Source of the DNA: Gelria sp. Kuro-4
GTDB lineage: Bacteria; Bacillota; DTU030; DUMP01
Reading direction: 5' to 3'
Length of the DNA: 64,000 nt
NCBI RefSeq assembly: GCF_019668485.1
Contig: NZ_AP024619.1
Span: forward strand, 2,535,757-2,599,756
Below the pieces are notes generated by a model that made no database searches, was not told where the DNA came from, and worked only from the letters and a program-made list of their open reading frames with translations. A program made the translations under genes and the position numbers. This document shows, in pieces, positions 1 through 64,000 of this stretch (position 1 is its first letter; each line of letters opens with the position of its first letter).

Positions 1-475
1 CCCGGCGCACGCGGACGGCAGTGATCTCAGCCTGCCGGGAGCTGACAAAAACCGTCCTGGTCTTTTCCTGCCAGCCGACTTCAGCCCCCAAGGCCTCGCC
101 GATGAAGCGCAGCGGCACAAACGTGCGGTTGCTGATAATAACCGCGGGGGCATCGAGTTTCTGGGCCTTGCCATTTACCAAGGCCTCACTCCGGCCGATA
201 ACCAGCCGGATCTCACGGCCGGGCCCTGCCACAGTAACCGTACGCGTCCTGTTATCCCAGCCCACCTGAGCACCCAGGTTTTCAGAGATTACCCGCAGCG
301 GCACCAGGGTCCGATTGTTTCTTAGAACGGGCGGTGCGTCCGGCTGTACCAACCGGTCGTTGATGACGAGCTTAATGGCGCTCCCCGCCGCCCGGGCGGG
401 GACGCCGCTTATCACGACGGCCGACACGCTAAGCCACAGCAGGCAACAAAAAAACGCCAGGCATCTCCTGAGCAC
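1..475 (-). CDS. Exported stalk-domain (copper amine oxidase N-like) protein, C-terminus cut by window edge
   Basis: The reverse strand is open from a GTG at 475 to the window edge, so the C-terminal part is missing. About 29 residues at the start form a signal peptide: basic MLRRC, hydrophobic core, likely cleavage after ARA. Two half-repeats typical of the copper-amine-oxidase-N stalk module follow, with motifs RTLVPLRVISENLGAQVGW and RTFVPLRFIGEALGAEVGW. In Clostridia this module is carried by many exported proteins, often cell-wall amidases. An amidase domain in the missing part is plausible next to a GerMN gene but is not seen. An SD-like GGGGAAGG precedes the start; TTG at 478 is an alternative. 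Confidence 0.75.
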   Translation of the reverse strand, partial: MLRRCLAFFCCLLWLSVSAVVISGVPARAAGSAIKLVINDRLVQPDAPPVLRNNRTLVPLRVISENLGAQVGWDNRTRTVTVAGPGREIRLVIGRSEALVNGKAQKLDAPAVIISNRTFVPLRFIGEALGAEVGWQEKTRTVFVSSRQAEITAVRVRR

Positions 476-562
476 CAAACCTTCCCCCTGCACGGATGAT
501 TCAACCACACACTATAGAGTTCGTCACCTAACTTCTACTTTTTTCCCCATAATCCTGCAGAA

Positions 563-603
563 AATGAAAGAAAAGGCTCCTAGCCAGATATCGCCAGGAG
601 CCT
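563..603 (-). terminator. Intrinsic terminator after the GerMN gene
   Basis: On the minus strand the arms AGGCTCCT (603-596) and AGGAGCCT (581-574) form an 8-bp stem, followed by TTTTCTTTC. The stop codon of the GerMN gene (580-582) lies inside the downstream arm, so coding sequence and terminator overlap. Confidence 0.7.
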
Positions 604-1599
604 CAGCAGGCCGCGCGATGCGTCGGCGCCAAACCAATCGCGGTAGTTGCCTGGAATGGCGATTGGTTGCTTAAGCCGAGGAACTTCCAGCGGCTTCCCG
701 CTCACGCGGACCTCAAACTTTTTGATCTGGGGAAATTGGCGCAGGGTGTAAGCTAGAGCCCCCAGGGTTATACTCTGCTCAGACCGGATATTGCCTTTGG
801 TGTCGCGCAGAACCGCCTCCGGCGAAAAATCGAGGCGCACCAGCTCGCCCACTCTTTCACAGTTGAGGAGGCGTGTCCCCTCCGGGAAGACGGCAGACAA
901 ACCCGGAAGCCCCTGCGGACCCGCTATCAGCTGCTCCACCGTAGAGCGGATCGGGTCTTTCGTCTCGGGCCCCAGGCGCACCGTGACGGGCACCAGGTAG
1001 GCATCGTGGTAGCTGAAGTAGAGGCGGACCTCCGGCCCGGCCGGGTCGCCGCCGGCTATGAAGTTGATCCGGTCCGGCCGCTTCAGCGGCGTCTTGAGCA
1101 CCAACGCACCGACTTTCTCCACTATCTGCCCGTCGAGCAGAATCTGCACGGCCTCAATCTCCGGCAGCTCCGTCAGCGTAAGCACGACGCTGTCCACTGC
1201 GCGCTCCCAGGCGGCATCGCCGGCCAGCTTGCCGGCCACTCCGCCCAGGTCAAGGCAGGCGATGCCGTTTTTAATGTAGAGATCCCGCACCATGGCACCC
1301 TCAGGGAACGGACCCGTAAGCAGCTCCCTGTCCAAAGGACCGCTCAAGAGCTTCTCCACAGCGTGGCGCGGCAGATCCTCATCCGCCGTTACCGTGGCGT
1401 TCACCGGCACCAGGTAATCTTCGGCCCGCGTTTCATAATACACCGTCACCAGCTGCTGCCTGCCGGGTGGCGCTGCCTGCTCCGGCGGTGCCGCCTCTCT
1501 TTGTACAGCAATGTTCTCGGCACAACCAGGTAGGGCCCACAGGGAAAGTGCGAGCAGGGTGAACAGAACGAACGAGGCTCTGCGACGTCCTCGTCCCAT
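580..1599 (-). CDS. GerMN-domain lipoprotein (sporulation/germination type)
   Basis: 339 residues. The N-terminus has a basic start, a hydrophobic stretch and a lipobox LPGC, so it is an exported lipoprotein. Two GerMN-like repeats follow: the first starts near LVTVYYETRAEDYLVPV, the second near VRLYFSYHDAYLVPV, each with the pattern T-x-EQLIAGP or AVEKLLSGP plus an F/PEGT-like turn. GerM proteins act in the spore envelope during sporulation and germination in Bacillus; the exact role here is inferred. AAGGGGG lies 10 bases before the ATG. It probably belongs with the downstream stalk-domain gene, but a terminator separates them. Confidence 0.85.
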   Translation of the reverse strand: MGRGRRRASFVLFTLLALSLWALPGCAENIAVQREAAPPEQAAPPGRQQLVTVYYETRAEDYLVPVNATVTADEDLPRHAVEKLLSGPLDRELLTGPFPEGAMVRDLYIKNGIACLDLGGVAGKLAGDAAWERAVDSVVLTLTELPEIEAVQILLDGQIVEKVGALVLKTPLKRPDRINFIAGGDPAGPEVRLYFSYHDAYLVPVTVRLGPETKDPIRSTVEQLIAGPQGLPGLSAVFPEGTRLLNCERVGELVRLDFSPEAVLRDTKGNIRSEQSITLGALAYTLRQFPQIKKFEVRVSGKPLEVPRLKQPIAIPGNYRDWFGADASRGLLRLLAISG

Positions 1600-1835
1600 G
1601 CATGGGGCACCCCCTTAGGTTATATGCCTTTGAACCTCCCCGTATAAATATATTCGACGTCCCTCCCATTTTCCCTGGTGCCTAAGCCGGTTTTTCCAAC
1701 TGTAATCCAATTGTGATCTTCGCCGGGTGAATCTAACGCCTGCAGCTCCCAGGATACAGCCTTTTTCTCGCCGGCCAGAAGGAAAACGGCGCCCGCTCGC
1801 GAATCTTAACCCAGAAGAAGGAGGTGCTTCCGTCT

Positions 1836-2717
1836 TTGTCTGCAGAAATCCGGGAGCAGGTCCCGTTGAAGGATTATACTTCCTACAAGATCGGGGGCCC
1901 CGCCCGCTATTTTTGTGAACCGCACTCCATCGCCCAGCTCAAAGACGCCCTCTACTTCGCCGAAGAGCATACTCTTCCCGTTTACATCCTGGGCTGCGGC
2001 ACCAACGTCCTGGTGAGCGACAGCGGGGTGAACGGCCTCGTCATCCGGGTGGCTGCCGACTTTGCCTATCTGTCCTTTCAGGACGGCGTGGTGCAGGTGG
2101 GCTCCGGGCTTCTTCTCGACCATCTGGTGACGGCGCTGGCCGAGGAAGGCCTGGGTGGATTCGAGGTGCTGGCGGGGATCCCCGGCTCGGTAGGGGGCGG
2201 TATCTTCATGAACGCCGGTGCCTACGGCGTTACGCTGGGCGATTTCGTCCAGGAAAGCACCGTTATGGACTTCAGCGGCATCATCCGCCGCCTCCCCCAC
2301 GCAGAGCACAATTTCTCCTACCGGCACAGCATCTTTCAAGAAAAGGACCTCATCGTCCTGGAGACACTCCTTAAAGTAGAGGCGCGCCCGCGCTCCGAAC
2401 TCCTCGAGCGCATCGCCGCCACCAAGGAAAAGAGGCGGCGCCACCCGCGGCTGCCCAGCTGCGGCTCCACCTTCCGCAACCCGCCCGGTACCTACGCCGG
2501 CAAGGTGATCGAGGAACTGGGACTCAAAGGCACACGGATCGGTCAGGCGCAGATTTCGCCCGATCACGCCAATTTCATCGTCAACCTGGGCGGGGCGACG
2601 GCCGCCGACGTCTACGCCCTCATCCGGCTGGTCCGGAAAGAAGCCGCCGCCCGCGGCATCACCCTGGTACCGGAGGTACGCCTCTGGGGCGAATTCCCGG
2701 AAAGCGAGCCCTGCTAG
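1836..2717 (+). CDS. murB: UDP-N-acetylenolpyruvoylglucosamine reductase MurB
   Basis: FAD- and NADPH-dependent enzyme that makes UDP-N-acetylmuramate in cytoplasmic peptidoglycan precursor synthesis. About 293 residues, the length of the short (type II) MurB class. Visible motifs: YTSYKIGGPA and LGCGTNVLVSD in the FAD domain, GIPGSVGGGIFMNAGAYG, SYRHS (active-site Arg region), CGSTFRNP (proton-donor Ser region) and VPEVRLWG (catalytic Glu region). The reading frame is open from a GTG at 1824, but that GTG is part of the SD sequence AAGGAGGTG; TTG at 1836, nine bases later, is the likely start. It stands alone here, with its own terminator, rather than beside rapZ-yvcK-whiA. Confidence 0.95.
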   Translation: MSAEIREQVPLKDYTSYKIGGPARYFCEPHSIAQLKDALYFAEEHTLPVYILGCGTNVLVSDSGVNGLVIRVAADFAYLSFQDGVVQVGSGLLLDHLVTALAEEGLGGFEVLAGIPGSVGGGIFMNAGAYGVTLGDFVQESTVMDFSGIIRRLPHAEHNFSYRHSIFQEKDLIVLETLLKVEARPRSELLERIAATKEKRRRHPRLPSCGSTFRNPPGTYAGKVIEELGLKGTRIGQAQISPDHANFIVNLGGATAADVYALIRLVRKEAAARGITLVPEVRLWGEFPESEPC

Positions 2718-2733
2718 CGTGCCGCTTCGCCTT

Positions 2734-2766
2734 CTCCAGCCCGCGCAAGCGGGCTGGAGTTTTTTT
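2734..2766 (+). terminator. Intrinsic terminator of murB
   Basis: Perfect 11-bp stem CTCCAGCCCGC / GCGGGCTGGAG with a GCAA loop, followed by seven T residues. Confidence 0.95.
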
Positions 2767-2922
2767 GCCTGCTCGCTTCCCGCCGGTCCTCAGAATGGGA
2801 AATTTTTTGAATAGGGGAACCAAATAATGGTGCACTTCGTCTATAAATTGGAGGCGGCTTTTACCCCGGAAAACTCAGCGGGAAACCTCGGCCAAGAGCA
2901 GCCGACAAGGAGGAGAGGAAAG

Positions 2923-5169
2923 ATGGTCATACAGCGTTGCCGCCTGCGCGTGCAGGCTGGGAAAGGAGCAACCCGGGCAGGGGTGAGCTGCCTGGCCCTA
3001 CTGCTGCTGGCGGCGGCCCTCGCCGGCTGCACCCCCACCCCTGGCCAGGGCGGCGGTGGGCCCGCGGCAGGCGAACCGGTCGCGCTGGAGAGCGGGCAGC
3101 CTGACCCGGGGACTTCCACAGCACCCGGCGCCTTTGCCGGCTTCGCGGAGGTTCCGGTTCGGGTCAGCCCTGCAGTCAAACCTTATCAAGTGGCTCCGGA
3201 CCTGAGCAACATCACCAACAAAGATATGTTTACACTGTCACCCGCGGCCCGGAACCTCTTCATCAAGAACGGGTTTGTGGTTGTGCCGAACAGCCACTTC
3301 AAGGAGTTCTTCGCCCTCTATGAGATGAACCGGTACGCACCGCGGCCGCTTTTTGTCACCACCGATTCGCTGCTGCATAACTACCACCTCTTTTTTAGCC
3401 ATTTGCTGCGGGTGATGGAAGAAGAAAGCCTCGCGCCGGACCTGAAAAGGTTGACCCAGTCCCTGCTGGAAAGAGCGCTTCAAGATCTTGCCGCCCTGAA
3501 AGGCACGGCCTGGGAAAACGCCGCCCGGCGCAACGTGGCCTTTCTGGCGGTGGCAGCCCGGCTTTTGGACCTGGAAGCGCCGGTGCCGGGAGAAGTAAGA
3601 AAGGTAGTTGAGGCTGAACTTACCCTGATTGACCGGCACCGGGAATGGGCCCTTTCCCCGGTGATGAACCTGGGCAGCGACCCTGACCTGGTGGAAGGCT
3701 TGAAGGAAGACTATTCCCAGTACCTGCCCCGGGGCCACTACGACAAGTCCGATCTGCTCAAGTCCTATTTCAAGGCAATGATGTGGTACGGTCGGCTCAC
3801 CTTCCGGGCCCAGAGCGAGGATGAGACCCGGTCCGCCGTCTTGCTGACCCGGGCACTCGATCAAGCGGGAAACCCTGAGCTCTGGGCCAGAATCTATGAA
3901 CCGACCAAGTTTCTGGTCGGCCAGAGCGACGATCCTACGTATCCCGCTTACCGGGAACTCCTCCTCAAGGTCTACGGGCCCGCCGCCGGCCTGAAAACCC
4001 TGGTGGAGGACCGCGCGAAATGGTCCCAGCTCGTGGCAGCCGTGCGGGATTTAAAACCTCCGGCCATTAATTCCCTGCCCATCTTTGCTGCCGGTCTTCA
4101 GCCCGACCGGGACAGGGAGATCAGCGGCTTCCGTCTCCTGGGTCAACGCTTCACCTTGGACGCCGCCATTTTTCAGCGGCTGGTCTATCGCGAAGTGGGG
4201 GAAAACAGCTGCGGTGCAAGAAGGATGCTGCCCCGGGGCCTGGACATCGCTGCGGCCATGGGTTCCCGAGAAGCATACAAAATCCTTCAGGCGGAAGGAG
4301 AAACCGACTACGCCCGGTATCCGGAGAATATGGAGCGGCTGCGCCGGGCAATCGCCGGTTTGGACCCGACGACCTGGACGCAGAACCTGTACTGGGGCTG
4401 GCTGTACACCCTCCTTCCTCTCACCTGGGAAAAGCCGGAAGGCTACCCTTCCTTCATGCGCAACCCGGCCTGGGCCAGAAAGGAACTCAGCACCTACCTG
4501 GCCGGCTGGACGGAACTGAAGCACGACACCCTGCTCTACGCCAAACAGGTCTACGCCGAGGCCGGCGGCGGCGATCAGGTCGACGACCGGGGCTATGTGG
4601 AACCCAACCCCTACGTCTACGCCCGGCTGGCCGCCCTGGCGCAAATGACCCGGGAGGGACTCATGGCGCGCCAGCTTATCAGCGAACGGGACCAGGTCAA
4701 CTTACAGCGGTTGGAGGAGCTCGCCCTGGCTCTCAAGGCCATCGCCGAGAAAGAGCTGAACGCCACCCCCTTGGCCGCAGAGGATTATGAGCTGATCCGC
4801 TCTTACGGGGCCAGCCTGGAACACTTCTGGCTCGAAGCCCTGCGGGACGAAGGCGTCGACCACCCCTCCGCCCAGAACGACCGGCCCGCGGCGTTGGTGG
4901 CCGATGTGGCGACCGACATCGGCGGCGGTCGGGTCCTGGAAGAAGCCACCGGCCCGGTTTTTCCCATCTATGTGGCCGTACCGGTGGACGGTAAACTGCG
5001 CATCGCCGTCGGCGGCGTCTACTCCTACTATGAGTTCCCCTGGCCCCTCGCGGAGCGTTTGACGGATAAAAAGTGGCACCAGCTGATCAACGAAGGCCAA
5101 GCTCCCCCTCAGCCGGCTTGGACCAAGTCCTTCACCGCCCCGCCCGCTGCCGCTCCACCCCATGCCTAG
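2923..5169 (+). CDS. DUF3160-family exported lipoprotein
   Basis: About 748 residues. The frame opens at 2827, but the ATG at 2923 follows a strong SD (AAGGAGGAGAGG) and starts a proper lipoprotein signal with lipobox LAGC (Cys about 36). A low-complexity Gly/Pro linker follows, then a large domain beginning near residue 80 with NGFVVVP, YEMNRYAPRP and FVTTDSLLHNYH, the hallmark of DUF3160 proteins. The biochemical function of that family is unknown. The gene overlaps the next one (CapA-like) by 8 bases, so the two are probably cotranslated and act together outside the membrane. Confidence 0.85.
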   Translation: MVIQRCRLRVQAGKGATRAGVSCLALLLLAAALAGCTPTPGQGGGGPAAGEPVALESGQPDPGTSTAPGAFAGFAEVPVRVSPAVKPYQVAPDLSNITNKDMFTLSPAARNLFIKNGFVVVPNSHFKEFFALYEMNRYAPRPLFVTTDSLLHNYHLFFSHLLRVMEEESLAPDLKRLTQSLLERALQDLAALKGTAWENAARRNVAFLAVAARLLDLEAPVPGEVRKVVEAELTLIDRHREWALSPVMNLGSDPDLVEGLKEDYSQYLPRGHYDKSDLLKSYFKAMMWYGRLTFRAQSEDETRSAVLLTRALDQAGNPELWARIYEPTKFLVGQSDDPTYPAYRELLLKVYGPAAGLKTLVEDRAKWSQLVAAVRDLKPPAINSLPIFAAGLQPDRDREISGFRLLGQRFTLDAAIFQRLVYREVGENSCGARRMLPRGLDIAAAMGSREAYKILQAEGETDYARYPENMERLRRAIAGLDPTTWTQNLYWGWLYTLLPLTWEKPEGYPSFMRNPAWARKELSTYLAGWTELKHDTLLYAKQVYAEAGGGDQVDDRGYVEPNPYVYARLAALAQMTREGLMARQLISERDQVNLQRLEELALALKAIAEKELNATPLAAEDYELIRSYGASLEHFWLEALRDEGVDHPSAQNDRPAALVADVATDIGGGRVLEEATGPVFPIYVAVPVDGKLRIAVGGVYSYYEFPWPLAERLTDKKWHQLINEGQAPPQPAWTKSFTAPPAAAPPHA

Positions 5170-6766
5170 GCGAAGGCTATGGCTGCTGATCGGCGGGCTG
5201 GCGGTCGTACTGGGGGCGCTCACGCCCAGGCTGGAAACTGTCCGCCTGGAGACCTTTGCCACCTTCCGCGCCGGCGAAATGCGGCTGCCGGTACAAGAAG
5301 ACCCGATCGCGCTGGTGGCGGTGGGCGACATCATGCTCTCGCGCGGCGTGGCGCGGGAGATGAAAAAGGCCGGCGACAGCCGCTTACCCTTCGCCAAGAT
5401 CAAACCCTACCTGCAGGGGGATATTGTCCTCGGCAACCTGGAAGGACCGATCACGCCGGGACCGGAGATAGAGCCGTCGGAAATGCGCCTCCGCGCCGAC
5501 CCGGGAACCGAGGCCGTTCTACGCGACGCCGGGTTCACCCTGCTCACCCTGGCTAATAATCACCTTCCCGACTTCGGTCCGCATGGGATCAGCGATACCC
5601 GGCAGTACCTCGCCCAGGCCGGGATCGGCTGCACCGGGGCCGGTCTGACCGCCCGTCAGGCTGGCGAGCCGTACTGCGTGCAGGTCAAAGGGGTCCGGTT
5701 GGCCTTCCTGGCCTTTGCCGATCCGGAACTAGTTCCTGCAGTCCACGGTACCGGGGAGGAGCAACCGGGCCCGGCCTTGTTCAGCCCGGAAAAAGCGGCG
5801 GCCGCCGTTCGAGCCGCCCGCCGAAAAGCGGATTTTATTGTCGTCTCCCTGCACGGCGGCCGGGAGTACGCCGCCGAACCGGACGAAGCCCAAATCCAGG
5901 CCGCCCGCGGGGCCATCGACGCCGGGGCGGATCTGGTCCTGGGACACCACCCCCATGTGGTGCAGCGGGTGGAACGCTACCGGGGAGGGTATATCCTCTA
6001 CAGCTTAGGCAACTTCGTTTTTGACCAGTGGTGGTCGGAAGCCACCCGGGAGAGCGTGGTCGTCCGGCTTTTGGTGGACAAGAGCGGCGTGGAAAAACTG
6101 GAGTTCCTCCCGGTGTACATCAATAAGCGCGCCCAACCGGAACCGGTGCGGGGCGCCGCTGCACAGAGCATCGCCGCCCGGCTCGAGCTGCCTTTGCAGG
6201 CAGAACCGCTGGCCACCTGGAGCGAAAGCGACTCCTCCTACTACCTTGGCACCAAGTATGTCCATTACTGCCGCCAGACACTGGAGGCCTTTCGGCGGCG
6301 GCAAACCGCCCACGCCGACCTGGACGAAGACGGCCGGCAGGAAGTCTACCGGCTGCAGAACGGGCGGCTGATCGTAGAGGAGGAGGCGCAGCCGCTGTGG
6401 CAGTCGCCCCCAGAATGGTGGGTGGACGGTTTCACCCTGGCCGATGCCGATAACGACGGCCGGACCGACCTCAACTTGAGTGTCTGGAAGGCGGGCAGTT
6501 TTGGGCCGCACAAGCCCTTCTGGATAACTGAAGACGACAACAGCGTCAAGAACCACCTTTTCATCTTTGACCTGGTTGATGATGCCGTCAAGCCGATCTG
6601 GCAGTCCTCCAACCTCGACCGCCCCATCTGCGAAATGGCTTTCACCGATCTGGACGCCAACGGGGAAAATGAGCTGGTTGTCACTGAGGGCAGCTATACC
6701 GACCCGACCAACCGGCAGCTCACCATCTGGCAGTGGAACGGCTGGGGCTTCACACGCCTGCTGTGA
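5162..6766 (+). CDS. CapA-like metallophosphatase-fold protein with C-terminal FG-GAP/VCBS repeats
   Basis: 534 residues. An N-terminal hydrophobic segment (about 6-22) suggests export with a membrane anchor. Residues about 50-330 are a CapA/PGA_cap domain: VGDIMLSRGV, LGNLEGPIT, LANNHLPDFG, SLHGGREYA, GHHPHVVQ and YSLGNFVFDQ. The C-terminal part has three acidic loops of the DxDxDG type (ADLDEDGRQE, ADADNDGRTD, TDLDANGENE), as in Ca-binding FG-GAP/VCBS repeats. CapA proteins are linked to poly-gamma-glutamate export or anchoring, but no capBC genes are visible here, so a capsule role is not supported. Its ATG overlaps the end of the DUF3160 gene (ATGCCTAG). Confidence 0.88.
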   Translation: MPRRRLWLLIGGLAVVLGALTPRLETVRLETFATFRAGEMRLPVQEDPIALVAVGDIMLSRGVAREMKKAGDSRLPFAKIKPYLQGDIVLGNLEGPITPGPEIEPSEMRLRADPGTEAVLRDAGFTLLTLANNHLPDFGPHGISDTRQYLAQAGIGCTGAGLTARQAGEPYCVQVKGVRLAFLAFADPELVPAVHGTGEEQPGPALFSPEKAAAAVRAARRKADFIVVSLHGGREYAAEPDEAQIQAARGAIDAGADLVLGHHPHVVQRVERYRGGYILYSLGNFVFDQWWSEATRESVVVRLLVDKSGVEKLEFLPVYINKRAQPEPVRGAAAQSIAARLELPLQAEPLATWSESDSSYYLGTKYVHYCRQTLEAFRRRQTAHADLDEDGRQEVYRLQNGRLIVEEEAQPLWQSPPEWWVDGFTLADADNDGRTDLNLSVWKAGSFGPHKPFWITEDDNSVKNHLFIFDLVDDAVKPIWQSSNLDRPICEMAFTDLDANGENELVVTEGSYTDPTNRQLTIWQWNGWGFTRLL

Positions 6767-6804
6767 ATAAAGAAAAGACGCCGCTTTAGGCGCCTTTTCT
6801 TTAT
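6767..6804. terminator. Bidirectional terminator between the CapA-like gene and tmRNA
   Basis: Sixteen-bp stem with one mismatch: ATAAAGAAAAGACGCC / GGCGCCTTTTCTTTAT, loop GCTTTA. The A-rich left arm and T-rich right arm let it work on both strands, ending the CapA-like gene (plus) and ssrA (minus). Confidence 0.9.
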
Positions 6805-6808
6805 GTTC

Positions 6809-7161
6809 TGGTGGAGGCGGGGGGGAATTGCACCCCCCGTCCGAAGGTGTACCCACACAGGCCTCTACGAGCGTAGCTCCTGCTTTAGCGTTCGCCCGCA
6901 CGGCCTCCCAGGAGCAGGATGCCGCTTGGGCTAACCCCGTAGCTTTCCCGCCTGGCTCCAGGGTGCCTGCCCGGCGGTAGCCTGCTAATCTGACACCCGG
7001 ATCCGGCCCCGCAGGCGCAGGCCGGGCGGATGGGCCGCGTTAGTTACGCAGCCAGTGCGTAATCGTTGTTGGCAGTTATGCCTTTCCATGTTGGTGCGCG
7101 GTCATGGTCCGCGGCTCGCTTCCTGTGCCCATACGACCCCCGTCGAGCCTAAATCGCCCCC
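6809..7161 (-). ncRNA. ssrA: Transfer-messenger RNA (tmRNA)
   Basis: One-piece tmRNA of about 353 nt, which rescues stalled ribosomes together with SmpB. The 5' end GGGGGCG pairs with CGCCTCC just before the encoded 3' ACCA end (7-bp acceptor stem with one G-U). The 5' side continues with the conserved GGCTCGACGGGG segment. The tag reading frame is 7073-7044 on the minus strand and encodes ANNDYALAA followed by TAA; the charged alanine is added in front. A T-arm (GGGGGG and CCCCCC arms) precedes the acceptor strand. The 5' end overlaps the last 13 bases of smpB, and a strong terminator follows. Confidence 0.95.
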
Positions 7162-7643
7162 AGGGAGCGCTCTTTGAAGGCCCGCTCGATCTCCCGCGCC
7201 GCTTCGCGCTTGGCGAGGTCATCCCGTTTATCGTAGACCTTCTTGCCCTGGGCCAGAGCCAGGGCTACTTTTGCCAGGCCCCGTTCGTTAAAGTAAACGG
7301 AGAGCGGGACCAGCGTCAGCCCTTTTTGCTGCACCGCACCGGCCAGCCGGCCGATTTCACCCTTGTGCAGAAGGAGCCTGCGCGGGCGCTTGGGCTCGTG
7401 GTTAACGTAACCACCTTTTTGGTAAGGGCTGATATGCATATTATAAAGGATGATTTCGCCGTTTTCAACCCGGGCATAGCTGTCCCTGAGGTTCGCCTTG
7501 CCCTCGCGCAGCGACTTGACCTCGGTGCCCACCAGCGCCAGCCCGGCTTCGTAGGTCTGCAGCACGAAGTAGTCGTGGCGGGCCTTGCGGTTTTCGGTGA
7601 CAATGCGCTGTCCTTTTTTCTCCGCCCTTTTTTCTTTCGCCAT
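7149..7643 (-). CDS. smpB: SsrA-binding protein SmpB
   Basis: 164 residues. It binds the tRNA-like part of tmRNA and brings it to stalled ribosomes. Conserved blocks: ENRKARHDYF, EAGLALVGTEVKSLREGKA, YNMHISPY, RPRRLLLHK, LVPLSVYFN and the basic tail KKVYDKRDDLAKREA. The frame is open to 7730, but the ATG at 7643 has GTGAGG upstream and gives the usual SmpB N-terminus. Its stop codon lies inside the tmRNA 5' region (ssrA starts at 7161), so the two must share a transcript that is processed. Confidence 0.96.
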   Translation of the reverse strand: MAKEKRAEKKGQRIVTENRKARHDYFVLQTYEAGLALVGTEVKSLREGKANLRDSYARVENGEIILYNMHISPYQKGGYVNHEPKRPRRLLLHKGEIGRLAGAVQQKGLTLVPLSVYFNERGLAKVALALAQGKKVYDKRDDLAKREAAREIERAFKERSLGAI

Positions 7644-7701
7644 TTTCCTCACCGGCCCACCCGAAATATTCCCGCAACATTTTTTATTTGCCTGCTCTTT
7701 T

Positions 7702-7730
7702 ATTGTAACACAACCGGCCGGCTGCAACAA
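7702..7730 (-). promoter_or_regulatory. Candidate sigma-A promoter for smpB-ssrA
   Basis: On the minus strand TTGTTG (7730-7725) and TACAAT (7707-7702) are spaced by 17 bases, about 60 bases before the smpB start. Confidence 0.55.
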
Positions 7731-7762
7731 GCCCGCGGCAGCCCGCCGGGCGAGCGACGCTG

Positions 7763-9136
7763 CTACTCATGGAGCACGATGCGCACCTGCGGGAGCCGGT
7801 CGGCCCGCACCCGGCCCTGGTAGGTTTCAGCGCTGACAAAAATCTCCGCCGGGTCGCCCAGGAGGCGGCGGGACACCTGGTAGCTGACGGTGTCCGCAGC
7901 CGGCACAGCTCCCGTGCCGGGAGCGGCCGGCCCAGGGTAGCTTACCGCCACGCGGCCCCGGCCCGCCTCCCCTTTTTCCAGCGCCACCACCTCCAGGCGG
8001 TAGCTGATTTCCCGGCTCACGGGGCCCCGCAGGCGCAGCCAAAAGCGCAGGTTTTCCCCGTCCAACGCGGCATCGAGCCGGACAATGTCGGCGTCCTTTT
8101 CCCAGCGGTCGATGATGCTGTCGCCGACCACGTCCACCGCCACGGCCTTGGGGCTCTCCCCACCGGGGCCGGCGGTGAGCACCTCGGCCGGCGGATAAGC
8201 CCAGTAGAGCTCCGTGGCCCGCGCAAAGCTGGTGAGAAACCCCCGCATCACCGCCACCTGCGACTGGTATTTTAAGATGGCGTTATACTTTTGTACCCGC
8301 GCGGCCCAGGGAAGATCCAGGCGCAGCCAGATCCCCTCCGGGGCGATGGGCGGCGGCGGCTCCAGGTTACGGGCCAGGTTGGCGCCCCAGGGGCGCGGCC
8401 AGCCCGTGTAGTGCACCAGGTAGGTGTAAATCTGGGGCTGCCCGCTCCACCCCCGGTTGCGCTTTAAGTCTTCCAAGGCGTAGCTGACAAAAGCGCTCGC
8501 CGCCCAGTGGTCCGGGTGGCCCTCGTGCGGGCTGGGGAAAATGAGCACGGTGGGGTCTTCGCTCCGGATGAGCTCCTCGACGTTGGCCACGAGTACCTCG
8601 CCGGCATAGGTGGTGGCGAAAACCGGGTGCACACCGTAGGGAGAGGAGGTGACACCGGTGTAGGGTGACCGGAAGGGATGGGCGGCAGACCAGTGTTCCT
8701 GCCAGAGCGCGGCCAGCCCCCGGTCCGGAAAGCCGAGGAAAACCGCCGCCTCGGGCGGGACGCCGAGAACCCCCAGAGCCGCCAAGGCCTCCTTCTGGCG
8801 CAGCTGGCCGAAGGCGCGCATGCCGGCCGGGGTGATCTTAAAAAGCCGCAGGCGCCGCTGGGCCGCATAACGAAAGGCGTCGCCGCAGGTAAAAAAGACA
8901 ACCTTGACCCGTGCGCCCGCCGCCAGGGCCGTCTGGATGAAGCCAGCTGCCCCCACCGTTTCGTCGTCCGGGTGGGGGGCAAAGACGAGCACCCGGTCCG
9001 CGGCTGTAAGCGCCGGCGTAAGCGGTCGCACCTCCAGGTTAGGCTCTGTCTCCAGCGGGAGCAGCCAAAAGTAGGCTCCCAGCCCGCTGAGAAGAAGCAG
9101 TAAACTCAAGAAGACTCCTTTGCTGGCGCGGCGCAT
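7763..9136 (-). CDS. PIG-L/LmbE family deacetylase, membrane-anchored
   Basis: About 457 residues. The ATG at 9136 follows AAAGGAG; the open frame further upstream is not needed. One hydrophobic N-terminal segment (about 8-26) suggests a signal anchor. The catalytic domain has the metal and catalytic motif FAPHPDDETVG and the second metal site PSPHEGHPDHWA, as in GlcNAc-PI, mycothiol (MshB) and bacillithiol (BshB) deacetylases. A domain of about 130 residues after position 330 is not recognised. It is the last gene of a run with DedA, psd and a carboxylate-amine ligase, which hints at a lipid- or amino-sugar-linked substrate outside the membrane; the substrate itself is unknown. Confidence 0.88.
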   Translation of the reverse strand: MRRASKGVFLSLLLLLSGLGAYFWLLPLETEPNLEVRPLTPALTAADRVLVFAPHPDDETVGAAGFIQTALAAGARVKVVFFTCGDAFRYAAQRRLRLFKITPAGMRAFGQLRQKEALAALGVLGVPPEAAVFLGFPDRGLAALWQEHWSAAHPFRSPYTGVTSSPYGVHPVFATTYAGEVLVANVEELIRSEDPTVLIFPSPHEGHPDHWAASAFVSYALEDLKRNRGWSGQPQIYTYLVHYTGWPRPWGANLARNLEPPPPIAPEGIWLRLDLPWAARVQKYNAILKYQSQVAVMRGFLTSFARATELYWAYPPAEVLTAGPGGESPKAVAVDVVGDSIIDRWEKDADIVRLDAALDGENLRFWLRLRGPVSREISYRLEVVALEKGEAGRGRVAVSYPGPAAPGTGAVPAADTVSYQVSRRLLGDPAEIFVSAETYQGRVRADRLPQVRIVLHE

Positions 9137-9150
9137 GGCGGCTCCTTTCT

Positions 9151-9762
9151 CTAAGACGGCCGCGCGCGGCGGCGGCAGGTAAGCCAAAAGAACAGGACGT
9201 AAAAGACGCCCAAAAGTACGCCCCCCAGGGTAATCAGCTCTAAAACCCGCGGGCTGAGGAAGCGGGCAGCCGTTTGGCCCAGGTAAAGGTAGACGAGCTG
9301 CTGGGCCGTACACCAGCCCAGTGAAGTTAAGACGGAGTAGAAAAGGTAGACCTTAAGATCCATGCGGGCAATGCCGGCGAGCAGAATGGCCGGCGTCCGG
9401 GTCAGGCCGATGATGCGTGAGATGATGATGGCGGCCCCGCCCCAGCGGGCATACCAGTTCTCCACCCGCGCCACTGCCCCGGGCCGCACGCCCAAGAAGG
9501 GTCCGTAGCGCTCGAGGAGCGGCCGTCCGCCGAAGCGGCCGGCCGCGTAGCCCGCCAGGGTGCCCAGGGTGTTGGCCAGCGTAGCTAGGGCAAGGAGGGG
9601 AACGAGCGCCAGCCGGCCGGCGGCGATGAGCACGCCGGCCGCCAAAAAGAAGGCCTCGTAAGGTATACCGGGCAGGCCGGTTCCTTCCAGGAAAAGCACG
9701 AGGGCATACATCCCGATGCCGGCGGGCGCCGCAAGGAGCTCCAAAACGCCGTTTTCTTTCAT
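9151..9762 (-). CDS. DedA/VTT-family membrane protein
   Basis: About 203 residues with several hydrophobic segments. The DedA (VTT) signature is visible: FLEGTGLPGIPYEAFFLAAG, AGYAAGRFGG, and RIIGLTRTPAILLAG with its conserved Arg and Pro. DedA proteins move phospholipids or polyprenyl phosphates across the membrane. The start ATG at 9762 overlaps the psd stop as ATGA, so the two are translationally coupled. In Bacillus subtilis a DedA protein encoded with pssA and psd is needed for normal phosphatidylethanolamine sidedness, so a phosphatidylethanolamine flippase is the best guess here. Confidence 0.88.
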   Translation of the reverse strand: MKENGVLELLAAPAGIGMYALVLFLEGTGLPGIPYEAFFLAAGVLIAAGRLALVPLLALATLANTLGTLAGYAAGRFGGRPLLERYGPFLGVRPGAVARVENWYARWGGAAIIISRIIGLTRTPAILLAGIARMDLKVYLFYSVLTSLGWCTAQQLVYLYLGQTAARFLSPRVLELITLGGVLLGVFYVLFFWLTCRRRARPS

Positions 9763-10463
9763 GGCGCCGCTTTGCGCCACCGCGCCACGATGGACTCGGC
9801 GCCCGTGACCCGGGAACCCGCCTGCACCAGGATGCCGACCTCCGGTTCACCGATGATAAGGTCCACCTGCGAGCCGCGGGCGATGAAAGAGACCTTTTGC
9901 CCCGCCTGCACCGTCTGGCCCGCCTGCACAAAGCAGGAGATCTTGTTGACGAACTTGTCGGCAATCTCTACCATGGCGAGCGGCGGCCTGCCTTCCGGGC
10001 GGAGAAAGAGGGTGTTCCGTTCGTTAACCAGGCGATAGCGGTGGGCAAAGAGGTCCACCGCCCGCCGCAGAAAGGTCAGCCTGACGTATTCCCAAAGGTC
10101 CACCATGGGCAGGTTGGTGGCGGCCGGGGCATGGACCACGTCGGTTACCGCCGCCGTCACCGGGGCGTAGTTGAAGTGCACGTCGAGCGGTGACATGTAA
10201 ATGCCGATCAGCCAGCCGTCGGCAAAACGGTGGCTGGAGCGGTGGATTTCCGGCAGCGGGACGGACTCTCCCAGTTTGCTGACCTCGATCCGCCCGGCGC
10301 GAAATGGTTTCACGTACACCACGGTACCGTCGCAGGGTGCCAAAATGGCGTCCGGGTCGGCCGGCGGGTGGCGCACCGGGTCGCGGAAGAAGTAGACGTT
10401 ACGCAGGTACCAGTAGAGGCCGCCGAGGAGAATGGCCGTAAGGGTCAGGAACCAGAGCCACAC
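9759..10463 (-). CDS. psd: Phosphatidylserine decarboxylase (pyruvoyl enzyme)
   Basis: About 234 residues. It converts phosphatidylserine to phosphatidylethanolamine at the membrane. An N-terminal hydrophobic segment is followed by FFRDPVR, LAPCDGTVV, IYMSPLDVHFNYAPV and, near the C-terminus, the RGSQVDLI motif, whose Ser is the expected self-cleavage site forming the pyruvoyl group (GS type, as in short Psd). The frame opens at a GTG at 10472, but this GTG is next to the SD AGGAAGGAG; GTG at 10463 fits better. It overlaps the upstream ligase gene and is coupled to DedA. No pssA is seen in this window. Confidence 0.9.
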   Translation of the reverse strand: MWLWFLTLTAILLGGLYWYLRNVYFFRDPVRHPPADPDAILAPCDGTVVYVKPFRAGRIEVSKLGESVPLPEIHRSSHRFADGWLIGIYMSPLDVHFNYAPVTAAVTDVVHAPAATNLPMVDLWEYVRLTFLRRAVDLFAHRYRLVNERNTLFLRPEGRPPLAMVEIADKFVNKISCFVQAGQTVQAGQKVSFIARGSQVDLIIGEPEVGILVQAGSRVTGAESIVARWRKAAP

Positions 10464-11452
10464 CGGGACCACTCCTTCCTCACCTTTGCCAGCTTGTAGG
10501 GCAGGCGGACAACGTAGTACCCCGCCAGGCCGGCCGCCGCCTTCAGGGGGTTGTAGGACGTAGGCGGCGCTTCTTTTACGCTGAAGCTGCCGTCGCGGTA
10601 CAGGCTATCCAAGGCCGTGTACGTAGGCACCAGGCCTTTGTTCTGGTAGCTGGCCCAGATTGCCAGCGCTGCCGGCTGCTCCACCAGGCGGCGCTTCAGA
10701 GGGTAAACATCCTGGAGTTCAGTCCAGAGGGTCGCCAGGCCGGGGGTGAGTCCCGCGGTGGCCGCCTCCCGGCGCAGGCGCCGGTAGGTCACCGGGTCCC
10801 AGGTATAAGGGCGGGTGCAGGCGGCCACCGCCACGATGGCCGCCACCAGCTCCTTAAGGCGCTCCAGGTCTGCCACCGGGTCCAGGAGACGCACCTCAAT
10901 GGTGCCCAGGCGGAGGGAAAAAATGAGGTCCTGAAAGCGGTAGTAGGGATCGCCGGGCCGGAGCGGCCCCAGCGCGTAGGAAGCGTAGAGCCGGTAGCTG
11001 GGTCCGAAGTACTCTCCCCGGCGCGCGGGGGAACTGGCCGCGGCCAGGGCGAAAAGCGGCAGAAAGTGCGCCAGGTTGTTGTAGGTGCGCTCGGCATCGG
11101 TCAGGCCGGAGAGGTGCAGGTGGAGGCCGGCGGTGAGCGTGGGGGCATCCATGTCCAGGAGGTGCCCGGCGGCCACCAGGAGCCCTTCCCCGCCCACCGC
11201 CGCGGCCAGCTCGCGCCGCAGCTCAGCCAAGGCCGCTACAACCTCCGCCGGGCCATCCACAGTGGGGGTGGAAATCTCCACCGGTCCCATGAGGCCGACC
11301 TTGAGGTCTTTGCCGCGGGCGAAGTTGGAATCCGAGTGGCTGAGAAAGAAGCCCGGGTTGCGCCAGAAAAGCCGGGTCAGGTAGTAGAGCGACTGCAGGT
11401 TCGGCCGTGCCGGCTGCGTGATAAAGACCTCTTCCTCCAGGCCCAGGCGCAC
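10445..11452 (-). CDS. Carboxylate-amine ligase of the glutamate-cysteine ligase (GCS2) family
   Basis: 335 residues. GCS2-type core motifs: GLEEEVF at the start, GPVEISTPT, TAGLHLHLSG, YFGPSYRLYASYALGP and SLRLGTIEVRLLDP. Family members (YbdK, EgtA, plant GshA) join an amine to a glutamate-type gamma-carboxylate using ATP. The substrate here is not predictable. The GTG start at 11452 has AAAGGAGGGGG upstream. It is the first gene of a four-gene run with psd, dedA and a PIG-L deacetylase, an unusual combination. Confidence 0.82.
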   Translation of the reverse strand: MRLGLEEEVFITQPARPNLQSLYYLTRLFWRNPGFFLSHSDSNFARGKDLKVGLMGPVEISTPTVDGPAEVVAALAELRRELAAAVGGEGLLVAAGHLLDMDAPTLTAGLHLHLSGLTDAERTYNNLAHFLPLFALAAASSPARRGEYFGPSYRLYASYALGPLRPGDPYYRFQDLIFSLRLGTIEVRLLDPVADLERLKELVAAIVAVAACTRPYTWDPVTYRRLRREAATAGLTPGLATLWTELQDVYPLKRRLVEQPAALAIWASYQNKGLVPTYTALDSLYRDGSFSVKEAPPTSYNPLKAAAGLAGYYVVRLPYKLAKVRKEWSRCGSGS

Positions 11453-11565
11453 CCGCTCCCCCTCCTTTCATCCCACCCTACTCGTCCATTGATAATTACT
11501 ATGGTAAGACCTTCCGCCGGCCGTGTCAAGAAAACCCGCCGGCTATAGTTTGGTGCAGTGGAGCG

Positions 11566-11592
11566 AAAAAAATAGGCCGGCTGCGCGCCGGC
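11566..11592 (-). terminator. Intrinsic terminator of hydCBA
   Basis: On the minus strand GCCGGC, loop GCGCA, GCCGGC, then CTATTTTTTT, 19 bases after the hydA stop. Confidence 0.85.
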
Positions 11593-11610
11593 GCTTGAAG
11601 GGACACGTCG

Positions 11611-13614
11611 CTAAACCTTTCTTTCCGCTGCGCTCAAGGAGTGGACCAGTTCGGCCGCCTTTTCCGGCGTCATCTGGCCCAGTACCCGGTCGTTCACCTC
11701 GACGCTCGGCCCGCCCGGGCAGTTCTCCAGGCAGAAGGTGGCACCCAGGTCAAACTCCTCCGGGCGGCCGCTGGCCGCAATCGCCCGGTGGAAAGCCTGC
11801 AAGACATCGTAGGAACCCTTCAAATAACAGGAGGTGCCGACGCAGACCCGGATCCTGGTTTTGACTGCAGCGCCGCCGGGCGCCACCGCCACCTCTTCGC
11901 CGCTGATGCGCCGGCGCGGGCTGTAGTGGGTGTGGAGGAGCTCTTCCGCTTCCTTGCTGCCCGGGGCGCCCAGGTGCTTCTGGTAAAGCTGTTCCACCAG
12001 CGGGTTCTCATCCGCCCGCCTCAGCTCGTGCTCCCGATCCAGGCGGTACAAGCCCTCGCCGCGGGCGGCCCGGTGGGCGGCGTCGTTCGGCAGGGGTTGC
12101 CCGCCGCCGCCCACGCACCCGCCGGGGCAGGCCATCACCTCGATCAGGTCATACCGTTTTTCGCCGGCTTTCAGCGCCTGAAGCAGTGACCGCGCCTCGC
12201 CCAGCCCGTGCACCACCGCCACGCGCAGCTGCCGGCCGCCCAGCTCCAGCTCTGCCTCTTTGCAGCCGGCCAGGCCGCGCACCGCCCGGAACTCAAGGGG
12301 CGGCGTCCTGCCATCGAGCGCCCGGGCCGCAGTCCTGAGCACGGCCTCGGCCACGCCGCCCGTAACCCCGAAGATGACGCCGGCACCCGTAGCCAGACCG
12401 AAGGGCAGGTCGAAGGCCTCGCCTTCCAGCCGGCTGAAGTCCAAAGAAGCCTGGCGCACCATCCGTACCAGCTCCTGGGTGGTGAGTACGGCATCGACGT
12501 CCGGTACCCCGTCCCGCCCCAGCTCCCGGCGCCCAGCTTCGAACTTTTTGGCGGTGCAGGGCATGATGGAGACCACAAACAGGTTCTCCGGCGCCACCTC
12601 CAGCTCGGCGGGCAGGTAGGATTTGGCCAGGGCGCCGAACATGGCCTGAGGCGAGCGGCAGCTCGAGATGTTCGGCAGGTACTCCGGGTAATACTGCTCG
12701 GCGAACTTAACCCAGGCCGGGCAACAGGAGGTGAACTGGGGTAGGTTGGTGCCCGCCTGCAGCCGGTCCAGAAACTCGTGGCACTCCTCGCGCACGGTGA
12801 GGTCGGCGCTGAAGCAGGTGTCGTACACCCGGTCAAAGCCCAGGCACCGGAGGGCCGCCGCCACCTGACCGGCGCCGGACGTCCCCGGCGGCAGGCCGAA
12901 GGCTTCGCTGAACGCCACCCGCACGGCCGGCGCCACCTGCGCCACTACTTTCTTGGCCGGGTCGGCCAGGGCCGCCCACACCCGCTCCACGTCCGACTTT
13001 ACCACCAAGGCCCCGGTGGGACAGGCGCCGGCGCACTGGCCGCAGTTGACGCACTCCACTTCGCTCATCCTTTTGCCGAAGGCCGGCACCACAGCCAGGC
13101 GCCCACCGCGGTAGGCAAACCCCAGCACGCCCACCCCTTGCACCTCTTCGCACATGCGGACGCAGTCGCCACAGAGGATGCACTTGGAGGGGTCGCGCAC
13201 CAGGGCGGGGCCCACGTCCACCGGGCCGGCCTCCTTCTTCTGAGGAAAGCGCACCTTGTTCACCCCCAGGCGGTCGGCCAGCTCCTGCAGCCGGCAGGCG
13301 CCGCTCTTTTCGCAGGTGGTGCAGTCGCGGTTGTGGTTGGAAAGGATAAGCTCCAGGATCAGGCGCCGGTGGTGCAGCAGGCGCCGGGTATGGGTGCGCA
13401 GCTTAAGCCCCGGCTCCGGCGGGGTGGCACAGGCGGCCAGGAGCCGCCCCCGCTCGTCCTCCACCAGGCACATGCGGCAGGCGCCGTAAACAGAAAGTTC
13501 CGAGTGGTAACAAAAGGTGGGCAGGTCAACCCCCGCCTTCTGCACCACTTCCAGGAGGTTCTTCTCCCCGTTTAACTCCACTTCGCGGCCGTCAACCCAC
13601 ATGGCAGCCGTCAT
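11611..13614 (-). CDS. hydA: NAD(H)-dependent [FeFe] hydrogenase, catalytic subunit HydA
   Basis: 667 residues. N-terminal [2Fe-2S] ferredoxin fold (CYHSELSVYGACRMC), His-Cys3 [4Fe-4S] site (HNRDCTTCEKSGAC), two [4Fe-4S] ferredoxin motifs (CILCGDCVRMC and CVNCGQCAGACP), then the H-cluster domain with all three signatures: FTSCCPAW, MPCTAKKFE and EVMACPGGCVGGGGQP. A C-terminal thioredoxin-like [2Fe-2S] domain (CVGTSCYLKG and CLENCPGGP) extends it, as in trimeric bifurcating hydrogenases. With HydB and HydC it couples H2 to NADH and ferredoxin in the cytoplasm. Whether it bifurcates cannot be read from the sequence. GAGGTGAAC precedes the ATG. Confidence 0.96.
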   Translation of the reverse strand: MTAAMWVDGREVELNGEKNLLEVVQKAGVDLPTFCYHSELSVYGACRMCLVEDERGRLLAACATPPEPGLKLRTHTRRLLHHRRLILELILSNHNRDCTTCEKSGACRLQELADRLGVNKVRFPQKKEAGPVDVGPALVRDPSKCILCGDCVRMCEEVQGVGVLGFAYRGGRLAVVPAFGKRMSEVECVNCGQCAGACPTGALVVKSDVERVWAALADPAKKVVAQVAPAVRVAFSEAFGLPPGTSGAGQVAAALRCLGFDRVYDTCFSADLTVREECHEFLDRLQAGTNLPQFTSCCPAWVKFAEQYYPEYLPNISSCRSPQAMFGALAKSYLPAELEVAPENLFVVSIMPCTAKKFEAGRRELGRDGVPDVDAVLTTQELVRMVRQASLDFSRLEGEAFDLPFGLATGAGVIFGVTGGVAEAVLRTAARALDGRTPPLEFRAVRGLAGCKEAELELGGRQLRVAVVHGLGEARSLLQALKAGEKRYDLIEVMACPGGCVGGGGQPLPNDAAHRAARGEGLYRLDREHELRRADENPLVEQLYQKHLGAPGSKEAEELLHTHYSPRRRISGEEVAVAPGGAAVKTRIRVCVGTSCYLKGSYDVLQAFHRAIAASGRPEEFDLGATFCLENCPGGPSVEVNDRVLGQMTPEKAAELVHSLSAAERKV

Positions 13615-13615
13615 C

Positions 13616-15505
13616 TCAGTTCACCTCCTCGATGGCATGGAAGGCACAGGCCTTCTCGCAGGCTCCGCAGCGCAGGCAGCGATCGGGATCGATGGTAAAG
13701 GGGCTCTTCACCCGGCCGCTCACGGCGCCGGCCGGACAGACCCGCGCGCAGCGGCCGCAGCCGCGGCACTGCTCCGGGTTAATCACAAAGCGGCGCAGGG
13801 CGCGGCACACACCCGCCGGACAGCGCTTGTCGCGCACGTGGGCCAGGTACTCGTCCCGGAAGTGGCGCAACGTGGAGAGCACCGGGTTCGGCGCCGTCTG
13901 GCCAAGACCGCAGAGCGAGGTCTCCTTCACCGTTACCGCCAGTTCCTCCAGGAGGGCCAGGTCCTCCTCCGTCCCCCGGCCGCCGACGATCTTTTCCAGG
14001 ATCTCCAGCATGCGGCCCGTGCCTTCCCGGCAGGGGATGCACTTGCCGCAAGACTCGCGCTGCGTGAAGTCCATAAAGAAGCGGGCCACCTCCACCATGC
14101 AGGTGTGGTCGTCCATCACCACGAGGCCGCCCGAGCCCATCATGGCTCCGGCCCGCTTGAGGGATTCAAAGTCAAGGGGCAGATTCAAGTGTTCGGCGGT
14201 CAGGCACGCCCCGGACGGCCCACCGATCTGCACCGCCTTGAAGTTCCGGCCGCCGCGGATACCGCCGCCGATGTCGAAGATGACCTCGCCCAGCGTCGTC
14301 CCCATGGGCACTTCGATGAGGCCGGTGTTGGCCACGTTGCCGGTGAGGGCAAAGGCCTTGGTACCGTGGCTGGTCGGCGTCCCCACCCGGCTGAAGACCG
14401 CCGCCCCCTCCCGCAGGATGAACGGCACATTGGCCAGGGTTTCCACGTTGTTAAGCAGGGTAGGGCAGCCGAAAAGGCCTTTTTGCGCCAGGCGCGGCGG
14501 GCGCGTGCGCGGCATGCCCCGCTGCCCCTCGATGGAGGAGACAAGCGCCGTCCCCTCGCCACAGACAAAGGCCCCGGCACCCTTGTTGATGTGCAGCCGG
14601 AAGGAAAAGCCGGTGCCGAGGATATTGTCGCCTAAAAAGCCCCACTCCTCGGCGGCGGCAATGGCCTTGGTAAGGCGCTCCACGGCCAGCGGATACTCCG
14701 CGCGCACATAGATATAGCCTTCGCCGGCGCCCACGGCGTAACCGGCGATGAGCATGCCTTCCAAGACTTTATGCGGGTCGCCCTCCATAACGCTGCGATC
14801 CATGAAAGCGCCCGGGTCACCCTCGTCGCCGTTGGCCACCACGTACTTTTTCCCGCCCGGGGCCCGGCGCACCGCCTCCCACTTCTTGCCGGCCGGGAAA
14901 CCCGCCCCGCCCAAGCCGCGCAGGCCGGCCGCCAGCACCTCCTGGCAGACCGTCTCCGGGGTGAACTCCGTGAGCGCCCGGGCCAGCCCCTGGTAGCCGC
15001 CGCAGGCGATGTACTCGCGGATGTCTTCCGGATCGATGCGCCCGCAGTCCGCCAGGGTGCGCCGCTGTTGCTTTTGGTAAAAGGGGATCTCTTCCTCCCG
15101 GGCGAAGTGCCGGTCCGTTCCAGGCAGAGCATAGGTAAGACGCTCGACGAGCCTGCCTTTGAGGACCGTCTCTTCGACAATCTCAGGAGCGTCTTCCGGA
15201 ACCACATGCAGGTAAAGGTAACCCTCCGGCTCAATGCGCACCAAAGGACCCATCTGGCAGAACCCGTGGCAGCCGCTCCTCTTTACGTCCGCCGGGGTGG
15301 CTTCTTCCTCGTGTTCCAAAAGGTACGCCAGGTCGGCGGTGATGCCACGCGCAGTAAGTTCCCGGCGCAGCGCCTCATACACCGCCGGGGAACCATTGGC
15401 CACACAGCCTGTACCGTGACAGACGAGCACCCGGCGCCAGGCGCGGCCGAGGGCTTTCTGGAAGGCCGCAGCCGCCTGCTTAAGCTCTTCTACCGACTTG
15501 ATCAC
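13616..15505 (-). CDS. hydB: Hydrogenase subunit HydB (NuoF-like, FMN and NADH binding)
   Basis: 629 residues. Order of domains: N-terminal thioredoxin-like [2Fe-2S] (CHGTGCVANG ... CHGFCQMGP), NuoF core with FMN/NADH motifs (GLRGLGGAGFPAGKKW, VANGDEGDPGAFMDR, GAGAFVCGEGTALVSSIEG) and the SLBB and [4Fe-4S] region CGKCIPCREGT, then two C-terminal [4Fe-4S] ferredoxin motifs (CRGCGRCARVCP, CLRCGACEKAC). It is the NADH-oxidising or -reducing unit that passes electrons to HydA. The GTG start overlaps the hydC stop (GTGA) and hydA begins directly after its stop, so all three are one operon. Confidence 0.95.
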   Translation of the reverse strand: MIKSVEELKQAAAAFQKALGRAWRRVLVCHGTGCVANGSPAVYEALRRELTARGITADLAYLLEHEEEATPADVKRSGCHGFCQMGPLVRIEPEGYLYLHVVPEDAPEIVEETVLKGRLVERLTYALPGTDRHFAREEEIPFYQKQQRRTLADCGRIDPEDIREYIACGGYQGLARALTEFTPETVCQEVLAAGLRGLGGAGFPAGKKWEAVRRAPGGKKYVVANGDEGDPGAFMDRSVMEGDPHKVLEGMLIAGYAVGAGEGYIYVRAEYPLAVERLTKAIAAAEEWGFLGDNILGTGFSFRLHINKGAGAFVCGEGTALVSSIEGQRGMPRTRPPRLAQKGLFGCPTLLNNVETLANVPFILREGAAVFSRVGTPTSHGTKAFALTGNVANTGLIEVPMGTTLGEVIFDIGGGIRGGRNFKAVQIGGPSGACLTAEHLNLPLDFESLKRAGAMMGSGGLVVMDDHTCMVEVARFFMDFTQRESCGKCIPCREGTGRMLEILEKIVGGRGTEEDLALLEELAVTVKETSLCGLGQTAPNPVLSTLRHFRDEYLAHVRDKRCPAGVCRALRRFVINPEQCRGCGRCARVCPAGAVSGRVKSPFTIDPDRCLRCGACEKACAFHAIEEVN

Positions 15506-16002
15506 GACTCCCTCTCCCCCTTCGCCAGCTCGTCGATGAGCGCCACAATCGCCTCCGGCGTGGCCTGCCCATGCACCTTCCCGTTGATGGTCACCACCGG
15601 TGCCAAGGCACAGGCCCCCAGGCAGGCCACCGTCTCCACGGTGAAGGTTAGATCAGGCGTGGTGTTCCGGCCATCCTTCAGTCCCAGCCGCTCGCGCAGC
15701 GCAGCCAGGATGGGCGCCGAGTGCCGCACGTGGCAGGCTGTCCCGTCGCAGACACGGATGACGTACTTGCCTTTAGGTTCGAGGGAGAAATTCTCGTAGA
15801 AGGTGGCCACGCCGAATACCCGGGCCGGCGTCAGCCCCATGCTGGTCGCCACATAGGTGAGCACCTCTTCCGGCAGGTAACGGTAGACCTCCTGCACCTC
15901 CTGCAGGATGGCCACGAGTTCTTCCGGACGGCGCCGGTGTTTTTCCAAGATCTCGTTTACCGCTACAAAACGCCGCCCACTCGTTACGCCTTCATCAGGC
16001 AC
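15502..16002 (-). CDS. hydC: Hydrogenase subunit HydC (NuoE-like [2Fe-2S])
   Basis: About 166 residues. Thioredoxin-like [2Fe-2S] subunit with the four ligands in CDGTACHV and CLGACALAP, preceded by the helical NuoE N-domain (LQEVQEVYRYLPEEVLTYVA). It passes electrons between HydB and HydA. The open frame continues to ATGs at 16068 and 16098. GTG at 16002 is preferred because AGAGGAGGGA stands nine bases upstream and the protein then has the usual HydC length; the upstream ATGs have poorly spaced SD sequences. First gene of hydCBA. Confidence 0.93.
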   Translation of the reverse strand: MPDEGVTSGRRFVAVNEILEKHRRRPEELVAILQEVQEVYRYLPEEVLTYVATSMGLTPARVFGVATFYENFSLEPKGKYVIRVCDGTACHVRHSAPILAALRERLGLKDGRNTTPDLTFTVETVACLGACALAPVVTINGKVHGQATPEAIVALIDELAKGERES

Positions 16003-16155
16003 GGCCGGGTCCCTCCTCTTTGTCAACTTTTCGACAATACGTGGTGCGCTATGACCCTCAGTTTTCATGATCCTCCCGCCTCGTCTTTTTCCGGCCATCC
16101 CCCTTTACCCCGCTCCGGTCAAGTGTCTCAGCACTGCAACAATGAATTCGACGCG

Positions 16156-16198
16156 AAAAAAGGTGCCACCCTGAGTTCACCCTCAGTGTAGCACCTTT
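16156..16198 (-). terminator. Intrinsic terminator of hppA
   Basis: On the minus strand the arms AAAGGTGC (16198-16191) and GCACCTTT (16166-16159) extend into an inner CTGAG/CTCAG stem, followed by a T run. It lies about 100 bases after the hppA stop and upstream of hydC. Confidence 0.85.
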
Positions 16199-16271
16199 GT
16201 TACGTTTACGTCAATCAGTGCCCGGCCAAAGATTTTTTATCAGTTTTATAACAATCTTCTCCCCGCCTGTG

Positions 16272-16290
16272 GGTCCGGCCGTGCCGGACC
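16272..16290 (-). other. Hairpin just after the hppA stop codon
   Basis: Perfect 8-bp stem GGTCCGGC / GCCGGACC with a 3-base loop, five bases after the hppA stop. No T run follows, so it is more likely a 3' stabiliser than a terminator. Confidence 0.4.
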
Positions 16291-16295
16291 GTTCC

Positions 16296-18260
16296 TCAGC
16301 GGAACAGGGGGGCAAACACGAGCGAGACGATGGTCATCAGCTTGATCAGGATGTTGAGCGAGGGCCCGGCGGTGTCCTTGAAGGGATCGCCCACGGTATC
16401 GCCCACCACCGCCGCAGCGTGGGCGGGAGTGCCTTTGCCCCCGTAGTTGCCGCTCTCAATGAACTTCTTGGCGTTGTCCCAGGCACCGCCGGAGTTGGCC
16501 ATCTGAATGGCGAGCAGCACGCCGGTGACCAGCGCACCGGCCAGCAGCCCGCCCAGGGCTTCCTTGCCCAGCACCAGGCCCACCGCCAGCGGCACCACCA
16601 CGGCCATCAGGCCGGGCACGATCATTTCCCTGAGGGCCGCCGCCGTACTGATGTCCACGCAGCGGGCATAATCCGGGCGGGTTTTGCCCTCCATAAGGCC
16701 CTTGATCTCTCTAAACTGGCGCCGTACTTCCTCGATCATGTGGAAGGCCGCACGCCCGACGGCCTGCATGGTCATGGACGAGAAGAGGAACGGCAGCACA
16801 CCGCCGATGAAAAGGCCCACCGTCACGCGGGCATCCAGGATGCTGAGGCCGGTCTCGGTCAGCCCCACCGAAGCAGCGTAGGCGGCGAAGAGGCCGAGCG
16901 CGGTGAGGGCTGCCGAACCGATGGCAAAGCCCTTGCCGATGGCAGCGGTGGTATTGCCCACCGAGTCCAGGGTGTCCGTGATCTGGCGGACGCCCGGGTC
17001 CAGTTCCGCCATTTCGGCAATACCGCCGGCGTTATCGGCCACCGGGCCGTAGGCGTCCACCGCCACCGTCATGCCGGTGGTGGAAAGCATACCCACACCG
17101 GCCAAGGCAATCCCGTAGAGGCCGGCAAAGGCGTGGGCCACATAGATCGCTGCGGCGATCATGACAACGGGCCAGCCGGTGCTGGCCATACCCACCGCCA
17201 GCCCGGTGATGATGGTGGTAGCCGGACCGGTTTGCGACGACTGCGCGATACCCTGGGTGGGCTTATAGTCGGCCGAGGTGTAGTACTCGGAGATGAGGCC
17301 GATCACCACGCCGGCCGCCAGGCCCGCCACCGTGGCCAGGAAGGGCCCGCTGCTCCCCAGGACGGCCCGGGTGAGAAAATAGCTGATCACCGCCACCAGG
17401 ACCGCGCTACCAAAGGTGCCGTTGCGCAGGGCCAGGCGGGCATTGGCGCCCTCGCCGCCGCGCACGAAGAAAGTAGCGATAATGCTGGCGACAATTCCCG
17501 TGGCGGCCAGCAGGAGCGGCAGCAGAACCCCGTTGAGGCCGAAGCTTAGTACACCGATGGACATGGCGGCGATGACCGAACCAACGTAAGACTCAAAGAG
17601 ATCAGCGCCCATGCCGGCCACGTCGCCCACGTTATCGCCCACGTTGTCGGCGATGACGGCCGGGTTGCGCGGATCGTCCTCGGGGATACCTGCTTCCACT
17701 TTGCCGACAAGGTCCGCGCCGACGTCGGCGGCCTTGGTGTAAATCCCGCCGCCGGCGCGCGCAAAGAGAGCAATGGAGCTGGCGCCCAGCCCGAAGCCGT
17801 TAACGATGGTGGGATCCCGGAAGATTATGTAGAAAATCCCGAGACCCAAAAGCCCCAGCCCCACCACGGACATCCCCATCACCGCGCCGCCGGAGAAGGC
17901 GATGGTCAGCGCCTGCCCCTGCCCCTGCCGGGCGGCGTTGGCAGTGCGCACGTTGGCCTGGGTGGCGACATTCATACCGATGAATCCGGCGCCGATGGAA
18001 CAAAGTGCCCCGAACAAAAAGCAGACGGCCGTTTGAATGTTGATGGCAAAAGCAAGAACGATGAAGAGAACGGTGATGAAGACCGCCAGCACCCGGTACT
18101 CGCGCATGAGAAAAGCCATGGCTCCTTCGTGGATGGCTGCGGCGATCTCCTGCATGCGGGCGGTGCCCGCCTCCGCCCTCACCACCCGCAGAGTGAGAAA
18201 GAGCGCAAAGGCCAGCGCGAGCAGCCCGGCAGCCGGTGCCAGGATAACAAGGGACTCCAT
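16296..18260 (-). CDS. hppA: Membrane-bound ion-translocating pyrophosphatase
   Basis: 654 residues, many membrane segments. It hydrolyses PPi and pumps H+ or Na+. The catalytic loops are intact: [40 protein letters not shown] and the C-terminal [14 protein letters not shown] with [14 protein letters not shown]. The motif [10 protein letters not shown] has Ala where K+-independent enzymes carry Lys, which marks the K+-dependent class; many of these pump Na+, but H+ versus Na+ is not settled by this. It has its own terminator and lies between secG and hydCBA. Confidence 0.96.
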
Positions 18261-18304
18261 TCCTTAAGTTCGCCTCCTCTGTAACGTCCTGAAGAGATTT
18301 CTTG

Positions 18305-18337
18305 GAAAAGTAAGAGCACCTACCTTCAGGTAAGTGC
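18305..18337 (-). terminator. Intrinsic terminator of secG
   Basis: On the minus strand GCACTTACC, loop, GGTAGGTGC (one G-T pair), followed by TCTTACTTTTCC, right after the secG stop. Confidence 0.7.
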
Positions 18338-18346
18338 CCGCCCCTT

Positions 18347-18571
18347 CTAAAGGATGGTTAGAAGCAGCGCCAGAACCATGAAGGCGAAGGCAATGTACTT
18401 GGTCCAGGACTCCAGCTTCTCGTTGATCCCTTTCTTCTTGCCGAAGAAGGTTTCGGCCCCGCCTGCAATGCTACCGGAAAGGCCGGCGGACTTGCCGGAC
18501 TGCAGTAAAACCAGAGCGATGAGGCCGAGGGAAACGAGGACAAAGACCACTAGAAGAACGGTTCGCAGCAC
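18347..18571 (-). CDS. secG: Preprotein translocase subunit SecG
   Basis: About 74 residues with two membrane segments (VLLVVFVLVSLGLIALVLL and YIAFAFMVLALLLTIL) and the SecG signature LLQSGKSAGLSGSIAGGAETFFG between them. Part of the SecYEG channel. The frame opens at ATGs 18586 and 18577, but the SD GGAGGTG overlaps those; GTG at 18571 has correct spacing. It follows enolase, as in many Bacillota, but has its own promoter and terminator here. Confidence 0.93.
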   Translation of the reverse strand: MLRTVLLVVFVLVSLGLIALVLLQSGKSAGLSGSIAGGAETFFGKKKGINEKLESWTKYIAFAFMVLALLLTIL

Positions 18572-18647
18572 CCGCATCACCTCCATTATTGCCCTGGCCT
18601 ACCCTGCTTATGCCTGGCCAGGTTGTCCACGCCGTTACATCCACCCT

Positions 18648-18676
18648 ATTGTAGCATAGAACGAAACAGATGGCAA
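18648..18676 (-). promoter_or_regulatory. Candidate sigma-A promoter for secG
   Basis: On the minus strand TTGCCA (18676-18671), 17-base spacer, TACAAT (18653-18648). It lies between the repeat element after eno and the secG start. Confidence 0.65.
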
Positions 18677-18684
18677 CGAAGGGG

Positions 18685-21741
<3,057 letters not shown>

Positions 21742-21771
21742 GAAACGGCCTCCCTCTCTTCATAGTCGTAC

Positions 21772-22530
21772 CTACTTGTGGGCGGCAGCCACAATGGCGG
21801 CGAAGCTGTCCGCCTTCAGGCTGGCGCCGCCCACCAGGGCCCCGTCGATGCCTTCCTGAGTCAAAAACTCGCGGCTGTTGGCAGGGGAAACGCTGCCCCC
21901 GTACTGGATGCGCAGGGCGGCTGCCGCCTCTTTCCCAAAGGCCGTCTCGATCTTACGGCGGATGAAGGCCGCCATGGCCGCTGCATCCTCCGGCTGCGCG
22001 GAGCGTCCTGTGCCGATGGCCCAGATGGGCTCGTACGCGATCACCAGCTTTTGCACCGCCGCTCCGTCGAGTCCCGTAAGGTCGGCCGCAAGCTGGGCAC
22101 CCACCACGGTCTCCGCCCGCCCGGCTTCGCGCTCCGCCAGCTGTTCACCGACGCAGAGAATGGGCGTGAGGCCCGCCCGGAAGGCCGCCGTGAGCTTTTT
22201 CGCCACTTCCTCGTCGCTCTCGCGCTGGTAGGCGCGCCGCTCCGAGTGACCGACGATGACGTACTTGACGCCCACGTCTTTGAGCATGAGCGGGGAAACC
22301 TCGCCGGTGAAGGCGCCCTGTTCCTCCCAGAACAGGTTCTGGGCGCCCAGGGCGATCCGGGTGCCGGCCAGCGCCTGAGCCACGGCATGGAGGGCGGTGA
22401 AGGGCGGGCACACCACCACTTCCACCCTTTCCTCCCCCGCCACCTGGGGGGCCAGTTCCCGGACCAGCGCCAGGGCCTCAGCTACGGTCTTGTGCATCTT
22501 CCAGTTGCCGGCAATGATCGGCCTGCGCAT
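21772..22530 (-). CDS. tpiA: Triosephosphate isomerase
   Basis: 252 residues. It interconverts dihydroxyacetone phosphate and glyceraldehyde 3-phosphate. Motifs: AGNWKMHKT (catalytic Lys), VIVGHSERR (catalytic His), AYEPIWAIGTG (catalytic Glu and loop 6) and IQYGGSVSPANS (phosphate binding). Normal length. It is followed closely by gpmI and preceded by an unusually long 256-base gap after pgk. Confidence 0.98.
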   Translation of the reverse strand: MRRPIIAGNWKMHKTVAEALALVRELAPQVAGEERVEVVVCPPFTALHAVAQALAGTRIALGAQNLFWEEQGAFTGEVSPLMLKDVGVKYVIVGHSERRAYQRESDEEVAKKLTAAFRAGLTPILCVGEQLAEREAGRAETVVGAQLAADLTGLDGAAVQKLVIAYEPIWAIGTGRSAQPEDAAAMAAFIRRKIETAFGKEAAAALRIQYGGSVSPANSREFLTQEGIDGALVGGASLKADSFAAIVAAAHK

Positions 22531-22786
22531 TCTTTCACCTTCTACCCTGAAAATACGTTAACGTAGAACTCGGTTCAGCGGCCGATGAGGCCGAGGGCCA
22601 TCCCCCGCACGGCGCCCTGCGTACCGTCATTGAGAAGAGCGCAGGCGAACGAAGGAAAGCGTGGGCATGGCCTGAGCCCGCAGGGCGAGTTGGACCCGCG
22701 CCTTGAGCGAGCCAAGTTCGTTCGCCCTCAGGTCGTCGGCGCCGCAGGTGGATGCCCGCGCGCCGAGGCAGGGGAGGCGGGGGCGC
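22531..22786 (-). other. Structured non-coding gap between pgk and tpiA
   Basis: A 256-base interval inside an otherwise tight operon. It contains a perfect 10-bp inverted repeat, GGCGAACGAA (22644-22653) and TTCGTTCGCC (22717-22726), with further GC-rich pairing between. No convincing gene is seen; the short open frames lack an SD and similarity to anything recognised. Confidence 0.4.
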
Positions 22787-23968
22787 CTACCTGTCCTGAA
22801 GTACCGCCACACCCGGCAGCTCGCGTCCTTCTAAGAACTCCAGCGAGGCACCGCCGCCGGTGGAGATGTGGCTCATGCGGTCGGCCAGACCGAACCTCTC
22901 CACGGCCGCCGCCGAATCGCCGCCGCCCACCACGCTGATGGCGCCCGAGTCGGCCACCGCCTGGGCTACGGCCTGAGTGCCGGCGGCAAAGGGCGTCAGC
23001 TCAAACACCCCCATGGGCCCGTTCCAGAGCACCGTGCGCGCCCCGGCGATGGCTTCAGCGTACAGCTTCCGCGTTTCCGGTCCGATGTCGAGTCCCATCT
23101 GGTCCGCCGGGATGGCCGAAATCGGCACTACCCGGGTGACTGCCTTGTCGCTCACCTCCGGCGCCACCACGGTGTCCACCGGCAGCAAGAGGTGCACGCC
23201 GCGCTCGGCGGCGGCCGCCATGGTCTCCTTGGCCACCGGGATCTTGTCTTCTTCCAGGAGCGACCGGCCGACGCCGTACCCCTGGGCGGCCAGGAAGGTA
23301 AACGCCATGCCGCCGCCCACGATGAGGGTGTCCACCCGGCTCACCAGGTTCTTCAGCACCAGTATCTTATCCGAAACCTTGGCTCCGCCCAGGACGGCCA
23401 CAAAGGGCCGCTCCGGGTCCTCCAGCACGCCGCCCAGCATCTTGAGTTCCTTCTCCATGAGGAAGCCGGCCACGGCCGGGAGGAACTCGGCCACCCCGGC
23501 GGTGGAGGCATGGGCCCGGTGCGCGGTACCAAAGGCATCGTTTACATACACCTCAGCCAGCTTGGCCAGGCCCGCGGCCAGCTCGCGGTCGTTTTTCTCC
23601 TCCCCCGGATAAAAGCGAATGTTCTCCAGGAGGAGTACCTCACCCCCGCGCAGCGCCTGCACCGCCTGTTCCACCGCCGGCCCGACGGCTTCGTCGAGCT
23701 TCTTCACCGGCACACCCAGAACCTCCTCCAGGCGCCGGGCCACAGGATCCAGCCGGAGCTCTGGCACCACCTTGCCCTTGGGGCGGCCCAGGTGGGAAAC
23801 CAGGATGATCTTGGCCCCATACTTGCGCAGGTACTCGATGGTGGGCACAGCGGCCCGGATGCGCGTGTCATCCGCCACTTGCCCGTCTTTGAGCGGCACG
23901 TTGAAGTCCACCCGCACCAACACCCGTTTGCCGATGACCGGGATGTCCCGCAGGGTTTTTTTTGCCAT
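22787..23968 (-). CDS. pgk: Phosphoglycerate kinase
   Basis: About 393 residues. It interconverts 1,3-bisphosphoglycerate plus ADP and 3-phosphoglycerate plus ATP. Motifs: [58 protein letters not shown] and [12 protein letters not shown] (nucleotide binding). The ATG at 23968 has AGGAGG nine bases upstream; an open frame of 19 codons further upstream is not used. It lies between gapA and tpiA. Confidence 0.98.
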
Positions 23969-23996
23969 GCTCCATAACCTCCTGGAGGTACCGCTT

Positions 23997-26158
<2,162 letters not shown>

Positions 26159-26259
26159 GAAAAAAGGCCTCCTCCCTATCCCTTAACATAATTCTTTCTT
26201 TGTGGAGGAATTCCTGCCTGGCGATAAATATTTTCCCACGGCCGCCTCTATCTTAAATC

Positions 26260-27648
26260 TCAGGCGAAACGACGGCGGCTGGCGGAACAAGGGATCCGGG
26301 CTTCTTCCCGGTACTTGGCCACGGTACGCCGGGAAACGCTGATCCCCCGCTGCCCGAGAAGCTCGGCAAGCTTCTGGTCGCTGAGCGGGTGGCGCGGGTC
26401 TTCCTTGGCCACGAAATCCGCCAGCAGGCGTTTCACCGATTCGGCGGCCGCAGCGGTGCCGCCGGCACTCTCGACGCCGCTGCCGAAAAGAAAGCGCAGG
26501 GGAAAGACGCCCTGGGGTGTCTGGATGAACTTGTTGGCCGTGGCCCGGCTCACCGTGGATTCGTGCATGCCGATCTCTTCAGCCACCTGCCGCAGGGTCA
26601 GGGGCTGCAGGTAACGCACACCGTAGTCGAAGAAGGCCCGCTGGCGCCTGAGCAGCACCTCGACAATGCGGTACACGGTGCGGCGGCGTTGCTCAATGCT
26701 GCGGATCAGCCAGAGGGCGGAATTCAGCTTGTGCTCCAGGTAACGGCGCGTGTTCGGGTCGCACTCGCCCGGGTGAGCGAGTAGGCGGCGGTAATAGTTG
26801 TTCAGTGTCAGGCGGCTGGCAGCGGCGTCATTCACCAAAATGACGTATTCGCCCTCCACCTTCTCCACGCTGACATCCGGGACCACGTACTGGATCTCTT
26901 CCCCCGACGCGTACCTCCTGCCGGGCTTCGGGTCCAAGGTGCGGATGAAATCGCGGATCGCCTGGACCTCTTCCAGGCTGAGCCCCAGGTCGGAAGCTAC
27001 GCGCGTAAGCTTCCCTTCCGCGAGGTCGCGCAGGTAACCCTTGATCACCCGGCGCACCGGCGGGCTGAGCCGGCCCAGCGCCCGGGCCTGAATAAGCAGA
27101 CACTCCTCCAGGCTGCGCGCGCCGACGCCCGGCGGGTCGAGCCGTTGAATCCCCCGGAGCACGCGCAGGATGCGAAAGCGCGGTACGTTGAGGGCTTGGG
27201 CCATCTCTGTCACGCCGGAGCGCAGGTAGCCGTGTTCATCCAGGTTGCCGATGATAAAAAGGCCGATCCTGAGCTCCTCCCGGGTGCGGGCGGTGACCCG
27301 CCACTCGCCCGCCAGGTGCTCCGCCAGCGTGGTTTCGCGGCTGATAAAGTTCTCCCAGGCCGGCGCCTCCTCACGGCTTGCGGGGCCTGACGGCCAGGGC
27401 AGGTCGCTTCCTCCCTCCAACCGGTCGGCCCACTCAGTTTCCGCCTCCGCCTCCGGCTCCGCCACCGGCGGGTCCGGCCGGGTGTCATCCTCGGAAAGCT
27501 CCAGGAGCGGGTTTTCCTCCAGCTCCTCTTCCACGTAATCCAAAAGCTCTTGGGTTGGAAGCTGCAGGATCGAGATCGCCTGCCGCAGTTCCTGTGTCAT
27601 CACCAGTTTCTGGGTCTGTTCCAGGGTGAGACTGAAGGCCATACCCAT
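26260..27648 (-). CDS. rpoN: RNA polymerase sigma-54 factor
   Basis: 462 residues. N-terminal Gln/Leu-rich activator-interacting region (LTLEQTQKLVMTQELRQAI, LQLPTQELLDYVEEELEENP), acidic linker, core-binding domain, and the C-terminal RpoN box SRRTVAKYREEARIP with the preceding helix-turn-helix LTLRQVAEEIGMHESTVSRA. It directs transcription from -24/-12 promoters with AAA+ activators, none of which is encoded here. GAGAGGGG precedes the ATG at 27648; ATG at 27642 is equally possible. It is next to cggR but probably transcribed separately from the gap operon. Confidence 0.97.
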   Translation of the reverse strand: MGMAFSLTLEQTQKLVMTQELRQAISILQLPTQELLDYVEEELEENPLLELSEDDTRPDPPVAEPEAEAETEWADRLEGGSDLPWPSGPASREEAPAWENFISRETTLAEHLAGEWRVTARTREELRIGLFIIGNLDEHGYLRSGVTEMAQALNVPRFRILRVLRGIQRLDPPGVGARSLEECLLIQARALGRLSPPVRRVIKGYLRDLAEGKLTRVASDLGLSLEEVQAIRDFIRTLDPKPGRRYASGEEIQYVVPDVSVEKVEGEYVILVNDAAASRLTLNNYYRRLLAHPGECDPNTRRYLEHKLNSALWLIRSIEQRRRTVYRIVEVLLRRQRAFFDYGVRYLQPLTLRQVAEEIGMHESTVSRATANKFIQTPQGVFPLRFLFGSGVESAGGTAAAAESVKRLLADFVAKEDPRHPLSDQKLAELLGQRGISVSRRTVAKYREEARIPCSASRRRFA

Positions 27649-27765
27649 GCTAACCGTACCCCTCTCCCCATCTCTCTTGGGTATTCGCCCCGATCCGCTT
27701 CTTTTGATTAAGAATTCGGCATAAATCGTTGAAAACCTTCTTTTTCGTTTCAGGTTGCCGGTCCC

Positions 27766-28731
27766 TTAACCAGTGTATGCGCCGCTCTTTTCCCCAGAAC
27801 CCGAAGTACGGCGCAGGTCCGCAGCCATTTCCTCCAGCCGCCGCAGGCGGTGGTTCACCCCGGACTTGCCCAGCGGCGGCCGCAGCTGCGTCCCGAGCTC
27901 CCGGAGGGTGGCCTCCGGGTACTCCAGCCGCAGGCGCGCCACCTCCCGCAGGCGCTCCGGCAGGTTTTCCAGCCCTACCCGCTGTACCAGGAAGCGGATG
28001 TTTTCCACCTGCCGGCAGGCCGCCTCCACCGTCTTGGACAGGTTGGCCGTTTCGCAGTTCACCAGCCGGTTCACCTGGTTGCGCATGCCTTTAACCACGC
28101 GCACGTTTTCCAGCTCCAGGCGGCTCTGCACTGCACCCAGGAGGGTGAGCAGGGCGGCGATTTCTTCGCTTTCTTTCAGGTAAACCACGTGGTAGCCCTT
28201 GCGTTCCACCCGCCGGGCTTTCAGGCCCAGGGCACGCAAGAGGCGGATGAGGCGCCCGGCGTGCACGCGGCTGCCGGTGACCAGCTCCAGGTGATAGGCC
28301 CGCTCCGGGTTGCTGATGGACCCCGCCCCGAGAAAAAAGCCCTTCAGGTAGGCGCGCCGGCAGCAGTCTTCAGCCGCGACCACCGCCGGCACCGGCCGTC
28401 TCTCCAGCTGGAGAAAACCCAGCCGGCTGAGAAACTCCTTCAGGCCGGGTTGCGCCGGCATGGTGACGCTGTACAGGGTGTGGTGGTGGATGCGGCGTGG
28501 TCGTCCTGCTATCTCGGCCTTAAGGCCGGAGATTTTCTTGAGGAGCAAAAACAGCCGCCGCGCCACCGCCGGGCTTTCGGTGGTGATCCGGAGCGTGAGG
28601 CCCTTCTGGCCGGCCTCCAGCACCCCGCCCGCCCGGATAAGGCCGAGGAGCTCGGCCCGCTCGCAGCACGGCCGCGCCGCCTCGCTACGGGCCAGTTCTT
28701 CCTTTACCCGTAGGGAAAAGGTTTCTTCCAT
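27766..28731 (-). CDS. whiA: DNA-binding protein WhiA
   Basis: 321 residues. N-terminal LAGLIDADG-like domains (CCERAELLGLIRAGG, AYLKGFFLGAGSISNPERAYHLE) and a C-terminal helix-turn-helix (ARLRLEYPEATLRELGTQL, PPLGKSGVNHRLRRL). In actinobacteria WhiA controls sporulation septation; in Bacillus it affects division and chromosome segregation. It forms the conserved rapZ-yvcK-whiA cluster, 11 bases after yvcK. Full length, with a short Ser/Gly tail. Confidence 0.96.
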   Translation of the reverse strand: MEETFSLRVKEELARSEAARPCCERAELLGLIRAGGVLEAGQKGLTLRITTESPAVARRLFLLLKKISGLKAEIAGRPRRIHHHTLYSVTMPAQPGLKEFLSRLGFLQLERRPVPAVVAAEDCCRRAYLKGFFLGAGSISNPERAYHLELVTGSRVHAGRLIRLLRALGLKARRVERKGYHVVYLKESEEIAALLTLLGAVQSRLELENVRVVKGMRNQVNRLVNCETANLSKTVEAACRQVENIRFLVQRVGLENLPERLREVARLRLEYPEATLRELGTQLRPPLGKSGVNHRLRRLEEMAADLRRTSGSGEKSGAYTG

Positions 28732-28742
28732 ACTCTGCCCCC

Positions 28743-29933
28743 CTACCTTGCCTCAGCCAGCAGCCCCAGCAGGGCCCGCGCCAGTTTGTCCGGGTCGTGC
28801 CGGGCCACGCTGTCCTGGGAAAGGAGCGGCGCTTCCTGGGAGCGCACGCGCAGGCGGGCCAGCGCCCGCCGGTCGATCTTCACCGGCCGGGCACCCTCTT
28901 CGCGGTAGCGCGCCAGGACCTCGGGTGCCGCACGCTCACTATTCACCAGCACCCATTCGATGATGCCGGGGCCGGCGTGTTCAATCAAGGCGCGTACGTG
29001 GTCGGCGGCGGTGTAGCCGTCCGTTTCACCGGGCTGGGTCATGACATTGGTAACGTAAACCTTGAGGGCACGGCTGGTGCGGATGGCTGCCGCCAGGTCC
29101 GGGACGAGGAGGTTCGGGAGGACGCTGGTATAGAGGCTTCCCGGGCCGAGGACGATGAGGTCGGCCTGGGCCAACGCCTCCAGAGCCTCGGGCAGGGGCT
29201 TGGCGTCCGGCGGGTCGAGCGCCAGCCGCCGGATGGTCTGTCCCAAGCGCACGATGTTGGTCTCGCCCCGGGCACGGCTGCCGTCTGTGTATTCAGCTTC
29301 CAGGGTGGTGCTCGTCAGCGTCGAGGGCAGTACCTGACCGCGTACCGCCAGCACCCGGCTGGTTTCCTTGATGGCCAGCTCGAAGTCCCCCACCACCTCG
29401 CTCATGGTCACCAAAAAGAGGTTGCCGAAGCTGTGGCCGGCGAGGCCCGTGCCGGCGGTAAAGCGGTGCTGGAAAAGCCGCTCCATCAAAGGCTCGGTGT
29501 CGGCCAGGGCCACCAGGCAGCTCCGGATGTCCCCGGGGGGCAGCACCCCGAGCTCTTCCCGCAGGCGGCCTGAACTGCCGCCGGTATCCGTTACGGTGAC
29601 AATGGCGGTGATGTTGTCGGTGTACTCCTTGAGGCCCCGAAGCAGGGTGGAGAGGCCGGTACCGCCCCCCAGCGCCACCACCCGCGGGCCGCGCCGCCGT
29701 TGCCGTTCCTCGGTGAGGAAACTGACCAGCCCACCCCCGCGCTGGGGCGGCAGGTAACGCTTCAGTCCCCGCCAGGCGGCGGTGAGCCCGGCGGCAATAG
29801 CTGAAAGGCCGAAAAAAACAGCCGCCCCGCCCCACCAGGCCGGCCAGGCGGCAACGGCGGGCGGGAAGAGCGCCGCCAGGCCCAGGCTCAAGGCGCTGAT
29901 TCCGCAGATTAAACTGAGCAGGGCGAACATCAT
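28743..29933 (-). CDS. yvcK: YvcK-type gluconeogenesis factor (CofD-like)
   Basis: About 396 residues. Two hydrophobic N-terminal segments (LLSLICGISALSLGLAALFP and AVFFGLSAIAAGLTAAW), then a CofD-like UDP-sugar-binding domain: VVALGGGTGLSTLLRGLK, TVTDTGGSSGRLREELG, PPGDIRSCLVALAD, FGNLFLVTMSEVVGDFE, ADLIVLGPGSLYTSVLPNLL. In Bacillus it is needed on gluconeogenic carbon sources and for cell shape. The N-terminal membrane part makes it longer than Bacillus YvcK. The start ATG at 29933 overlaps the rapZ stop as ATGA; the open frame further upstream is ignored. Confidence 0.95.
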   Translation of the reverse strand: MMFALLSLICGISALSLGLAALFPPAVAAWPAWWGGAAVFFGLSAIAAGLTAAWRGLKRYLPPQRGGGLVSFLTEERQRRRGPRVVALGGGTGLSTLLRGLKEYTDNITAIVTVTDTGGSSGRLREELGVLPPGDIRSCLVALADTEPLMERLFQHRFTAGTGLAGHSFGNLFLVTMSEVVGDFELAIKETSRVLAVRGQVLPSTLTSTTLEAEYTDGSRARGETNIVRLGQTIRRLALDPPDAKPLPEALEALAQADLIVLGPGSLYTSVLPNLLVPDLAAAIRTSRALKVYVTNVMTQPGETDGYTAADHVRALIEHAGPGIIEWVLVNSERAAPEVLARYREEGARPVKIDRRALARLRVRSQEAPLLSQDSVARHDPDKLARALLGLLAEAR

Positions 29934-30811
29934 GCCCCCACGTCCTTTTCCATATCCCGGTGCTGCACCAGCACGCGGTGGTTGTTGGCCGCCAGCAGGC
30001 GGGCCAGCTCTTCGGCGATGGCTACCGAGCGGTGCCGCCCCCCGGTGCAACCGATGCCGATCACCAGGCTGCTTTTTCCTTCTTTGATAAAATAGGGGAT
30101 CAAAAAATCCAGCAGGTTGAGCACCTTGTTCAGGAAGTTCTTGGTGACAGGCCATTTGAGCACATAGTTGCGCACCGGCTCCTCCTGCCCGGTGTGGGGC
30201 CGCAGCGCCTCGATATAATATGGGTTGGGCAAAAAGCGCACGTCAAAAACCATGTCCGCATCCAGGGGTAGGCCCTGCTTGAAGCCGAAGGTGACCAGGG
30301 TGACAAGGAGGCGCTCCAGGTCCTCGCCTTCGGCGAAGATGGTGCGCAGCTCCTCGCGCAGCTGGGCCGCCGTCATGTTGCTGGTATCGATCACATGGGT
30401 GGCCCGGCTTTTGAGCTCCTCCATCCGGGCCCGCTCGGCAGCGATGCCGTCGACCACGCGCCCCTCGGGTGCCAGCGGGTGACGGCGGCGCGTCTCTTTG
30501 AAACGGCGGACCAGGGCGGCATCGGACGCCTCGAGAAAGAGAATACGGTACCTGAGGCCCATCTGCTCCAGGGTCGCCAGGCTATCGAAGACATGGTCGA
30601 AGAACCCGCCCCCGCGGATGTCAATCCCCAGGGCCACCTTGCGCACCTGCCCCCGGGACTGCAGGCACAGCTCGGCGAACTTGGGCGCCAGGTCGGGCGG
30701 CAGGTTGTCGACGCAGAAATACCCCAGGTCCTCGAGCACGCGCACGGCCGAGGACTTGCCCGCCCCCGAAAGCCCGGTCACAATGACAAAGTCCTGGGCG
30801 TTGGAAGGCAT
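29930..30811 (-). CDS. rapZ: RapZ/YvcJ family P-loop nucleotide-binding protein
   Basis: 293 residues. Walker A GLSGAGKSSA near the N-terminus, VDNLPPDL, GIDIRGG, FLEASDAALVRRFKETRRRHPL and the C-terminal RapZ signature TVTIGIGCTGGRHRS-like block (VIGIGCTGGRHRSV). RapZ is an RNase E adaptor for glmS regulation in enterobacteria; YvcJ of Bacillus has GTPase activity and affects competence. The role here is not fixed by sequence. Its start overlaps the PHP stop (TAATG) and its end overlaps yvcK. Confidence 0.95.
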   Translation of the reverse strand: MPSNAQDFVIVTGLSGAGKSSAVRVLEDLGYFCVDNLPPDLAPKFAELCLQSRGQVRKVALGIDIRGGGFFDHVFDSLATLEQMGLRYRILFLEASDAALVRRFKETRRRHPLAPEGRVVDGIAAERARMEELKSRATHVIDTSNMTAAQLREELRTIFAEGEDLERLLVTLVTFGFKQGLPLDADMVFDVRFLPNPYYIEALRPHTGQEEPVRNYVLKWPVTKNFLNKVLNLLDFLIPYFIKEGKSSLVIGIGCTGGRHRSVAIAEELARLLAANNHRVLVQHRDMEKDVGA

Positions 30812-31572
30812 TATTTCACCTCCTGAGCCGACTGCGGCGGCTCGGCGTTGATGATCTGCTCGGGTCTGAGGCCCAGCGCCTCGGCCACGGCAATGCCCGC
30901 CTCCAGGCGCCCCACGCAGGACGGGCTGTGGGCATCGCTGCCGATTGCAAAGCGCACGCCTTCGGCGGCCGCCACGCGGACGTACTCGCGGGAAAGGAAA
31001 CCGTGAGCGGCGTTGATCTCAAGGGCCGTACCGCACGCGGCGCAGGCCCGCGCCAGCGCCCGCGTGTCGATGGAGAGCCTCCAGCCCGGGTGGGTGATGA
31101 TGTCGATGCGGTGCCGCTCCACCGCCCGGATGAGGGTCCGGGTGTTCAGGCGGCGGGCCAGGCGGCGGGCCTCTTTAAGATAGCGGCTCAGGGCGTTCAC
31201 ACCGATGAGCCCGGCGGCATCCCGGAGCGTTTTGGGCAAAATGGTGGGATGCAGGCCCACGAGGACAACGTCGAGCTCGGCCAGCACCCGGTCCGAGACG
31301 TCCAGGTCGCCGTCCAGGGTGATGACATTGGCCTCTACGCCGGCCAGGATGCGCAGGCCGGGGAAGTGCGGCGCCAAGGAGCGCAAGCGCGCTTTGATCT
31401 TAAGGAGCGTCCTTTCGTCCGGCACACCCATGCCGAAGGCGGTGGCCGGGCCATGGTCGGTAATGGCGATGGCTTTCAAACCGCGCTGCTGGGCGGCGCG
31501 CAGGTTGCCTACGATGCTGCCGCGGCCGTGGCTGTACTCGGAGTGGGTGTGGTAGTCGGCGAAGATCTGCAC
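30811..31572 (-). CDS. PHP-domain phosphoesterase (YcdX-like)
   Basis: 253 residues. PHP metal motifs: DYHTHSEYSHGRGS, AITDHGP, AGVEANV, DIITHPG, EINAAHG and AIGSDAHSP, so all trinuclear-site positions are present. YcdX-type PHP proteins are phosphatases of unclear substrate. In Clostridia this gene often precedes rapZ, as here, with a one-base overlap. Nothing in the sequence identifies the substrate. Confidence 0.9.
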   Translation of the reverse strand: MQIFADYHTHSEYSHGRGSIVGNLRAAQQRGLKAIAITDHGPATAFGMGVPDERTLLKIKARLRSLAPHFPGLRILAGVEANVITLDGDLDVSDRVLAELDVVLVGLHPTILPKTLRDAAGLIGVNALSRYLKEARRLARRLNTRTLIRAVERHRIDIITHPGWRLSIDTRALARACAACGTALEINAAHGFLSREYVRVAAAEGVRFAIGSDAHSPSCVGRLEAGIAVAEALGLRPEQIINAEPPQSAQEVK

Positions 31573-31657
31573 GCAGGCGGCCTCCTTGTTCGCTGGGAAT
31601 CAGGAAATCCCTACCGTATTAGTATGCCCCGGGAGGCGCCCGGCCTGCTTGTCCGCG

Positions 31658-31783
31658 GGGTGGGTTCTCGCTCGCTTCCCAGAGAGCTCGTGGAGAGTCT
31701 CCTCCTCGGCTCCGCCTTCGAGCGGCCGCCTAGCTGCAGACTCTCCGCCACTCGCTCTGTTTCCGCCCGCGAGAATCCCACAC
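31658..31783. repeat. Long imperfect palindrome between the HAD and PHP genes
   Basis: Outer arms GTGGGTTCTCGC (31660-31671) and GCGAGAATCCCAC (31769-31781), one bulged base; inner perfect arms GGAGAGTCT (31692-31700) and AGACTCTCC (31738-31746), with partial pairing between. The rest of 31573-31839 holds no gene that can be supported. Confidence 0.6.
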
Positions 31784-31839
31784 CCCCGCTTCCAACGCAC
31801 TCCGCCGGTGCCGCCGGCAGGATGACGGCCTACCCTGCC

Positions 31840-32634
31840 TCAGCTCAGGAGAAACCGCTCAATCACCTGTGCGACGCCGTCTTCGGTGTTTTTCGCGGTG
31901 ACGTAGTCGGCCTCGGCCCGGACCTCCGCCGGCGCGTTGCCCATGGCCACGCCCAGTCCGGCCAGGTTAATCATCTCCAGGTCGTTGTAGTTGTCGCCGA
32001 CGGCAACGGCCTCGGCGGCGGGAATGCCGAAGGAGGACAGGAGATACGCGAGGCCGCTTTTTTTAGAAACCTGGGGGTGGATGACTTCGATGAAGGTGGG
32101 CTTGGAGCTGGTGATGTGCGCCGCCGGGCCGAGGCGCGCGGCCAGTTCGGGGCGCAGTGCCGCGAGCTTCTCCGCTTTTGCCACAAGAAGCACCTTGTTG
32201 GGCGCCCGGGTAAGCACAGCCGCCAGGTCCGGTACGAAATGCGGGGTAACGCCGTTCGAGCGGCGGTAGCGCTCGGTCCACTCATCGTCCCGGTCCACGT
32301 AAAGTACGTCCTCCAGAAACAGGTTGACGTGGATGTTGTGTTCCCGGGCCACGTCCAGGGCGATGCGGGCGGCCGGAAGCGGCAGGGGCCGGTCCAGGTA
32401 AACCCGGCCGGCGTTGTCTTTGATGAGGGCGCCGTTGTAGGTGATGAGCGGCACCACCACACCCAGCTCTTCGGCAAACACGCGCGCCGATGCGTACATG
32501 CGACCGGTTGCCAGCGTCACCACCACGCCGCGCGCCTGGGCGGCGCGGATGGCTTCGCGGTTACGCGGCGAGATGCTTTCCTGCTCGCCCAGCAGCGTGT
32601 CGTCCAAGTCCAGGGCCAGGAACCGGTAGGGCAC
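31840..32634 (-). CDS. Cof-type HAD-IIB family hydrolase
   Basis: 264 residues. HAD motifs: LDLDDTLL (motif I, nucleophile Asp), TLATGRM (motif II), the Lys region in KVLLVAKAEK and VAVGDNYNDLEMI (motif III/IV). The IIB cap and length fit Cof/YbiV phosphatases acting on sugar phosphates or cofactor precursors. The specific substrate is unknown. It is 12 bases downstream of the NlpC/P60 gene and is probably cotranscribed. Confidence 0.93.
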   Translation of the reverse strand: MPYRFLALDLDDTLLGEQESISPRNREAIRAAQARGVVVTLATGRMYASARVFAEELGVVVPLITYNGALIKDNAGRVYLDRPLPLPAARIALDVAREHNIHVNLFLEDVLYVDRDDEWTERYRRSNGVTPHFVPDLAAVLTRAPNKVLLVAKAEKLAALRPELAARLGPAAHITSSKPTFIEVIHPQVSKKSGLAYLLSSFGIPAAEAVAVGDNYNDLEMINLAGLGVAMGNAPAEVRAEADYVTAKNTEDGVAQVIERFLLS

Positions 32635-32646
32635 GTTTATCGCTCC

Positions 32647-33510
32647 TTAGATAATTATTCGCCTGGTAACTTCGCCTTCGCCCGCGGCAAATCCTTCTTG
32701 CGTGACCACCCGGCGCGCCCCCAGGTAGCGCTCCCGGTAAAAAGGAGCGTTCAAGGAGGTCACCACCACCCCACCCAGGCGGCTAGAGGCATGGAGAAAG
32801 CGCCCCCGGCCCAGGTAGAGGCCTACGTGGGCCGGAAAGCCCGGCTCCTCCGTGGCAAAAAAGACCAGATCGCCTGCGGCCAGCGGCTGGGTCACGGCCC
32901 AACCGCACTTGTACTGCTGGTCGGCGTCGCGCGGCAGGTCGATTCCCGCCGTGCGGTAGGCGATGTAGACCAGGCCCGAACAATCTACCCCTGCGGCCGT
33001 AACGCCGCCCCAGAGATAAGGAGTCCCTAGAAGTGTCAGAGCGTATTCCAGCAGTTGTCCCGGCGCCGGAGCTGAGGTCGGCGGCCCGTTCAGAGCAGGC
33101 GCGGGAGGAGACACAGCAGCGGCGGGAAGGTACGCAGAGCGGCCACCGGGCAGCGCCAGCAAAACCTCTTCGCCCGTGCGCTCAAGCTCCGGCAGACGGG
33201 TACCGAGGAAGGCCTGGGAAGGGAAAAGGCCCCCGGCGGTGTGAGGGCTGCGTGCAGGGCGAAAAACCGCTACGGGTACCGTCACCGTCGCCCGGCGCTG
33301 TCCCGGCACAAGTGCCGGGGTGGAGAGGGCCTCCCGGCTGAGCCAACCGGTATACCCGTCCGGGACACGGCCGTACACCCAGCCGTCTTTCTCCATAAGC
33401 ACCACCACCCGGTCGCCCAAGAGCACCTGTGTGAAGCGTTCCCTCGTCGCCCCGGCGCCCGGGGCGCTCCAAACGTCGGTTACGGAAGTTGCCACCAAGA
33501 GTTCCCGCAT
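32647..33510 (-). CDS. NlpC/P60 cell-wall peptidase with N-terminal SH3-like domains
   Basis: 287 residues. Two SH3-type segments (SVTDVWSAPGAGATRERFTQ, then DGWVYGRVPDGYTGWL) precede an NlpC/P60 domain with the Cys-His-His triad: GVDCSGLVYIAYR, PAHVGLYLG and FLHASSRLGGVV. No signal peptide is seen, which matches YkfC-like gamma-D-glutamyl-L-diamino acid endopeptidases that recycle muropeptides in the cytoplasm. It is divergent from the PrcB/Gmad2 protein gene, with a 261-base spacer. Confidence 0.9.
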   Translation of the reverse strand: MRELLVATSVTDVWSAPGAGATRERFTQVLLGDRVVVLMEKDGWVYGRVPDGYTGWLSREALSTPALVPGQRRATVTVPVAVFRPARSPHTAGGLFPSQAFLGTRLPELERTGEEVLLALPGGRSAYLPAAAVSPPAPALNGPPTSAPAPGQLLEYALTLLGTPYLWGGVTAAGVDCSGLVYIAYRTAGIDLPRDADQQYKCGWAVTQPLAAGDLVFFATEEPGFPAHVGLYLGRGRFLHASSRLGGVVVTSLNAPFYRERYLGARRVVTQEGFAAGEGEVTRRIII

Positions 33511-33771
33511 ACCTCGCCTTCCTTTCTTGCCTTTTTCCCCTCATCCTATGCGCCGCCCCAGCCCTTCACGCCCTTCCCCGAAGAACTTTTTCAGGGAACT
33601 TGAAACGGCGTGTTGCGTCTAATAAAAGGGAAGGCCAACCGGCGTGCTCGGCCTGCGTACCGAACCAGGTGCTCCATTGAGCGAGCTCGGGGAACGAGCG
33701 GTGTCCCTCCCGACAAGGGATTACCAAAAACGAGGGCAGTGGATATGACCCGGAAGGAGAGGTGGAAGCGG

Positions 33772-34842
33772 ATGATCGGCGGTTTTGCAAGAAACGTCAA
33801 GAAGTTGATACCTGACCCCAAGTTTGTGGCGGGAGTGTTGGTGGGAGTTCTGTCGGTGGTGGGCGTGGGGTTCAGCGGGAGCCAGACTGTACCGGCGGCG
33901 GTCAACCAGGTGCAGTTTGTGCTGCACGGGGATAAGATTCAGCCCAGCGACCGGCCGGGCTACTATTTCAACGGCCGGGCGTACGTGCCGGCGGCCCTGA
34001 GCCTAAGCGGCACCAACTACGTACCGCTGCGCTTCGTCGCCGAGTCCCTGGGCCTGAAGGTGGCATGGGATCAGGCTACGCGCAGCATCATCCTGGACGC
34101 ACCGGCAGGTGCCACCCCCGTTGAACCCGAGCCGGAAAAGCAGCTGCCTCTCAAGAAAATCAGCGTCACCGAAGCCCCGCCGGCGGTGCGAGAGTTGGCG
34201 CAGCATTCGCGCGAGCTGGAGCTCGCTCAAACCATTACCCTGGGTGACCAGACCTACCTCCTCGTGACGCGCGGCATGAAGCCGACCGGCGGGTATGGGG
34301 TGGACATCGAAAGCGTGGTCGACACCGGGGACGAAATCGTGGTAAAGGTGAAGTACCGGAACCCGGCGCCCGGCGCCGCAGTCACCCAGGTCATTACCTA
34401 CCCCTGCGTGCTGGCCGCAATCCCCAAGGCCGAACGGCCCGTGCGCTTCCAAGGGACGGGTGACGTCTACGTCCCCCAGCTTCAGGGCCTGGAGCACTTG
34501 GATCCCGTGGTTGCGGAATTGACCCCTAACCTCAAGCTCTTTGCCCCGGTGGTGAAGGGTTCGGAACTTACGGTACGCGGCGCGGTGCGGGTATGGGAAG
34601 GGACGCTCAACTGGGAGGTGCTGGCTGACGGCGGCGCAGGGGCCGTCGTGCGCCGGGGCGAGGTCCAGGCCGCGGGCGGGGCGCCGGACTGGGGCTACTT
34701 CAGCTTCTCTCTCCCGGCCGGCTACGCCCGCGGGGACAATCTGTTCCTGCGCCTCTTCTGTACCAGCCCCAAGGCTGGTTTCGAGTGTGGCGTCGTTGAA
34801 GTATCTTTGGACACCTACGCCACCTACGCCGAGCGACCCTAG
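33772..34842 (+). CDS. Exported protein with copper-amine-oxidase-N, PrcB and Gmad2-like domains
   Basis: About 356 residues. The frame opens at 33610, but ATG 33772 follows AAGGAGAGGTG. A signal-like hydrophobic segment (FVAGVLVGVLSVVGVGF) leads to a stalk module (GTNYVPLRFVAESLGLKVAW), then a PrcB_C-like region (LLVTRGMKPTGGYGVDI, VKVKYRNPAPG) and a C-terminal Gmad2/Ig-like domain (LTVRGAVRVWEGTLNWEV, WGYFSFSLPAG). These modules are frequent in exported and spore-related proteins. The signal region contains an 18-base match (33802-33819) to an intergenic repeat seen twice elsewhere in the window. Confidence 0.85.
   Translation: MIGGFARNVKKLIPDPKFVAGVLVGVLSVVGVGFSGSQTVPAAVNQVQFVLHGDKIQPSDRPGYYFNGRAYVPAALSLSGTNYVPLRFVAESLGLKVAWDQATRSIILDAPAGATPVEPEPEKQLPLKKISVTEAPPAVRELAQHSRELELAQTITLGDQTYLLVTRGMKPTGGYGVDIESVVDTGDEIVVKVKYRNPAPGAAVTQVITYPCVLAAIPKAERPVRFQGTGDVYVPQLQGLEHLDPVVAELTPNLKLFAPVVKGSELTVRGAVRVWEGTLNWEVLADGGAGAVVRRGEVQAAGGAPDWGYFSFSLPAGYARGDNLFLRLFCTSPKAGFECGVVEVSLDTYATYAERP
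33802..33819 (+). repeat. 18-base repeat copy 1 (inside a gene)
   Basis: AAGTTGATACCTGACCCC, identical to 49667-49684 and 50888-50905. Here it encodes KLIPDP near the N-terminus of the exported stalk-domain protein. Confidence 0.7.
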
Positions 34843-34872
34843 GCACCGCCGCTCGGCTTGAGTCAAGAAGGC

Positions 34873-34899
34873 GCCGCCTGTCCCACGGGCGGCTTTTTT
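34873..34899 (+). terminator. Intrinsic terminator of the PrcB/Gmad2 gene
   Basis: Stem GCCGCC / GGCGGC with an extra T-G pair, followed by six T residues, 30 bases after the stop. Confidence 0.85.
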
Positions 34900-35080
34900 A
34901 TTGTCGCGTAAGCTGCCGGTTCAGCAGGATTTACTTTCCCGAAAGCGAACTACGAATTATCCTGAAAAATGCTACCCGACCAAGCCGTACGGTAGAAGCA
35001 GGATGGCAGGGTCACCCCGCACGGCGCAGCACGCCGCCGTGCTATGCGTTCCAAGTTCGGCGGGAAAGGAAGGATGTACA

Positions 35081-35854
35081 GTGCAGAAAAACCGCGTGCG
35101 CCAGCTCCTGGAGGCGAAGCGGCCCGCCTTCGGCACCTTCAACTGGCTTACCGGGCCGGAGTGCGTGGAGATCCTGGGGGCGGCGGGGTTTGATTTTGTG
35201 GTGATCGACATGGAACACGGCCCGCACGGGCAGGACCACCTTCCCGGCCTGCTGCGGGCGGCCGACGCCGCCGGGATTGTGCCCATCGTCCGGGTGACAA
35301 AAAACGAGCCCACGCTCATTCTGCGTGCGCTCGATTTGGGAGCCAAGGGACTGCACGTCCCGCAGGTGAATACCGGCGCCGAGGCGGCAGCCGTAGTGCA
35401 GGCCGCCCGTTACTGGCCGCAGGGGGAGCGCGGCTTCGCCCCCGGCACCCGGGCGGCCCGCTTCGGCGCCCTGGACCAAGAGGCGTACATCGCCGAGGCC
35501 AATGCGGACCCGCTCCTTATCATTCACATTGAAAACAGGCTCGGCGTGGAGAACCTGGACGACATCCTGGCCGTGCCGGGGATCGACGTCATCTTCATCG
35601 GCCCGGCCGACCTCTCGCAGTCGCTGGGCCTTCCAGGGCAGCTCGGTCACCCGCGCGTGGTGGAGCTGGTGGAGGTCACCATCGCCAAGGCCAGGCAGGC
35701 CGGCCTACCGGTGGGCATCTTCGCCCTGAATGCCGAAGACGCCGCCCGCTGGGTACGGGCCGGCGTAACCTACCTGGCCCTCGGGGCAGATAGCTTTTTC
35801 CTCTTCAACACCGCCCGCGCCCTGGTGGAGCAGCTGCTGCCACTCAGGGGCTAG
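35081..35854 (+). CDS. HpcH/HpaI-family aldolase
   Basis: About 257 residues. A class II, metal-dependent pyruvate aldolase fold: [31 protein letters not shown] (metal/base), [35 protein letters not shown] and [15 protein letters not shown]. Family members cleave or make 2-keto-3-deoxy sugar acids or 4-hydroxy-2-oxo acids and yield aldehydes; the substrate is unknown here. The start GTG at 35081 has AAAGGAAGG seven bases upstream. It converges on the Rossmann-chemoreceptor gene and their stop codons overlap by three bases. Confidence 0.9.
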
Positions 35855-36666
35855 GCGCTCAGTTCGGCAAGTCTGCTTCCCTCGGCCGATAGTTCGGCCA
35901 GCACCTTGCTGATCTCAGCCGCCAGGGCGGCCTGCTCCTCCGTGAGGGCACCGGCCCGCTCCATGGACGTGCGCACCCCGGCGAGAAACGACTGCAGCTC
36001 GTCCAGCGCCGCGGCCACCTTCTTCACGGCTGCGTCGGACTCTGCCGCCAGCTTTCTAACCTCGGCCGCCACCACGGCGAAGCCCCGGCCGCTCTCCCCG
36101 GCCCGTGCCGCCTCAATGCTGGCGTTGAGCCCCAGGATATTGGTCTGGCGGGCCAGGTTGCGGATCACCGCCAGCACTTCGGCCGTGTTCTCCGCTCCAG
36201 CGGCCGCCTGTTCGCTGGCCGCCGCCACCTCCCGGGACTGGGTACCCAGCTCCCGGGATTTTTCTTCCCAGGCCGCCAGGGAAGCGTCCATGGTTCGGGC
36301 GGCTTGGGCGATGCCCTCGGCCGTGCTCTTTAACCTCGCCACCAACCCCTCTTCCCGGGCAGCCACCTCGATGAGCAGCCGGGCGCTGCAGGCATCCACC
36401 AGGTGACAGCCGGGCGGCAACGCCTGGCGCAGGCCCTCCTGGACGGCTGCAATGCCGGTGACCTCGATCACCATGTCCAGCCCCGGCTGCGCCAGGAGCT
36501 CCTGCCAGTCCGTCCAGACCGGCAGCCCCAGCTCGCGGGCCAGGGCCAGCCCCGGCGCCGCTGCGTTGCGGTCGCAGATGCCGGCGATCTCCACCTCCGG
36601 CAGGTTCCGCAGCACGGCCAGCACCCGGCTGCCCCCCTGGCCGGCCCCTACAATACCAACGCGCAA
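35851..36666 (-). CDS. Soluble fusion of a Rossmann NAD(P)-binding domain and an MCP signalling domain
   Basis: About 271 residues, no membrane segment. Residues 1 to about 110 are a Rossmann domain resembling MocA/homoserine dehydrogenase N-domains: [27 protein letters not shown] and DMVIEVTG. From about residue 110 the protein is a long helical hairpin whose tip is the chemoreceptor signature [17 protein letters not shown] (about 174-190) followed by [16 protein letters not shown]. So a dinucleotide-binding sensor is joined to a CheA/CheW-contact module. The TTG at 36666 follows GGAAGGGAGG; TTG 36690 lies before that SD. It starts 33 bases after the aldehyde:ferredoxin oxidoreductase stop. 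The signalling role is inferred. Confidence 0.85.
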
Positions 36667-36698
36667 AGAATCTGCCTCCCTTCCTGTCAAGCCGCTCT

Positions 36699-38567
36699 CT
36701 ATGCTTCTAGGCCGGCCGCACCGGCTGGGGCGAAATCCGCCAAGCCGAGCCGCGCCAGGGTCTCCGGCCGCGGGATGCCCTCTTCCGTCCAGCCGCGCAC
36801 CTCGTAGTACTCGCTCAGCATGCGCCCCAGGGGCGGCAGGTTGTCCCCGGCACCGCCGCCCTTTTTGAGCGTCAGGATGCGCGGTGAGATGGTGTCGTCC
36901 TTGCGGCTCACGCCCAGGCGCACGTTGTAGAGGCGCTTCAGGTTGAAGAGCCGCTCACCGATGTGAATGAACGACGCCACATCCAGTTCCCACCCGGTGA
37001 CCAGGTTCAGCCACTCCACCACATGGTGCGGCTTGGCCCCGCCCCAGAGCAGGAACTTACAGACCTTGAGCGAGTCAAAAAGCGACATCAGGTTCTGCAT
37101 CGCCGCCGTCATGGCGCCCTTTTGCTCGGCGGCAAAGCGGTCCAGGATCTCTGGAAAGCCCAGGTCCGGCATGGTAAGGGAAAGCTCGAGCCCGTGGGTG
37201 AAGCCCTGCAGGTGGCAGGCGCCGCGGTTGCTGGTGGCGTAGCCCACCGCCAGGCTGTTGTAGGTGCGCGGGTCGTGGGCCGGGAACTCCAGGCCCTTGC
37301 TGTGGACGGTGAATTCCGGGGCCAGGCCGCCGATCTTTTTGGCCGCCCGCACCGTCCCCTCCGCCAGGAGCGCCCCCAAGGCGCGCCGGTGGGCGATCTG
37401 GTCGATCAGGCCCAGCATGGCGGCGGCGCTCCCCCAGGTGAGCTCCAGCCCTTCCGCGTCGGCCGCCGTAATCAGGCCGTGCTCGTAGCACTCCATGGCG
37501 AAGGCGATGGCCGCGCCGGTGGAGATGGTGTCGAGCCCGTAGCGGTTGCACAGCTCGTTGCCGTAGGCGATGGCCGGCAGGCTGTCCACCAGGCACATCC
37601 CGCCCAGCATGCCGATGGTCTCATACTCCGGGCCGGCCCCCTCCACATGGCCCCAGGGGGTGTCGGCCTTCACCTCGCGGCCGCAGCCGATGGGACAGCG
37701 GTCGCAGTAGTAGCGGCCGGTGAGCATGGTCTCGGCCATGACCTGCCCCGAGATCTTGGCCGCTCCTTCCGGCCAGGTGCCGCGCCGCCAGTTCTGGAGC
37801 GGGAAGTCGCCGATCTTCTCGGTGGACACAACACCGCCCGCCGTGCCGTACAGGTGCCGCCCGCGGCTCGCCTCCACGAGCCCCGGGGCAAAGGCCTTGA
37901 GGGCGCTCTCCAGCTCGGCGGGCCGGGCCACCTTCACCCTTTGACTGCCGCGCACAGCCACCGCCTTGAGGTTCTTCGACCCCATCACCGCGCCTACGCC
38001 GGCGCGGCCGGCGGCGCGCCCGTGGCTGCCCTCGCTCATGATCCCGGCGATGAGGACCTGGTTCTCCCCCGCCGGGCCGATGCAGGCCACACTGACATCC
38101 GGGGCCGTTTGCTCCCGGATGAGCTCCTCCGTGACATAGGTATCCTTGCCCCACAGCCCGGCGGCCGGGCGCAGTTCGGCCCGCCCGTCGTCCACGTAGA
38201 GGTAAAGAGGCGCCGCCGCCCGCCCCTTGATGGCGATACCGTCAAAGCCCGCTGCCTTGAGACGCGGCCCGAACTTTCCGCCGGCGTCCGCCTCGGCCCA
38301 AATCCCGGTGAGCGGCGAGCGGGTCACCACGGCATAGCGCCCGGAAGTGAAGACCTTCGTTCCCGTAAGGGGACCGGTGAAAAACAGCAGCAGGTTGTCC
38401 GGCCCCAGCGGGTCGGTCTCCGGCCCGGTTTCCCGGTAGAGCAAAGCCGCGCCCAGGCCGCTGCCGCCGATATAGGTACGCGCCTCTTCCTCGCTTAATT
38501 CCACCTGTTCAATTGCACCCTGCGTCAAATCCACCCGCAGGACACGTCCCATGTACCCACCGTGCAT
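36699..38567 (-). CDS. aor: Aldehyde:ferredoxin oxidoreductase (tungsten-pterin family)
   Basis: 622 residues. It oxidises aldehydes to acids with ferredoxin, or reduces acids in reverse, using tungsten bis-pterin and one [4Fe-4S] cluster. N-terminal [48 protein letters not shown] (pterin binding), the cluster motif [13 protein letters not shown] with the fourth Cys in LKVCKF, and [12 protein letters not shown] are present. Closest general type is the broad AOR family; the aldehyde is unknown. GAGGTGAACGG precedes the ATG. It heads a two-gene operon with the Rossmann-MCP fusion. Confidence 0.95.
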
Positions 38568-38688
38568 CTCCCGTTCACCTCATCCCGCAGTTTAGGCCTG
38601 GATCCTGGGCGTTATAGTTTTTAGGTTTCGGCAAGAAACGGAAAAATCCTCCTCTTTTTTGCCCCTTTCCCGTCTCACACGCTCAAGC

Positions 38689-38734
38689 GGGCCTGCCAAA
38701 GGCCGGCTTTAAAGCCGGCCTTGCCCGCAGGCCC
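38689..38734. terminator. Hairpin after the GNAT gene
   Basis: Perfect inner palindrome GGCCGGCTTT / AAAGCCGGCC (38701-38720), flanked by outer arms GGGCCTGC and GCAGGCCC (38689-38696, 38727-38734). It sits two bases after the GNAT stop. No clear T run follows, so termination is likely but not certain. Confidence 0.5.
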
Positions 38735-38736
38735 AC

Positions 38737-39207
38737 CTAAACACCAGCCGTGGCCGAACCCGGCATACCCTTTCCTGTACCGAGTTTCAGCCGCATGCAG
38801 ACGGCGCTTACGGGGCAGGCGCTCTTAAACTCCACCGACTGCTGCACGGCGGGATCGACGGCGCTGCGGTCGATGCGTTTGAAACCGAAGCGGGGAAAGA
38901 AGTCGGCGGCCGTCTGGGTGAGGAGGTAGAGCTCTTGCAAGCCGAGCTCGCGCGCCCGGTTGATCATGGCGCGGGTGATGCCCTGCCCCAGCCCGGAGTT
39001 GCGATACGCCGGCGCCACCGCCACCGACCTGAGCAGCCCTGCCCGGCCGTGAATTTCCAGCCCGGCTACCGCCGCCAGCTCCCCGTCGACCATGAGTTTA
39101 AGAAAATTAGCGAAGTTCTCTTCTACACCGGCCAAAGGCAGCCCGGCTTTCGTCAGGAGTTCCTTTACCATGGCCAGGTCTTCCTTTTCCACCGGTACAA
39201 TCCGCAC
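38737..39207 (-). CDS. GNAT acetyltransferase, ArsN2-like
   Basis: About 156 residues. GNAT fold with acetyl-CoA loop VAPAYRNSGLGQGI, preceded by AAVAGLEIHGRAGLLRSVAV and followed by ELYLLTQTAADFFPRFGF and SACPVSAVCM. This pattern matches the ArsN2 group, named for its place in arsenic operons; no arsenic gene adjoins it here, so that role is unproven. GTG at 39207 follows AAAAGGGGGGA; the longer frame from 39234 has no good SD. Confidence 0.85.
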   Translation of the reverse strand: MRIVPVEKEDLAMVKELLTKAGLPLAGVEENFANFLKLMVDGELAAVAGLEIHGRAGLLRSVAVAPAYRNSGLGQGITRAMINRARELGLQELYLLTQTAADFFPRFGFKRIDRSAVDPAVQQSVEFKSACPVSAVCMRLKLGTGKGMPGSATAGV

Positions 39208-39257
39208 GAGCAGTCCCCCCTTTTCCCTGCGCATCCGGCCCGGCGGCCGGGATTTGG

Positions 39258-40415
39258 TTAACCCTGCACCGCAAGGAACCAGTAACTGGTATCAGCATTA
39301 TAGCCAAAATCCCAGGGCACATGGTAACGGTCGGCCGAGTGGCTGTCGACCAGGACATACCCGGCACCGTCCCTGCCCACCACCAGGGAGACATGGGCGA
39401 TTTCGCCGTCTTCCTCGTAGGCGATGATGTCACCCGGGCGCAGCCGGCGGAGCGCCGACTCGGCTCCATCGGGCCCAGCGGCCGCCACTTCGGCCAAGGT
39501 CCCCTTGGCCAGGCAGGCGGCCCGGCCGCTGCCCACCAGGTGGTACACCAGTGCCTCGGCCTTCAGCCAGGCCTCGCTGCCTTCCCCGTCGGCGTAAAAC
39601 CAGCCCCAGTCCGGCTTCAGGTTGCCGGCGTCTTTATCCGTCAGCACCTGGGAGACAAAGTTGGCGCAATCGCCGCCCAGGCCGGTGAAGTCGCGGTACG
39701 CCTGATTGTAGCGCCCGGTGCCGGGGCCCACCTTGACCCCGGCAAAGCGGTCGGCGTAGCGCACCGCGGCCGCCCGCCGGTAGGCACCGGTGCCGGGGTC
39801 CGTGCGGGCATTGTCCTTTGCCTCAGGTGCACCGGCGCCCTTGAGCGCCGCGGCGCCCGCCGCAACGCTGGGATTGCGGCTGGCGTCCTCCAAAGGATCG
39901 AGGTACCACTCAGCCTCCACCTGCCAGCCGGGACCGCCTTGGGCCAGCTCGAGCCAGTGTACTGTCCGCCAGCCTAAAGTGGCCTCGCCGGCTTCCGGCC
40001 GGTCCAGATGGCGGTAGGTGAGCAGGGTGTGCGTGCAGAGGGAAATGCCGGCCTTTTTCTCCCCCGTCTCTACCGCCGCCCGGGTAAACTCTACCCGGGC
40101 ACTGGTAAACGCGATGTTGCGGACCTGGCCCCACCGGCGCACATAGGCGATGCGGGCCTGTTCCTTCTCCAAGGCCCAGGCGCCACCTACCGTCTCGGTG
40201 GCGTAAAATGGCACCAGCTCGGCCGGATCCCCGCAAACGAGTAAACCGGCGCGCAGCTTAAGGAGTTCCTGGGCTGCCTCCAGGGCCTCGGCCCGGGCGG
40301 CCAGCGCCGGCCAGACAGGCGGCCACCGGCTCAACACGGTGGCCAAAAAAACAAGCCACGCGGTTAAGAAGGCCGCCCCCAGCCAGGCCCCCGCGCACTG
40401 CGCTTTCTTTCGCAC
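39258..40415 (-). CDS. Exported amidase-domain (Amidase_6, NlpC-like Cys peptidase) protein
   Basis: 385 residues. A hydrophobic N-terminal segment (WLGAAFLTAWLVFLATVL) is followed by a region of unknown type and, from about residue 215, an Amidase_6 domain: AAAVRYADRFAGVKV, FTGLGGDCANFVSQVL (catalytic Cys), RPGDIIAY, AHVSLVVGRD (catalytic His) and VLVDSHSADRY. Such proteins are found in sporulating Bacillota; the substrate is not known. GTG start with GGGGCGAGG upstream. It lies behind an SDR gene with a dyad between them. Confidence 0.85.
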   Translation of the reverse strand: MRKKAQCAGAWLGAAFLTAWLVFLATVLSRWPPVWPALAARAEALEAAQELLKLRAGLLVCGDPAELVPFYATETVGGAWALEKEQARIAYVRRWGQVRNIAFTSARVEFTRAAVETGEKKAGISLCTHTLLTYRHLDRPEAGEATLGWRTVHWLELAQGGPGWQVEAEWYLDPLEDASRNPSVAAGAAALKGAGAPEAKDNARTDPGTGAYRRAAAVRYADRFAGVKVGPGTGRYNQAYRDFTGLGGDCANFVSQVLTDKDAGNLKPDWGWFYADGEGSEAWLKAEALVYHLVGSGRAACLAKGTLAEVAAAGPDGAESALRRLRPGDIIAYEEDGEIAHVSLVVGRDGAGYVLVDSHSADRYHVPWDFGYNADTSYWFLAVQG

Positions 40416-40433
40416 CCTCGCCCCTCCCCGGTC

Positions 40434-40479
40434 GGGTCGCGTCGACCCCCTTTTTTCTCGCTAATGTATATTCAGCGAG
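40434..40479 (-). promoter_or_regulatory. Two short dyads upstream of the Amidase_6 gene
   Basis: CTCGCT ... AGCGAG arms (40457-40462 and 40474-40479) enclose an AT-rich core with a TATACAT block; GGGTCG/CGACCC (40434-40439, 40443-40448) forms a second hairpin before the start. They could be an operator and a 5' leader stem; no regulator is identified. Confidence 0.3.
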
Positions 40480-40507
40480 GGGAGGAGCCAAAACCGGGGA
40501 CGGGAAG

Positions 40508-41305
40508 CTAAGCGCCCCGGGCACGGTGGAAGGCCTGCGCCACCAACCGGTCGGCGACACCCGGCGCCCACCGGGCCAGGGCAGCCAGCAGGCGATCCGG
40601 GAGAGTGATAAAGATGTCGCGCCGCCCGCGCGCTGCGCCGGCCAAAACCCGTTCGGCCACCAACTCCGGCGTCACCCGGGAAAGGCGCGGCTCGTTCTCC
40701 GGGTAGGCCTGGCCCAGGGCGTGGGCGCGAAAGCCGGTCGCGGCCGAGCCGGGGAACACGTTGCACACCCGCACGCCGAGCGGGGCCAGCTCCAGGCGCG
40801 CTGCGGCACCCAGGGCGGCCAGGGCGGCCTTGGTGGCGGAGTAGCCGCCGATGTTGGGCGCCGGCTGCACCGCCCCCAGGGAGCAGATGTTGACGATAAG
40901 CCCCCCGCCCTGGCTGGTAAACCACGGGAGCACCGCCTGGATGAGGTGAAGCGGCCCCAAAAGGTTTACGGCCAGGGCGCGTTCCAGCTCCTCCGGCCTG
41001 AGCTCCGCCACGCGGGAGCGCAGTCCGATCCCGGCGTTGTTGATAAGGACATCCAGGCGGCCGAAACGCCCCCCGGCTGCCTCCACCAAAGCCGTCACGG
41101 CCGCCCGGTCGGTGACGTCCGTAGGCTGCAGCAATACCTCAGCGCCGCTCACCGCCAGCTCGGCGCCCAGCTCGCGCAGCTCACCGGCCGACCGGGCCGC
41201 CAGGGCCAACCGCCCCCCCCGCTGCGCCAGCTGCAGCGCCAGCGCCCGGCCGATGCCCCGGGAGGCTCCGGTTACGATCACCGTCTTACCCTGCCAGAAA
41301 TCCAC
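40508..41305 (-). CDS. Short-chain dehydrogenase/reductase
   Basis: 265 residues, classical SDR. Cofactor motif TGASRGIGRALA, structural LINNAGIG, catalytic Ser in NICSLGAV and YSATK (Tyr and Lys). The Arg in AARSAGEL after the second strand is compatible with NADP(H). The substrate is unknown; similar enzymes reduce 3-oxo lipids or sugars. GTG start at 41305 with GGAGGTGGTG upstream; divergent from the EamA transporter. Confidence 0.92.
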   Translation of the reverse strand: MDFWQGKTVIVTGASRGIGRALALQLAQRGGRLALAARSAGELRELGAELAVSGAEVLLQPTDVTDRAAVTALVEAAGGRFGRLDVLINNAGIGLRSRVAELRPEELERALAVNLLGPLHLIQAVLPWFTSQGGGLIVNICSLGAVQPAPNIGGYSATKAALAALGAAARLELAPLGVRVCNVFPGSAATGFRAHALGQAYPENEPRLSRVTPELVAERVLAGAARGRRDIFITLPDRLLAALARWAPGVADRLVAQAFHRARGA

Positions 41306-41464
41306 GGCACCACCTCCGACCTGCAGCCAGTCTGTCCGTTTCCAGGTAATTCTTTCGCCGCAGGCGCTCTTTTTCCTGCCGCTTTTGGTCGGCAGGAAAG
41401 CTGCGCCCGCGCGCCGAATAAGTCAACGTTCAGGGAACCAGGCACACCTTAAGGGGGCAGGCGC

Positions 41465-42316
41465 ATGCTCTGGGCCTACACCGCTCTGGCCGGGCGGATC
41501 GCTTTTCTCGGCGTCGAGCGGGTGATCGTGAAAAAGCTGGGGGAAGCGCGCGGCAGCGAGGAGGCGGCGTGCCTCTTCTTCGGCCTGGCGGCCGTCTTTC
41601 TTCTGCCGGTGCTCTTTTTCACCCGCTGGCCCGGCCCGGCCTTCCTGCCGGGCGTCATCGCCGCAGGGGCCCTCTACAGCATTGCCAACGTGTTTTACGT
41701 GCGCTCGCTCTCCGAAGGCGAGGTCTCCCTGGTGGCGCCCCTCTTCAGCCTGAGCACGTTTTTTCTGTTGATGCTGGCGGTGGTCTTTCTCGGTGAGCCG
41801 CTCACCGCCGCAAAGCTCGCCGGGACCGCCTGCCTGGTGCTGGGAACCTCGCTCCTCGAGGAGGGGGCTTCGCTCCTGGCCTCCTTGCGCAAACTCTTTG
41901 CCTACCGGCCGGCCCAGTACATGGCCATCTCCACGCTCTTTACCGCCGCCGGCCGGGTGATCGACAAGCACCTCAATGCCAGCGTCAGCCCGCTCCTTTA
42001 TGCCTTTGTCCTCAACCTGGTGGTGGGTCTGCTCCTGGCCGGGTACCTGGTCGTGCGCGGCCGCCGGGCGGCGGCGCTGAGCCTCCTCGCCGAACGCCCC
42101 GGGCCGGCGCTGCTCAGCGGCTTCGTCAACGCCTATTCTTATCTGCTCCTCCTCGTCGCCCTGCGCCGGCTGGATGTTTCCGTAGCCGAGCCGGCCTCAT
42201 CGTGCTCCCTCCTTCTTTCCGTCTTCTTAGGATACCTGGTATACCGCGAGCCCATCCGCCGGCGCCTTCCGGCCGCCGCCCTCATAGTGGCCGGAGTGTG
42301 GCTGCTCTTGGCCTGA
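41465..42316 (+). CDS. EamA/DMT-family transporter
   Basis: 283 residues with about ten hydrophobic segments in two EamA repeats (AGALYSIANVFYVRSLSEGEV in the first, SGFVNAYSYLLLLVALRRLD in the second; the repeat ends GEPLTAAKLAGTACLVLG and REPIRRRLPAAALIVAGVWL are typical). Likely a metabolite exporter of the drug/metabolite superfamily; substrate unknown. AAGGGGG precedes the ATG. Its 3' end has a degenerate copy about 1.4 kb downstream (43718-43783). Confidence 0.9.
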   Translation: MLWAYTALAGRIAFLGVERVIVKKLGEARGSEEAACLFFGLAAVFLLPVLFFTRWPGPAFLPGVIAAGALYSIANVFYVRSLSEGEVSLVAPLFSLSTFFLLMLAVVFLGEPLTAAKLAGTACLVLGTSLLEEGASLLASLRKLFAYRPAQYMAISTLFTAAGRVIDKHLNASVSPLLYAFVLNLVVGLLLAGYLVVRGRRAAALSLLAERPGPALLSGFVNAYSYLLLLVALRRLDVSVAEPASSCSLLLSVFLGYLVYREPIRRRLPAAALIVAGVWLLLA

Positions 42317-42342
42317 TCCACCCCGGCCGTGCGCGGCAGCTC

Positions 42343-42433
42343 AATAGGCCTGGGCTTATGGGAATTCTCCAAAAAAGGGTAACCGACGATATCCAAGGCC
42401 CGGGTGCGTGCCTGCCCGGGCCTTACGCTTATT
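42343..42433 (+). repeat. Direct repeat copy 1: 3' remnant of a small membrane-protein gene plus hairpin
   Basis: About 92 bases nearly identical to 43576-43667 (one substitution, one indel seen). It encodes IGLGLWEFSKKG and a stop, the exact C-terminus of the 70-residue protein at 43403, followed by the terminator-like stem AAGGCCCGGG / CCCGGGCCTT (42395-42424). The rest of that gene is absent here. The 42434-42659 stretch that follows holds no supported gene. Confidence 0.85.
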
Positions 42434-42659
42434 TGCCGGCCGTTCTTTCGCCTGCCCCGTGAAAAAACCGGGAACTAAATGTACCCCTAAATTGTCTTAT
42501 TAGTAGAAGAGTGATAAAGGGGGCGGTTCCAGTGGGCTTTCCCGCTCACGAGAACGTATGAGTGGTACGCAACCGGTAAGGGATGGATGCAGCCGGCCAA
42601 AGATGGCAAGCATTGGAATGTCATATGGGAGTAGCTTATAGACGGAGGAAGAAGCACTC

Positions 42660-43334
42660 ATGAAACGAGCATTGGCGTTACTCGTTTGCCTGGCGGTGTC
42701 GGCTGCTGTGTCTCCCCTGACTTTTGCCGAAGGAGCAGCATCGAAGCCACAGATAGTGAAAGCTTACCGTGTTACCGAAAATGGACTCCAGGAAGTGAGT
42801 ATCCAAGAGTACCTGAACCACCCATGCGCCAAGGCTTCGGGTAACTACCCAGGTAGCAGCGCCGTCAAAGGAAACGTTAATCCAGGTGGCCGCATTACTG
42901 CTGATTGGTGTCGATATGACGAGAGCGGCACCCTGGAGGAAGTGAGGTGCTCCGACCTGAGGAAACGGGTGAGCAGATACATCGAAAACTACACTCAGTT
43001 ACCCCAAACTTACTCGGGTAAGTACGCTGCAGCCCAAAAGTACCAGATCAACATCTCTCTGACCACCGAAAAGTTCTCTGCCGTCAAAGCCGGTGTGTCG
43101 TTCACTTGGGAAGATTATGCCTACCAAGAGAAAACAGAAGCAATGTCGGTAAATCCAGGGTGCAGAGGTTGGTGGGAGTTTGAGCCAATAATGAACAACT
43201 CTTATGGTTATCTCAAGACATTCAGCTGGCTGGGGGAACTAAAGGCGCAGGAGTGGGTGGATGCCTGGAGCCCGAATACACTGAGTGATGGCCGGTTGGA
43301 CGGCTACTTGCTGTACATGGAAGAACCGCTCTAG
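42660..43334 (+). CDS. Secreted protein of unknown function
   Basis: 224 residues. Clear signal peptide (MKRALALLVCLAVSAAVSPL, cleavage after TFA). Not recognised. The mature part has few Cys (in NHPCAKASG, DWCRYD, VRCSDL and NPGCRGW), many Tyr and Trp, and beta-rich stretches. GGAGGAAG precedes the ATG. Base composition is visibly less GC-rich than the neighbours, and the gene lies between two copies of a direct repeat, both signs of acquisition or rearrangement. Confidence 0.7.
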   Translation: MKRALALLVCLAVSAAVSPLTFAEGAASKPQIVKAYRVTENGLQEVSIQEYLNHPCAKASGNYPGSSAVKGNVNPGGRITADWCRYDESGTLEEVRCSDLRKRVSRYIENYTQLPQTYSGKYAAAQKYQINISLTTEKFSAVKAGVSFTWEDYAYQEKTEAMSVNPGCRGWWEFEPIMNNSYGYLKTFSWLGELKAQEWVDAWSPNTLSDGRLDGYLLYMEEPL

Positions 43335-43402
43335 GCGCTTCTGCCTTGCCATAACCGGGGTAACTACGTAACTCCCCAATTCTTTAGTTCTGAGGTGGCG
43401 CA

Positions 43403-43615
43403 ATGAAGGGGTCTAAGATTGTGGCGGCGATATACCTTGTGGCGGGAACTTGGCTGTTAGGTCTTTCGATCATAGCCAGCAGGTTTTTATGGCTATATGA
43501 ATTGGACATAAGGGGAGTAGGATGGAAATGGTGGCAGGAGTTTACACCGATGTACTGGTTGATACCGGCTAGTTTAATAGGCCTGGGCTTATGGGAATTC
43601 TCCAAAAAAGGGTGA
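43403..43615 (+). CDS. Small two-segment membrane protein
   Basis: 70 residues: two hydrophobic segments (IVAAIYLVAGTWLLGLSII and YWLIPASLIGLGLWEF) and a lysine-rich end. Not recognised. GAGGTGGCG precedes the ATG. The last 12 codons and the following hairpin are duplicated at 42343. It follows the secreted protein by 68 bases and may be cotranscribed. Confidence 0.6.
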   Translation: MKGSKIVAAIYLVAGTWLLGLSIIASRFLWLYELDIRGVGWKWWQEFTPMYWLIPASLIGLGLWEFSKKG

Positions 43616-43667
43616 CCGACGGATATCCAAGGCCCGGGTGCGTGCCTGCCCGGGCCTTACGCTTATT
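43576..43667 (+). repeat. Direct repeat copy 2 (end of small membrane-protein gene plus hairpin)
   Basis: Counterpart of 42343-42433. It holds the 3' end of the 70-residue gene and the stem AAGGCCCGGG (43629-43638) / CCCGGGCCTT (43649-43658), which probably ends transcription of the small operon. Confidence 0.85.
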
Positions 43668-43717
43668 TCCTGGCCTATTCTTAAGCTGCCCCTAAAGTGG
43701 AGGGCTTCCATGATCCG

Positions 43718-43783
43718 CCGCGACCCATCCGCCGGCGGCTCCCGGCCGGCGCCCTCATCATCGCCGGGGTGTGGCTGCTCTTC
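43718..43783 (+). pseudogene. Fragment of an EamA transporter gene 3' end
   Basis: The translation PIRRRLPAGALIIAGVWLLF matches the C-terminus of the EamA protein at 41465 (PIRRRLPAAALIVAGVWLLL). No start or upstream part is present, so it is the remnant of a second copy. Confidence 0.8.
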
Positions 43784-43856
43784 AGTGATCAGTTTCCTTT
43801 CGGACCCGTGAGTCGAGATGCAATCCTTAATTATAGCTTAGGAAGGATCAGTTGGA

Positions 43857-44654
43857 ATGCTCGCCCACAGAAGGTATCAAGTACTACTGATAGCAGTCGT
43901 AGGACTGGCCCTAGGCTTGGCCTTTGTGATAAACACCATTGCTCCTGCTTCTCCTTCAAACATAACGTATGCGCAATTCCTCGAACAGATGGGGCTAAGT
44001 ATGAGAAATGCTAAAGACGCCCTGAAAGACAACCGTGTAGCTGCAACCTTCAACGGCGAACCTATACCCTATTCGTACATCGTCTTGAAATCTATTCACA
44101 TGGCCGAAGCAGCTAAGGCCAGAAATCATAAGGTTCCAGACAGGTCAGCCGTTTTACAGGCTGTACTGAGGGACCAAGCATACCTTGATTTGGCGGAAGA
44201 ACTGAATCTCATGCCATCCGAAGAGGATTTAACGGAGTATTTGAAGTGGCAGTTGCAGGGGGTCGAGCAGGCGGATAACAAAAACGAGCTGGCGACATTC
44301 TTTCAGACCGCAGGAATTAGCCCTCGCGAATACTTTTTTGAGTATGCCCGGCCCTTCTACCTACTAGACTTGGTCAACAGGAACTTGATGAGCCATTACC
44401 AAGCCCATAATCCAAGGCTTGAGAATGAACCGGAAAAAGACTATTACGAACGTATTGCCAAACTAATCAAAGAAACGGTAGATAAGAAGCTCCGAGAAAG
44501 CAAGGTCGAGGTTAAGGGCGCCCTCTTGATGCTGAGTTCCCGCTCCTCGGCACTTACTGGGTACGCTCGTTACCTGAATTCCTGCTCCTCGGCTCGGCCG
44601 GTTTCGTCCTGGCGCTGCCCGACGATTGCCGACAGCGGCGCTTATCTTGGCTGA
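43857..44654 (+). CDS. SurA-N/PpiC-like exported chaperone fragment with aberrant C-terminus
   Basis: 265 residues. ATG with AGGAAGGA upstream; an N-terminal membrane anchor (YQVLLIAVVGLALGLAFVI), then a SurA N-terminal-like helical region (VAATFNGEPIPYSYIVLKSI, RDQAYLDLAEELNLMPSEED). After about residue 222 (KVEVKG) the composition changes to Ser-rich residues that overlap the remnant of another gene in a second frame, so the natural C-terminus, including any PpiC domain, seems lost. Lower GC than the surroundings. Whether it is functional is doubtful. Confidence 0.6.
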   Translation: MLAHRRYQVLLIAVVGLALGLAFVINTIAPASPSNITYAQFLEQMGLSMRNAKDALKDNRVAATFNGEPIPYSYIVLKSIHMAEAAKARNHKVPDRSAVLQAVLRDQAYLDLAEELNLMPSEEDLTEYLKWQLQGVEQADNKNELATFFQTAGISPREYFFEYARPFYLLDLVNRNLMSHYQAHNPRLENEPEKDYYERIAKLIKETVDKKLRESKVEVKGALLMLSSRSSALTGYARYLNSCSSARPVSSWRCPTIADSGAYLG

Positions 44655-44853
44655 AACTTCTGTTTTTAGGCTCACCTGCTCTGGGTATTGTTTTTTTGCC
44701 ATTTCTATACTATGGACTGCTGGGGCGTCTTATGGGAAAGGTCAGCCTGCAGCTGCTGCCTTTAGGCGGCTACGCTCCTTCTGCGAGTTTTTGGTTTGGG
44801 GTCGCTCTGGCGCTGAGTTTCGAGGATAAGACTGCCGAAGCCGACGATGGATG
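44520..44853 (+). pseudogene. 3' remnant of a membrane-protein gene
   Basis: Read in the frame one base behind that of the 43857 gene, this stretch is open from a stop near 44514 to TGA at 44851-44853. It encodes membrane-like segments (EFLLLGSAGFVLALPDD, LLFLGSPALGIVFLPFLYYG, SASFWFGVALALSFED) without a start codon or SD. The family is not recognised. Confidence 0.55.
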
Positions 44854-45100
44854 ACCACGTTAGAGAATGGATTATGGGCAGGCGGGCCCTGGGCCTGACC
44901 TCCCCCTGCCGCGCACTTCGTCATAAGGGGGGAAACAATCCGGGCCGGCTGCTCTCACCCTGCGGTACCTACAGGTCGGAGGAGGAACGACCTTGCATTT
45001 TTTCCGGCGGCAAAAGCGCATACTACCACCGGCGCCCAGGCCAGCCCGGCGGGCCGCTGCACCCGCAGGCCGGCATTCTTGTAGTAAGGAGCAGATGCCC

Positions 45101-46333
45101 ATGGACATCAGCCGTAAGGAGCGCAAAGAAGCCATCAAGGAGATCATCCGCGACATTCATGCGGGAGCCGACCTTGATACCGCCAAGGAAAAGTTTAAGG
45201 CCAAGTTGGGGAACGTCAGCGCCACAGAAATCGGCCAGGCCGAGGAAGAGCTGGTCCGCGAGGGTCTGCCCCGGCAGGAGGTGCGGCACCTGTGCGAGGC
45301 GCACCTGGCGGTGATGCGCGACGCCCTGGGGCCGGTGAAGCTGGACGTGCCGCCCGGCCACCCCATTCACACCTTCCGTGAAGAACACACCCGAATCCTA
45401 GACCTTCTGGCCAAACTCAAGGAAACGGTGGCCGCCCTGCAGCGCGAGAGCCACCCGGAGGCCGTCAGCGAAAGCCTCGCCCTGCTGAAACATGTGGCCG
45501 AGCACCTGATGGAAATCGAAAAGCACAACGCCCGGGAAGAGAACGTGCTTTTCCCCTACCTGGAAAAGCACGGCATCTCCGAGCCGCCGGCGGTGATGTG
45601 GGCGGAGCACAACGACCTTCGGGAAATGAAAAAGCAGCTTCTCGAGCTGACAACAGAGTACGAGCTCTTGGGGCGGGAGAAATTCCTCCAGGAACTGGCG
45701 GGCGTCGCCTCCCAGGTCGACCAGACGCTCTCCAGCCACATCTTCAAAGAAAACAACATCCTCTACCCCATGGCGCTGCAGGCCCTCAGTGAAGAGGAGT
45801 GGCGGCAGGTCCGGCGCGAGTGCGACGCGATCGGCTACTGCTGCTTCACCCCGCCCACCGCCCAGGAAGCCCTGGCCGCCGAGAGCAAGGAGCGGGCCGA
45901 GGTGGGGCCGGCCACCGGCGACAGGGTTGTCTTCCCCACCGGCACCCTCACCCACGAGGAGCTGCGCTGCCTCCTCAACGCACTGCCCGTAGACCTGACC
46001 TTTGTGGACAAGGACGACACCTTCCGCTACTACAGCGAGACGCGCGGGCGCATCTTTGTGCGCACCACGGCCAGCATCGGCCGTAAGGTGCAGCAGTGCC
46101 ACCCGGCGCAGAGCCTGGACAAGGTGAACGCCCTCATCGACGACTTCCGCCACGGCCGCCGCGACGCGGAGCACTTCTGGATCCACTTGGGGGATAAGTA
46201 CGTCTACATCTCCTACTACGCGGTACGCAGTGAAAAGGGCGAGTATCTGGGCACCGTGGAGGTCACCCAGGACATCGCCCCGCTGCAGCACATCAGCGGT
46301 GAAAAGCGCCTCCTCAGCGAGCAAAGAGAGTAA
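45101..46333 (+). CDS. DUF438 - hemerythrin - PAS sensor protein
   Basis: About 410 residues. Residues 1-80 are a DUF438 domain (KERKEAIKEIIRDIHAGADL). A hemerythrin-like four-helix domain follows with di-iron ligands in HTFREEHTRIL, HLMEIEKHNAREENVLFPYL, MWAEHNDLREM and LSSHIFKENNILYPM. The C-terminal part (from about 285) is PAS-like: ALPVDLTFVDKDDTFRYYSE, GRKVQQCHPAQSLDKV, YVYISYYAVRSEKGEYLGTV. Such proteins are thought to sense O2, NO or redox; no output domain is present. ATG 45101 has AAGGAG; a TTG at 44993 with the strong SD GGAGGAGG would add 36 residues. Confidence 0.9.
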   Translation: MDISRKERKEAIKEIIRDIHAGADLDTAKEKFKAKLGNVSATEIGQAEEELVREGLPRQEVRHLCEAHLAVMRDALGPVKLDVPPGHPIHTFREEHTRILDLLAKLKETVAALQRESHPEAVSESLALLKHVAEHLMEIEKHNAREENVLFPYLEKHGISEPPAVMWAEHNDLREMKKQLLELTTEYELLGREKFLQELAGVASQVDQTLSSHIFKENNILYPMALQALSEEEWRQVRRECDAIGYCCFTPPTAQEALAAESKERAEVGPATGDRVVFPTGTLTHEELRCLLNALPVDLTFVDKDDTFRYYSETRGRIFVRTTASIGRKVQQCHPAQSLDKVNALIDDFRHGRRDAEHFWIHLGDKYVYISYYAVRSEKGEYLGTVEVTQDIAPLQHISGEKRLLSEQRE

Positions 46334-46354
46334 GCACCCCCGCTCGGAACGCGC

Positions 46355-46383
46355 AAGGCCCGGGTCGATCCGACCCGGGCCTT
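46355..46383. terminator. Hairpin terminator between convergent genes
   Basis: Perfect 13-bp stem AAGGCCCGGGTCG / CGACCCGGGCCTT with loop ATC, just downstream of both the DUF438 gene (plus) and the radical SAM gene (minus). T run weak on both sides. Confidence 0.7.
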
Positions 46384-46387
46384 GGTC

Positions 46388-47779
46388 TCATTTACCGGCC
46401 TGCCGTGCCGTTTGCGGGCCGAAGTAGCGGTTCTCCAGTTGGTCCGCCACCCTGAGCCACTGGTCCGAGCGCTCGTCCAGGAAGGCGGCGGTGGTACCGG
46501 TGAGGACATCGGCCGCGCCGGGATGAGTCGGGTGGGCGCCGCTTTCGGCCACTATGGCCCGAAGCGCCGCCGGCGCATCGATGATCGGGCAGGGGGCGTA
46601 GTGGTTTTTGTGGAACGGTTGCCGCTTCTGGTACGCCTTAAAGAGCGGCGAGGCCAAAACCTCCTTTAGACTCTTTGCGCGGATATTGTCGGTGGCGAAG
46701 TGGACAAAGGCGCACGGCTCCACCTCACCGGCGGCATTGATGTGGAAGTACATGCGCCCGCCGGCGATGCAGCCGTCCGTGAAGTGGCCGTCGTTCCAGA
46801 AGTCGGCTACCAGAATGGGTTTCGTGGTGCGGATCTCAGCCACCCGCTTCACCAGCCAGGCGCGCTGTTCAGGCGTGATCATCAGGCTGAGGTCCGGCCC
46901 CCGTCCGATGGGGATGTAGTGGAAGCTCCAGGCATAAACGGCGCCCTTGTCCACCAGGAAGTCCATGAATTCATCAGAAAACAAGGTCTCAACGTTGTGA
47001 CGGGTCACAGTAAGGGAAGCGCCGAAGAACACCCCCCGCGCGCGCAGGCGGTCCATGGCGGCCATCACCTGGTCGAACACCCCGGCGCCGCGGCGGTCGT
47101 CGGTGTCTTCCCGCCACCCTTCCAGGCTGAAGGCCGGCGAGAAGTTGCCCAGCTCCGCCAGCCGGTCGGCCGCCTTCTCGTCGATGAGCGTGCCGTTGGT
47201 GTAGGCCATGAAGCCCAGCTTGGGGTGACGCGCCACCACGTCCAAAAGCTCCCGGTACGCAAAGGGTTCGCCGCCGGAAAAGACGATCCAGTAGATGCCG
47301 AGCTCCTCGGCCTCGGTGAAAACCCGGTCGAGCAGCTCCGGCTCCAGGCGATCGGTCTGCTTGTACTCGCCGGCCCAGCAACCCCTGCAGCGCAGGTTGC
47401 AGGCCGAGGTGGGGTCGATGAGGATCAGGCTCGGGATGTGGATCCCCAGGCGCCGGCTGAGAGCGTTGCGCCGCGGACCGCCCAGGAGCATGGCGTTCAG
47501 CACCCAGTTGTTAATGAACTTCTTCAGCATGCGCGGGTTCGAGCAGAGCCGCTGCACCTGCCGCAGGACACCGGGATCGCCCTCCATCCGCGCGCGCAGC
47601 TTGCGCACGTTTTCCTTTTGACCCTCATCCGGGGCGACCTTTTCGGCAAAGCTCAAGATGCGGGGCAGGTTCCGCTCCGGATCCCGGCCTAGGTACTTCA
47701 CCGCCTGGTCCAAGGCCAGTTCCGCCGCCACCTTCTTAACGTACTCCATTCCCTGCGAAGCACCGTCAAGAACAGACAT
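46388..47779 (-). CDS. Radical SAM protein with SPASM-like C-terminus
   Basis: About 463 residues. An N-terminal helical region of about 110 residues, then the radical SAM core with cluster motif CNLRCRGC, FSGGEPF (SAM binding) and AYTNGTLID. A C-terminal region with spaced Cys (DGCIAGG, VEPCAFVHF, YAPCPIID) looks like a SPASM or half-SPASM auxiliary-cluster domain. The product is unknown. ATG 47779 follows AGGGGAGG; the GTG at 47800 lies within that SD. It is downstream of an ArsR-family gene, so it is likely under its control. Confidence 0.9.
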   Translation of the reverse strand: MSVLDGASQGMEYVKKVAAELALDQAVKYLGRDPERNLPRILSFAEKVAPDEGQKENVRKLRARMEGDPGVLRQVQRLCSNPRMLKKFINNWVLNAMLLGGPRRNALSRRLGIHIPSLILIDPTSACNLRCRGCWAGEYKQTDRLEPELLDRVFTEAEELGIYWIVFSGGEPFAYRELLDVVARHPKLGFMAYTNGTLIDEKAADRLAELGNFSPAFSLEGWREDTDDRRGAGVFDQVMAAMDRLRARGVFFGASLTVTRHNVETLFSDEFMDFLVDKGAVYAWSFHYIPIGRGPDLSLMITPEQRAWLVKRVAEIRTTKPILVADFWNDGHFTDGCIAGGRMYFHINAAGEVEPCAFVHFATDNIRAKSLKEVLASPLFKAYQKRQPFHKNHYAPCPIIDAPAALRAIVAESGAHPTHPGAADVLTGTTAAFLDERSDQWLRVADQLENRYFGPQTARQAGK

Positions 47780-47834
47780 TCTCGGATCCTCCCCTTTCAC
47801 GGGTTCCCTTCGTCCCCGCTGCTGTCCACCGCTG

Positions 47835-48215
47835 TTACACCAGAGTCGGTTCTAGCGAGGCCACAAGCCCCAGGGCGCGGGCGGAAACCAGAGCAGCCGT
47901 AATCAGCGCGCTGACGTGCTCCTCCCGTAGTGAGTAGAAGACTTCCTTCCCGGCGCGGCGTGCAGTTACCAAGCGCAGCTGCCGCATGATCCTCAGGTGG
48001 TGTGAGACGGCAGGCAGGCTGATGTTCATGAGCTCCGCCATCTCACGCACACAGAGCTCTCTTTGCCCCAGGGCGTAAAGGAGCTTGCTGCGCGTGTCGT
48101 CGGAGAGGACCTTAAACAGCTCGGCCACACCGGTGAGCGCATGAATTTCGCGGTGCAGGTCTGTCCCCTGGTAGGTAGCGTCCCCGTGGTAAGATGCAGC
48201 CTCTGGTTCTCCCAT
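47835..48215 (-). CDS. ArsR/SmtB-family transcriptional repressor
   Basis: About 126 residues. Winged helix: LFKVLSDDTRSKLLYALGQR, then ELCVREMAELMNISLPAVSHHLRIMRQLRLV (helix-turn-helix) and AGKEVFYSL (wing). The recognition-helix-3 metal motif ELCVCDL of ArsR/CadC is reduced to ELCVREM, with one Cys, so the classic arsenic or cadmium site is incomplete; the effector is unknown. ATG 48215 follows GGAGGTG. A perfect dyad upstream is the likely self-operator. It precedes the radical SAM gene. Confidence 0.92.
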   Translation of the reverse strand: MGEPEAASYHGDATYQGTDLHREIHALTGVAELFKVLSDDTRSKLLYALGQRELCVREMAELMNISLPAVSHHLRIMRQLRLVTARRAGKEVFYSLREEHVSALITAALVSARALGLVASLEPTLV

Positions 48216-48247
48216 CCTTTCACCTCCCTTACGCCGGCGCTGTAACA

Positions 48248-48274
48248 ATTAAGCAGTTGCTTAATAATATTATA
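48248..48274 (-). promoter_or_regulatory. Dyad operator and -10 element for the ArsR gene
   Basis: Perfect inverted repeat ATTAAGCA-GT-TGCTTAAT (48248-48265) immediately downstream of a TATAAT (48274-48269 on the minus strand). The placement would let a bound ArsR dimer block transcription. No clear -35 box. Confidence 0.6.
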
Positions 48275-48462
48275 CCTCATCGTTTCCAACTTTTCCATCC
48301 AGTTTCTGCCACACCGTCCGGCGGCGCCCCGGCCTGCCTCTACCGCACCGGCGCGGCCGCGGGAGCCTGTTGGGCGCTCATCGGCTGAAAAGAAAGCCCC
48401 CGCGGCCGACCCCAACCGCAGAGGCTGCTCATTGAGCCGGACCCCGTGCGAGCGGGGCCTTT

Positions 48463-49620
48463 TCAGGAGCGGAAAAGCCACCGGGCAAGGACCGGCCGGT
48501 GAATGGCGACGGCCTGCGCCGGGCAGAGCTCCTGGCAGCAGAAGCAGCGGATACAGCGCTCCAGCTCAACCGCGGGGCGGCGCGGCCCCAGGGTAAGGGC
48601 CTGCGCCGGACAGTTCTTAAGGCACACGCCGCAGCGGCGGCACCTTTCCGGGTCGAAAACCGGACGGGGTTGCAGCCAGCGGGCGGCAAGCTTGAGTGAA
48701 CCCAGGGACACCTGGCGCCCCAGCAGGCGAAAGCTCGTCCCACCCGGCGGCGGCACGGCGAAATCGTGCACGGCCACAGCAGCCAGGTCTTCCCCCAGGA
48801 CCGCTATTTCGTCCAGGGGCGGAACAAGCCCCGCCTCCCGGGCGAGGCGCGTCGTCGGGACCGCATCCGCGCTCAGGCCGATGAGCGCCACCGCCACCTG
48901 ATCCAGGGCAAAGACCGAGGGGCTGGCCAGGATGAATCCCAGGTGCCGCGGCCGCCCGGCCGAGGGTCCCTCCCCCTCCATGCCCACCACCGCATCCATC
49001 ACGGTAAGGGCGGGCCGGACAAGCTGCGCCAGCTCCACCAGGAAACGGCTGAAGTACGTAAGCTCCGGCAGGCGCAGGTGATACTCCGCCTTGGTCAGGC
49101 CCGGGATGCAGCCAAAAAGATTCTTCACCGCGCCGGTGTACCGCGTCAGGCCGTGGGTCTTGAGCTTGGGAAGGTTGATGATCACCTCGGCCTCGGCCAC
49201 CGCCCGGCTCAGGGTCACCCCCTGGAACAGCGCCCCGGGAAGGTGCGGCCGCTCCACGGCGTCAAGGTCAAAGTTGAGCTCCGCCCCGGTCGCGGCCGCC
49301 ACCTCGGCCAGGCCGCTGGCCTCGTAAACGGCCCGCAGGCTGCGTTCTGTAAACGGTCCGCCTGGGCTGTCGTAGAGCACGGGACGGCCCCCCGCCTGTT
49401 GTACCTCCTCGACCACCGCGCGCACCAGCGCCGGGTGCGTGGTCACCGCGGCCTCCGGCGTCCGGCGGGTGAGAAGATTGGCCTTCACCAGCACGCGCTG
49501 CCCGGGCCGCACAAAGGCCGCCATGCCGCCCAGGCCGGCCAGCGCCTGCCTCAGCGCCGCCCGCACCACGGCCCGCTCATAACTCGGACACCGAACCAGG
49601 GCAACTCTTTCCTCCGCCAA
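48463..49620 (-). CDS. DUF362 protein with two C-terminal [4Fe-4S] ferredoxin motifs
   Basis: About 385 residues. DUF362 region: VALVRCPSYERA, VRPGQRVLVKANLL, TTHPALVRAVVEEV, INLPKLKTHGLTRYTGAVKN, LTVMDAVVGMEGEGP; then two cluster motifs CRRCGVCLKNCPAQAL and CIRCFCCQELCPAQAV. The function of the family is unknown; the ferredoxin part suggests electron transfer. TTG 49620 with GGAGGAG upstream is taken as start. It lies 63 bases after rodA, with the 18-base repeat between. Confidence 0.87.
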   Translation of the reverse strand: MAEERVALVRCPSYERAVVRAALRQALAGLGGMAAFVRPGQRVLVKANLLTRRTPEAAVTTHPALVRAVVEEVQQAGGRPVLYDSPGGPFTERSLRAVYEASGLAEVAAATGAELNFDLDAVERPHLPGALFQGVTLSRAVAEAEVIINLPKLKTHGLTRYTGAVKNLFGCIPGLTKAEYHLRLPELTYFSRFLVELAQLVRPALTVMDAVVGMEGEGPSAGRPRHLGFILASPSVFALDQVAVALIGLSADAVPTTRLAREAGLVPPLDEIAVLGEDLAAVAVHDFAVPPPGGTSFRLLGRQVSLGSLKLAARWLQPRPVFDPERCRRCGVCLKNCPAQALTLGPRRPAVELERCIRCFCCQELCPAQAVAIHRPVLARWLFRS

Positions 49621-49666
49621 GTCCGCTCCTCCTAGAATCCTTCTCACTTTTGATAAAAACTGCGGA

Positions 49667-49684
49667 AAGTTGATACCTGACCCC
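49667..49684 (-). repeat. 18-base repeat copy 2, just after the rodA stop
   Basis: On the minus strand GGGGTCAGGTATCAACTT begins two bases after the rodA stop codon. Identical to 33802-33819 and 50888-50905. Confidence 0.8.
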
Positions 49685-49685
49685 G

Positions 49686-50777
49686 CTAGAAGAGGATCTT
49701 GTGGCGGCGCATGTGAACGTTGAGGAGAAGGCCCAGGGCGATCATGTTGGTAAGGTAGGAGCTGCCGCCGTAGCTCATAAAGGGCAGAGGGATACCGGTG
49801 ACAGGCATAATGCCGGTGGTCATGCCCACGTTGACCAGCACGTGGAAGGCCAGCATGGTGACGACGCCGGTGGCGAGCAGGGTCCCGAAGTCGTCGCGTG
49901 CCCTGGCCGCCACCCGGATGCCGCGGTAGATGATGATGAAGTAGAGCGCCAGGATACCCGCCGCCCTGACAAACCCCAGCTCCTCGCCGATAACGGAAAA
50001 GATGAAGTCCGTGTGTTGCTCAGGGAGAAACCCCAAGCGGTTCTGGGTACCGCCGAAGAGCCCCTTCCCCCAGAGGCGCCCGGAGCCGATGGCGATCATC
50101 GACTGGATGACGTGATAGCCGGAGCCAGTCGGGTCCACGCTCGGGTCGAGGAAGACGAGCAGGCGCTTTTTCTGGTAGTCCTTGAGGAAATGAAAGAGCA
50201 CCGGTGCCGCCGCGGCACCGCCGGCGGCGAGGCCTGCCAGGTACTGCCAGCGCACGCCCGCCACGAAGAGCATCACAAAAAGGAGGGCAGCGAACACCAG
50301 TGAGGTGCCCAGGTCGGGCTGTTTTAGGATCAGGGCCATGGGCACACCCACGTGTACGAACACCGGCACGAGATCCTTCAGGGTGTGGATTTCGGACGCC
50401 TTTTCGGAGAGAAGCTGGGCCAGGGTGATGATGATGATGATCTTGGCAAACTCCGAGGGCTGCACCACCACCGGGCCGAACTGGAGCCACCGCTGGGCAC
50501 CCTTGGCCTCCGAGCCCAGCACCAGGGTGGCCAGGAGCAGGGCTAAATTGAGGTAGTAAAGGTGCCGCGCATAGCGCCCCAGGTCGTGGTAGTCGATGGA
50601 GAGGGTGATAACGAAAGCCACCAGCCCGATGGCAACCCACACGAGCTGGCGCTTCACAAAGTACAAGGGGTCTTCGGGGCTGGCGCTCATGATGATAAAA
50701 AGGCTGATGGTGGTAAGCGCCGCCACAGCCCCTATTATTAAGAAGTCCAGGTTTTTCAGCAGACGGCGGTCGAACAT
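49686..50777 (-). CDS. rodA: Rod-shape-determining glycan polymerase RodA (SEDS)
   Basis: 363 residues, about ten membrane segments. SEDS motifs: LDFLIIGAVAALT at the start, GAQRWLQFGPVVVQPSEFAK, KQPDLGTSLVF, DPTGSGYHVIQSMIAIGSG, FLPEQHTDFIFSVIGEELGF and GIPLPFMSYGGSSYL. It polymerises lipid II during elongation together with PBP2 (mrdA, same cluster). CCGGAGGAAG precedes the ATG. The stop is followed by the 18-base repeat. Confidence 0.97.
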   Translation of the reverse strand: MFDRRLLKNLDFLIIGAVAALTTISLFIIMSASPEDPLYFVKRQLVWVAIGLVAFVITLSIDYHDLGRYARHLYYLNLALLLATLVLGSEAKGAQRWLQFGPVVVQPSEFAKIIIIITLAQLLSEKASEIHTLKDLVPVFVHVGVPMALILKQPDLGTSLVFAALLFVMLFVAGVRWQYLAGLAAGGAAAAPVLFHFLKDYQKKRLLVFLDPSVDPTGSGYHVIQSMIAIGSGRLWGKGLFGGTQNRLGFLPEQHTDFIFSVIGEELGFVRAAGILALYFIIIYRGIRVAARARDDFGTLLATGVVTMLAFHVLVNVGMTTGIMPVTGIPLPFMSYGGSSYLTNMIALGLLLNVHMRRHKILF

Positions 50778-50810
50778 GGCTTCCTCCGGGGAGAAGTATC
50801 TCCTCGTCCA

Positions 50811-51173
50811 TTATAACCATTTCGACTCCATCCGTCTAGGGACACTTGGATCAGGCGTTTTCGTTTCAGACGGCGAGATACTTTCAAAAGTTGATACCTG
50901 ACCCCGGACGGATCGCTTCATCCGCCGGATGGGGATGTTGGCCACCAGCGCCACGGAACGGTCTATGTTGTGGATGCTCACCTCGACGCCGCTTTCATCG
51001 ATCTCCATGTAGTTGGTGATGACGCCGATAACCTCTTCTTTAATCAGTTCGAGGAACTGCGGTGAAACCGTCGCCCGGTCATGGACCAGCACCAGGCGCA
51101 AGCGTTCTTTGGCTATTTCTTTGCTGGGAGCCTCCTCCCGTCCAAAAACCCGGCCCAGGATATCGAGCACAGT
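50811..51173 (-). CDS. minE: Cell division topological factor MinE with an acquired C-terminal tail
   Basis: About 120 residues. N-terminal ILGRVFGREEAPSKEIAKER, then the MinD-contact region LRLVLVHDRA and the dimer domain FLELIKEEVIGVITNYMEID, VEVSIHNIDRSVALVANIPI. It drives Min oscillation by stimulating MinD ATPase. After IRRMKR about 33 more residues follow; they begin where the 18-base repeat GGGGTCAGGTATCAACTT sits and look unlike MinE, so the original stop was probably lost. GTG 51173 follows AGAAGGAAGGGA. Confidence 0.9.
   Translation of the reverse strand, partial: TVLDILGRVFGREEAPSKEIAKERLRLVLVHDRATVSPQFLELIKEEVIGVITNYMEIDESGVEVSIHNIDRSVALVANIPIRRMKRSVRGQVSTFESISPSETKTPDPSVPRRMESKWL
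50888..50905 (-). repeat. 18-base repeat copy 3, inside the minE tail
   Basis: On the minus strand GGGGTCAGGTATCAACTT, read as GQVST in the MinE extension. Identical to the copies at 33802 and 49667. Confidence 0.8.
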
Positions 51174-51196
51174 TAGTCCCTCCTTCCTTCTCACCG

Positions 51197-51997
51197 TCAG
51201 CGGCCAAAGCCGAACAGGTGCTTGACGCGTTCCATAAACCCGTGTTCGGCCTCGAGCGTCATCAGCGGTACCTGCTCCCCGGTGATCCGCCGGGCGATAT
51301 TGCGATAGGCCTGCCCGGCGCGGGAACCTGCATCCAGCACCGTAGGCTCGCCGCGGTTGGTGGAGACCACTATCTTGTCATCCTCGGGCACCACGCCGAT
51401 AAGGTCGATGGCCAGGATATCGATGATGTCGTCGATGTCCATCATGTCGCCGCGCTTGACCATATTGGGGCGGATGCGGTTGATTAAAAGCTGTACGTCG
51501 GGCAGTTCGCTGGCTTCCAAAAGCCCGATGATCCGGTCGGCGTCGCGCACGGCCGAAACCTCCGGCGTGGTCACCACAATCGCCCGGTCGGCCCCGGCGA
51601 CGGCGTTGCGGAAACCCTGTTCAATGCCCGCCGGGCAATCCACCAGGACGTAGTCGTATTCCGCCTTGAGCTCCGCCGTGAGCGCCTTCATCTGTTCCGG
51701 CGTCACGGCCGTTTTGTCTTTGGTCTGGGCCGCCGGCAGGAGAAACAGGTTTTCGTTGAAGCGCTTGTCCTTGATCAAAGCCTGCTTGATACGGCAGGCC
51801 CCGCTGGTTACGTCCACCAGGTCGTAAACGATGCGGTTCTCCAGTCCCATAACCACATCCAGGTTCCGGAGACCGATATCGGCATCCAGGAGAACCACCC
51901 GCCGCTCCATGAGGGCCAATGCCGTACCCAGATTGGCCGTGCTGGTGGTCTTGCCCACGCCGCCTTTGCCCGAAGTTATGACGATGACTTCACCCAT
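51197..51997 (-). CDS. minD: Septum site-determining ATPase MinD
   Basis: 266 residues. Deviant Walker A SGKGGVGKTTSTAN, VVLLDADIGLRNLDVVMGLE, DYVLVDCPAGIEQGF and, at the end, a C-terminal amphipathic membrane-targeting helix (MERVKHLFGFGR). It recruits MinC to the membrane and is cycled by MinE, whose gene follows 23 bases later. Normal length; ATG start. Confidence 0.97.
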   Translation of the reverse strand: MGEVIVITSGKGGVGKTTSTANLGTALALMERRVVLLDADIGLRNLDVVMGLENRIVYDLVDVTSGACRIKQALIKDKRFNENLFLLPAAQTKDKTAVTPEQMKALTAELKAEYDYVLVDCPAGIEQGFRNAVAGADRAIVVTTPEVSAVRDADRIIGLLEASELPDVQLLINRIRPNMVKRGDMMDIDDIIDILAIDLIGVVPEDDKIVVSTNRGEPTVLDAGSRAGQAYRNIARRITGEQVPLMTLEAEHGFMERVKHLFGFGR

Positions 51998-52038
51998 AGC
52001 CTTTCCTCCCTTTCTCCGGCCGCTCCATCTGCCGCAGA

Positions 52039-52797
52039 CTATTCTGCTCTGTGCACGAGGGATAGGGCTGGATTTACGGCGCTTTTTTCGATCACCACAT
52101 TGCCGTCGCGTACGCGTGCCACCTCGGGTTCCCTGCCGGTGCGCAGCCCGTCCTCGTCCGGCGCCCGCGTAAACACACCGCCAATCCTCAGCTGGCTGGG
52201 CTCCAAGCGGTACGCCGCCACAAAGGCTTCCTGATCCCCGGCCGCCCCGGCATGGACTAAACCGCGCAGTGTGCCGAGCACGGTGACATTGCCCTCCGCC
52301 ACGATCTCGGATCCGGGATTAACATCGCCCAGCACCAGCACGTGCCCGGCGAAATTCACGCGCTGCCCGCAGCGCAGATTGCGCGTGAGAAAGAGCGTCG
52401 GCAGGCTGGACAGCTTGCTGTGCGGCCAGGGCGAAAGCGGCGCTTCCGGTGCCGGTGCCGGCTCTTGAGGCTGCTCGGCGGCGGTGGTGACGTCCACTCT
52501 TCCTTCCTCCTCCCCGGAAACCTGGTCGGCCGCCGTCCGTTCACCGCTGCTGAAGCCCTTCAGTTTAAGGCCGGCCTGGCTGTTGATCAGCTTCTCCAGC
52601 GCCTTCTTTTGCTTGCCGCTGAGCCTGCGCCCGCCCACGTCCACGATCACCTGAGCCCCCTGAAAGAACCCGCGGGCCGCTTCCAGCTTAGCCTTCAGCT
52701 TGTCCAGGACCGAGCGGAACTCACGCCGGTCGTCCAGAATAATGAGCAGGCCGTCGCGCGTTCCCTTAAAGACTGCTTCTTCCTTTTCCTTTGCCAT
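52039..52797 (-). CDS. minC: Septum site-determining protein MinC
   Basis: About 252 residues. N-terminal FtsZ-inhibiting domain (EEAVFKGTRDGLLIILDDRR), a Pro/Ala-rich linker and the C-terminal beta-helix that binds MinD (RNLRCGQRVNFAGHVLVLGD, VNPGSEIVAEGNVTVLGTLR, GLVHAGAAGD). ATG 52797 follows GAGAGGAAAGG; the frame to 52827 is ignored. First gene of minCDE, separated from mrdA by a terminator. Confidence 0.95.
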   Translation of the reverse strand: MAKEKEEAVFKGTRDGLLIILDDRREFRSVLDKLKAKLEAARGFFQGAQVIVDVGGRRLSGKQKKALEKLINSQAGLKLKGFSSGERTAADQVSGEEEGRVDVTTAAEQPQEPAPAPEAPLSPWPHSKLSSLPTLFLTRNLRCGQRVNFAGHVLVLGDVNPGSEIVAEGNVTVLGTLRGLVHAGAAGDQEAFVAAYRLEPSQLRIGGVFTRAPDEDGLRTGREPEVARVRDGNVVIEKSAVNPALSLVHRAE

Positions 52798-52875
52798 CCC
52801 TTTCCTCTCCCTAACTACTTCTTCCATAAGGGTTTAATTCTAACTCACCGGGGCTAAATCCTGCTTTTTCCAATG

Positions 52876-52901
52876 AAAAAAGCAAGGGTAAAATACCCTG
52901 C
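52876..52901 (-). terminator. Intrinsic terminator after mrdA
   Basis: On the minus strand GCAGGGTA, short loop, TACCCTTGC (one bulged base), then six T residues. It ends the mreBCD-mrdA transcript before minC. Confidence 0.8.
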
Positions 52902-52920
52902 CTTTTGCTAAACTTTGACA

Positions 52921-54789
52921 TCAATCCACGGAAGGGGTTGCCGGGGCGTTTTGCCGGGCAGGCGCCACGTGGAAGTAGGTCTCGAAGATACGCCGGGCCA
53001 CGGGCGCCGCCGCGGAGCCGCCGTGGCCACCCTGCTCGACCAGCACCGCCACGGCAATCTCCGGCTTGTCATAGGGCGCAAAGCCGACAAACCAGCCGTG
53101 GTCGGCCCCGTGGGGATTCTGGGCAGTGCCCGTTTTCCCCGCCACCGGGATAGGGAAATTGCGGAAATAAGCCGCCGCCGTACCTTCCGGTCCCTGGGCC
53201 ACCAGGTGCATGCCTTCTTTGATGGCGGCCAGAGTGGAGGGCTTCAGGTCCATTTTCGCCATGACCTCAGGACCATAGGTTTCTTTGACCTTACCGTCCG
53301 GACCGATCACCTGGCTGACCAGGTAGGGGCGATAACGGGTACCGCCGTTGGCCAGGGTGGCGATGTAGTTGGCCATCTGCAGGGGGGTGAAGGAAGAGAA
53401 TCCCTGGCCGATGGCAGCGCTCAAGGTTTCGCCCGGCTGCCAGGGCTCGGGTTTCTTCAGCCCCAGAAGCTTGTAGTTCTTCAGCTTCCACTCGGGCGTG
53501 GCCAGCAGCCCGGTTTTCTCGCCCGGATAGAGGTTGATGCCGGTAGGCCGGCCCAGGCCGTAGCCTTCGGCATAGCGGTTGATGGCGTCAATGCCGGTTC
53601 GGTAGCCCAGGTCGTAGAAGTACACGTTGCAGGAAACCTCGATGGCCCGCGTGAGGTTGATCACCCCGTGGCCGCCCGGTTTCCAGCACTTCTTGGGCTC
53701 GATCCGCCAGTACACACCCCGGTCGACAATGGTGTCCTGGGGCCGGATGGTCCCTGTTTCCAGCCCGGCCGTGGCCACCACCATCTTAAAGGTGGAGCCG
53801 GGTGGGTACTCGCCGCGGATCGCCCGGTTGAGCTGTGGCTGCCACTTGGGGTCGTTCATGGCCTGCCAGGTGTCCGGCGGGATGGTTTCCCGGGTGAAAT
53901 CGTTGGGGTCGAACGAAGGCTCGCTCACCATGGCCAGCACCGCCCCGGTGCGTACGTCCAGCACCACTACCGCCCCCGCCTTAGTAGGAAACTGCGTCTT
54001 GATCCGGTCCATGCTCTCGCGGAGCCCTTGGGCCGCCGCCTCCTCCAGACTGCGGTCGAGCGTGAGCTTGAGGCTGGAGCCGGCCACCGGTACCTTGCGG
54101 CCGGGCAAGGTTTTCACCGGCCGGCCCCCGGCGTCCACCTCCACCTGCTGTCCCCCGGGCTCCCCCCGCAGCACTTCGTCGTAGACGCGCTCGAGCCCGG
54201 TCTTACCCACTATATCGCCCATCTTATAACCCTTATCGCGCCAGGCGTCCAGCTCTTCCTTAGAGATCTCGCGGACGTAGCCGAAGACGTGCGCGCCGAC
54301 GTCCTTCAGGGGGTAATCCCGGATGGGCTGCTCTTCGATCATCACACCGGGCAGCTCCAACTGGTGCTCGGCGATTTTGGTGAGGGTGGCGATGTCGGCA
54401 TCGGTGGCGATGCGGATCGGCGTATAGGGCCGGTACTCCTTGCGCTCCTTGAGTCGCGCGATGGTGTCCTCCACCGTCTGCCTGACGTCGTAACCCAAAA
54501 GCTGACTCAGGCGCTGCAGCACCTCGTCCGGCTTTTTCATGTCCATCGGCACCACGCTGATCACCGGCGCCAGCCGGCTCGTCACCAGCGGGTTGCCGTT
54601 GCGGTCCAGAAAGTCCCCGCGGGGCGCCGCCAGCGGCAGAAGGCGAATACGGTTCTCGGTGGCCAGCTTCTCATACTTCTCGCCTTCCACCAGCTGCAGA
54701 TACCCGAGCCGGCCCACCAGCACGGTGAAAACCAGAACGGCCGCCACGGTCAAGAGGAAAAGGCGCTGTTCGAGCTGTTTCGGGGTCAT
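52921..54789 (-). CDS. mrdA: Penicillin-binding protein 2 (elongation transpeptidase)
   Basis: 622 residues. Short cytoplasmic start and one membrane segment (LFLLTVAAVLVFTVLVGRLG), dimerisation domain (NRIRLLPLAAPRGDFLDRNG), and a transpeptidase domain with SxxK in GSTFKMVVATA, SxN in SCNVYFYDLG and KTG in GKTGTAQNPHG. It crosslinks new wall during elongation with RodA. It follows mreD by nine bases in the mreBCD-mrdA order usual for Clostridia. Confidence 0.96.
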   Translation of the reverse strand: MTPKQLEQRLFLLTVAAVLVFTVLVGRLGYLQLVEGEKYEKLATENRIRLLPLAAPRGDFLDRNGNPLVTSRLAPVISVVPMDMKKPDEVLQRLSQLLGYDVRQTVEDTIARLKERKEYRPYTPIRIATDADIATLTKIAEHQLELPGVMIEEQPIRDYPLKDVGAHVFGYVREISKEELDAWRDKGYKMGDIVGKTGLERVYDEVLRGEPGGQQVEVDAGGRPVKTLPGRKVPVAGSSLKLTLDRSLEEAAAQGLRESMDRIKTQFPTKAGAVVVLDVRTGAVLAMVSEPSFDPNDFTRETIPPDTWQAMNDPKWQPQLNRAIRGEYPPGSTFKMVVATAGLETGTIRPQDTIVDRGVYWRIEPKKCWKPGGHGVINLTRAIEVSCNVYFYDLGYRTGIDAINRYAEGYGLGRPTGINLYPGEKTGLLATPEWKLKNYKLLGLKKPEPWQPGETLSAAIGQGFSSFTPLQMANYIATLANGGTRYRPYLVSQVIGPDGKVKETYGPEVMAKMDLKPSTLAAIKEGMHLVAQGPEGTAAAYFRNFPIPVAGKTGTAQNPHGADHGWFVGFAPYDKPEIAVAVLVEQGGHGGSAAAPVARRIFETYFHVAPARQNAPATPSVD

Positions 54790-54798
54790 CTCCTCACC

Positions 54799-55329
54799 TC
54801 ACAAACGCGGGCGTTCCCGCCGGCTGAAACCCGGCGCTTCATAAAGGCCGGCCACGTAGTGGAAGACGAGCGGTGCGAAGACGGCATTGACCAAAGCGGT
54901 CGGCACAACGACCCGGAGGAGGGCCGTGATAAACGTCCAGCGCACCTGGCCGAAGGCGCCGGCGGCCAGAAAAAAAAGAACCTGCTCCACCACCGTCCCG
55001 ATAAAAAGCGCCACCGCCGGCAGCAACGGGTTCTCCTTAAACACTTGTCCTTCGGCCAGGCCCAGGACAAAACCGGTCACGCTCTTGGCCAGGGCGTGGC
55101 TGCCGGGCAGGCTGCCGGAAAACACATCCTCCAGCAGGCCTCCGGCCGCGCCCCAGAGCAGCCCCTTGCCCCAACCGCTCGCCAGACCCACGGAGCCAAC
55201 GATCATCAGCACGAAGTCCGGCCGGACGCCCCAGAAGGAAACCCGGTTGAGACACGTGCTTTCTAAGAGCAAACACCCTATGATGCCCCCGGTAAGGATG
55301 AGGGCACGTCTGCCAGCTGAAACGCGCAT
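54799..55329 (-). CDS. mreD: Rod shape-determining protein MreD
   Basis: 176 residues with about five membrane segments (ALILTGGIIGCLLLESTCL, FVLMIVGSVGLASGWGKGLL). Conserved GGLLEDVFSG motif. Part of the elongasome with MreB, MreC, RodA and PBP2. The C-terminal half is diverged, as usual for MreD; assignment rests mainly on hydrophobicity, length, the motif and the position between mreC and mrdA. Confidence 0.92.
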   Translation of the reverse strand: MRVSAGRRALILTGGIIGCLLLESTCLNRVSFWGVRPDFVLMIVGSVGLASGWGKGLLWGAAGGLLEDVFSGSLPGSHALAKSVTGFVLGLAEGQVFKENPLLPAVALFIGTVVEQVLFFLAAGAFGQVRWTFITALLRVVVPTALVNAVFAPLVFHYVAGLYEAPGFSRRERPRL

Positions 55330-55341
55330 GTTTCCTCTCCC

Positions 55342-56175
55342 CTAGCCTTTAACCCCCGTTATCACCAGCACCTCTTCCAGGTGGTCGAAATCTACGGCCG
55401 GCTTCACCTGGGCATACTTGCCGAGGCCGTAGCCTTCGCTTTTAACCTCCGTTACCTGTCCCAGCACCAGGCCCTTGGGAAAGAGCCCGCCCAGCCCGGA
55501 CGTCACCACCAGCTCGCCCGGCTTAATGGTGGCGCTGCGCGGCAAATAGACCAGGCGACAGCCGCCATCGGCGGCATCGCCGCCTTTAAGTACGCCGACG
55601 TCGCGGCTGAGCTGCCCCAGGGCCCCGACGGCGCTGCGCTGGTCGGTGATAAGAAGGACCTCCGCCGTGTTGGGTGACACCTGAATCACACGCCCCGCCA
55701 CACCTCCGGCCCCCAGCACCACCGCGTCCACCTTAACCCCGGAGCGGCTGCCCCGGTCAATGGTGAGGGTTTTGTACCAGTTGCCCGGGTCCCGGCTGAC
55801 GACGCGGGCGCCCAGAGTAGTAAGCTCCGGCTGCCCGGGAGGCAGCGTCAGGAGCTTGCGCAGCCGGACGTTTTCGCTCCAAACCTCACGGCTCACGTTC
55901 TCCTTAAGCTTAAGCTGCGCCAGTTCTTTTTTCAGCTCTGCGTTTTCCGCACTCAGTCTCCTAATCTCGGCGACAAAGCGGACCGCTCCCTCCACCTTGT
56001 TGGTACCCGCCAGGATGACTCCCTCAACCGGCGCCAGCACCTCGCGCAGGAACCCTTTCACCGGCGCCACCCGGCCGCCCTCCTGCGCCGCCAAGCTCAT
56101 CAGCAACGTGAGCAGCACCGTGGCGGCCGCCAGGGCAAAGTACTTCCGGTTCTTGGCCAGCTCGGGCACTCCCAT
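55342..56175 (-). CDS. mreC: Rod shape-determining protein MreC
   Basis: 277 residues. One N-terminal membrane segment (YFALAAATVLLTLLMSL), a coiled coil (EIRRLSAENAELKKELAQLK) and the beta-rich periplasm-side domain (TTLGARVVSRDPGNWYKTLT, IDRGSRSGVKVDAVVLG, GELVVTSGLGGLFPKGL). It links MreB filaments to wall enzymes. It starts nine bases after the mreB stop. Confidence 0.96.
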   Translation of the reverse strand: MGVPELAKNRKYFALAAATVLLTLLMSLAAQEGGRVAPVKGFLREVLAPVEGVILAGTNKVEGAVRFVAEIRRLSAENAELKKELAQLKLKENVSREVWSENVRLRKLLTLPPGQPELTTLGARVVSRDPGNWYKTLTIDRGSRSGVKVDAVVLGAGGVAGRVIQVSPNTAEVLLITDQRSAVGALGQLSRDVGVLKGGDAADGGCRLVYLPRSATIKPGELVVTSGLGGLFPKGLVLGQVTEVKSEGYGLGKYAQVKPAVDFDHLEEVLVITGVKG

Positions 56176-56184
56176 CCCGCCTTC

Positions 56185-57228
<1,044 letters not shown>

Positions 57229-57251
57229 TGGCTTTTGACTCCTTTCTCCGG

Positions 57252-58019
57252 CTACCTGCTACCCGCCAGGCTCTCCCCCGTGGTCGGGGCACCCAGGAGA
57301 CCTCTTTCTTTCAAACTGACGTAACGTCCGTCCCCAATAATCACGTGATCCAGTACTTCAATGCCCAGGAGCGCCCCCGCCTCGACCAGGCGCCGCGTCA
57401 GGGTTATGTCTTCCGGACTGGGTTCCGGATCGCCGCTGGGGTGGTTATGGACCAGGATGACAGCCGCGGCGCTCTTTTTAATACAGCCTTTGAAAAGTTC
57501 CCGCGGGTGGACCAAGGCGGCGCTCAGACTGCCCACCGCCACGGTTTCCTGGGCGATCACCTGGTGCTTGCTCGTGAGCATCACCGTGCGGAAGTGCTCC
57601 CGGTCGAGCAGCCGCATTTCGTCGTGCACGAGGCGGTAAACATCGCGCGGGGTGCGAATGCCCGGGCCGCGTTCCCGGCCCTCGCGCCCGAGACGACGCC
57701 CCAGCTCCAGGGCCGCCTTCACCTGCACCGCTTTGGCCGGTCCCATGCCGGGACACTGGGCCAGTTCTTCGATGTCCGCCGTCGCCAGGTAGCGCAGCCC
57801 GCCCTCCTCGCCCTCCTGGCTAAGGAGGAGCTGCGCCACCTCGAGCGCCGTATAGCCGCGCTGGCCCGTGCGCAGGATTATCGCCAAAAGCTCCGCCGTC
57901 GACAGGTTCTCAGCGCCGAGCGCCGCCAGACGTTCGCGCGGCCGGCTGTCCGGCGGCAGCTCCTTTAACGTCAGGTGATACTCCGCGCCCAGCTTTCTTC
58001 GCCTCCTCCCAGATGTCAA
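57252..58019 (-). CDS. radC: RadC family (JAB-domain) protein
   Basis: 255 residues. N-terminal helix-hairpin-helix ([40 protein letters not shown]), then a JAB/MPN metal domain with [29 protein letters not shown] and [18 protein letters not shown]. The role in repair is unproven. The TTG at 58019 is the only standard start codon in place, but the SD GGGAGGAGG lies inside the frame after it, with a CTG at 57992 at correct spacing; the start is uncertain. It overlaps maf by 110 bases in another frame. Confidence 0.9.
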
Positions 58020-58590
58020 CGCCGAACTCCCCCAGGAGCGCCGCCAAGGTCACCAGCGGTAGGCCCACCACATTGTAAAAGCAGCCTTCGATGCGCTCCA
58101 CCAGAAGCGCACCCTTCCCCTGCACTCCATAAGCGCCGGCTTTATCCAGCGGCTCGCCGGTGGCCGCGTACGCTGCGATCTCGCCCGCGCTGAGCGAGCG
58201 GAACTTCACCCGTGTGCGCTGGTGGGCGCTCACGGTTTTGCCGGCCGCCGGATCGATAACGGCTACGCCGGTGAACACCTCGTGCCAGCGCCCGGACAGG
58301 GCCCGCAGCATGGCCTGCGCCTCTGCCTCATCCTGCGGCTTGCCGAGGATCCGCCCCTCCAGGACAACAATGGTGTCGGCGCCGATAACCAGTCTTCCTT
58401 CTCGTTCGCTGAGCTTCCCGGCCACCGCCGCCGCCTTGCGACGGGCCAGCTCTTGCACCAGCGCGCCAGGTGCCCGCCCGTTCTCCACCTCTTCCGAAGC
58501 GGCACTGGGCACCACCCGAAAGCTAAGCCCGAGGCCCGCCAAGAGGGCCCGGCGCCGCGGCGAGGCCGAAGCCAGGATCAGTTCCCGCAT
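57910..58590 (-). CDS. maf: Maf-family nucleotide pyrophosphatase
   Basis: 226 residues. Maf motifs: LILASASPRRRALLAGLGL, VIGADTIVVLEGRILGKP, GRWHEVFTGVAV, and DKAGAYGVQGKGALLVERIEG. It hydrolyses non-canonical or (d)TTP/UTP nucleotides in the cytoplasm and is linked to division control in Bacillus. About 33 residues at the C-terminus (after FGVDIW) exceed the usual family end and lie entirely in the overlap with radC. The gene precedes radC-mreBCD, a common order. Confidence 0.95.
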   Translation of the reverse strand: MRELILASASPRRRALLAGLGLSFRVVPSAASEEVENGRAPGALVQELARRKAAAVAGKLSEREGRLVIGADTIVVLEGRILGKPQDEAEAQAMLRALSGRWHEVFTGVAVIDPAAGKTVSAHQRTRVKFRSLSAGEIAAYAATGEPLDKAGAYGVQGKGALLVERIEGCFYNVVGLPLVTLAALLGEFGVDIWEEAKKAGRGVSPDVKGAAAGQPAARTSGGARR

Positions 58591-58614
58591 CCCTTCTACG
58601 CCCCGACTTCCGCG

Positions 58615-58860
58615 CTAAAGCTGCCGGTAAAGGAGGTACCCGAGGAGGATACCGATCACCCCGGCTACAGTTATCCGCAGGCTAAGGCCGATAGTCAATT
58701 GCAGGACACTGAGGTTGAGCGTGGTCGGGCTGAAGCCGACGGTTTCGCCGAGGGCCAGAAAAGGCAGGTACCTGGTAAACACCTGGCCCAGCGCGCCGCC
58801 GATTAGCGCACCGGCCACGAGCAGCACCACCAGAAGACCGGTGCTCCGGTATCTCCGCAC
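58615..58860 (-). CDS. DUF4321 small membrane protein
   Basis: About 81 residues with two membrane segments (LLVVLLVAGALIGGALGQVF and ITVAGVIGILLGYLLY). It matches the DUF4321 pattern often encoded beside maf in Clostridia; function unknown. The frame opens at TTG 58869, but AGGAGG lies directly against it; GTG 58860 has correct spacing. Confidence 0.8.
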   Translation of the reverse strand: MRRYRSTGLLVVLLVAGALIGGALGQVFTRYLPFLALGETVGFSPTTLNLSVLQLTIGLSLRITVAGVIGILLGYLLYRQL

Positions 58861-58899
58861 TACAATCAATCCTCCTTCGGGAAGTCGGGTCCATCTCTA

Positions 58900-59469
58900 T
58901 CACATATTCCACGCTTTGGGGACAACTCCTCTTAATGGATCTTTTTTCCACCGGTAGCTGCTTGCTGCCGGAGGAAAAAGCCGCAGCACGTAGCCGGCCG
59001 TAATCCCGATGAAGCACCCGGTGGGCAGGGCAAAGAGGAGCAGGTAGGGCAGGTAAAAGAAGATGCCCAAGTGTTGAATCAAAAGCGCCGCCAGCAAAAG
59101 CTGGGACACATTGTGCGCCACGGCGCCCAGGACGCTTACACCCATGATGCTGAGCACGCGCCTGCCCAGGCGAAAGGCCAGCATCATTACCAGCGTGCTG
59201 CCGACCGCTCCGGCCAGGCTGAGAAAGAAGGTGGTGGTAAGGAGCGTGCCGCCCAGGAGCGAACCGAGGAGCACCCGCAGGCCTACCACCCACCAGGTGG
59301 CTCCGGGCCCGTACAGCGCCAGTGCCAGCAGCGTGACCAGGTTTGCCAGCCCGAGCTTCGCTCCGGGCAGGGCACCCAAAGCAGGCAGCAGCCCTTCAAA
59401 AACGTGTAGGGCCGTACCCCCCGCCACCAGAAGCGACAGGTGGAGCAGCCTTCGCGTTTGACCCCCCAT
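58900..59469 (-). CDS. Gx-transporter / heptaprenyl diphosphate synthase component I-like membrane protein
   Basis: About 189 residues with five or six membrane segments. Motifs PGAKLGLANLVTLLAL and GVSVLGAVAHNVSQLLLAALL are typical of the family annotated as Gx transporters or as component I of heptaprenyl diphosphate synthase. Many are thought to be S-component-like vitamin carriers; function is not settled. ATG 59469 follows AGAGG. It follows the NusG-II gene in a block usually found beside rnf and apbE. Confidence 0.82.
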   Translation of the reverse strand: MGGQTRRLLHLSLLVAGGTALHVFEGLLPALGALPGAKLGLANLVTLLALALYGPGATWWVVGLRVLLGSLLGGTLLTTTFFLSLAGAVGSTLVMMLAFRLGRRVLSIMGVSVLGAVAHNVSQLLLAALLIQHLGIFFYLPYLLLFALPTGCFIGITAGYVLRLFPPAASSYRWKKDPLRGVVPKAWNM

Positions 59470-59493
59470 GCACGACATCCTCTCTCGCTCACT

Positions 59494-59883
59494 TTATTGC
59501 GTCAACGCATCGTAACCCTGCTTTTGTGCGCCTCCTTCCACGTGCACCACCACATGGTTCGGTACGCAGACAATGGCCTCGCCCGGCGCGCTGATCCAGC
59601 CGCGGGCAACGCAGACCTTGTCGGGGCAGGGAGAACTTACCATTCTAACCTTATTCTCTCCGCCCTCAATAACGCTATACCCGAGCGGGCCCCGGACCCG
59701 GCGCCGCTCGCCGGCGCGCAGGTTCGCCAGGGGAAAGCGTTCGACCTCCTTGCCGTCCACTTCCACCACCACCTGTGCCACAGCGGGCGACGGCGCCGCC
59801 TGGCGCCGCAGGGCCAAGAACCCGAACGCTCCCAGTGCCACGACAAGCACCAGGACCAGGATGAGTTTATCGCCCCGCGTCAC
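59494..59883 (-). CDS. NusG domain II-containing exported protein
   Basis: About 129 residues. N-terminal membrane anchor (LILVLVLVVALGAFGFLAL), then a NusG-II-type beta domain with VVVEVDGKEVERFPL, SPCPDKVCVARGWI and AIVCVPNHVVV. Two Cys flank the CPDKVC motif. Function unknown; often encoded with apbE and rnf genes. GTG 59883 follows GAGAGGGTG; it overlaps the apbE end by 17 bases. Confidence 0.85.
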   Translation of the reverse strand: MTRGDKLILVLVLVVALGAFGFLALRRQAAPSPAVAQVVVEVDGKEVERFPLANLRAGERRRVRGPLGYSVIEGGENKVRMVSSPCPDKVCVARGWISAPGEAIVCVPNHVVVHVEGGAQKQGYDALTQ

Positions 59884-60919
59884 CGGTGCCACCCTCTCTC
59901 CGGACCACCTCGAGGCGGTCTTCCAGATTGCCGGTGGAAACGATCTTCTCGTCCGGTGTCACCACTACCGCCTCCAGTCTTCCCAGCCGGCGGATCAGCG
60001 CCAGCCCCTTTTCCGGTCCCAGGACAAACACGGCGGTCGAGAGCACGTCCGCTTCGGCGCTGTTCTGGCCGACGATGGTGGCGGAAATGGCGCGGCGCGC
60101 CGGCCTGCCGGTACGGGGATCAAAGATGTGGTGGTAGCGCACCCCGTCCTTTATAAAATAACGTTCGTAGTCCCCGGAGGTTACCAGGGTCAGGTCCTCG
60201 CTGGGCAGCACCGCCAAGAGCTCGCCGCCGTGCTCGGGACGGGGATTGCGAATGCCGATGCGCCACGGCCGGCCGTCGGGGCGGCTGCCTATGGCCCAGA
60301 TGTTGCCCCCGGCGTCGATAAGGGCGGAACGGATGCCGTGTTCCCGGAGCACCTCCCGCGCCCGGTCAGCCCCGTAACCCTTGGCGACCCCGCCCAGGTC
60401 GACTCCCATGCCGGGCCGCTCAAGGTAAGCCGTCTGCGCCGCTTCGTCGAGCACCAGGTCCCGGTAGTTCACCAGCGAACGCGCCCGGGCGACGGCCTCC
60501 TCCGCAGGGACATACTTGTCTTTCTTGCCGATACCCCAGAGCTTCACCAGCGGGCGGACGGTCACATCAAAGGCTCCCTCCGACAGCTCTGAGTAACGTT
60601 GGGCCAGGGCCAGCACGTAAAAGGTCTCCGGGCTCACCTTGACAGGCCGTTTTCCGGCGTTGGCGTTGAGGCGGCTGACCTCGCTCTCGGGATCGTCGGC
60701 GTTCATTAGAGCGGAGATACGCCGCATCTCCGCCAGGGCCGCGTTCACCGCCTCCTCCGCCCCCGGTCCGTAAGCGGTGATGGTGATCACCGTGTCCATC
60801 ATGAACTCAGTTTTTTCGGCCTTGGCCGCTTCCGCCCCCGCCGGCCCCCGGCCGCGGCAACCGGCCAGCAGGGCCACGGCCAGAAGGAGGGCCGGGAGCT
60901 TAAGGCGCCGTGGTTTCAC
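59867..60919 (-). CDS. apbE: FAD:protein FMN transferase ApbE
   Basis: 350 residues. Exported lipoprotein (lipobox LLAGC) that attaches FMN to Thr residues of Rnf/Nqr subunits outside the membrane, using FAD. Motifs: MDTVITITAYG, LSEGAFDVTVRPLVKLWG, GVDLGGVAKGYGADRA, ALIDAGGNIWAIG, HIFDPRTGRPA and ADVLSTAVFVLGPEKGL. GTG start with AAAGGG upstream. Downstream of rnfB, from which it is separated by the 114-bp repeat array; its targets should be RnfD and, if present elsewhere, RnfG. Confidence 0.96.
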   Translation of the reverse strand: MKPRRLKLPALLLAVALLAGCRGRGPAGAEAAKAEKTEFMMDTVITITAYGPGAEEAVNAALAEMRRISALMNADDPESEVSRLNANAGKRPVKVSPETFYVLALAQRYSELSEGAFDVTVRPLVKLWGIGKKDKYVPAEEAVARARSLVNYRDLVLDEAAQTAYLERPGMGVDLGGVAKGYGADRAREVLREHGIRSALIDAGGNIWAIGSRPDGRPWRIGIRNPRPEHGGELLAVLPSEDLTLVTSGDYERYFIKDGVRYHHIFDPRTGRPARRAISATIVGQNSAEADVLSTAVFVLGPEKGLALIRRLGRLEAVVVTPDEKIVSTGNLEDRLEVVRREGGTGDAGR

Positions 60920-61005
60920 TCAGCGTTCACCCTTTAATCTGAATTCCTTCCCAGTTTACCCTAAGCGGGGCGCCACCAGTCGCGCCCCGCCTTACCGTAC
61001 ATCAA

Positions 61006-61672
61006 TTGGGTCAGGTCTCGCGCCCGACGGAGAACCTGCCTGCACCTCCCAGCCGCCTCTTCGAAAGGACGCTGCGCCGGCGGACCTCTCCAGGCGCAGA
61101 CCTGACGCTTTACCTCTATTGGGTCAGGTCTCGCGCCCGACGCCGGAGCCCGCCTGTACCTCCCAGCCGCCTCTTCGAAAGGACGCTGCGCCGGCGGACC
61201 TTTCCAGGCGCAGACCTGACGCTTTACCTCTATTGGGTCAGGTCTCGCGCCCGACGCCGGAGCCCACCCGTACCTCCCAGCCGCCTCTTCGAAAGGACGC
61301 TGCGCCTGCGATCCTTTCCAGGCGCAGACCTGACGCTTTACCTCTATTGGGTCAGGTCTCGCGCCCGACGGAGAACCTGCCTGCACCTCTTCAGCCGTCT
61401 CTTCGAAAGGACGCTGCGCCGGCGGACCTCTCCAGGCGCAGACCTGACGCTTTACCTCTATTGGGTCAGGTCTCGCGCCCGACGCCGGAGCCCACCCGTA
61501 CCTCCCAGCCGCCTCTTCGAAAGGACGCTGCGCCTGCGATCCTTTCCAGGCGCAGACCTGACGCTTTACCTCTATTGGGTCAGGTCTCGCGCCCGACGGA
61601 GAACCTGCCCGTACCTCCCAGCCGTCTCTTCGAAAGGACGCTGCGCCTGCGAACCTCTGCCGCAGACCTGAC
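61006..61672. repeat. Tandem array of six palindromic repeats, about 114 bp each
   Basis: Units start at 61006, 61119, 61233, 61347, 61461 and 61575; the last is truncated at 61672. Each opens with TTGGGTCAGGTCTCGCGCC and closes with GGCGCAGACCTGAC, so the ends pair (14-15 bp, one bulge) around a core with CTTCGAAAGGACGCTGCGCC. A short linker (GCTTTACCTCTA) separates units. Two core types, GAGAACC and CCGGAGCC, alternate. The array runs from the rnfB stop to about 90 bases before apbE. On both strands open frames run through it because 114 is a multiple of three; 60920-61005 holds nothing else recognisable. Confidence 0.95.
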
Positions 61673-61676
61673 TTCA

Positions 61677-62492
61677 TCAGTTAGCAGCTGCTTGCTTTTC
61701 CTGCGCCTGCTCGTTCACAATGATCTTCTGCGGGCACTTCTCGGCGCAGCGGCCGCAGTTGCTGCACTTGGCGTAGTCGATCCGCGCCAGGTTATCTGCG
61801 ACGTGAATGGCATCAGACTCGCACGTCTTCTCACAGATGCGGCAGGCAATGCAGCCTACGCGGCACACCTGGCGCACCTCGCGCCCCGGCGCCTTGGAGC
61901 TGCAGGCCACAAAGACCTTGGCGTGCGCCGGCACCAGCGCGAGCACACCCTTGGGGCAGGTTTTGACGCAGATGCCGCAGCCGGTGCATTTTTCCTTATC
62001 TACTACAGGAAGCCCATCCGGGCCGAGGCTGAGCGCCCCGAAGGGGCAGGCGCGCACGCAGTTGCCGAGGCCCACACAGCCGAAGCTGCACGCCTTGCCG
62101 CCCGAGCCGAAAGCCGCCGCGCTGCGGCAGTCGGTCAGGCCCTCGTACTTGGCGCGCTGCACCGCCGCACCGTGGCCCCCACGGCAGAGCAGGTGGGCGA
62201 TCCGGCGTTCCTCGTCCCCGGCTGCCTGGACGCCCATTATCTCCGCCACCCTGGCCGCCACAGCCGCTCCGCCCACTTTACACCCGTTTACGGGCGCCTC
62301 GCCCTTGGCGATGGCCGCGGCCAGACCGCTGCAGCCCGGGAAGCCGCAGGCGCCGCAGTTGGCACCCGGCAGCACCTCGGTGATTTCAACGGCCTTCGGG
62401 TCCTTTTCCACGGCAAACTTACGCGCCGCGACCCCGAGCAGTACGCCGAAGACGAGGCCGAGGCCGCCCAGGCTGAGAATTGCTTCCACCAT
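61677..62492 (-). CDS. rnfB: Rnf complex iron-sulfur subunit RnfB
   Basis: 271 residues. N-terminal membrane helix, then the RnfB cluster motif NCGACGFPGCSG, followed by pairs of [4Fe-4S] motifs (CVGLGNCVRACP, CTGCGICVKTCP, CIACRICEKTC, CSNCGRCAEKCP). It takes electrons from ferredoxin and passes them into the membrane complex that pumps Na+ or H+. It follows rnfA by 18 bases. The repeat array begins five bases after its stop codon. Confidence 0.97.
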   Translation of the reverse strand: MVEAILSLGGLGLVFGVLLGVAARKFAVEKDPKAVEITEVLPGANCGACGFPGCSGLAAAIAKGEAPVNGCKVGGAAVAARVAEIMGVQAAGDEERRIAHLLCRGGHGAAVQRAKYEGLTDCRSAAAFGSGGKACSFGCVGLGNCVRACPFGALSLGPDGLPVVDKEKCTGCGICVKTCPKGVLALVPAHAKVFVACSSKAPGREVRQVCRVGCIACRICEKTCESDAIHVADNLARIDYAKCSNCGRCAEKCPQKIIVNEQAQEKQAAAN

Positions 62493-62510
62493 CTTTTCTC
62501 ACCCCTTACG

Positions 62511-63098
62511 TTAAAAGAGAATGCCGCGGAAAAGCCCCTGGAAACCGAAGAAGGCGATGGACATAAGGCCCGTCGAAACCAGTGCAATGGGAAAGCCCCG
62601 CATGCTGGGCGGGATGTCAATAAAGGCCCAGCGCTCGCGGATGCCGGCGAACAGGAGGATGGCCAGGGTCCAACCAACGGCGCTGGCGCCGCCGTTGATG
62701 ACGGCTTCCAGGAAGTTGTAGCCCTCGGTGACGTTAAGCAGCGCCACGCCCAGCACAGCGCAGTTGGTGGTGATGAGCGGCAGGTAAATGCCCAGGGCCT
62801 GGTAGAGCACCGGGCTGATCTTCATGATCACCATCTCGACAAACTGCACCAGGGCGGCAATCACCAGGATGAACGCAATGGTCTGCATGTATTCCAGGTG
62901 GAGCGGAACCAGGATGAAATACTGAACCAGCCAGGCCACCGCGGAAGCCATGGTCATAACAAAGATAACCGCCATGCCCATGCCCGTGGCCGTCTCCAGC
63001 TGCTTGGACACCCCAAGGAAGGGGCAGAGCCCCAGGAAACGGCTGAAGATGTAGTTGTTAATGAAGATCCCGCCGATGATTATCGCCAGGTAATGCAT
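62511..63098 (-). CDS. rnfA: Rnf complex membrane subunit RnfA
   Basis: 195 residues with six membrane segments. Typical RnfA start GGIFINNYIFSRFLGLCPFL with the conserved Cys, and the mirrored LPLITTNCAVLGVALLN with the second Cys, which hold the membrane-embedded iron-sulfur site known for Rnf/Nqr. Normal length. Between it and rnfE lies a palindromic repeat. Confidence 0.97.
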   Translation of the reverse strand: MHYLAIIIGGIFINNYIFSRFLGLCPFLGVSKQLETATGMGMAVIFVMTMASAVAWLVQYFILVPLHLEYMQTIAFILVIAALVQFVEMVIMKISPVLYQALGIYLPLITTNCAVLGVALLNVTEGYNFLEAVINGGASAVGWTLAILLFAGIRERWAFIDIPPSMRGFPIALVSTGLMSIAFFGFQGLFRGILF

Positions 63099-63115
63099 GC
63101 TTCACCCCTCCGTTT

Positions 63116-63185
63116 TCGGGGTCAGGTTTGAGCGCCCTCCGGAAGAAAGCTGCACCTTCGTACGGGTGCAGGCACAAACCTGACG
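63116..63185. repeat. Single palindromic repeat between rnfE and rnfA
   Basis: CGGGGTCAGGTTTG and CAAACCTGACGCCG form the outer arms, CTGCACC / GGTGCAG the inner stem. The end GACGC-CGTT-CCTCTA matches the linker of the array at 61006, so it is a diverged member of the same family. It begins right after the rnfE stop codon (minus strand). Confidence 0.85.
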
Positions 63186-63193
63186 CCGTTCCT

Positions 63194-63796
63194 CTATACT
63201 TCGCCGGTCTTATGCGTTAAAAGGTTCAAGGCCCCGAGAAGAAACCCCAGCGTGACAAAGGCCCCCGGCGGCAGGATCATGACAATGGCGGGTTCGAAAG
63301 CAGCCGGTAGAACCCGCAGTCCCCACCAGGTACCGTTGCCGAGCACCTCCCGGATGGTGCCCAGCACCAGCAAGGCCAGTGTAAAGCCGAGCCCCATTCC
63401 AAGCCCATCGGCCGTGGACGGCAGTACGGCGTTCTTGCTGGCGAAAGCCTCGGCGCGCGCCAGAATAATACAGTTCACCACAATCAGCGGCACAAACACG
63501 CCCAGCTTGGCGTGAATATCCGGCTGAATAGCCTTTAACGTTAGATCGGCAATGGTGGTGAAAGTGGCGATAACGACGATGAAAACCGGAATACGAATCT
63601 GGTCCGGGGTCACCTTGCGCAGCAGGGAGACCAGGATGTTAGAAGCGGTCAAGACGAAAATCACGGCGATTCCCATCCAAAAGCCGTTCGCCACCGCTGT
63701 GGTCACGGCCAGCGGTGCGCACATGCCGATAACCAACCTCAGGGTGGGGTTTTCATTGATGATGCCGTTCGCGAAGGTCGCCCAGAGCTTTCCCAC
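63194..63796 (-). CDS. rnfE: Rnf complex membrane subunit RnfE
   Basis: 200 residues with six membrane segments. RnfE start LWATFANGIINENPTLRLVIGMC, and VPLIVVNCIILARAEAFASK with the paired Cys. Normal length. TCC-rich upstream on the plus strand is the SD AGGAGGTAGGAGA on the minus strand, so translation is strong. It follows the end of rnfD by 17 bases; rnfG is not between them. Confidence 0.97.
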   Translation of the reverse strand: MGKLWATFANGIINENPTLRLVIGMCAPLAVTTAVANGFWMGIAVIFVLTASNILVSLLRKVTPDQIRIPVFIVVIATFTTIADLTLKAIQPDIHAKLGVFVPLIVVNCIILARAEAFASKNAVLPSTADGLGMGLGFTLALLVLGTIREVLGNGTWWGLRVLPAAFEPAIVMILPPGAFVTLGFLLGALNLLTHKTGEV

Positions 63797-63813
63797 TTTC
63801 TCCTACCTCCTTG

Positions 63814-64000
63814 TTACGCCCGGGCCCGAGAAACGCCGTAAACGCGCGGCACAGCCCAGCGGTCAATGAAAGGCACTACCAGATTCATCAAGAGGATGGA
63901 GTAGGATACGCCCTCGGGGTAGCCGCCCCAGAGGCGGATGAGCACCGTGATAAACCCGCAGCCGATGCCGAAGATGAGCCGGCCCTTGGGCGTGATCGGC
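63814..64000 (-). CDS. rnfD: Rnf complex subunit RnfD, N-terminal part outside the window
   Basis: The last 61 codons are present. The end reads [20 protein letters not shown] then [19 protein letters not shown] and PFIDRW, the typical RnfD C-terminus. RnfD is a membrane subunit that carries covalently bound FMN; the flavin-bearing Thr is not in this fragment. Confidence 0.92.

Follow-up and report, generated by a model that had tools for sequence, protein, structure and literature searches.

The gene at 35851..36666 of the window (the whole stretch of Gelria sp. Kuro-4 DNA analysed here, 64,000 nucleotides long) couples a Rossmann fold to the signalling hairpin of a chemoreceptor. It raises the question of whether such a fusion is genuine and, if it is, what its product senses, to which partners it reports, and whether the aldehyde:ferredoxin oxidoreductase (AOR) family gene found upstream has a part in its function.

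Architecture and distribution of the fusion gene

The open reading frame starts with a TTG codon at position 36666, preceded 8 bases upstream by a GGAGG Shine-Dalgarno sequence, and its stop codon ends at 35851. Residues 1-88 of the encoded protein match the Pfam family GFO_IDH_MocA (41.7 bits, 2.2e-10; cut-off 24) and residues 135-265 match MCPsignal (90.1 bits, 2e-25; cut-off 34.6), the latter being matched in all 62 fusion orthologues. An earlier note, prepared from the DNA letters only, had described a Rossmann domain joined to a chemoreceptor hairpin with no membrane segment. Both halves exceed the curated Pfam cut-offs, the reading frame, strand and coordinates are correct, and no membrane helix is found in the protein (the highest Kyte-Doolittle mean over 19 residues is 1.41). 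A HAMP domain is also absent. The fusion protein is a Rossmann half-domain followed, with no linker and no membrane segment, by a methyl-accepting chemotaxis protein (MCP) hairpin; it can be described as a cytosolic chemoreceptor roughly of the 24H class. Its features are the following:

35851..36666, minus strand: Rossmann-MCP fusion gene, 271 amino acids (Pfam, open reading frame, orthologues)
36394..36666, minus strand: NAD-type Rossmann half-domain, residues 1-91, with no catalytic domain after it (Pfam, secondary structure of the model, Foldseek match to 1nvm)
36631..36648, minus strand: GAGQGG nucleotide-binding loop with G7, G9, G11 and G12 (conservation)
36571..36573, minus strand: Asp32 at the end of strand 2 (D in 61/62 sequences, E in 1/62)
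36454..36459, minus strand: Thr70-Gly71, after strand 4 (invariant, 62/62)
35854..36393, minus strand: MCP signalling hairpin, residues 92-271, which the last Rossmann helix enters without a break (Pfam, model, Foldseek)
36058..36147, minus strand: hairpin tip, 30 residues including N181, E185, R188 and V198 (alignment to Tsr, conservation)

Matches spanning the whole protein (E <= 1e-30) were collected from 398 evenly sampled genomes of the phylum, representing 266 genera. Full-length orthologues are present in 60 of these genomes and in 43 genera (~15% of the sampled phylum genomes, about one in seven), and three relatives from the same family are 60-68% identical to the fusion protein over its full length. 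The full-length orthologues in same-family relatives and across the phylum rule out an assembly frameshift, which in the earlier note was named as a finding that would refute its reading, or a chance fusion: the gene is real and conserved. The pairing is also less rare than that note supposed. A contig scan using a narrower Rossmann set returned 11 loci, including Moorella mulderi, Thermosediminibacter litoriperuensis and several MAGs. A search of plasmids gave one true relative, in Acetoanaerobium noterae, the remaining matches being mostly ordinary MCPs; a plasmid search with the Rossmann-only consensus yielded nothing beyond this relative.

The Rossmann half, the hairpin and their predicted partners

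The structure of the fusion protein was predicted by AlphaFold2 on a 62-row alignment of fusion sequences. The model has a mean pLDDT of 87.8, with values of 91-96 across most of residues 1-90; its pTM is only 0.52 and the relative orientation of the Rossmann half and the hairpin is therefore uncertain. The Rossmann half is modelled with five strands, of which one, near residue 50, is short; the helix after the fifth continues directly into the hairpin. Foldseek superposes this half on the NAD-dependent acetaldehyde dehydrogenase 1nvm (99 columns, ~2.4 A, 31-33% identity), and among PDB entries the Rossmann-domain profile also picks up dehydrogenases of acetaldehyde and of inositol. The C-terminal catalytic domain of GFO/IDH/MocA or homoserine-dehydrogenase-type oxidoreductases is entirely missing, its place being taken by the MCP hairpin from residue 92, so the fusion protein is not an enzyme of these dehydrogenase families.

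The glycines of the nucleotide-binding loop (G7, G9, G11 and G12) are kept in 60, 61, 58 and 61 of the 62 sequences, respectively. An aspartate at the end of strand 2, the position of Asp32, usually goes with NAD(H) rather than NADP(H). The nucleotide pocket, whose loss in a predicted structure would have counted against the earlier note, is retained as judged by the fold and by the motifs (GxGxGG, Asp32, Thr70-Gly71). A conserved Rossmann fold is by itself no proof of nucleotide binding or of a signalling role; together, motif and model make NAD(H) the probable ligand of the Rossmann half.

The hairpin superposes on E. coli Tsr (1qu7) over 176 columns at 2.4 A as an antiparallel helical hairpin, as well as on TM1143 (2ch7) and on the model of the soluble receptor YfmS (Foldseek). 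Its tip residues N181, E185, R188 and V198 align, with an offset of 200, with Tsr N381, E385, R388 and V398. N181, E185 and V198 are kept in 62/62 sequences and R188 in 59/62; in MCPs these are positions of contact with CheA/CheW and with the receptor trimer. Fusion proteins are usually ~285 residues long. The first arm of the hairpin is seven residues (one heptad) shorter in the family of the window, where the second arm also ends about one heptad earlier than in the ~285-residue form; arms that run antiparallel in a hairpin would be expected to lose a heptad in this paired way. The strict consensus of the CheR/CheB methylation sites is found in 23/62 sequences, at scattered positions.

At least two genes coding CheW domains are found in all 60 fusion genomes while any CheW is found in 277 of the 338 others (Fisher p = 2.5e-5, uncorrected for phylogeny, such that shared ancestry could account for part of the difference). 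The genome that carries the window codes five other MCPs. Its flagellar-che operon includes FliR-, FlhB- and FlhA-family genes, cheB, a cheA with domains P1-P5, cheW, cheC, a gene of a sigma-70-family factor and, by sequence reading, a probable cheD. Because the tip residues are conserved, CheW genes are present in every fusion genome and the organism has its own flagellar-che operon, the fusion protein is likely to act through CheA/CheW, as had been proposed for a soluble receptor in the earlier note.

The genomic neighbourhood and the aldehyde connection

The fusion gene lies between two genes whose presence and orientation, already described in the earlier note, were confirmed by Pfam and by their coordinates:

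36699..38567, minus strand: AOR family gene, AFOR_N and AFOR_C domains, 622 amino acids (Pfam)
34901..35854, plus strand: HpcH/HpaI-family aldolase gene, convergent, with a 4-base overlap with the fusion gene (Pfam)

The orthologues of the aldolase begin at a position corresponding to ~35081, which is therefore its probable true start. Upstream of the AOR gene, at 38737-39234, the window also carries a gene coding an ArsN2-like acetyltransferase (NCBIfam NF040501, above cut-off), a neighbour of the fusion gene in genomes G006 and G007 as well. A gene for a sigma-54 factor (rpoN/sigL) is found in the window at 26260-27648.

The position of the AOR gene, on the same strand and ending at 36699, 32 bases upstream of the fusion gene, gave rise to the proposal of a tie to aldehyde metabolism, the fusion protein being a dedicated sensor that works with the upstream enzyme. 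The same pair occurs in G010, whose AOR is a 70% identical orthologue of the window copy, and AOR genes are commoner in genomes with the fusion (53/60) than in the others (174/338), an excess that may reflect only anaerobic lifestyle, the obvious confounder. When the surroundings of all 62 fusion loci were inspected, however, an AOR gene was found to adjoin the fusion in two of them only, those of the window and of G010, which belong to the same family, so that the recurrence beside AOR genes for which the earlier note proposed to look did not emerge. The pair is likely ancestral in this family. G006 and G007, from the same genus, keep the fusion, the aldolase and the acetyltransferase with no AOR gene at the locus, and no AOR elsewhere in the two genomes is as similar to the window copy as that of G010 (the best are 60% identical in G006 and 46% in G007; G006 has in addition a partial match of 66% at a contig edge). 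Seven fusion genomes lack any AFOR_N match at 1e-20. The genome of the window (G000, 2.88 Mb) has about ten AOR-family genes, of which three share 60% identity with the window copy, so that finding one adjoining the fusion gene is weak evidence of a functional link. These counts, with the situation in G006 and G007, eliminate the AOR as a conserved partner and make a dedicated aldehyde sensor improbable. The AOR gene is likely a co-transcribed upstream neighbour of the fusion gene. The aldolase is likewise rejected as a conserved partner, G010 keeping the AOR gene without it.

Other loci have a different organization, with spmA-spmB directly upstream of the fusion gene in ten cases and rluB directly downstream in eleven (names assigned by sequence reading). 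The spmA-spmB-fusion-rluB cluster of about ten orthologues could point to an MCP-like protein working outside taxis, for instance as a spacer in receptor arrays or as a regulator of sporulation, and the very short receptor with its indistinct methylation sites would fit such a role. We regard it as very improbable given the near-invariance of the residues of the tip that contact CheA/CheW and the CheW-domain genes that accompany the fusion in every genome.

The Rossmann subfamily on other outputs and comparison with known systems

A profile restricted to the Rossmann domain detected matches in 91 of 299 genomes at E <= 1e-9, many of them in open frames much longer than 285 residues. Twenty of the loci were inspected. 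At E values mostly of 1e-20 to 1e-47, the same Rossmann subfamily forms the N-terminal part of long MCPs, of sigma-54 activators and of an HD-GYP protein. Five of the loci (L143, L144, L147, L153 and L157) code sigma-54 activators in which the Rossmann domain is accompanied by PAS domains. The loci named by coordinates are:

L139:1684-3159, L140:2155-3648, L142:2755-4239 and L156:2350-3825: long Rossmann-MCP proteins, 490-520 residues
L147:3233-5293 and L157:2612-4684: BkdR-like Rossmann sigma-54 activators (E 5.3e-30 and 1.4e-28)
L146:3099-5372: HD-GYP protein with Rossmann, GAF and PAS domains

In these long MCPs ~200 residues separate the Rossmann domain from the hairpin, and no Pfam match was obtained for them in the two proteins scanned (L139 and L140). 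The activators of L147 and L157 owe the label BkdR-like to their position, each having a glpQ-like gene on one side and ptb-bcd on the other, and in L147 a spo0A-like gene is also close; it is possible that their Rossmann domain is the effector-binding domain. In L146 the same input module is apparently linked to c-di-GMP turnover. Among other relatives, the activator of L143 precedes fumarase and malic enzyme genes, that of L155 precedes sdh genes, and another relative adjoins a DHDPS-family gene; ptb-bcd, the fumarase and malic enzyme genes and sdh all belong to central catabolic oxidation. A few sigma-54 relatives, such as L152, have degenerate nucleotide motifs. In L144 the gene of the Rossmann sigma-54 activator (2680-4389) is found ~2 kb from an AOR gene (6277-6999), with a sodium:solute symporter gene between them, and L148:3675-4124 codes a stand-alone Rossmann domain of 150 amino acids that ends within the first helix after the fold, possibly a truncated or split receptor. 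A tree of the Rossmann domains is too short for the number of fusion events to be read from it.

The subfamily moves between receptors, activators and a phosphodiesterase with its nucleotide motif mostly kept, and because of this it behaves like a sensor; the best reading is that of a mobile input module of the cytosol and not of an AOR accessory. Since catabolic dehydrogenase genes neighbour the module, the NADH/NAD+ state would be the simplest common signal. Another view is that the fold senses a different metabolite (an amino acid, an oxo-acid or an acyl-CoA) or serves mainly as a platform for dimerisation or docking. The lack of a catalytic domain in the fusion and the degenerate motifs of some sigma-54 relatives agree with it, as do the branched-chain amino acid, fumarase/malic enzyme, sdh and DHDPS-family genes found beside relatives, which suggest that the ligand could be pathway-specific. 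It is rather unlikely, as GxGxGG and Asp32 are near-invariant in 62 receptors from many families, a pattern hard to explain without nucleotide binding.

The reading towards which we lean, somewhat more than evenly, is that of a cytosolic NAD(H)-type Rossmann chemoreceptor driving redox or energy taxis. The ligand of the Rossmann half would be NAD+ or NADH, or else a metabolite sensed by way of this nucleotide. Its state would shift the helix after the fifth strand, which forms the first arm of the hairpin, and this shift would travel mechanically along the hairpin to the tip and so to CheA/CheW. The result would be taxis by the internal NADH/NAD+ state and not by a specific aldehyde. That the protein reports redox or energy state is, from motif, model and relatives, a slightly favoured assignment. 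Of the earlier proposal, a sensor of redox state or of an aldehyde metabolite, the NAD-type Rossmann sensor is retained (the fold is intact and the module occurs on other outputs) while the aldehyde link is abandoned, with an adjoining AOR in 2/62 loci. More tentatively, the subfamily might be a mobile input module for the NADH/NAD+ state that has gone unrecognised in the phylum. Placed on chemoreceptors, on sigma-54 activators such as BkdR and on c-di-GMP phosphodiesterases, it would let one redox readout govern swimming, the expression of catabolic genes and second messengers, and the fusion gene of the window would code its short motility form, a chemoreceptor that reads the nicotinamide pool directly.

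Neither half of the fusion is new in kind, and proteins of this sort will already be listed as MCPs in sequence databases. No account of Rossmann- or NAD-domain chemoreceptors, or of the Rossmann module, was found in the accessible literature, and a survey of Clostridiales sigma-54 activators lists many input domains, this Rossmann subfamily not being among them (PMC6615313). The BkdR-like activators share with the fusion an N-terminal Rossmann domain of the same subfamily but have a PAS-PAS-AAA+-Fis output instead of an MCP hairpin; with the same module on both, the NAD(H) hypothesis could extend to the effector mechanism of these activators. The NAD-dependent acylating acetaldehyde dehydrogenases of the DmpF type (1nvm) and the GFO/IDH/MocA dehydrogenases have the same Rossmann fold and nucleotide loop, whereas the fusion is without their catalytic domain. 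On the signalling side, the soluble MCP of T. maritima (3g67), B. subtilis HemAT and YfmS have, like the fusion, a short cytosolic hairpin with no membrane segment. HemAT senses through a globin while the fusion has a Rossmann input. No known ligand is given for YfmS (PMC5743806). The integrative YfmS-CheW model 9a72 is the best Foldseek match for the fusion hairpin; this match covers only 162 columns and so demonstrates no shared Rossmann input.

If the proposed reading is true, a soluble NAD-type Rossmann receptor would let the cell swim directly by its nicotinamide state. The Rex repressor is a Rossmann NADH/NAD+ sensor of Gram-positive bacteria with a DNA-binding winged-helix output, a functional analogue of the sensing proposed here. 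Most of what is known of energy taxis concerns flavin, haem and membrane-coupled receptors. Those of the Aer type, which are attached to the membrane and report the internal redox or energy state by a FAD-PAS domain, have a proposed purpose in common with the fusion; the latter is soluble and would serve it by an NAD-type Rossmann fold.
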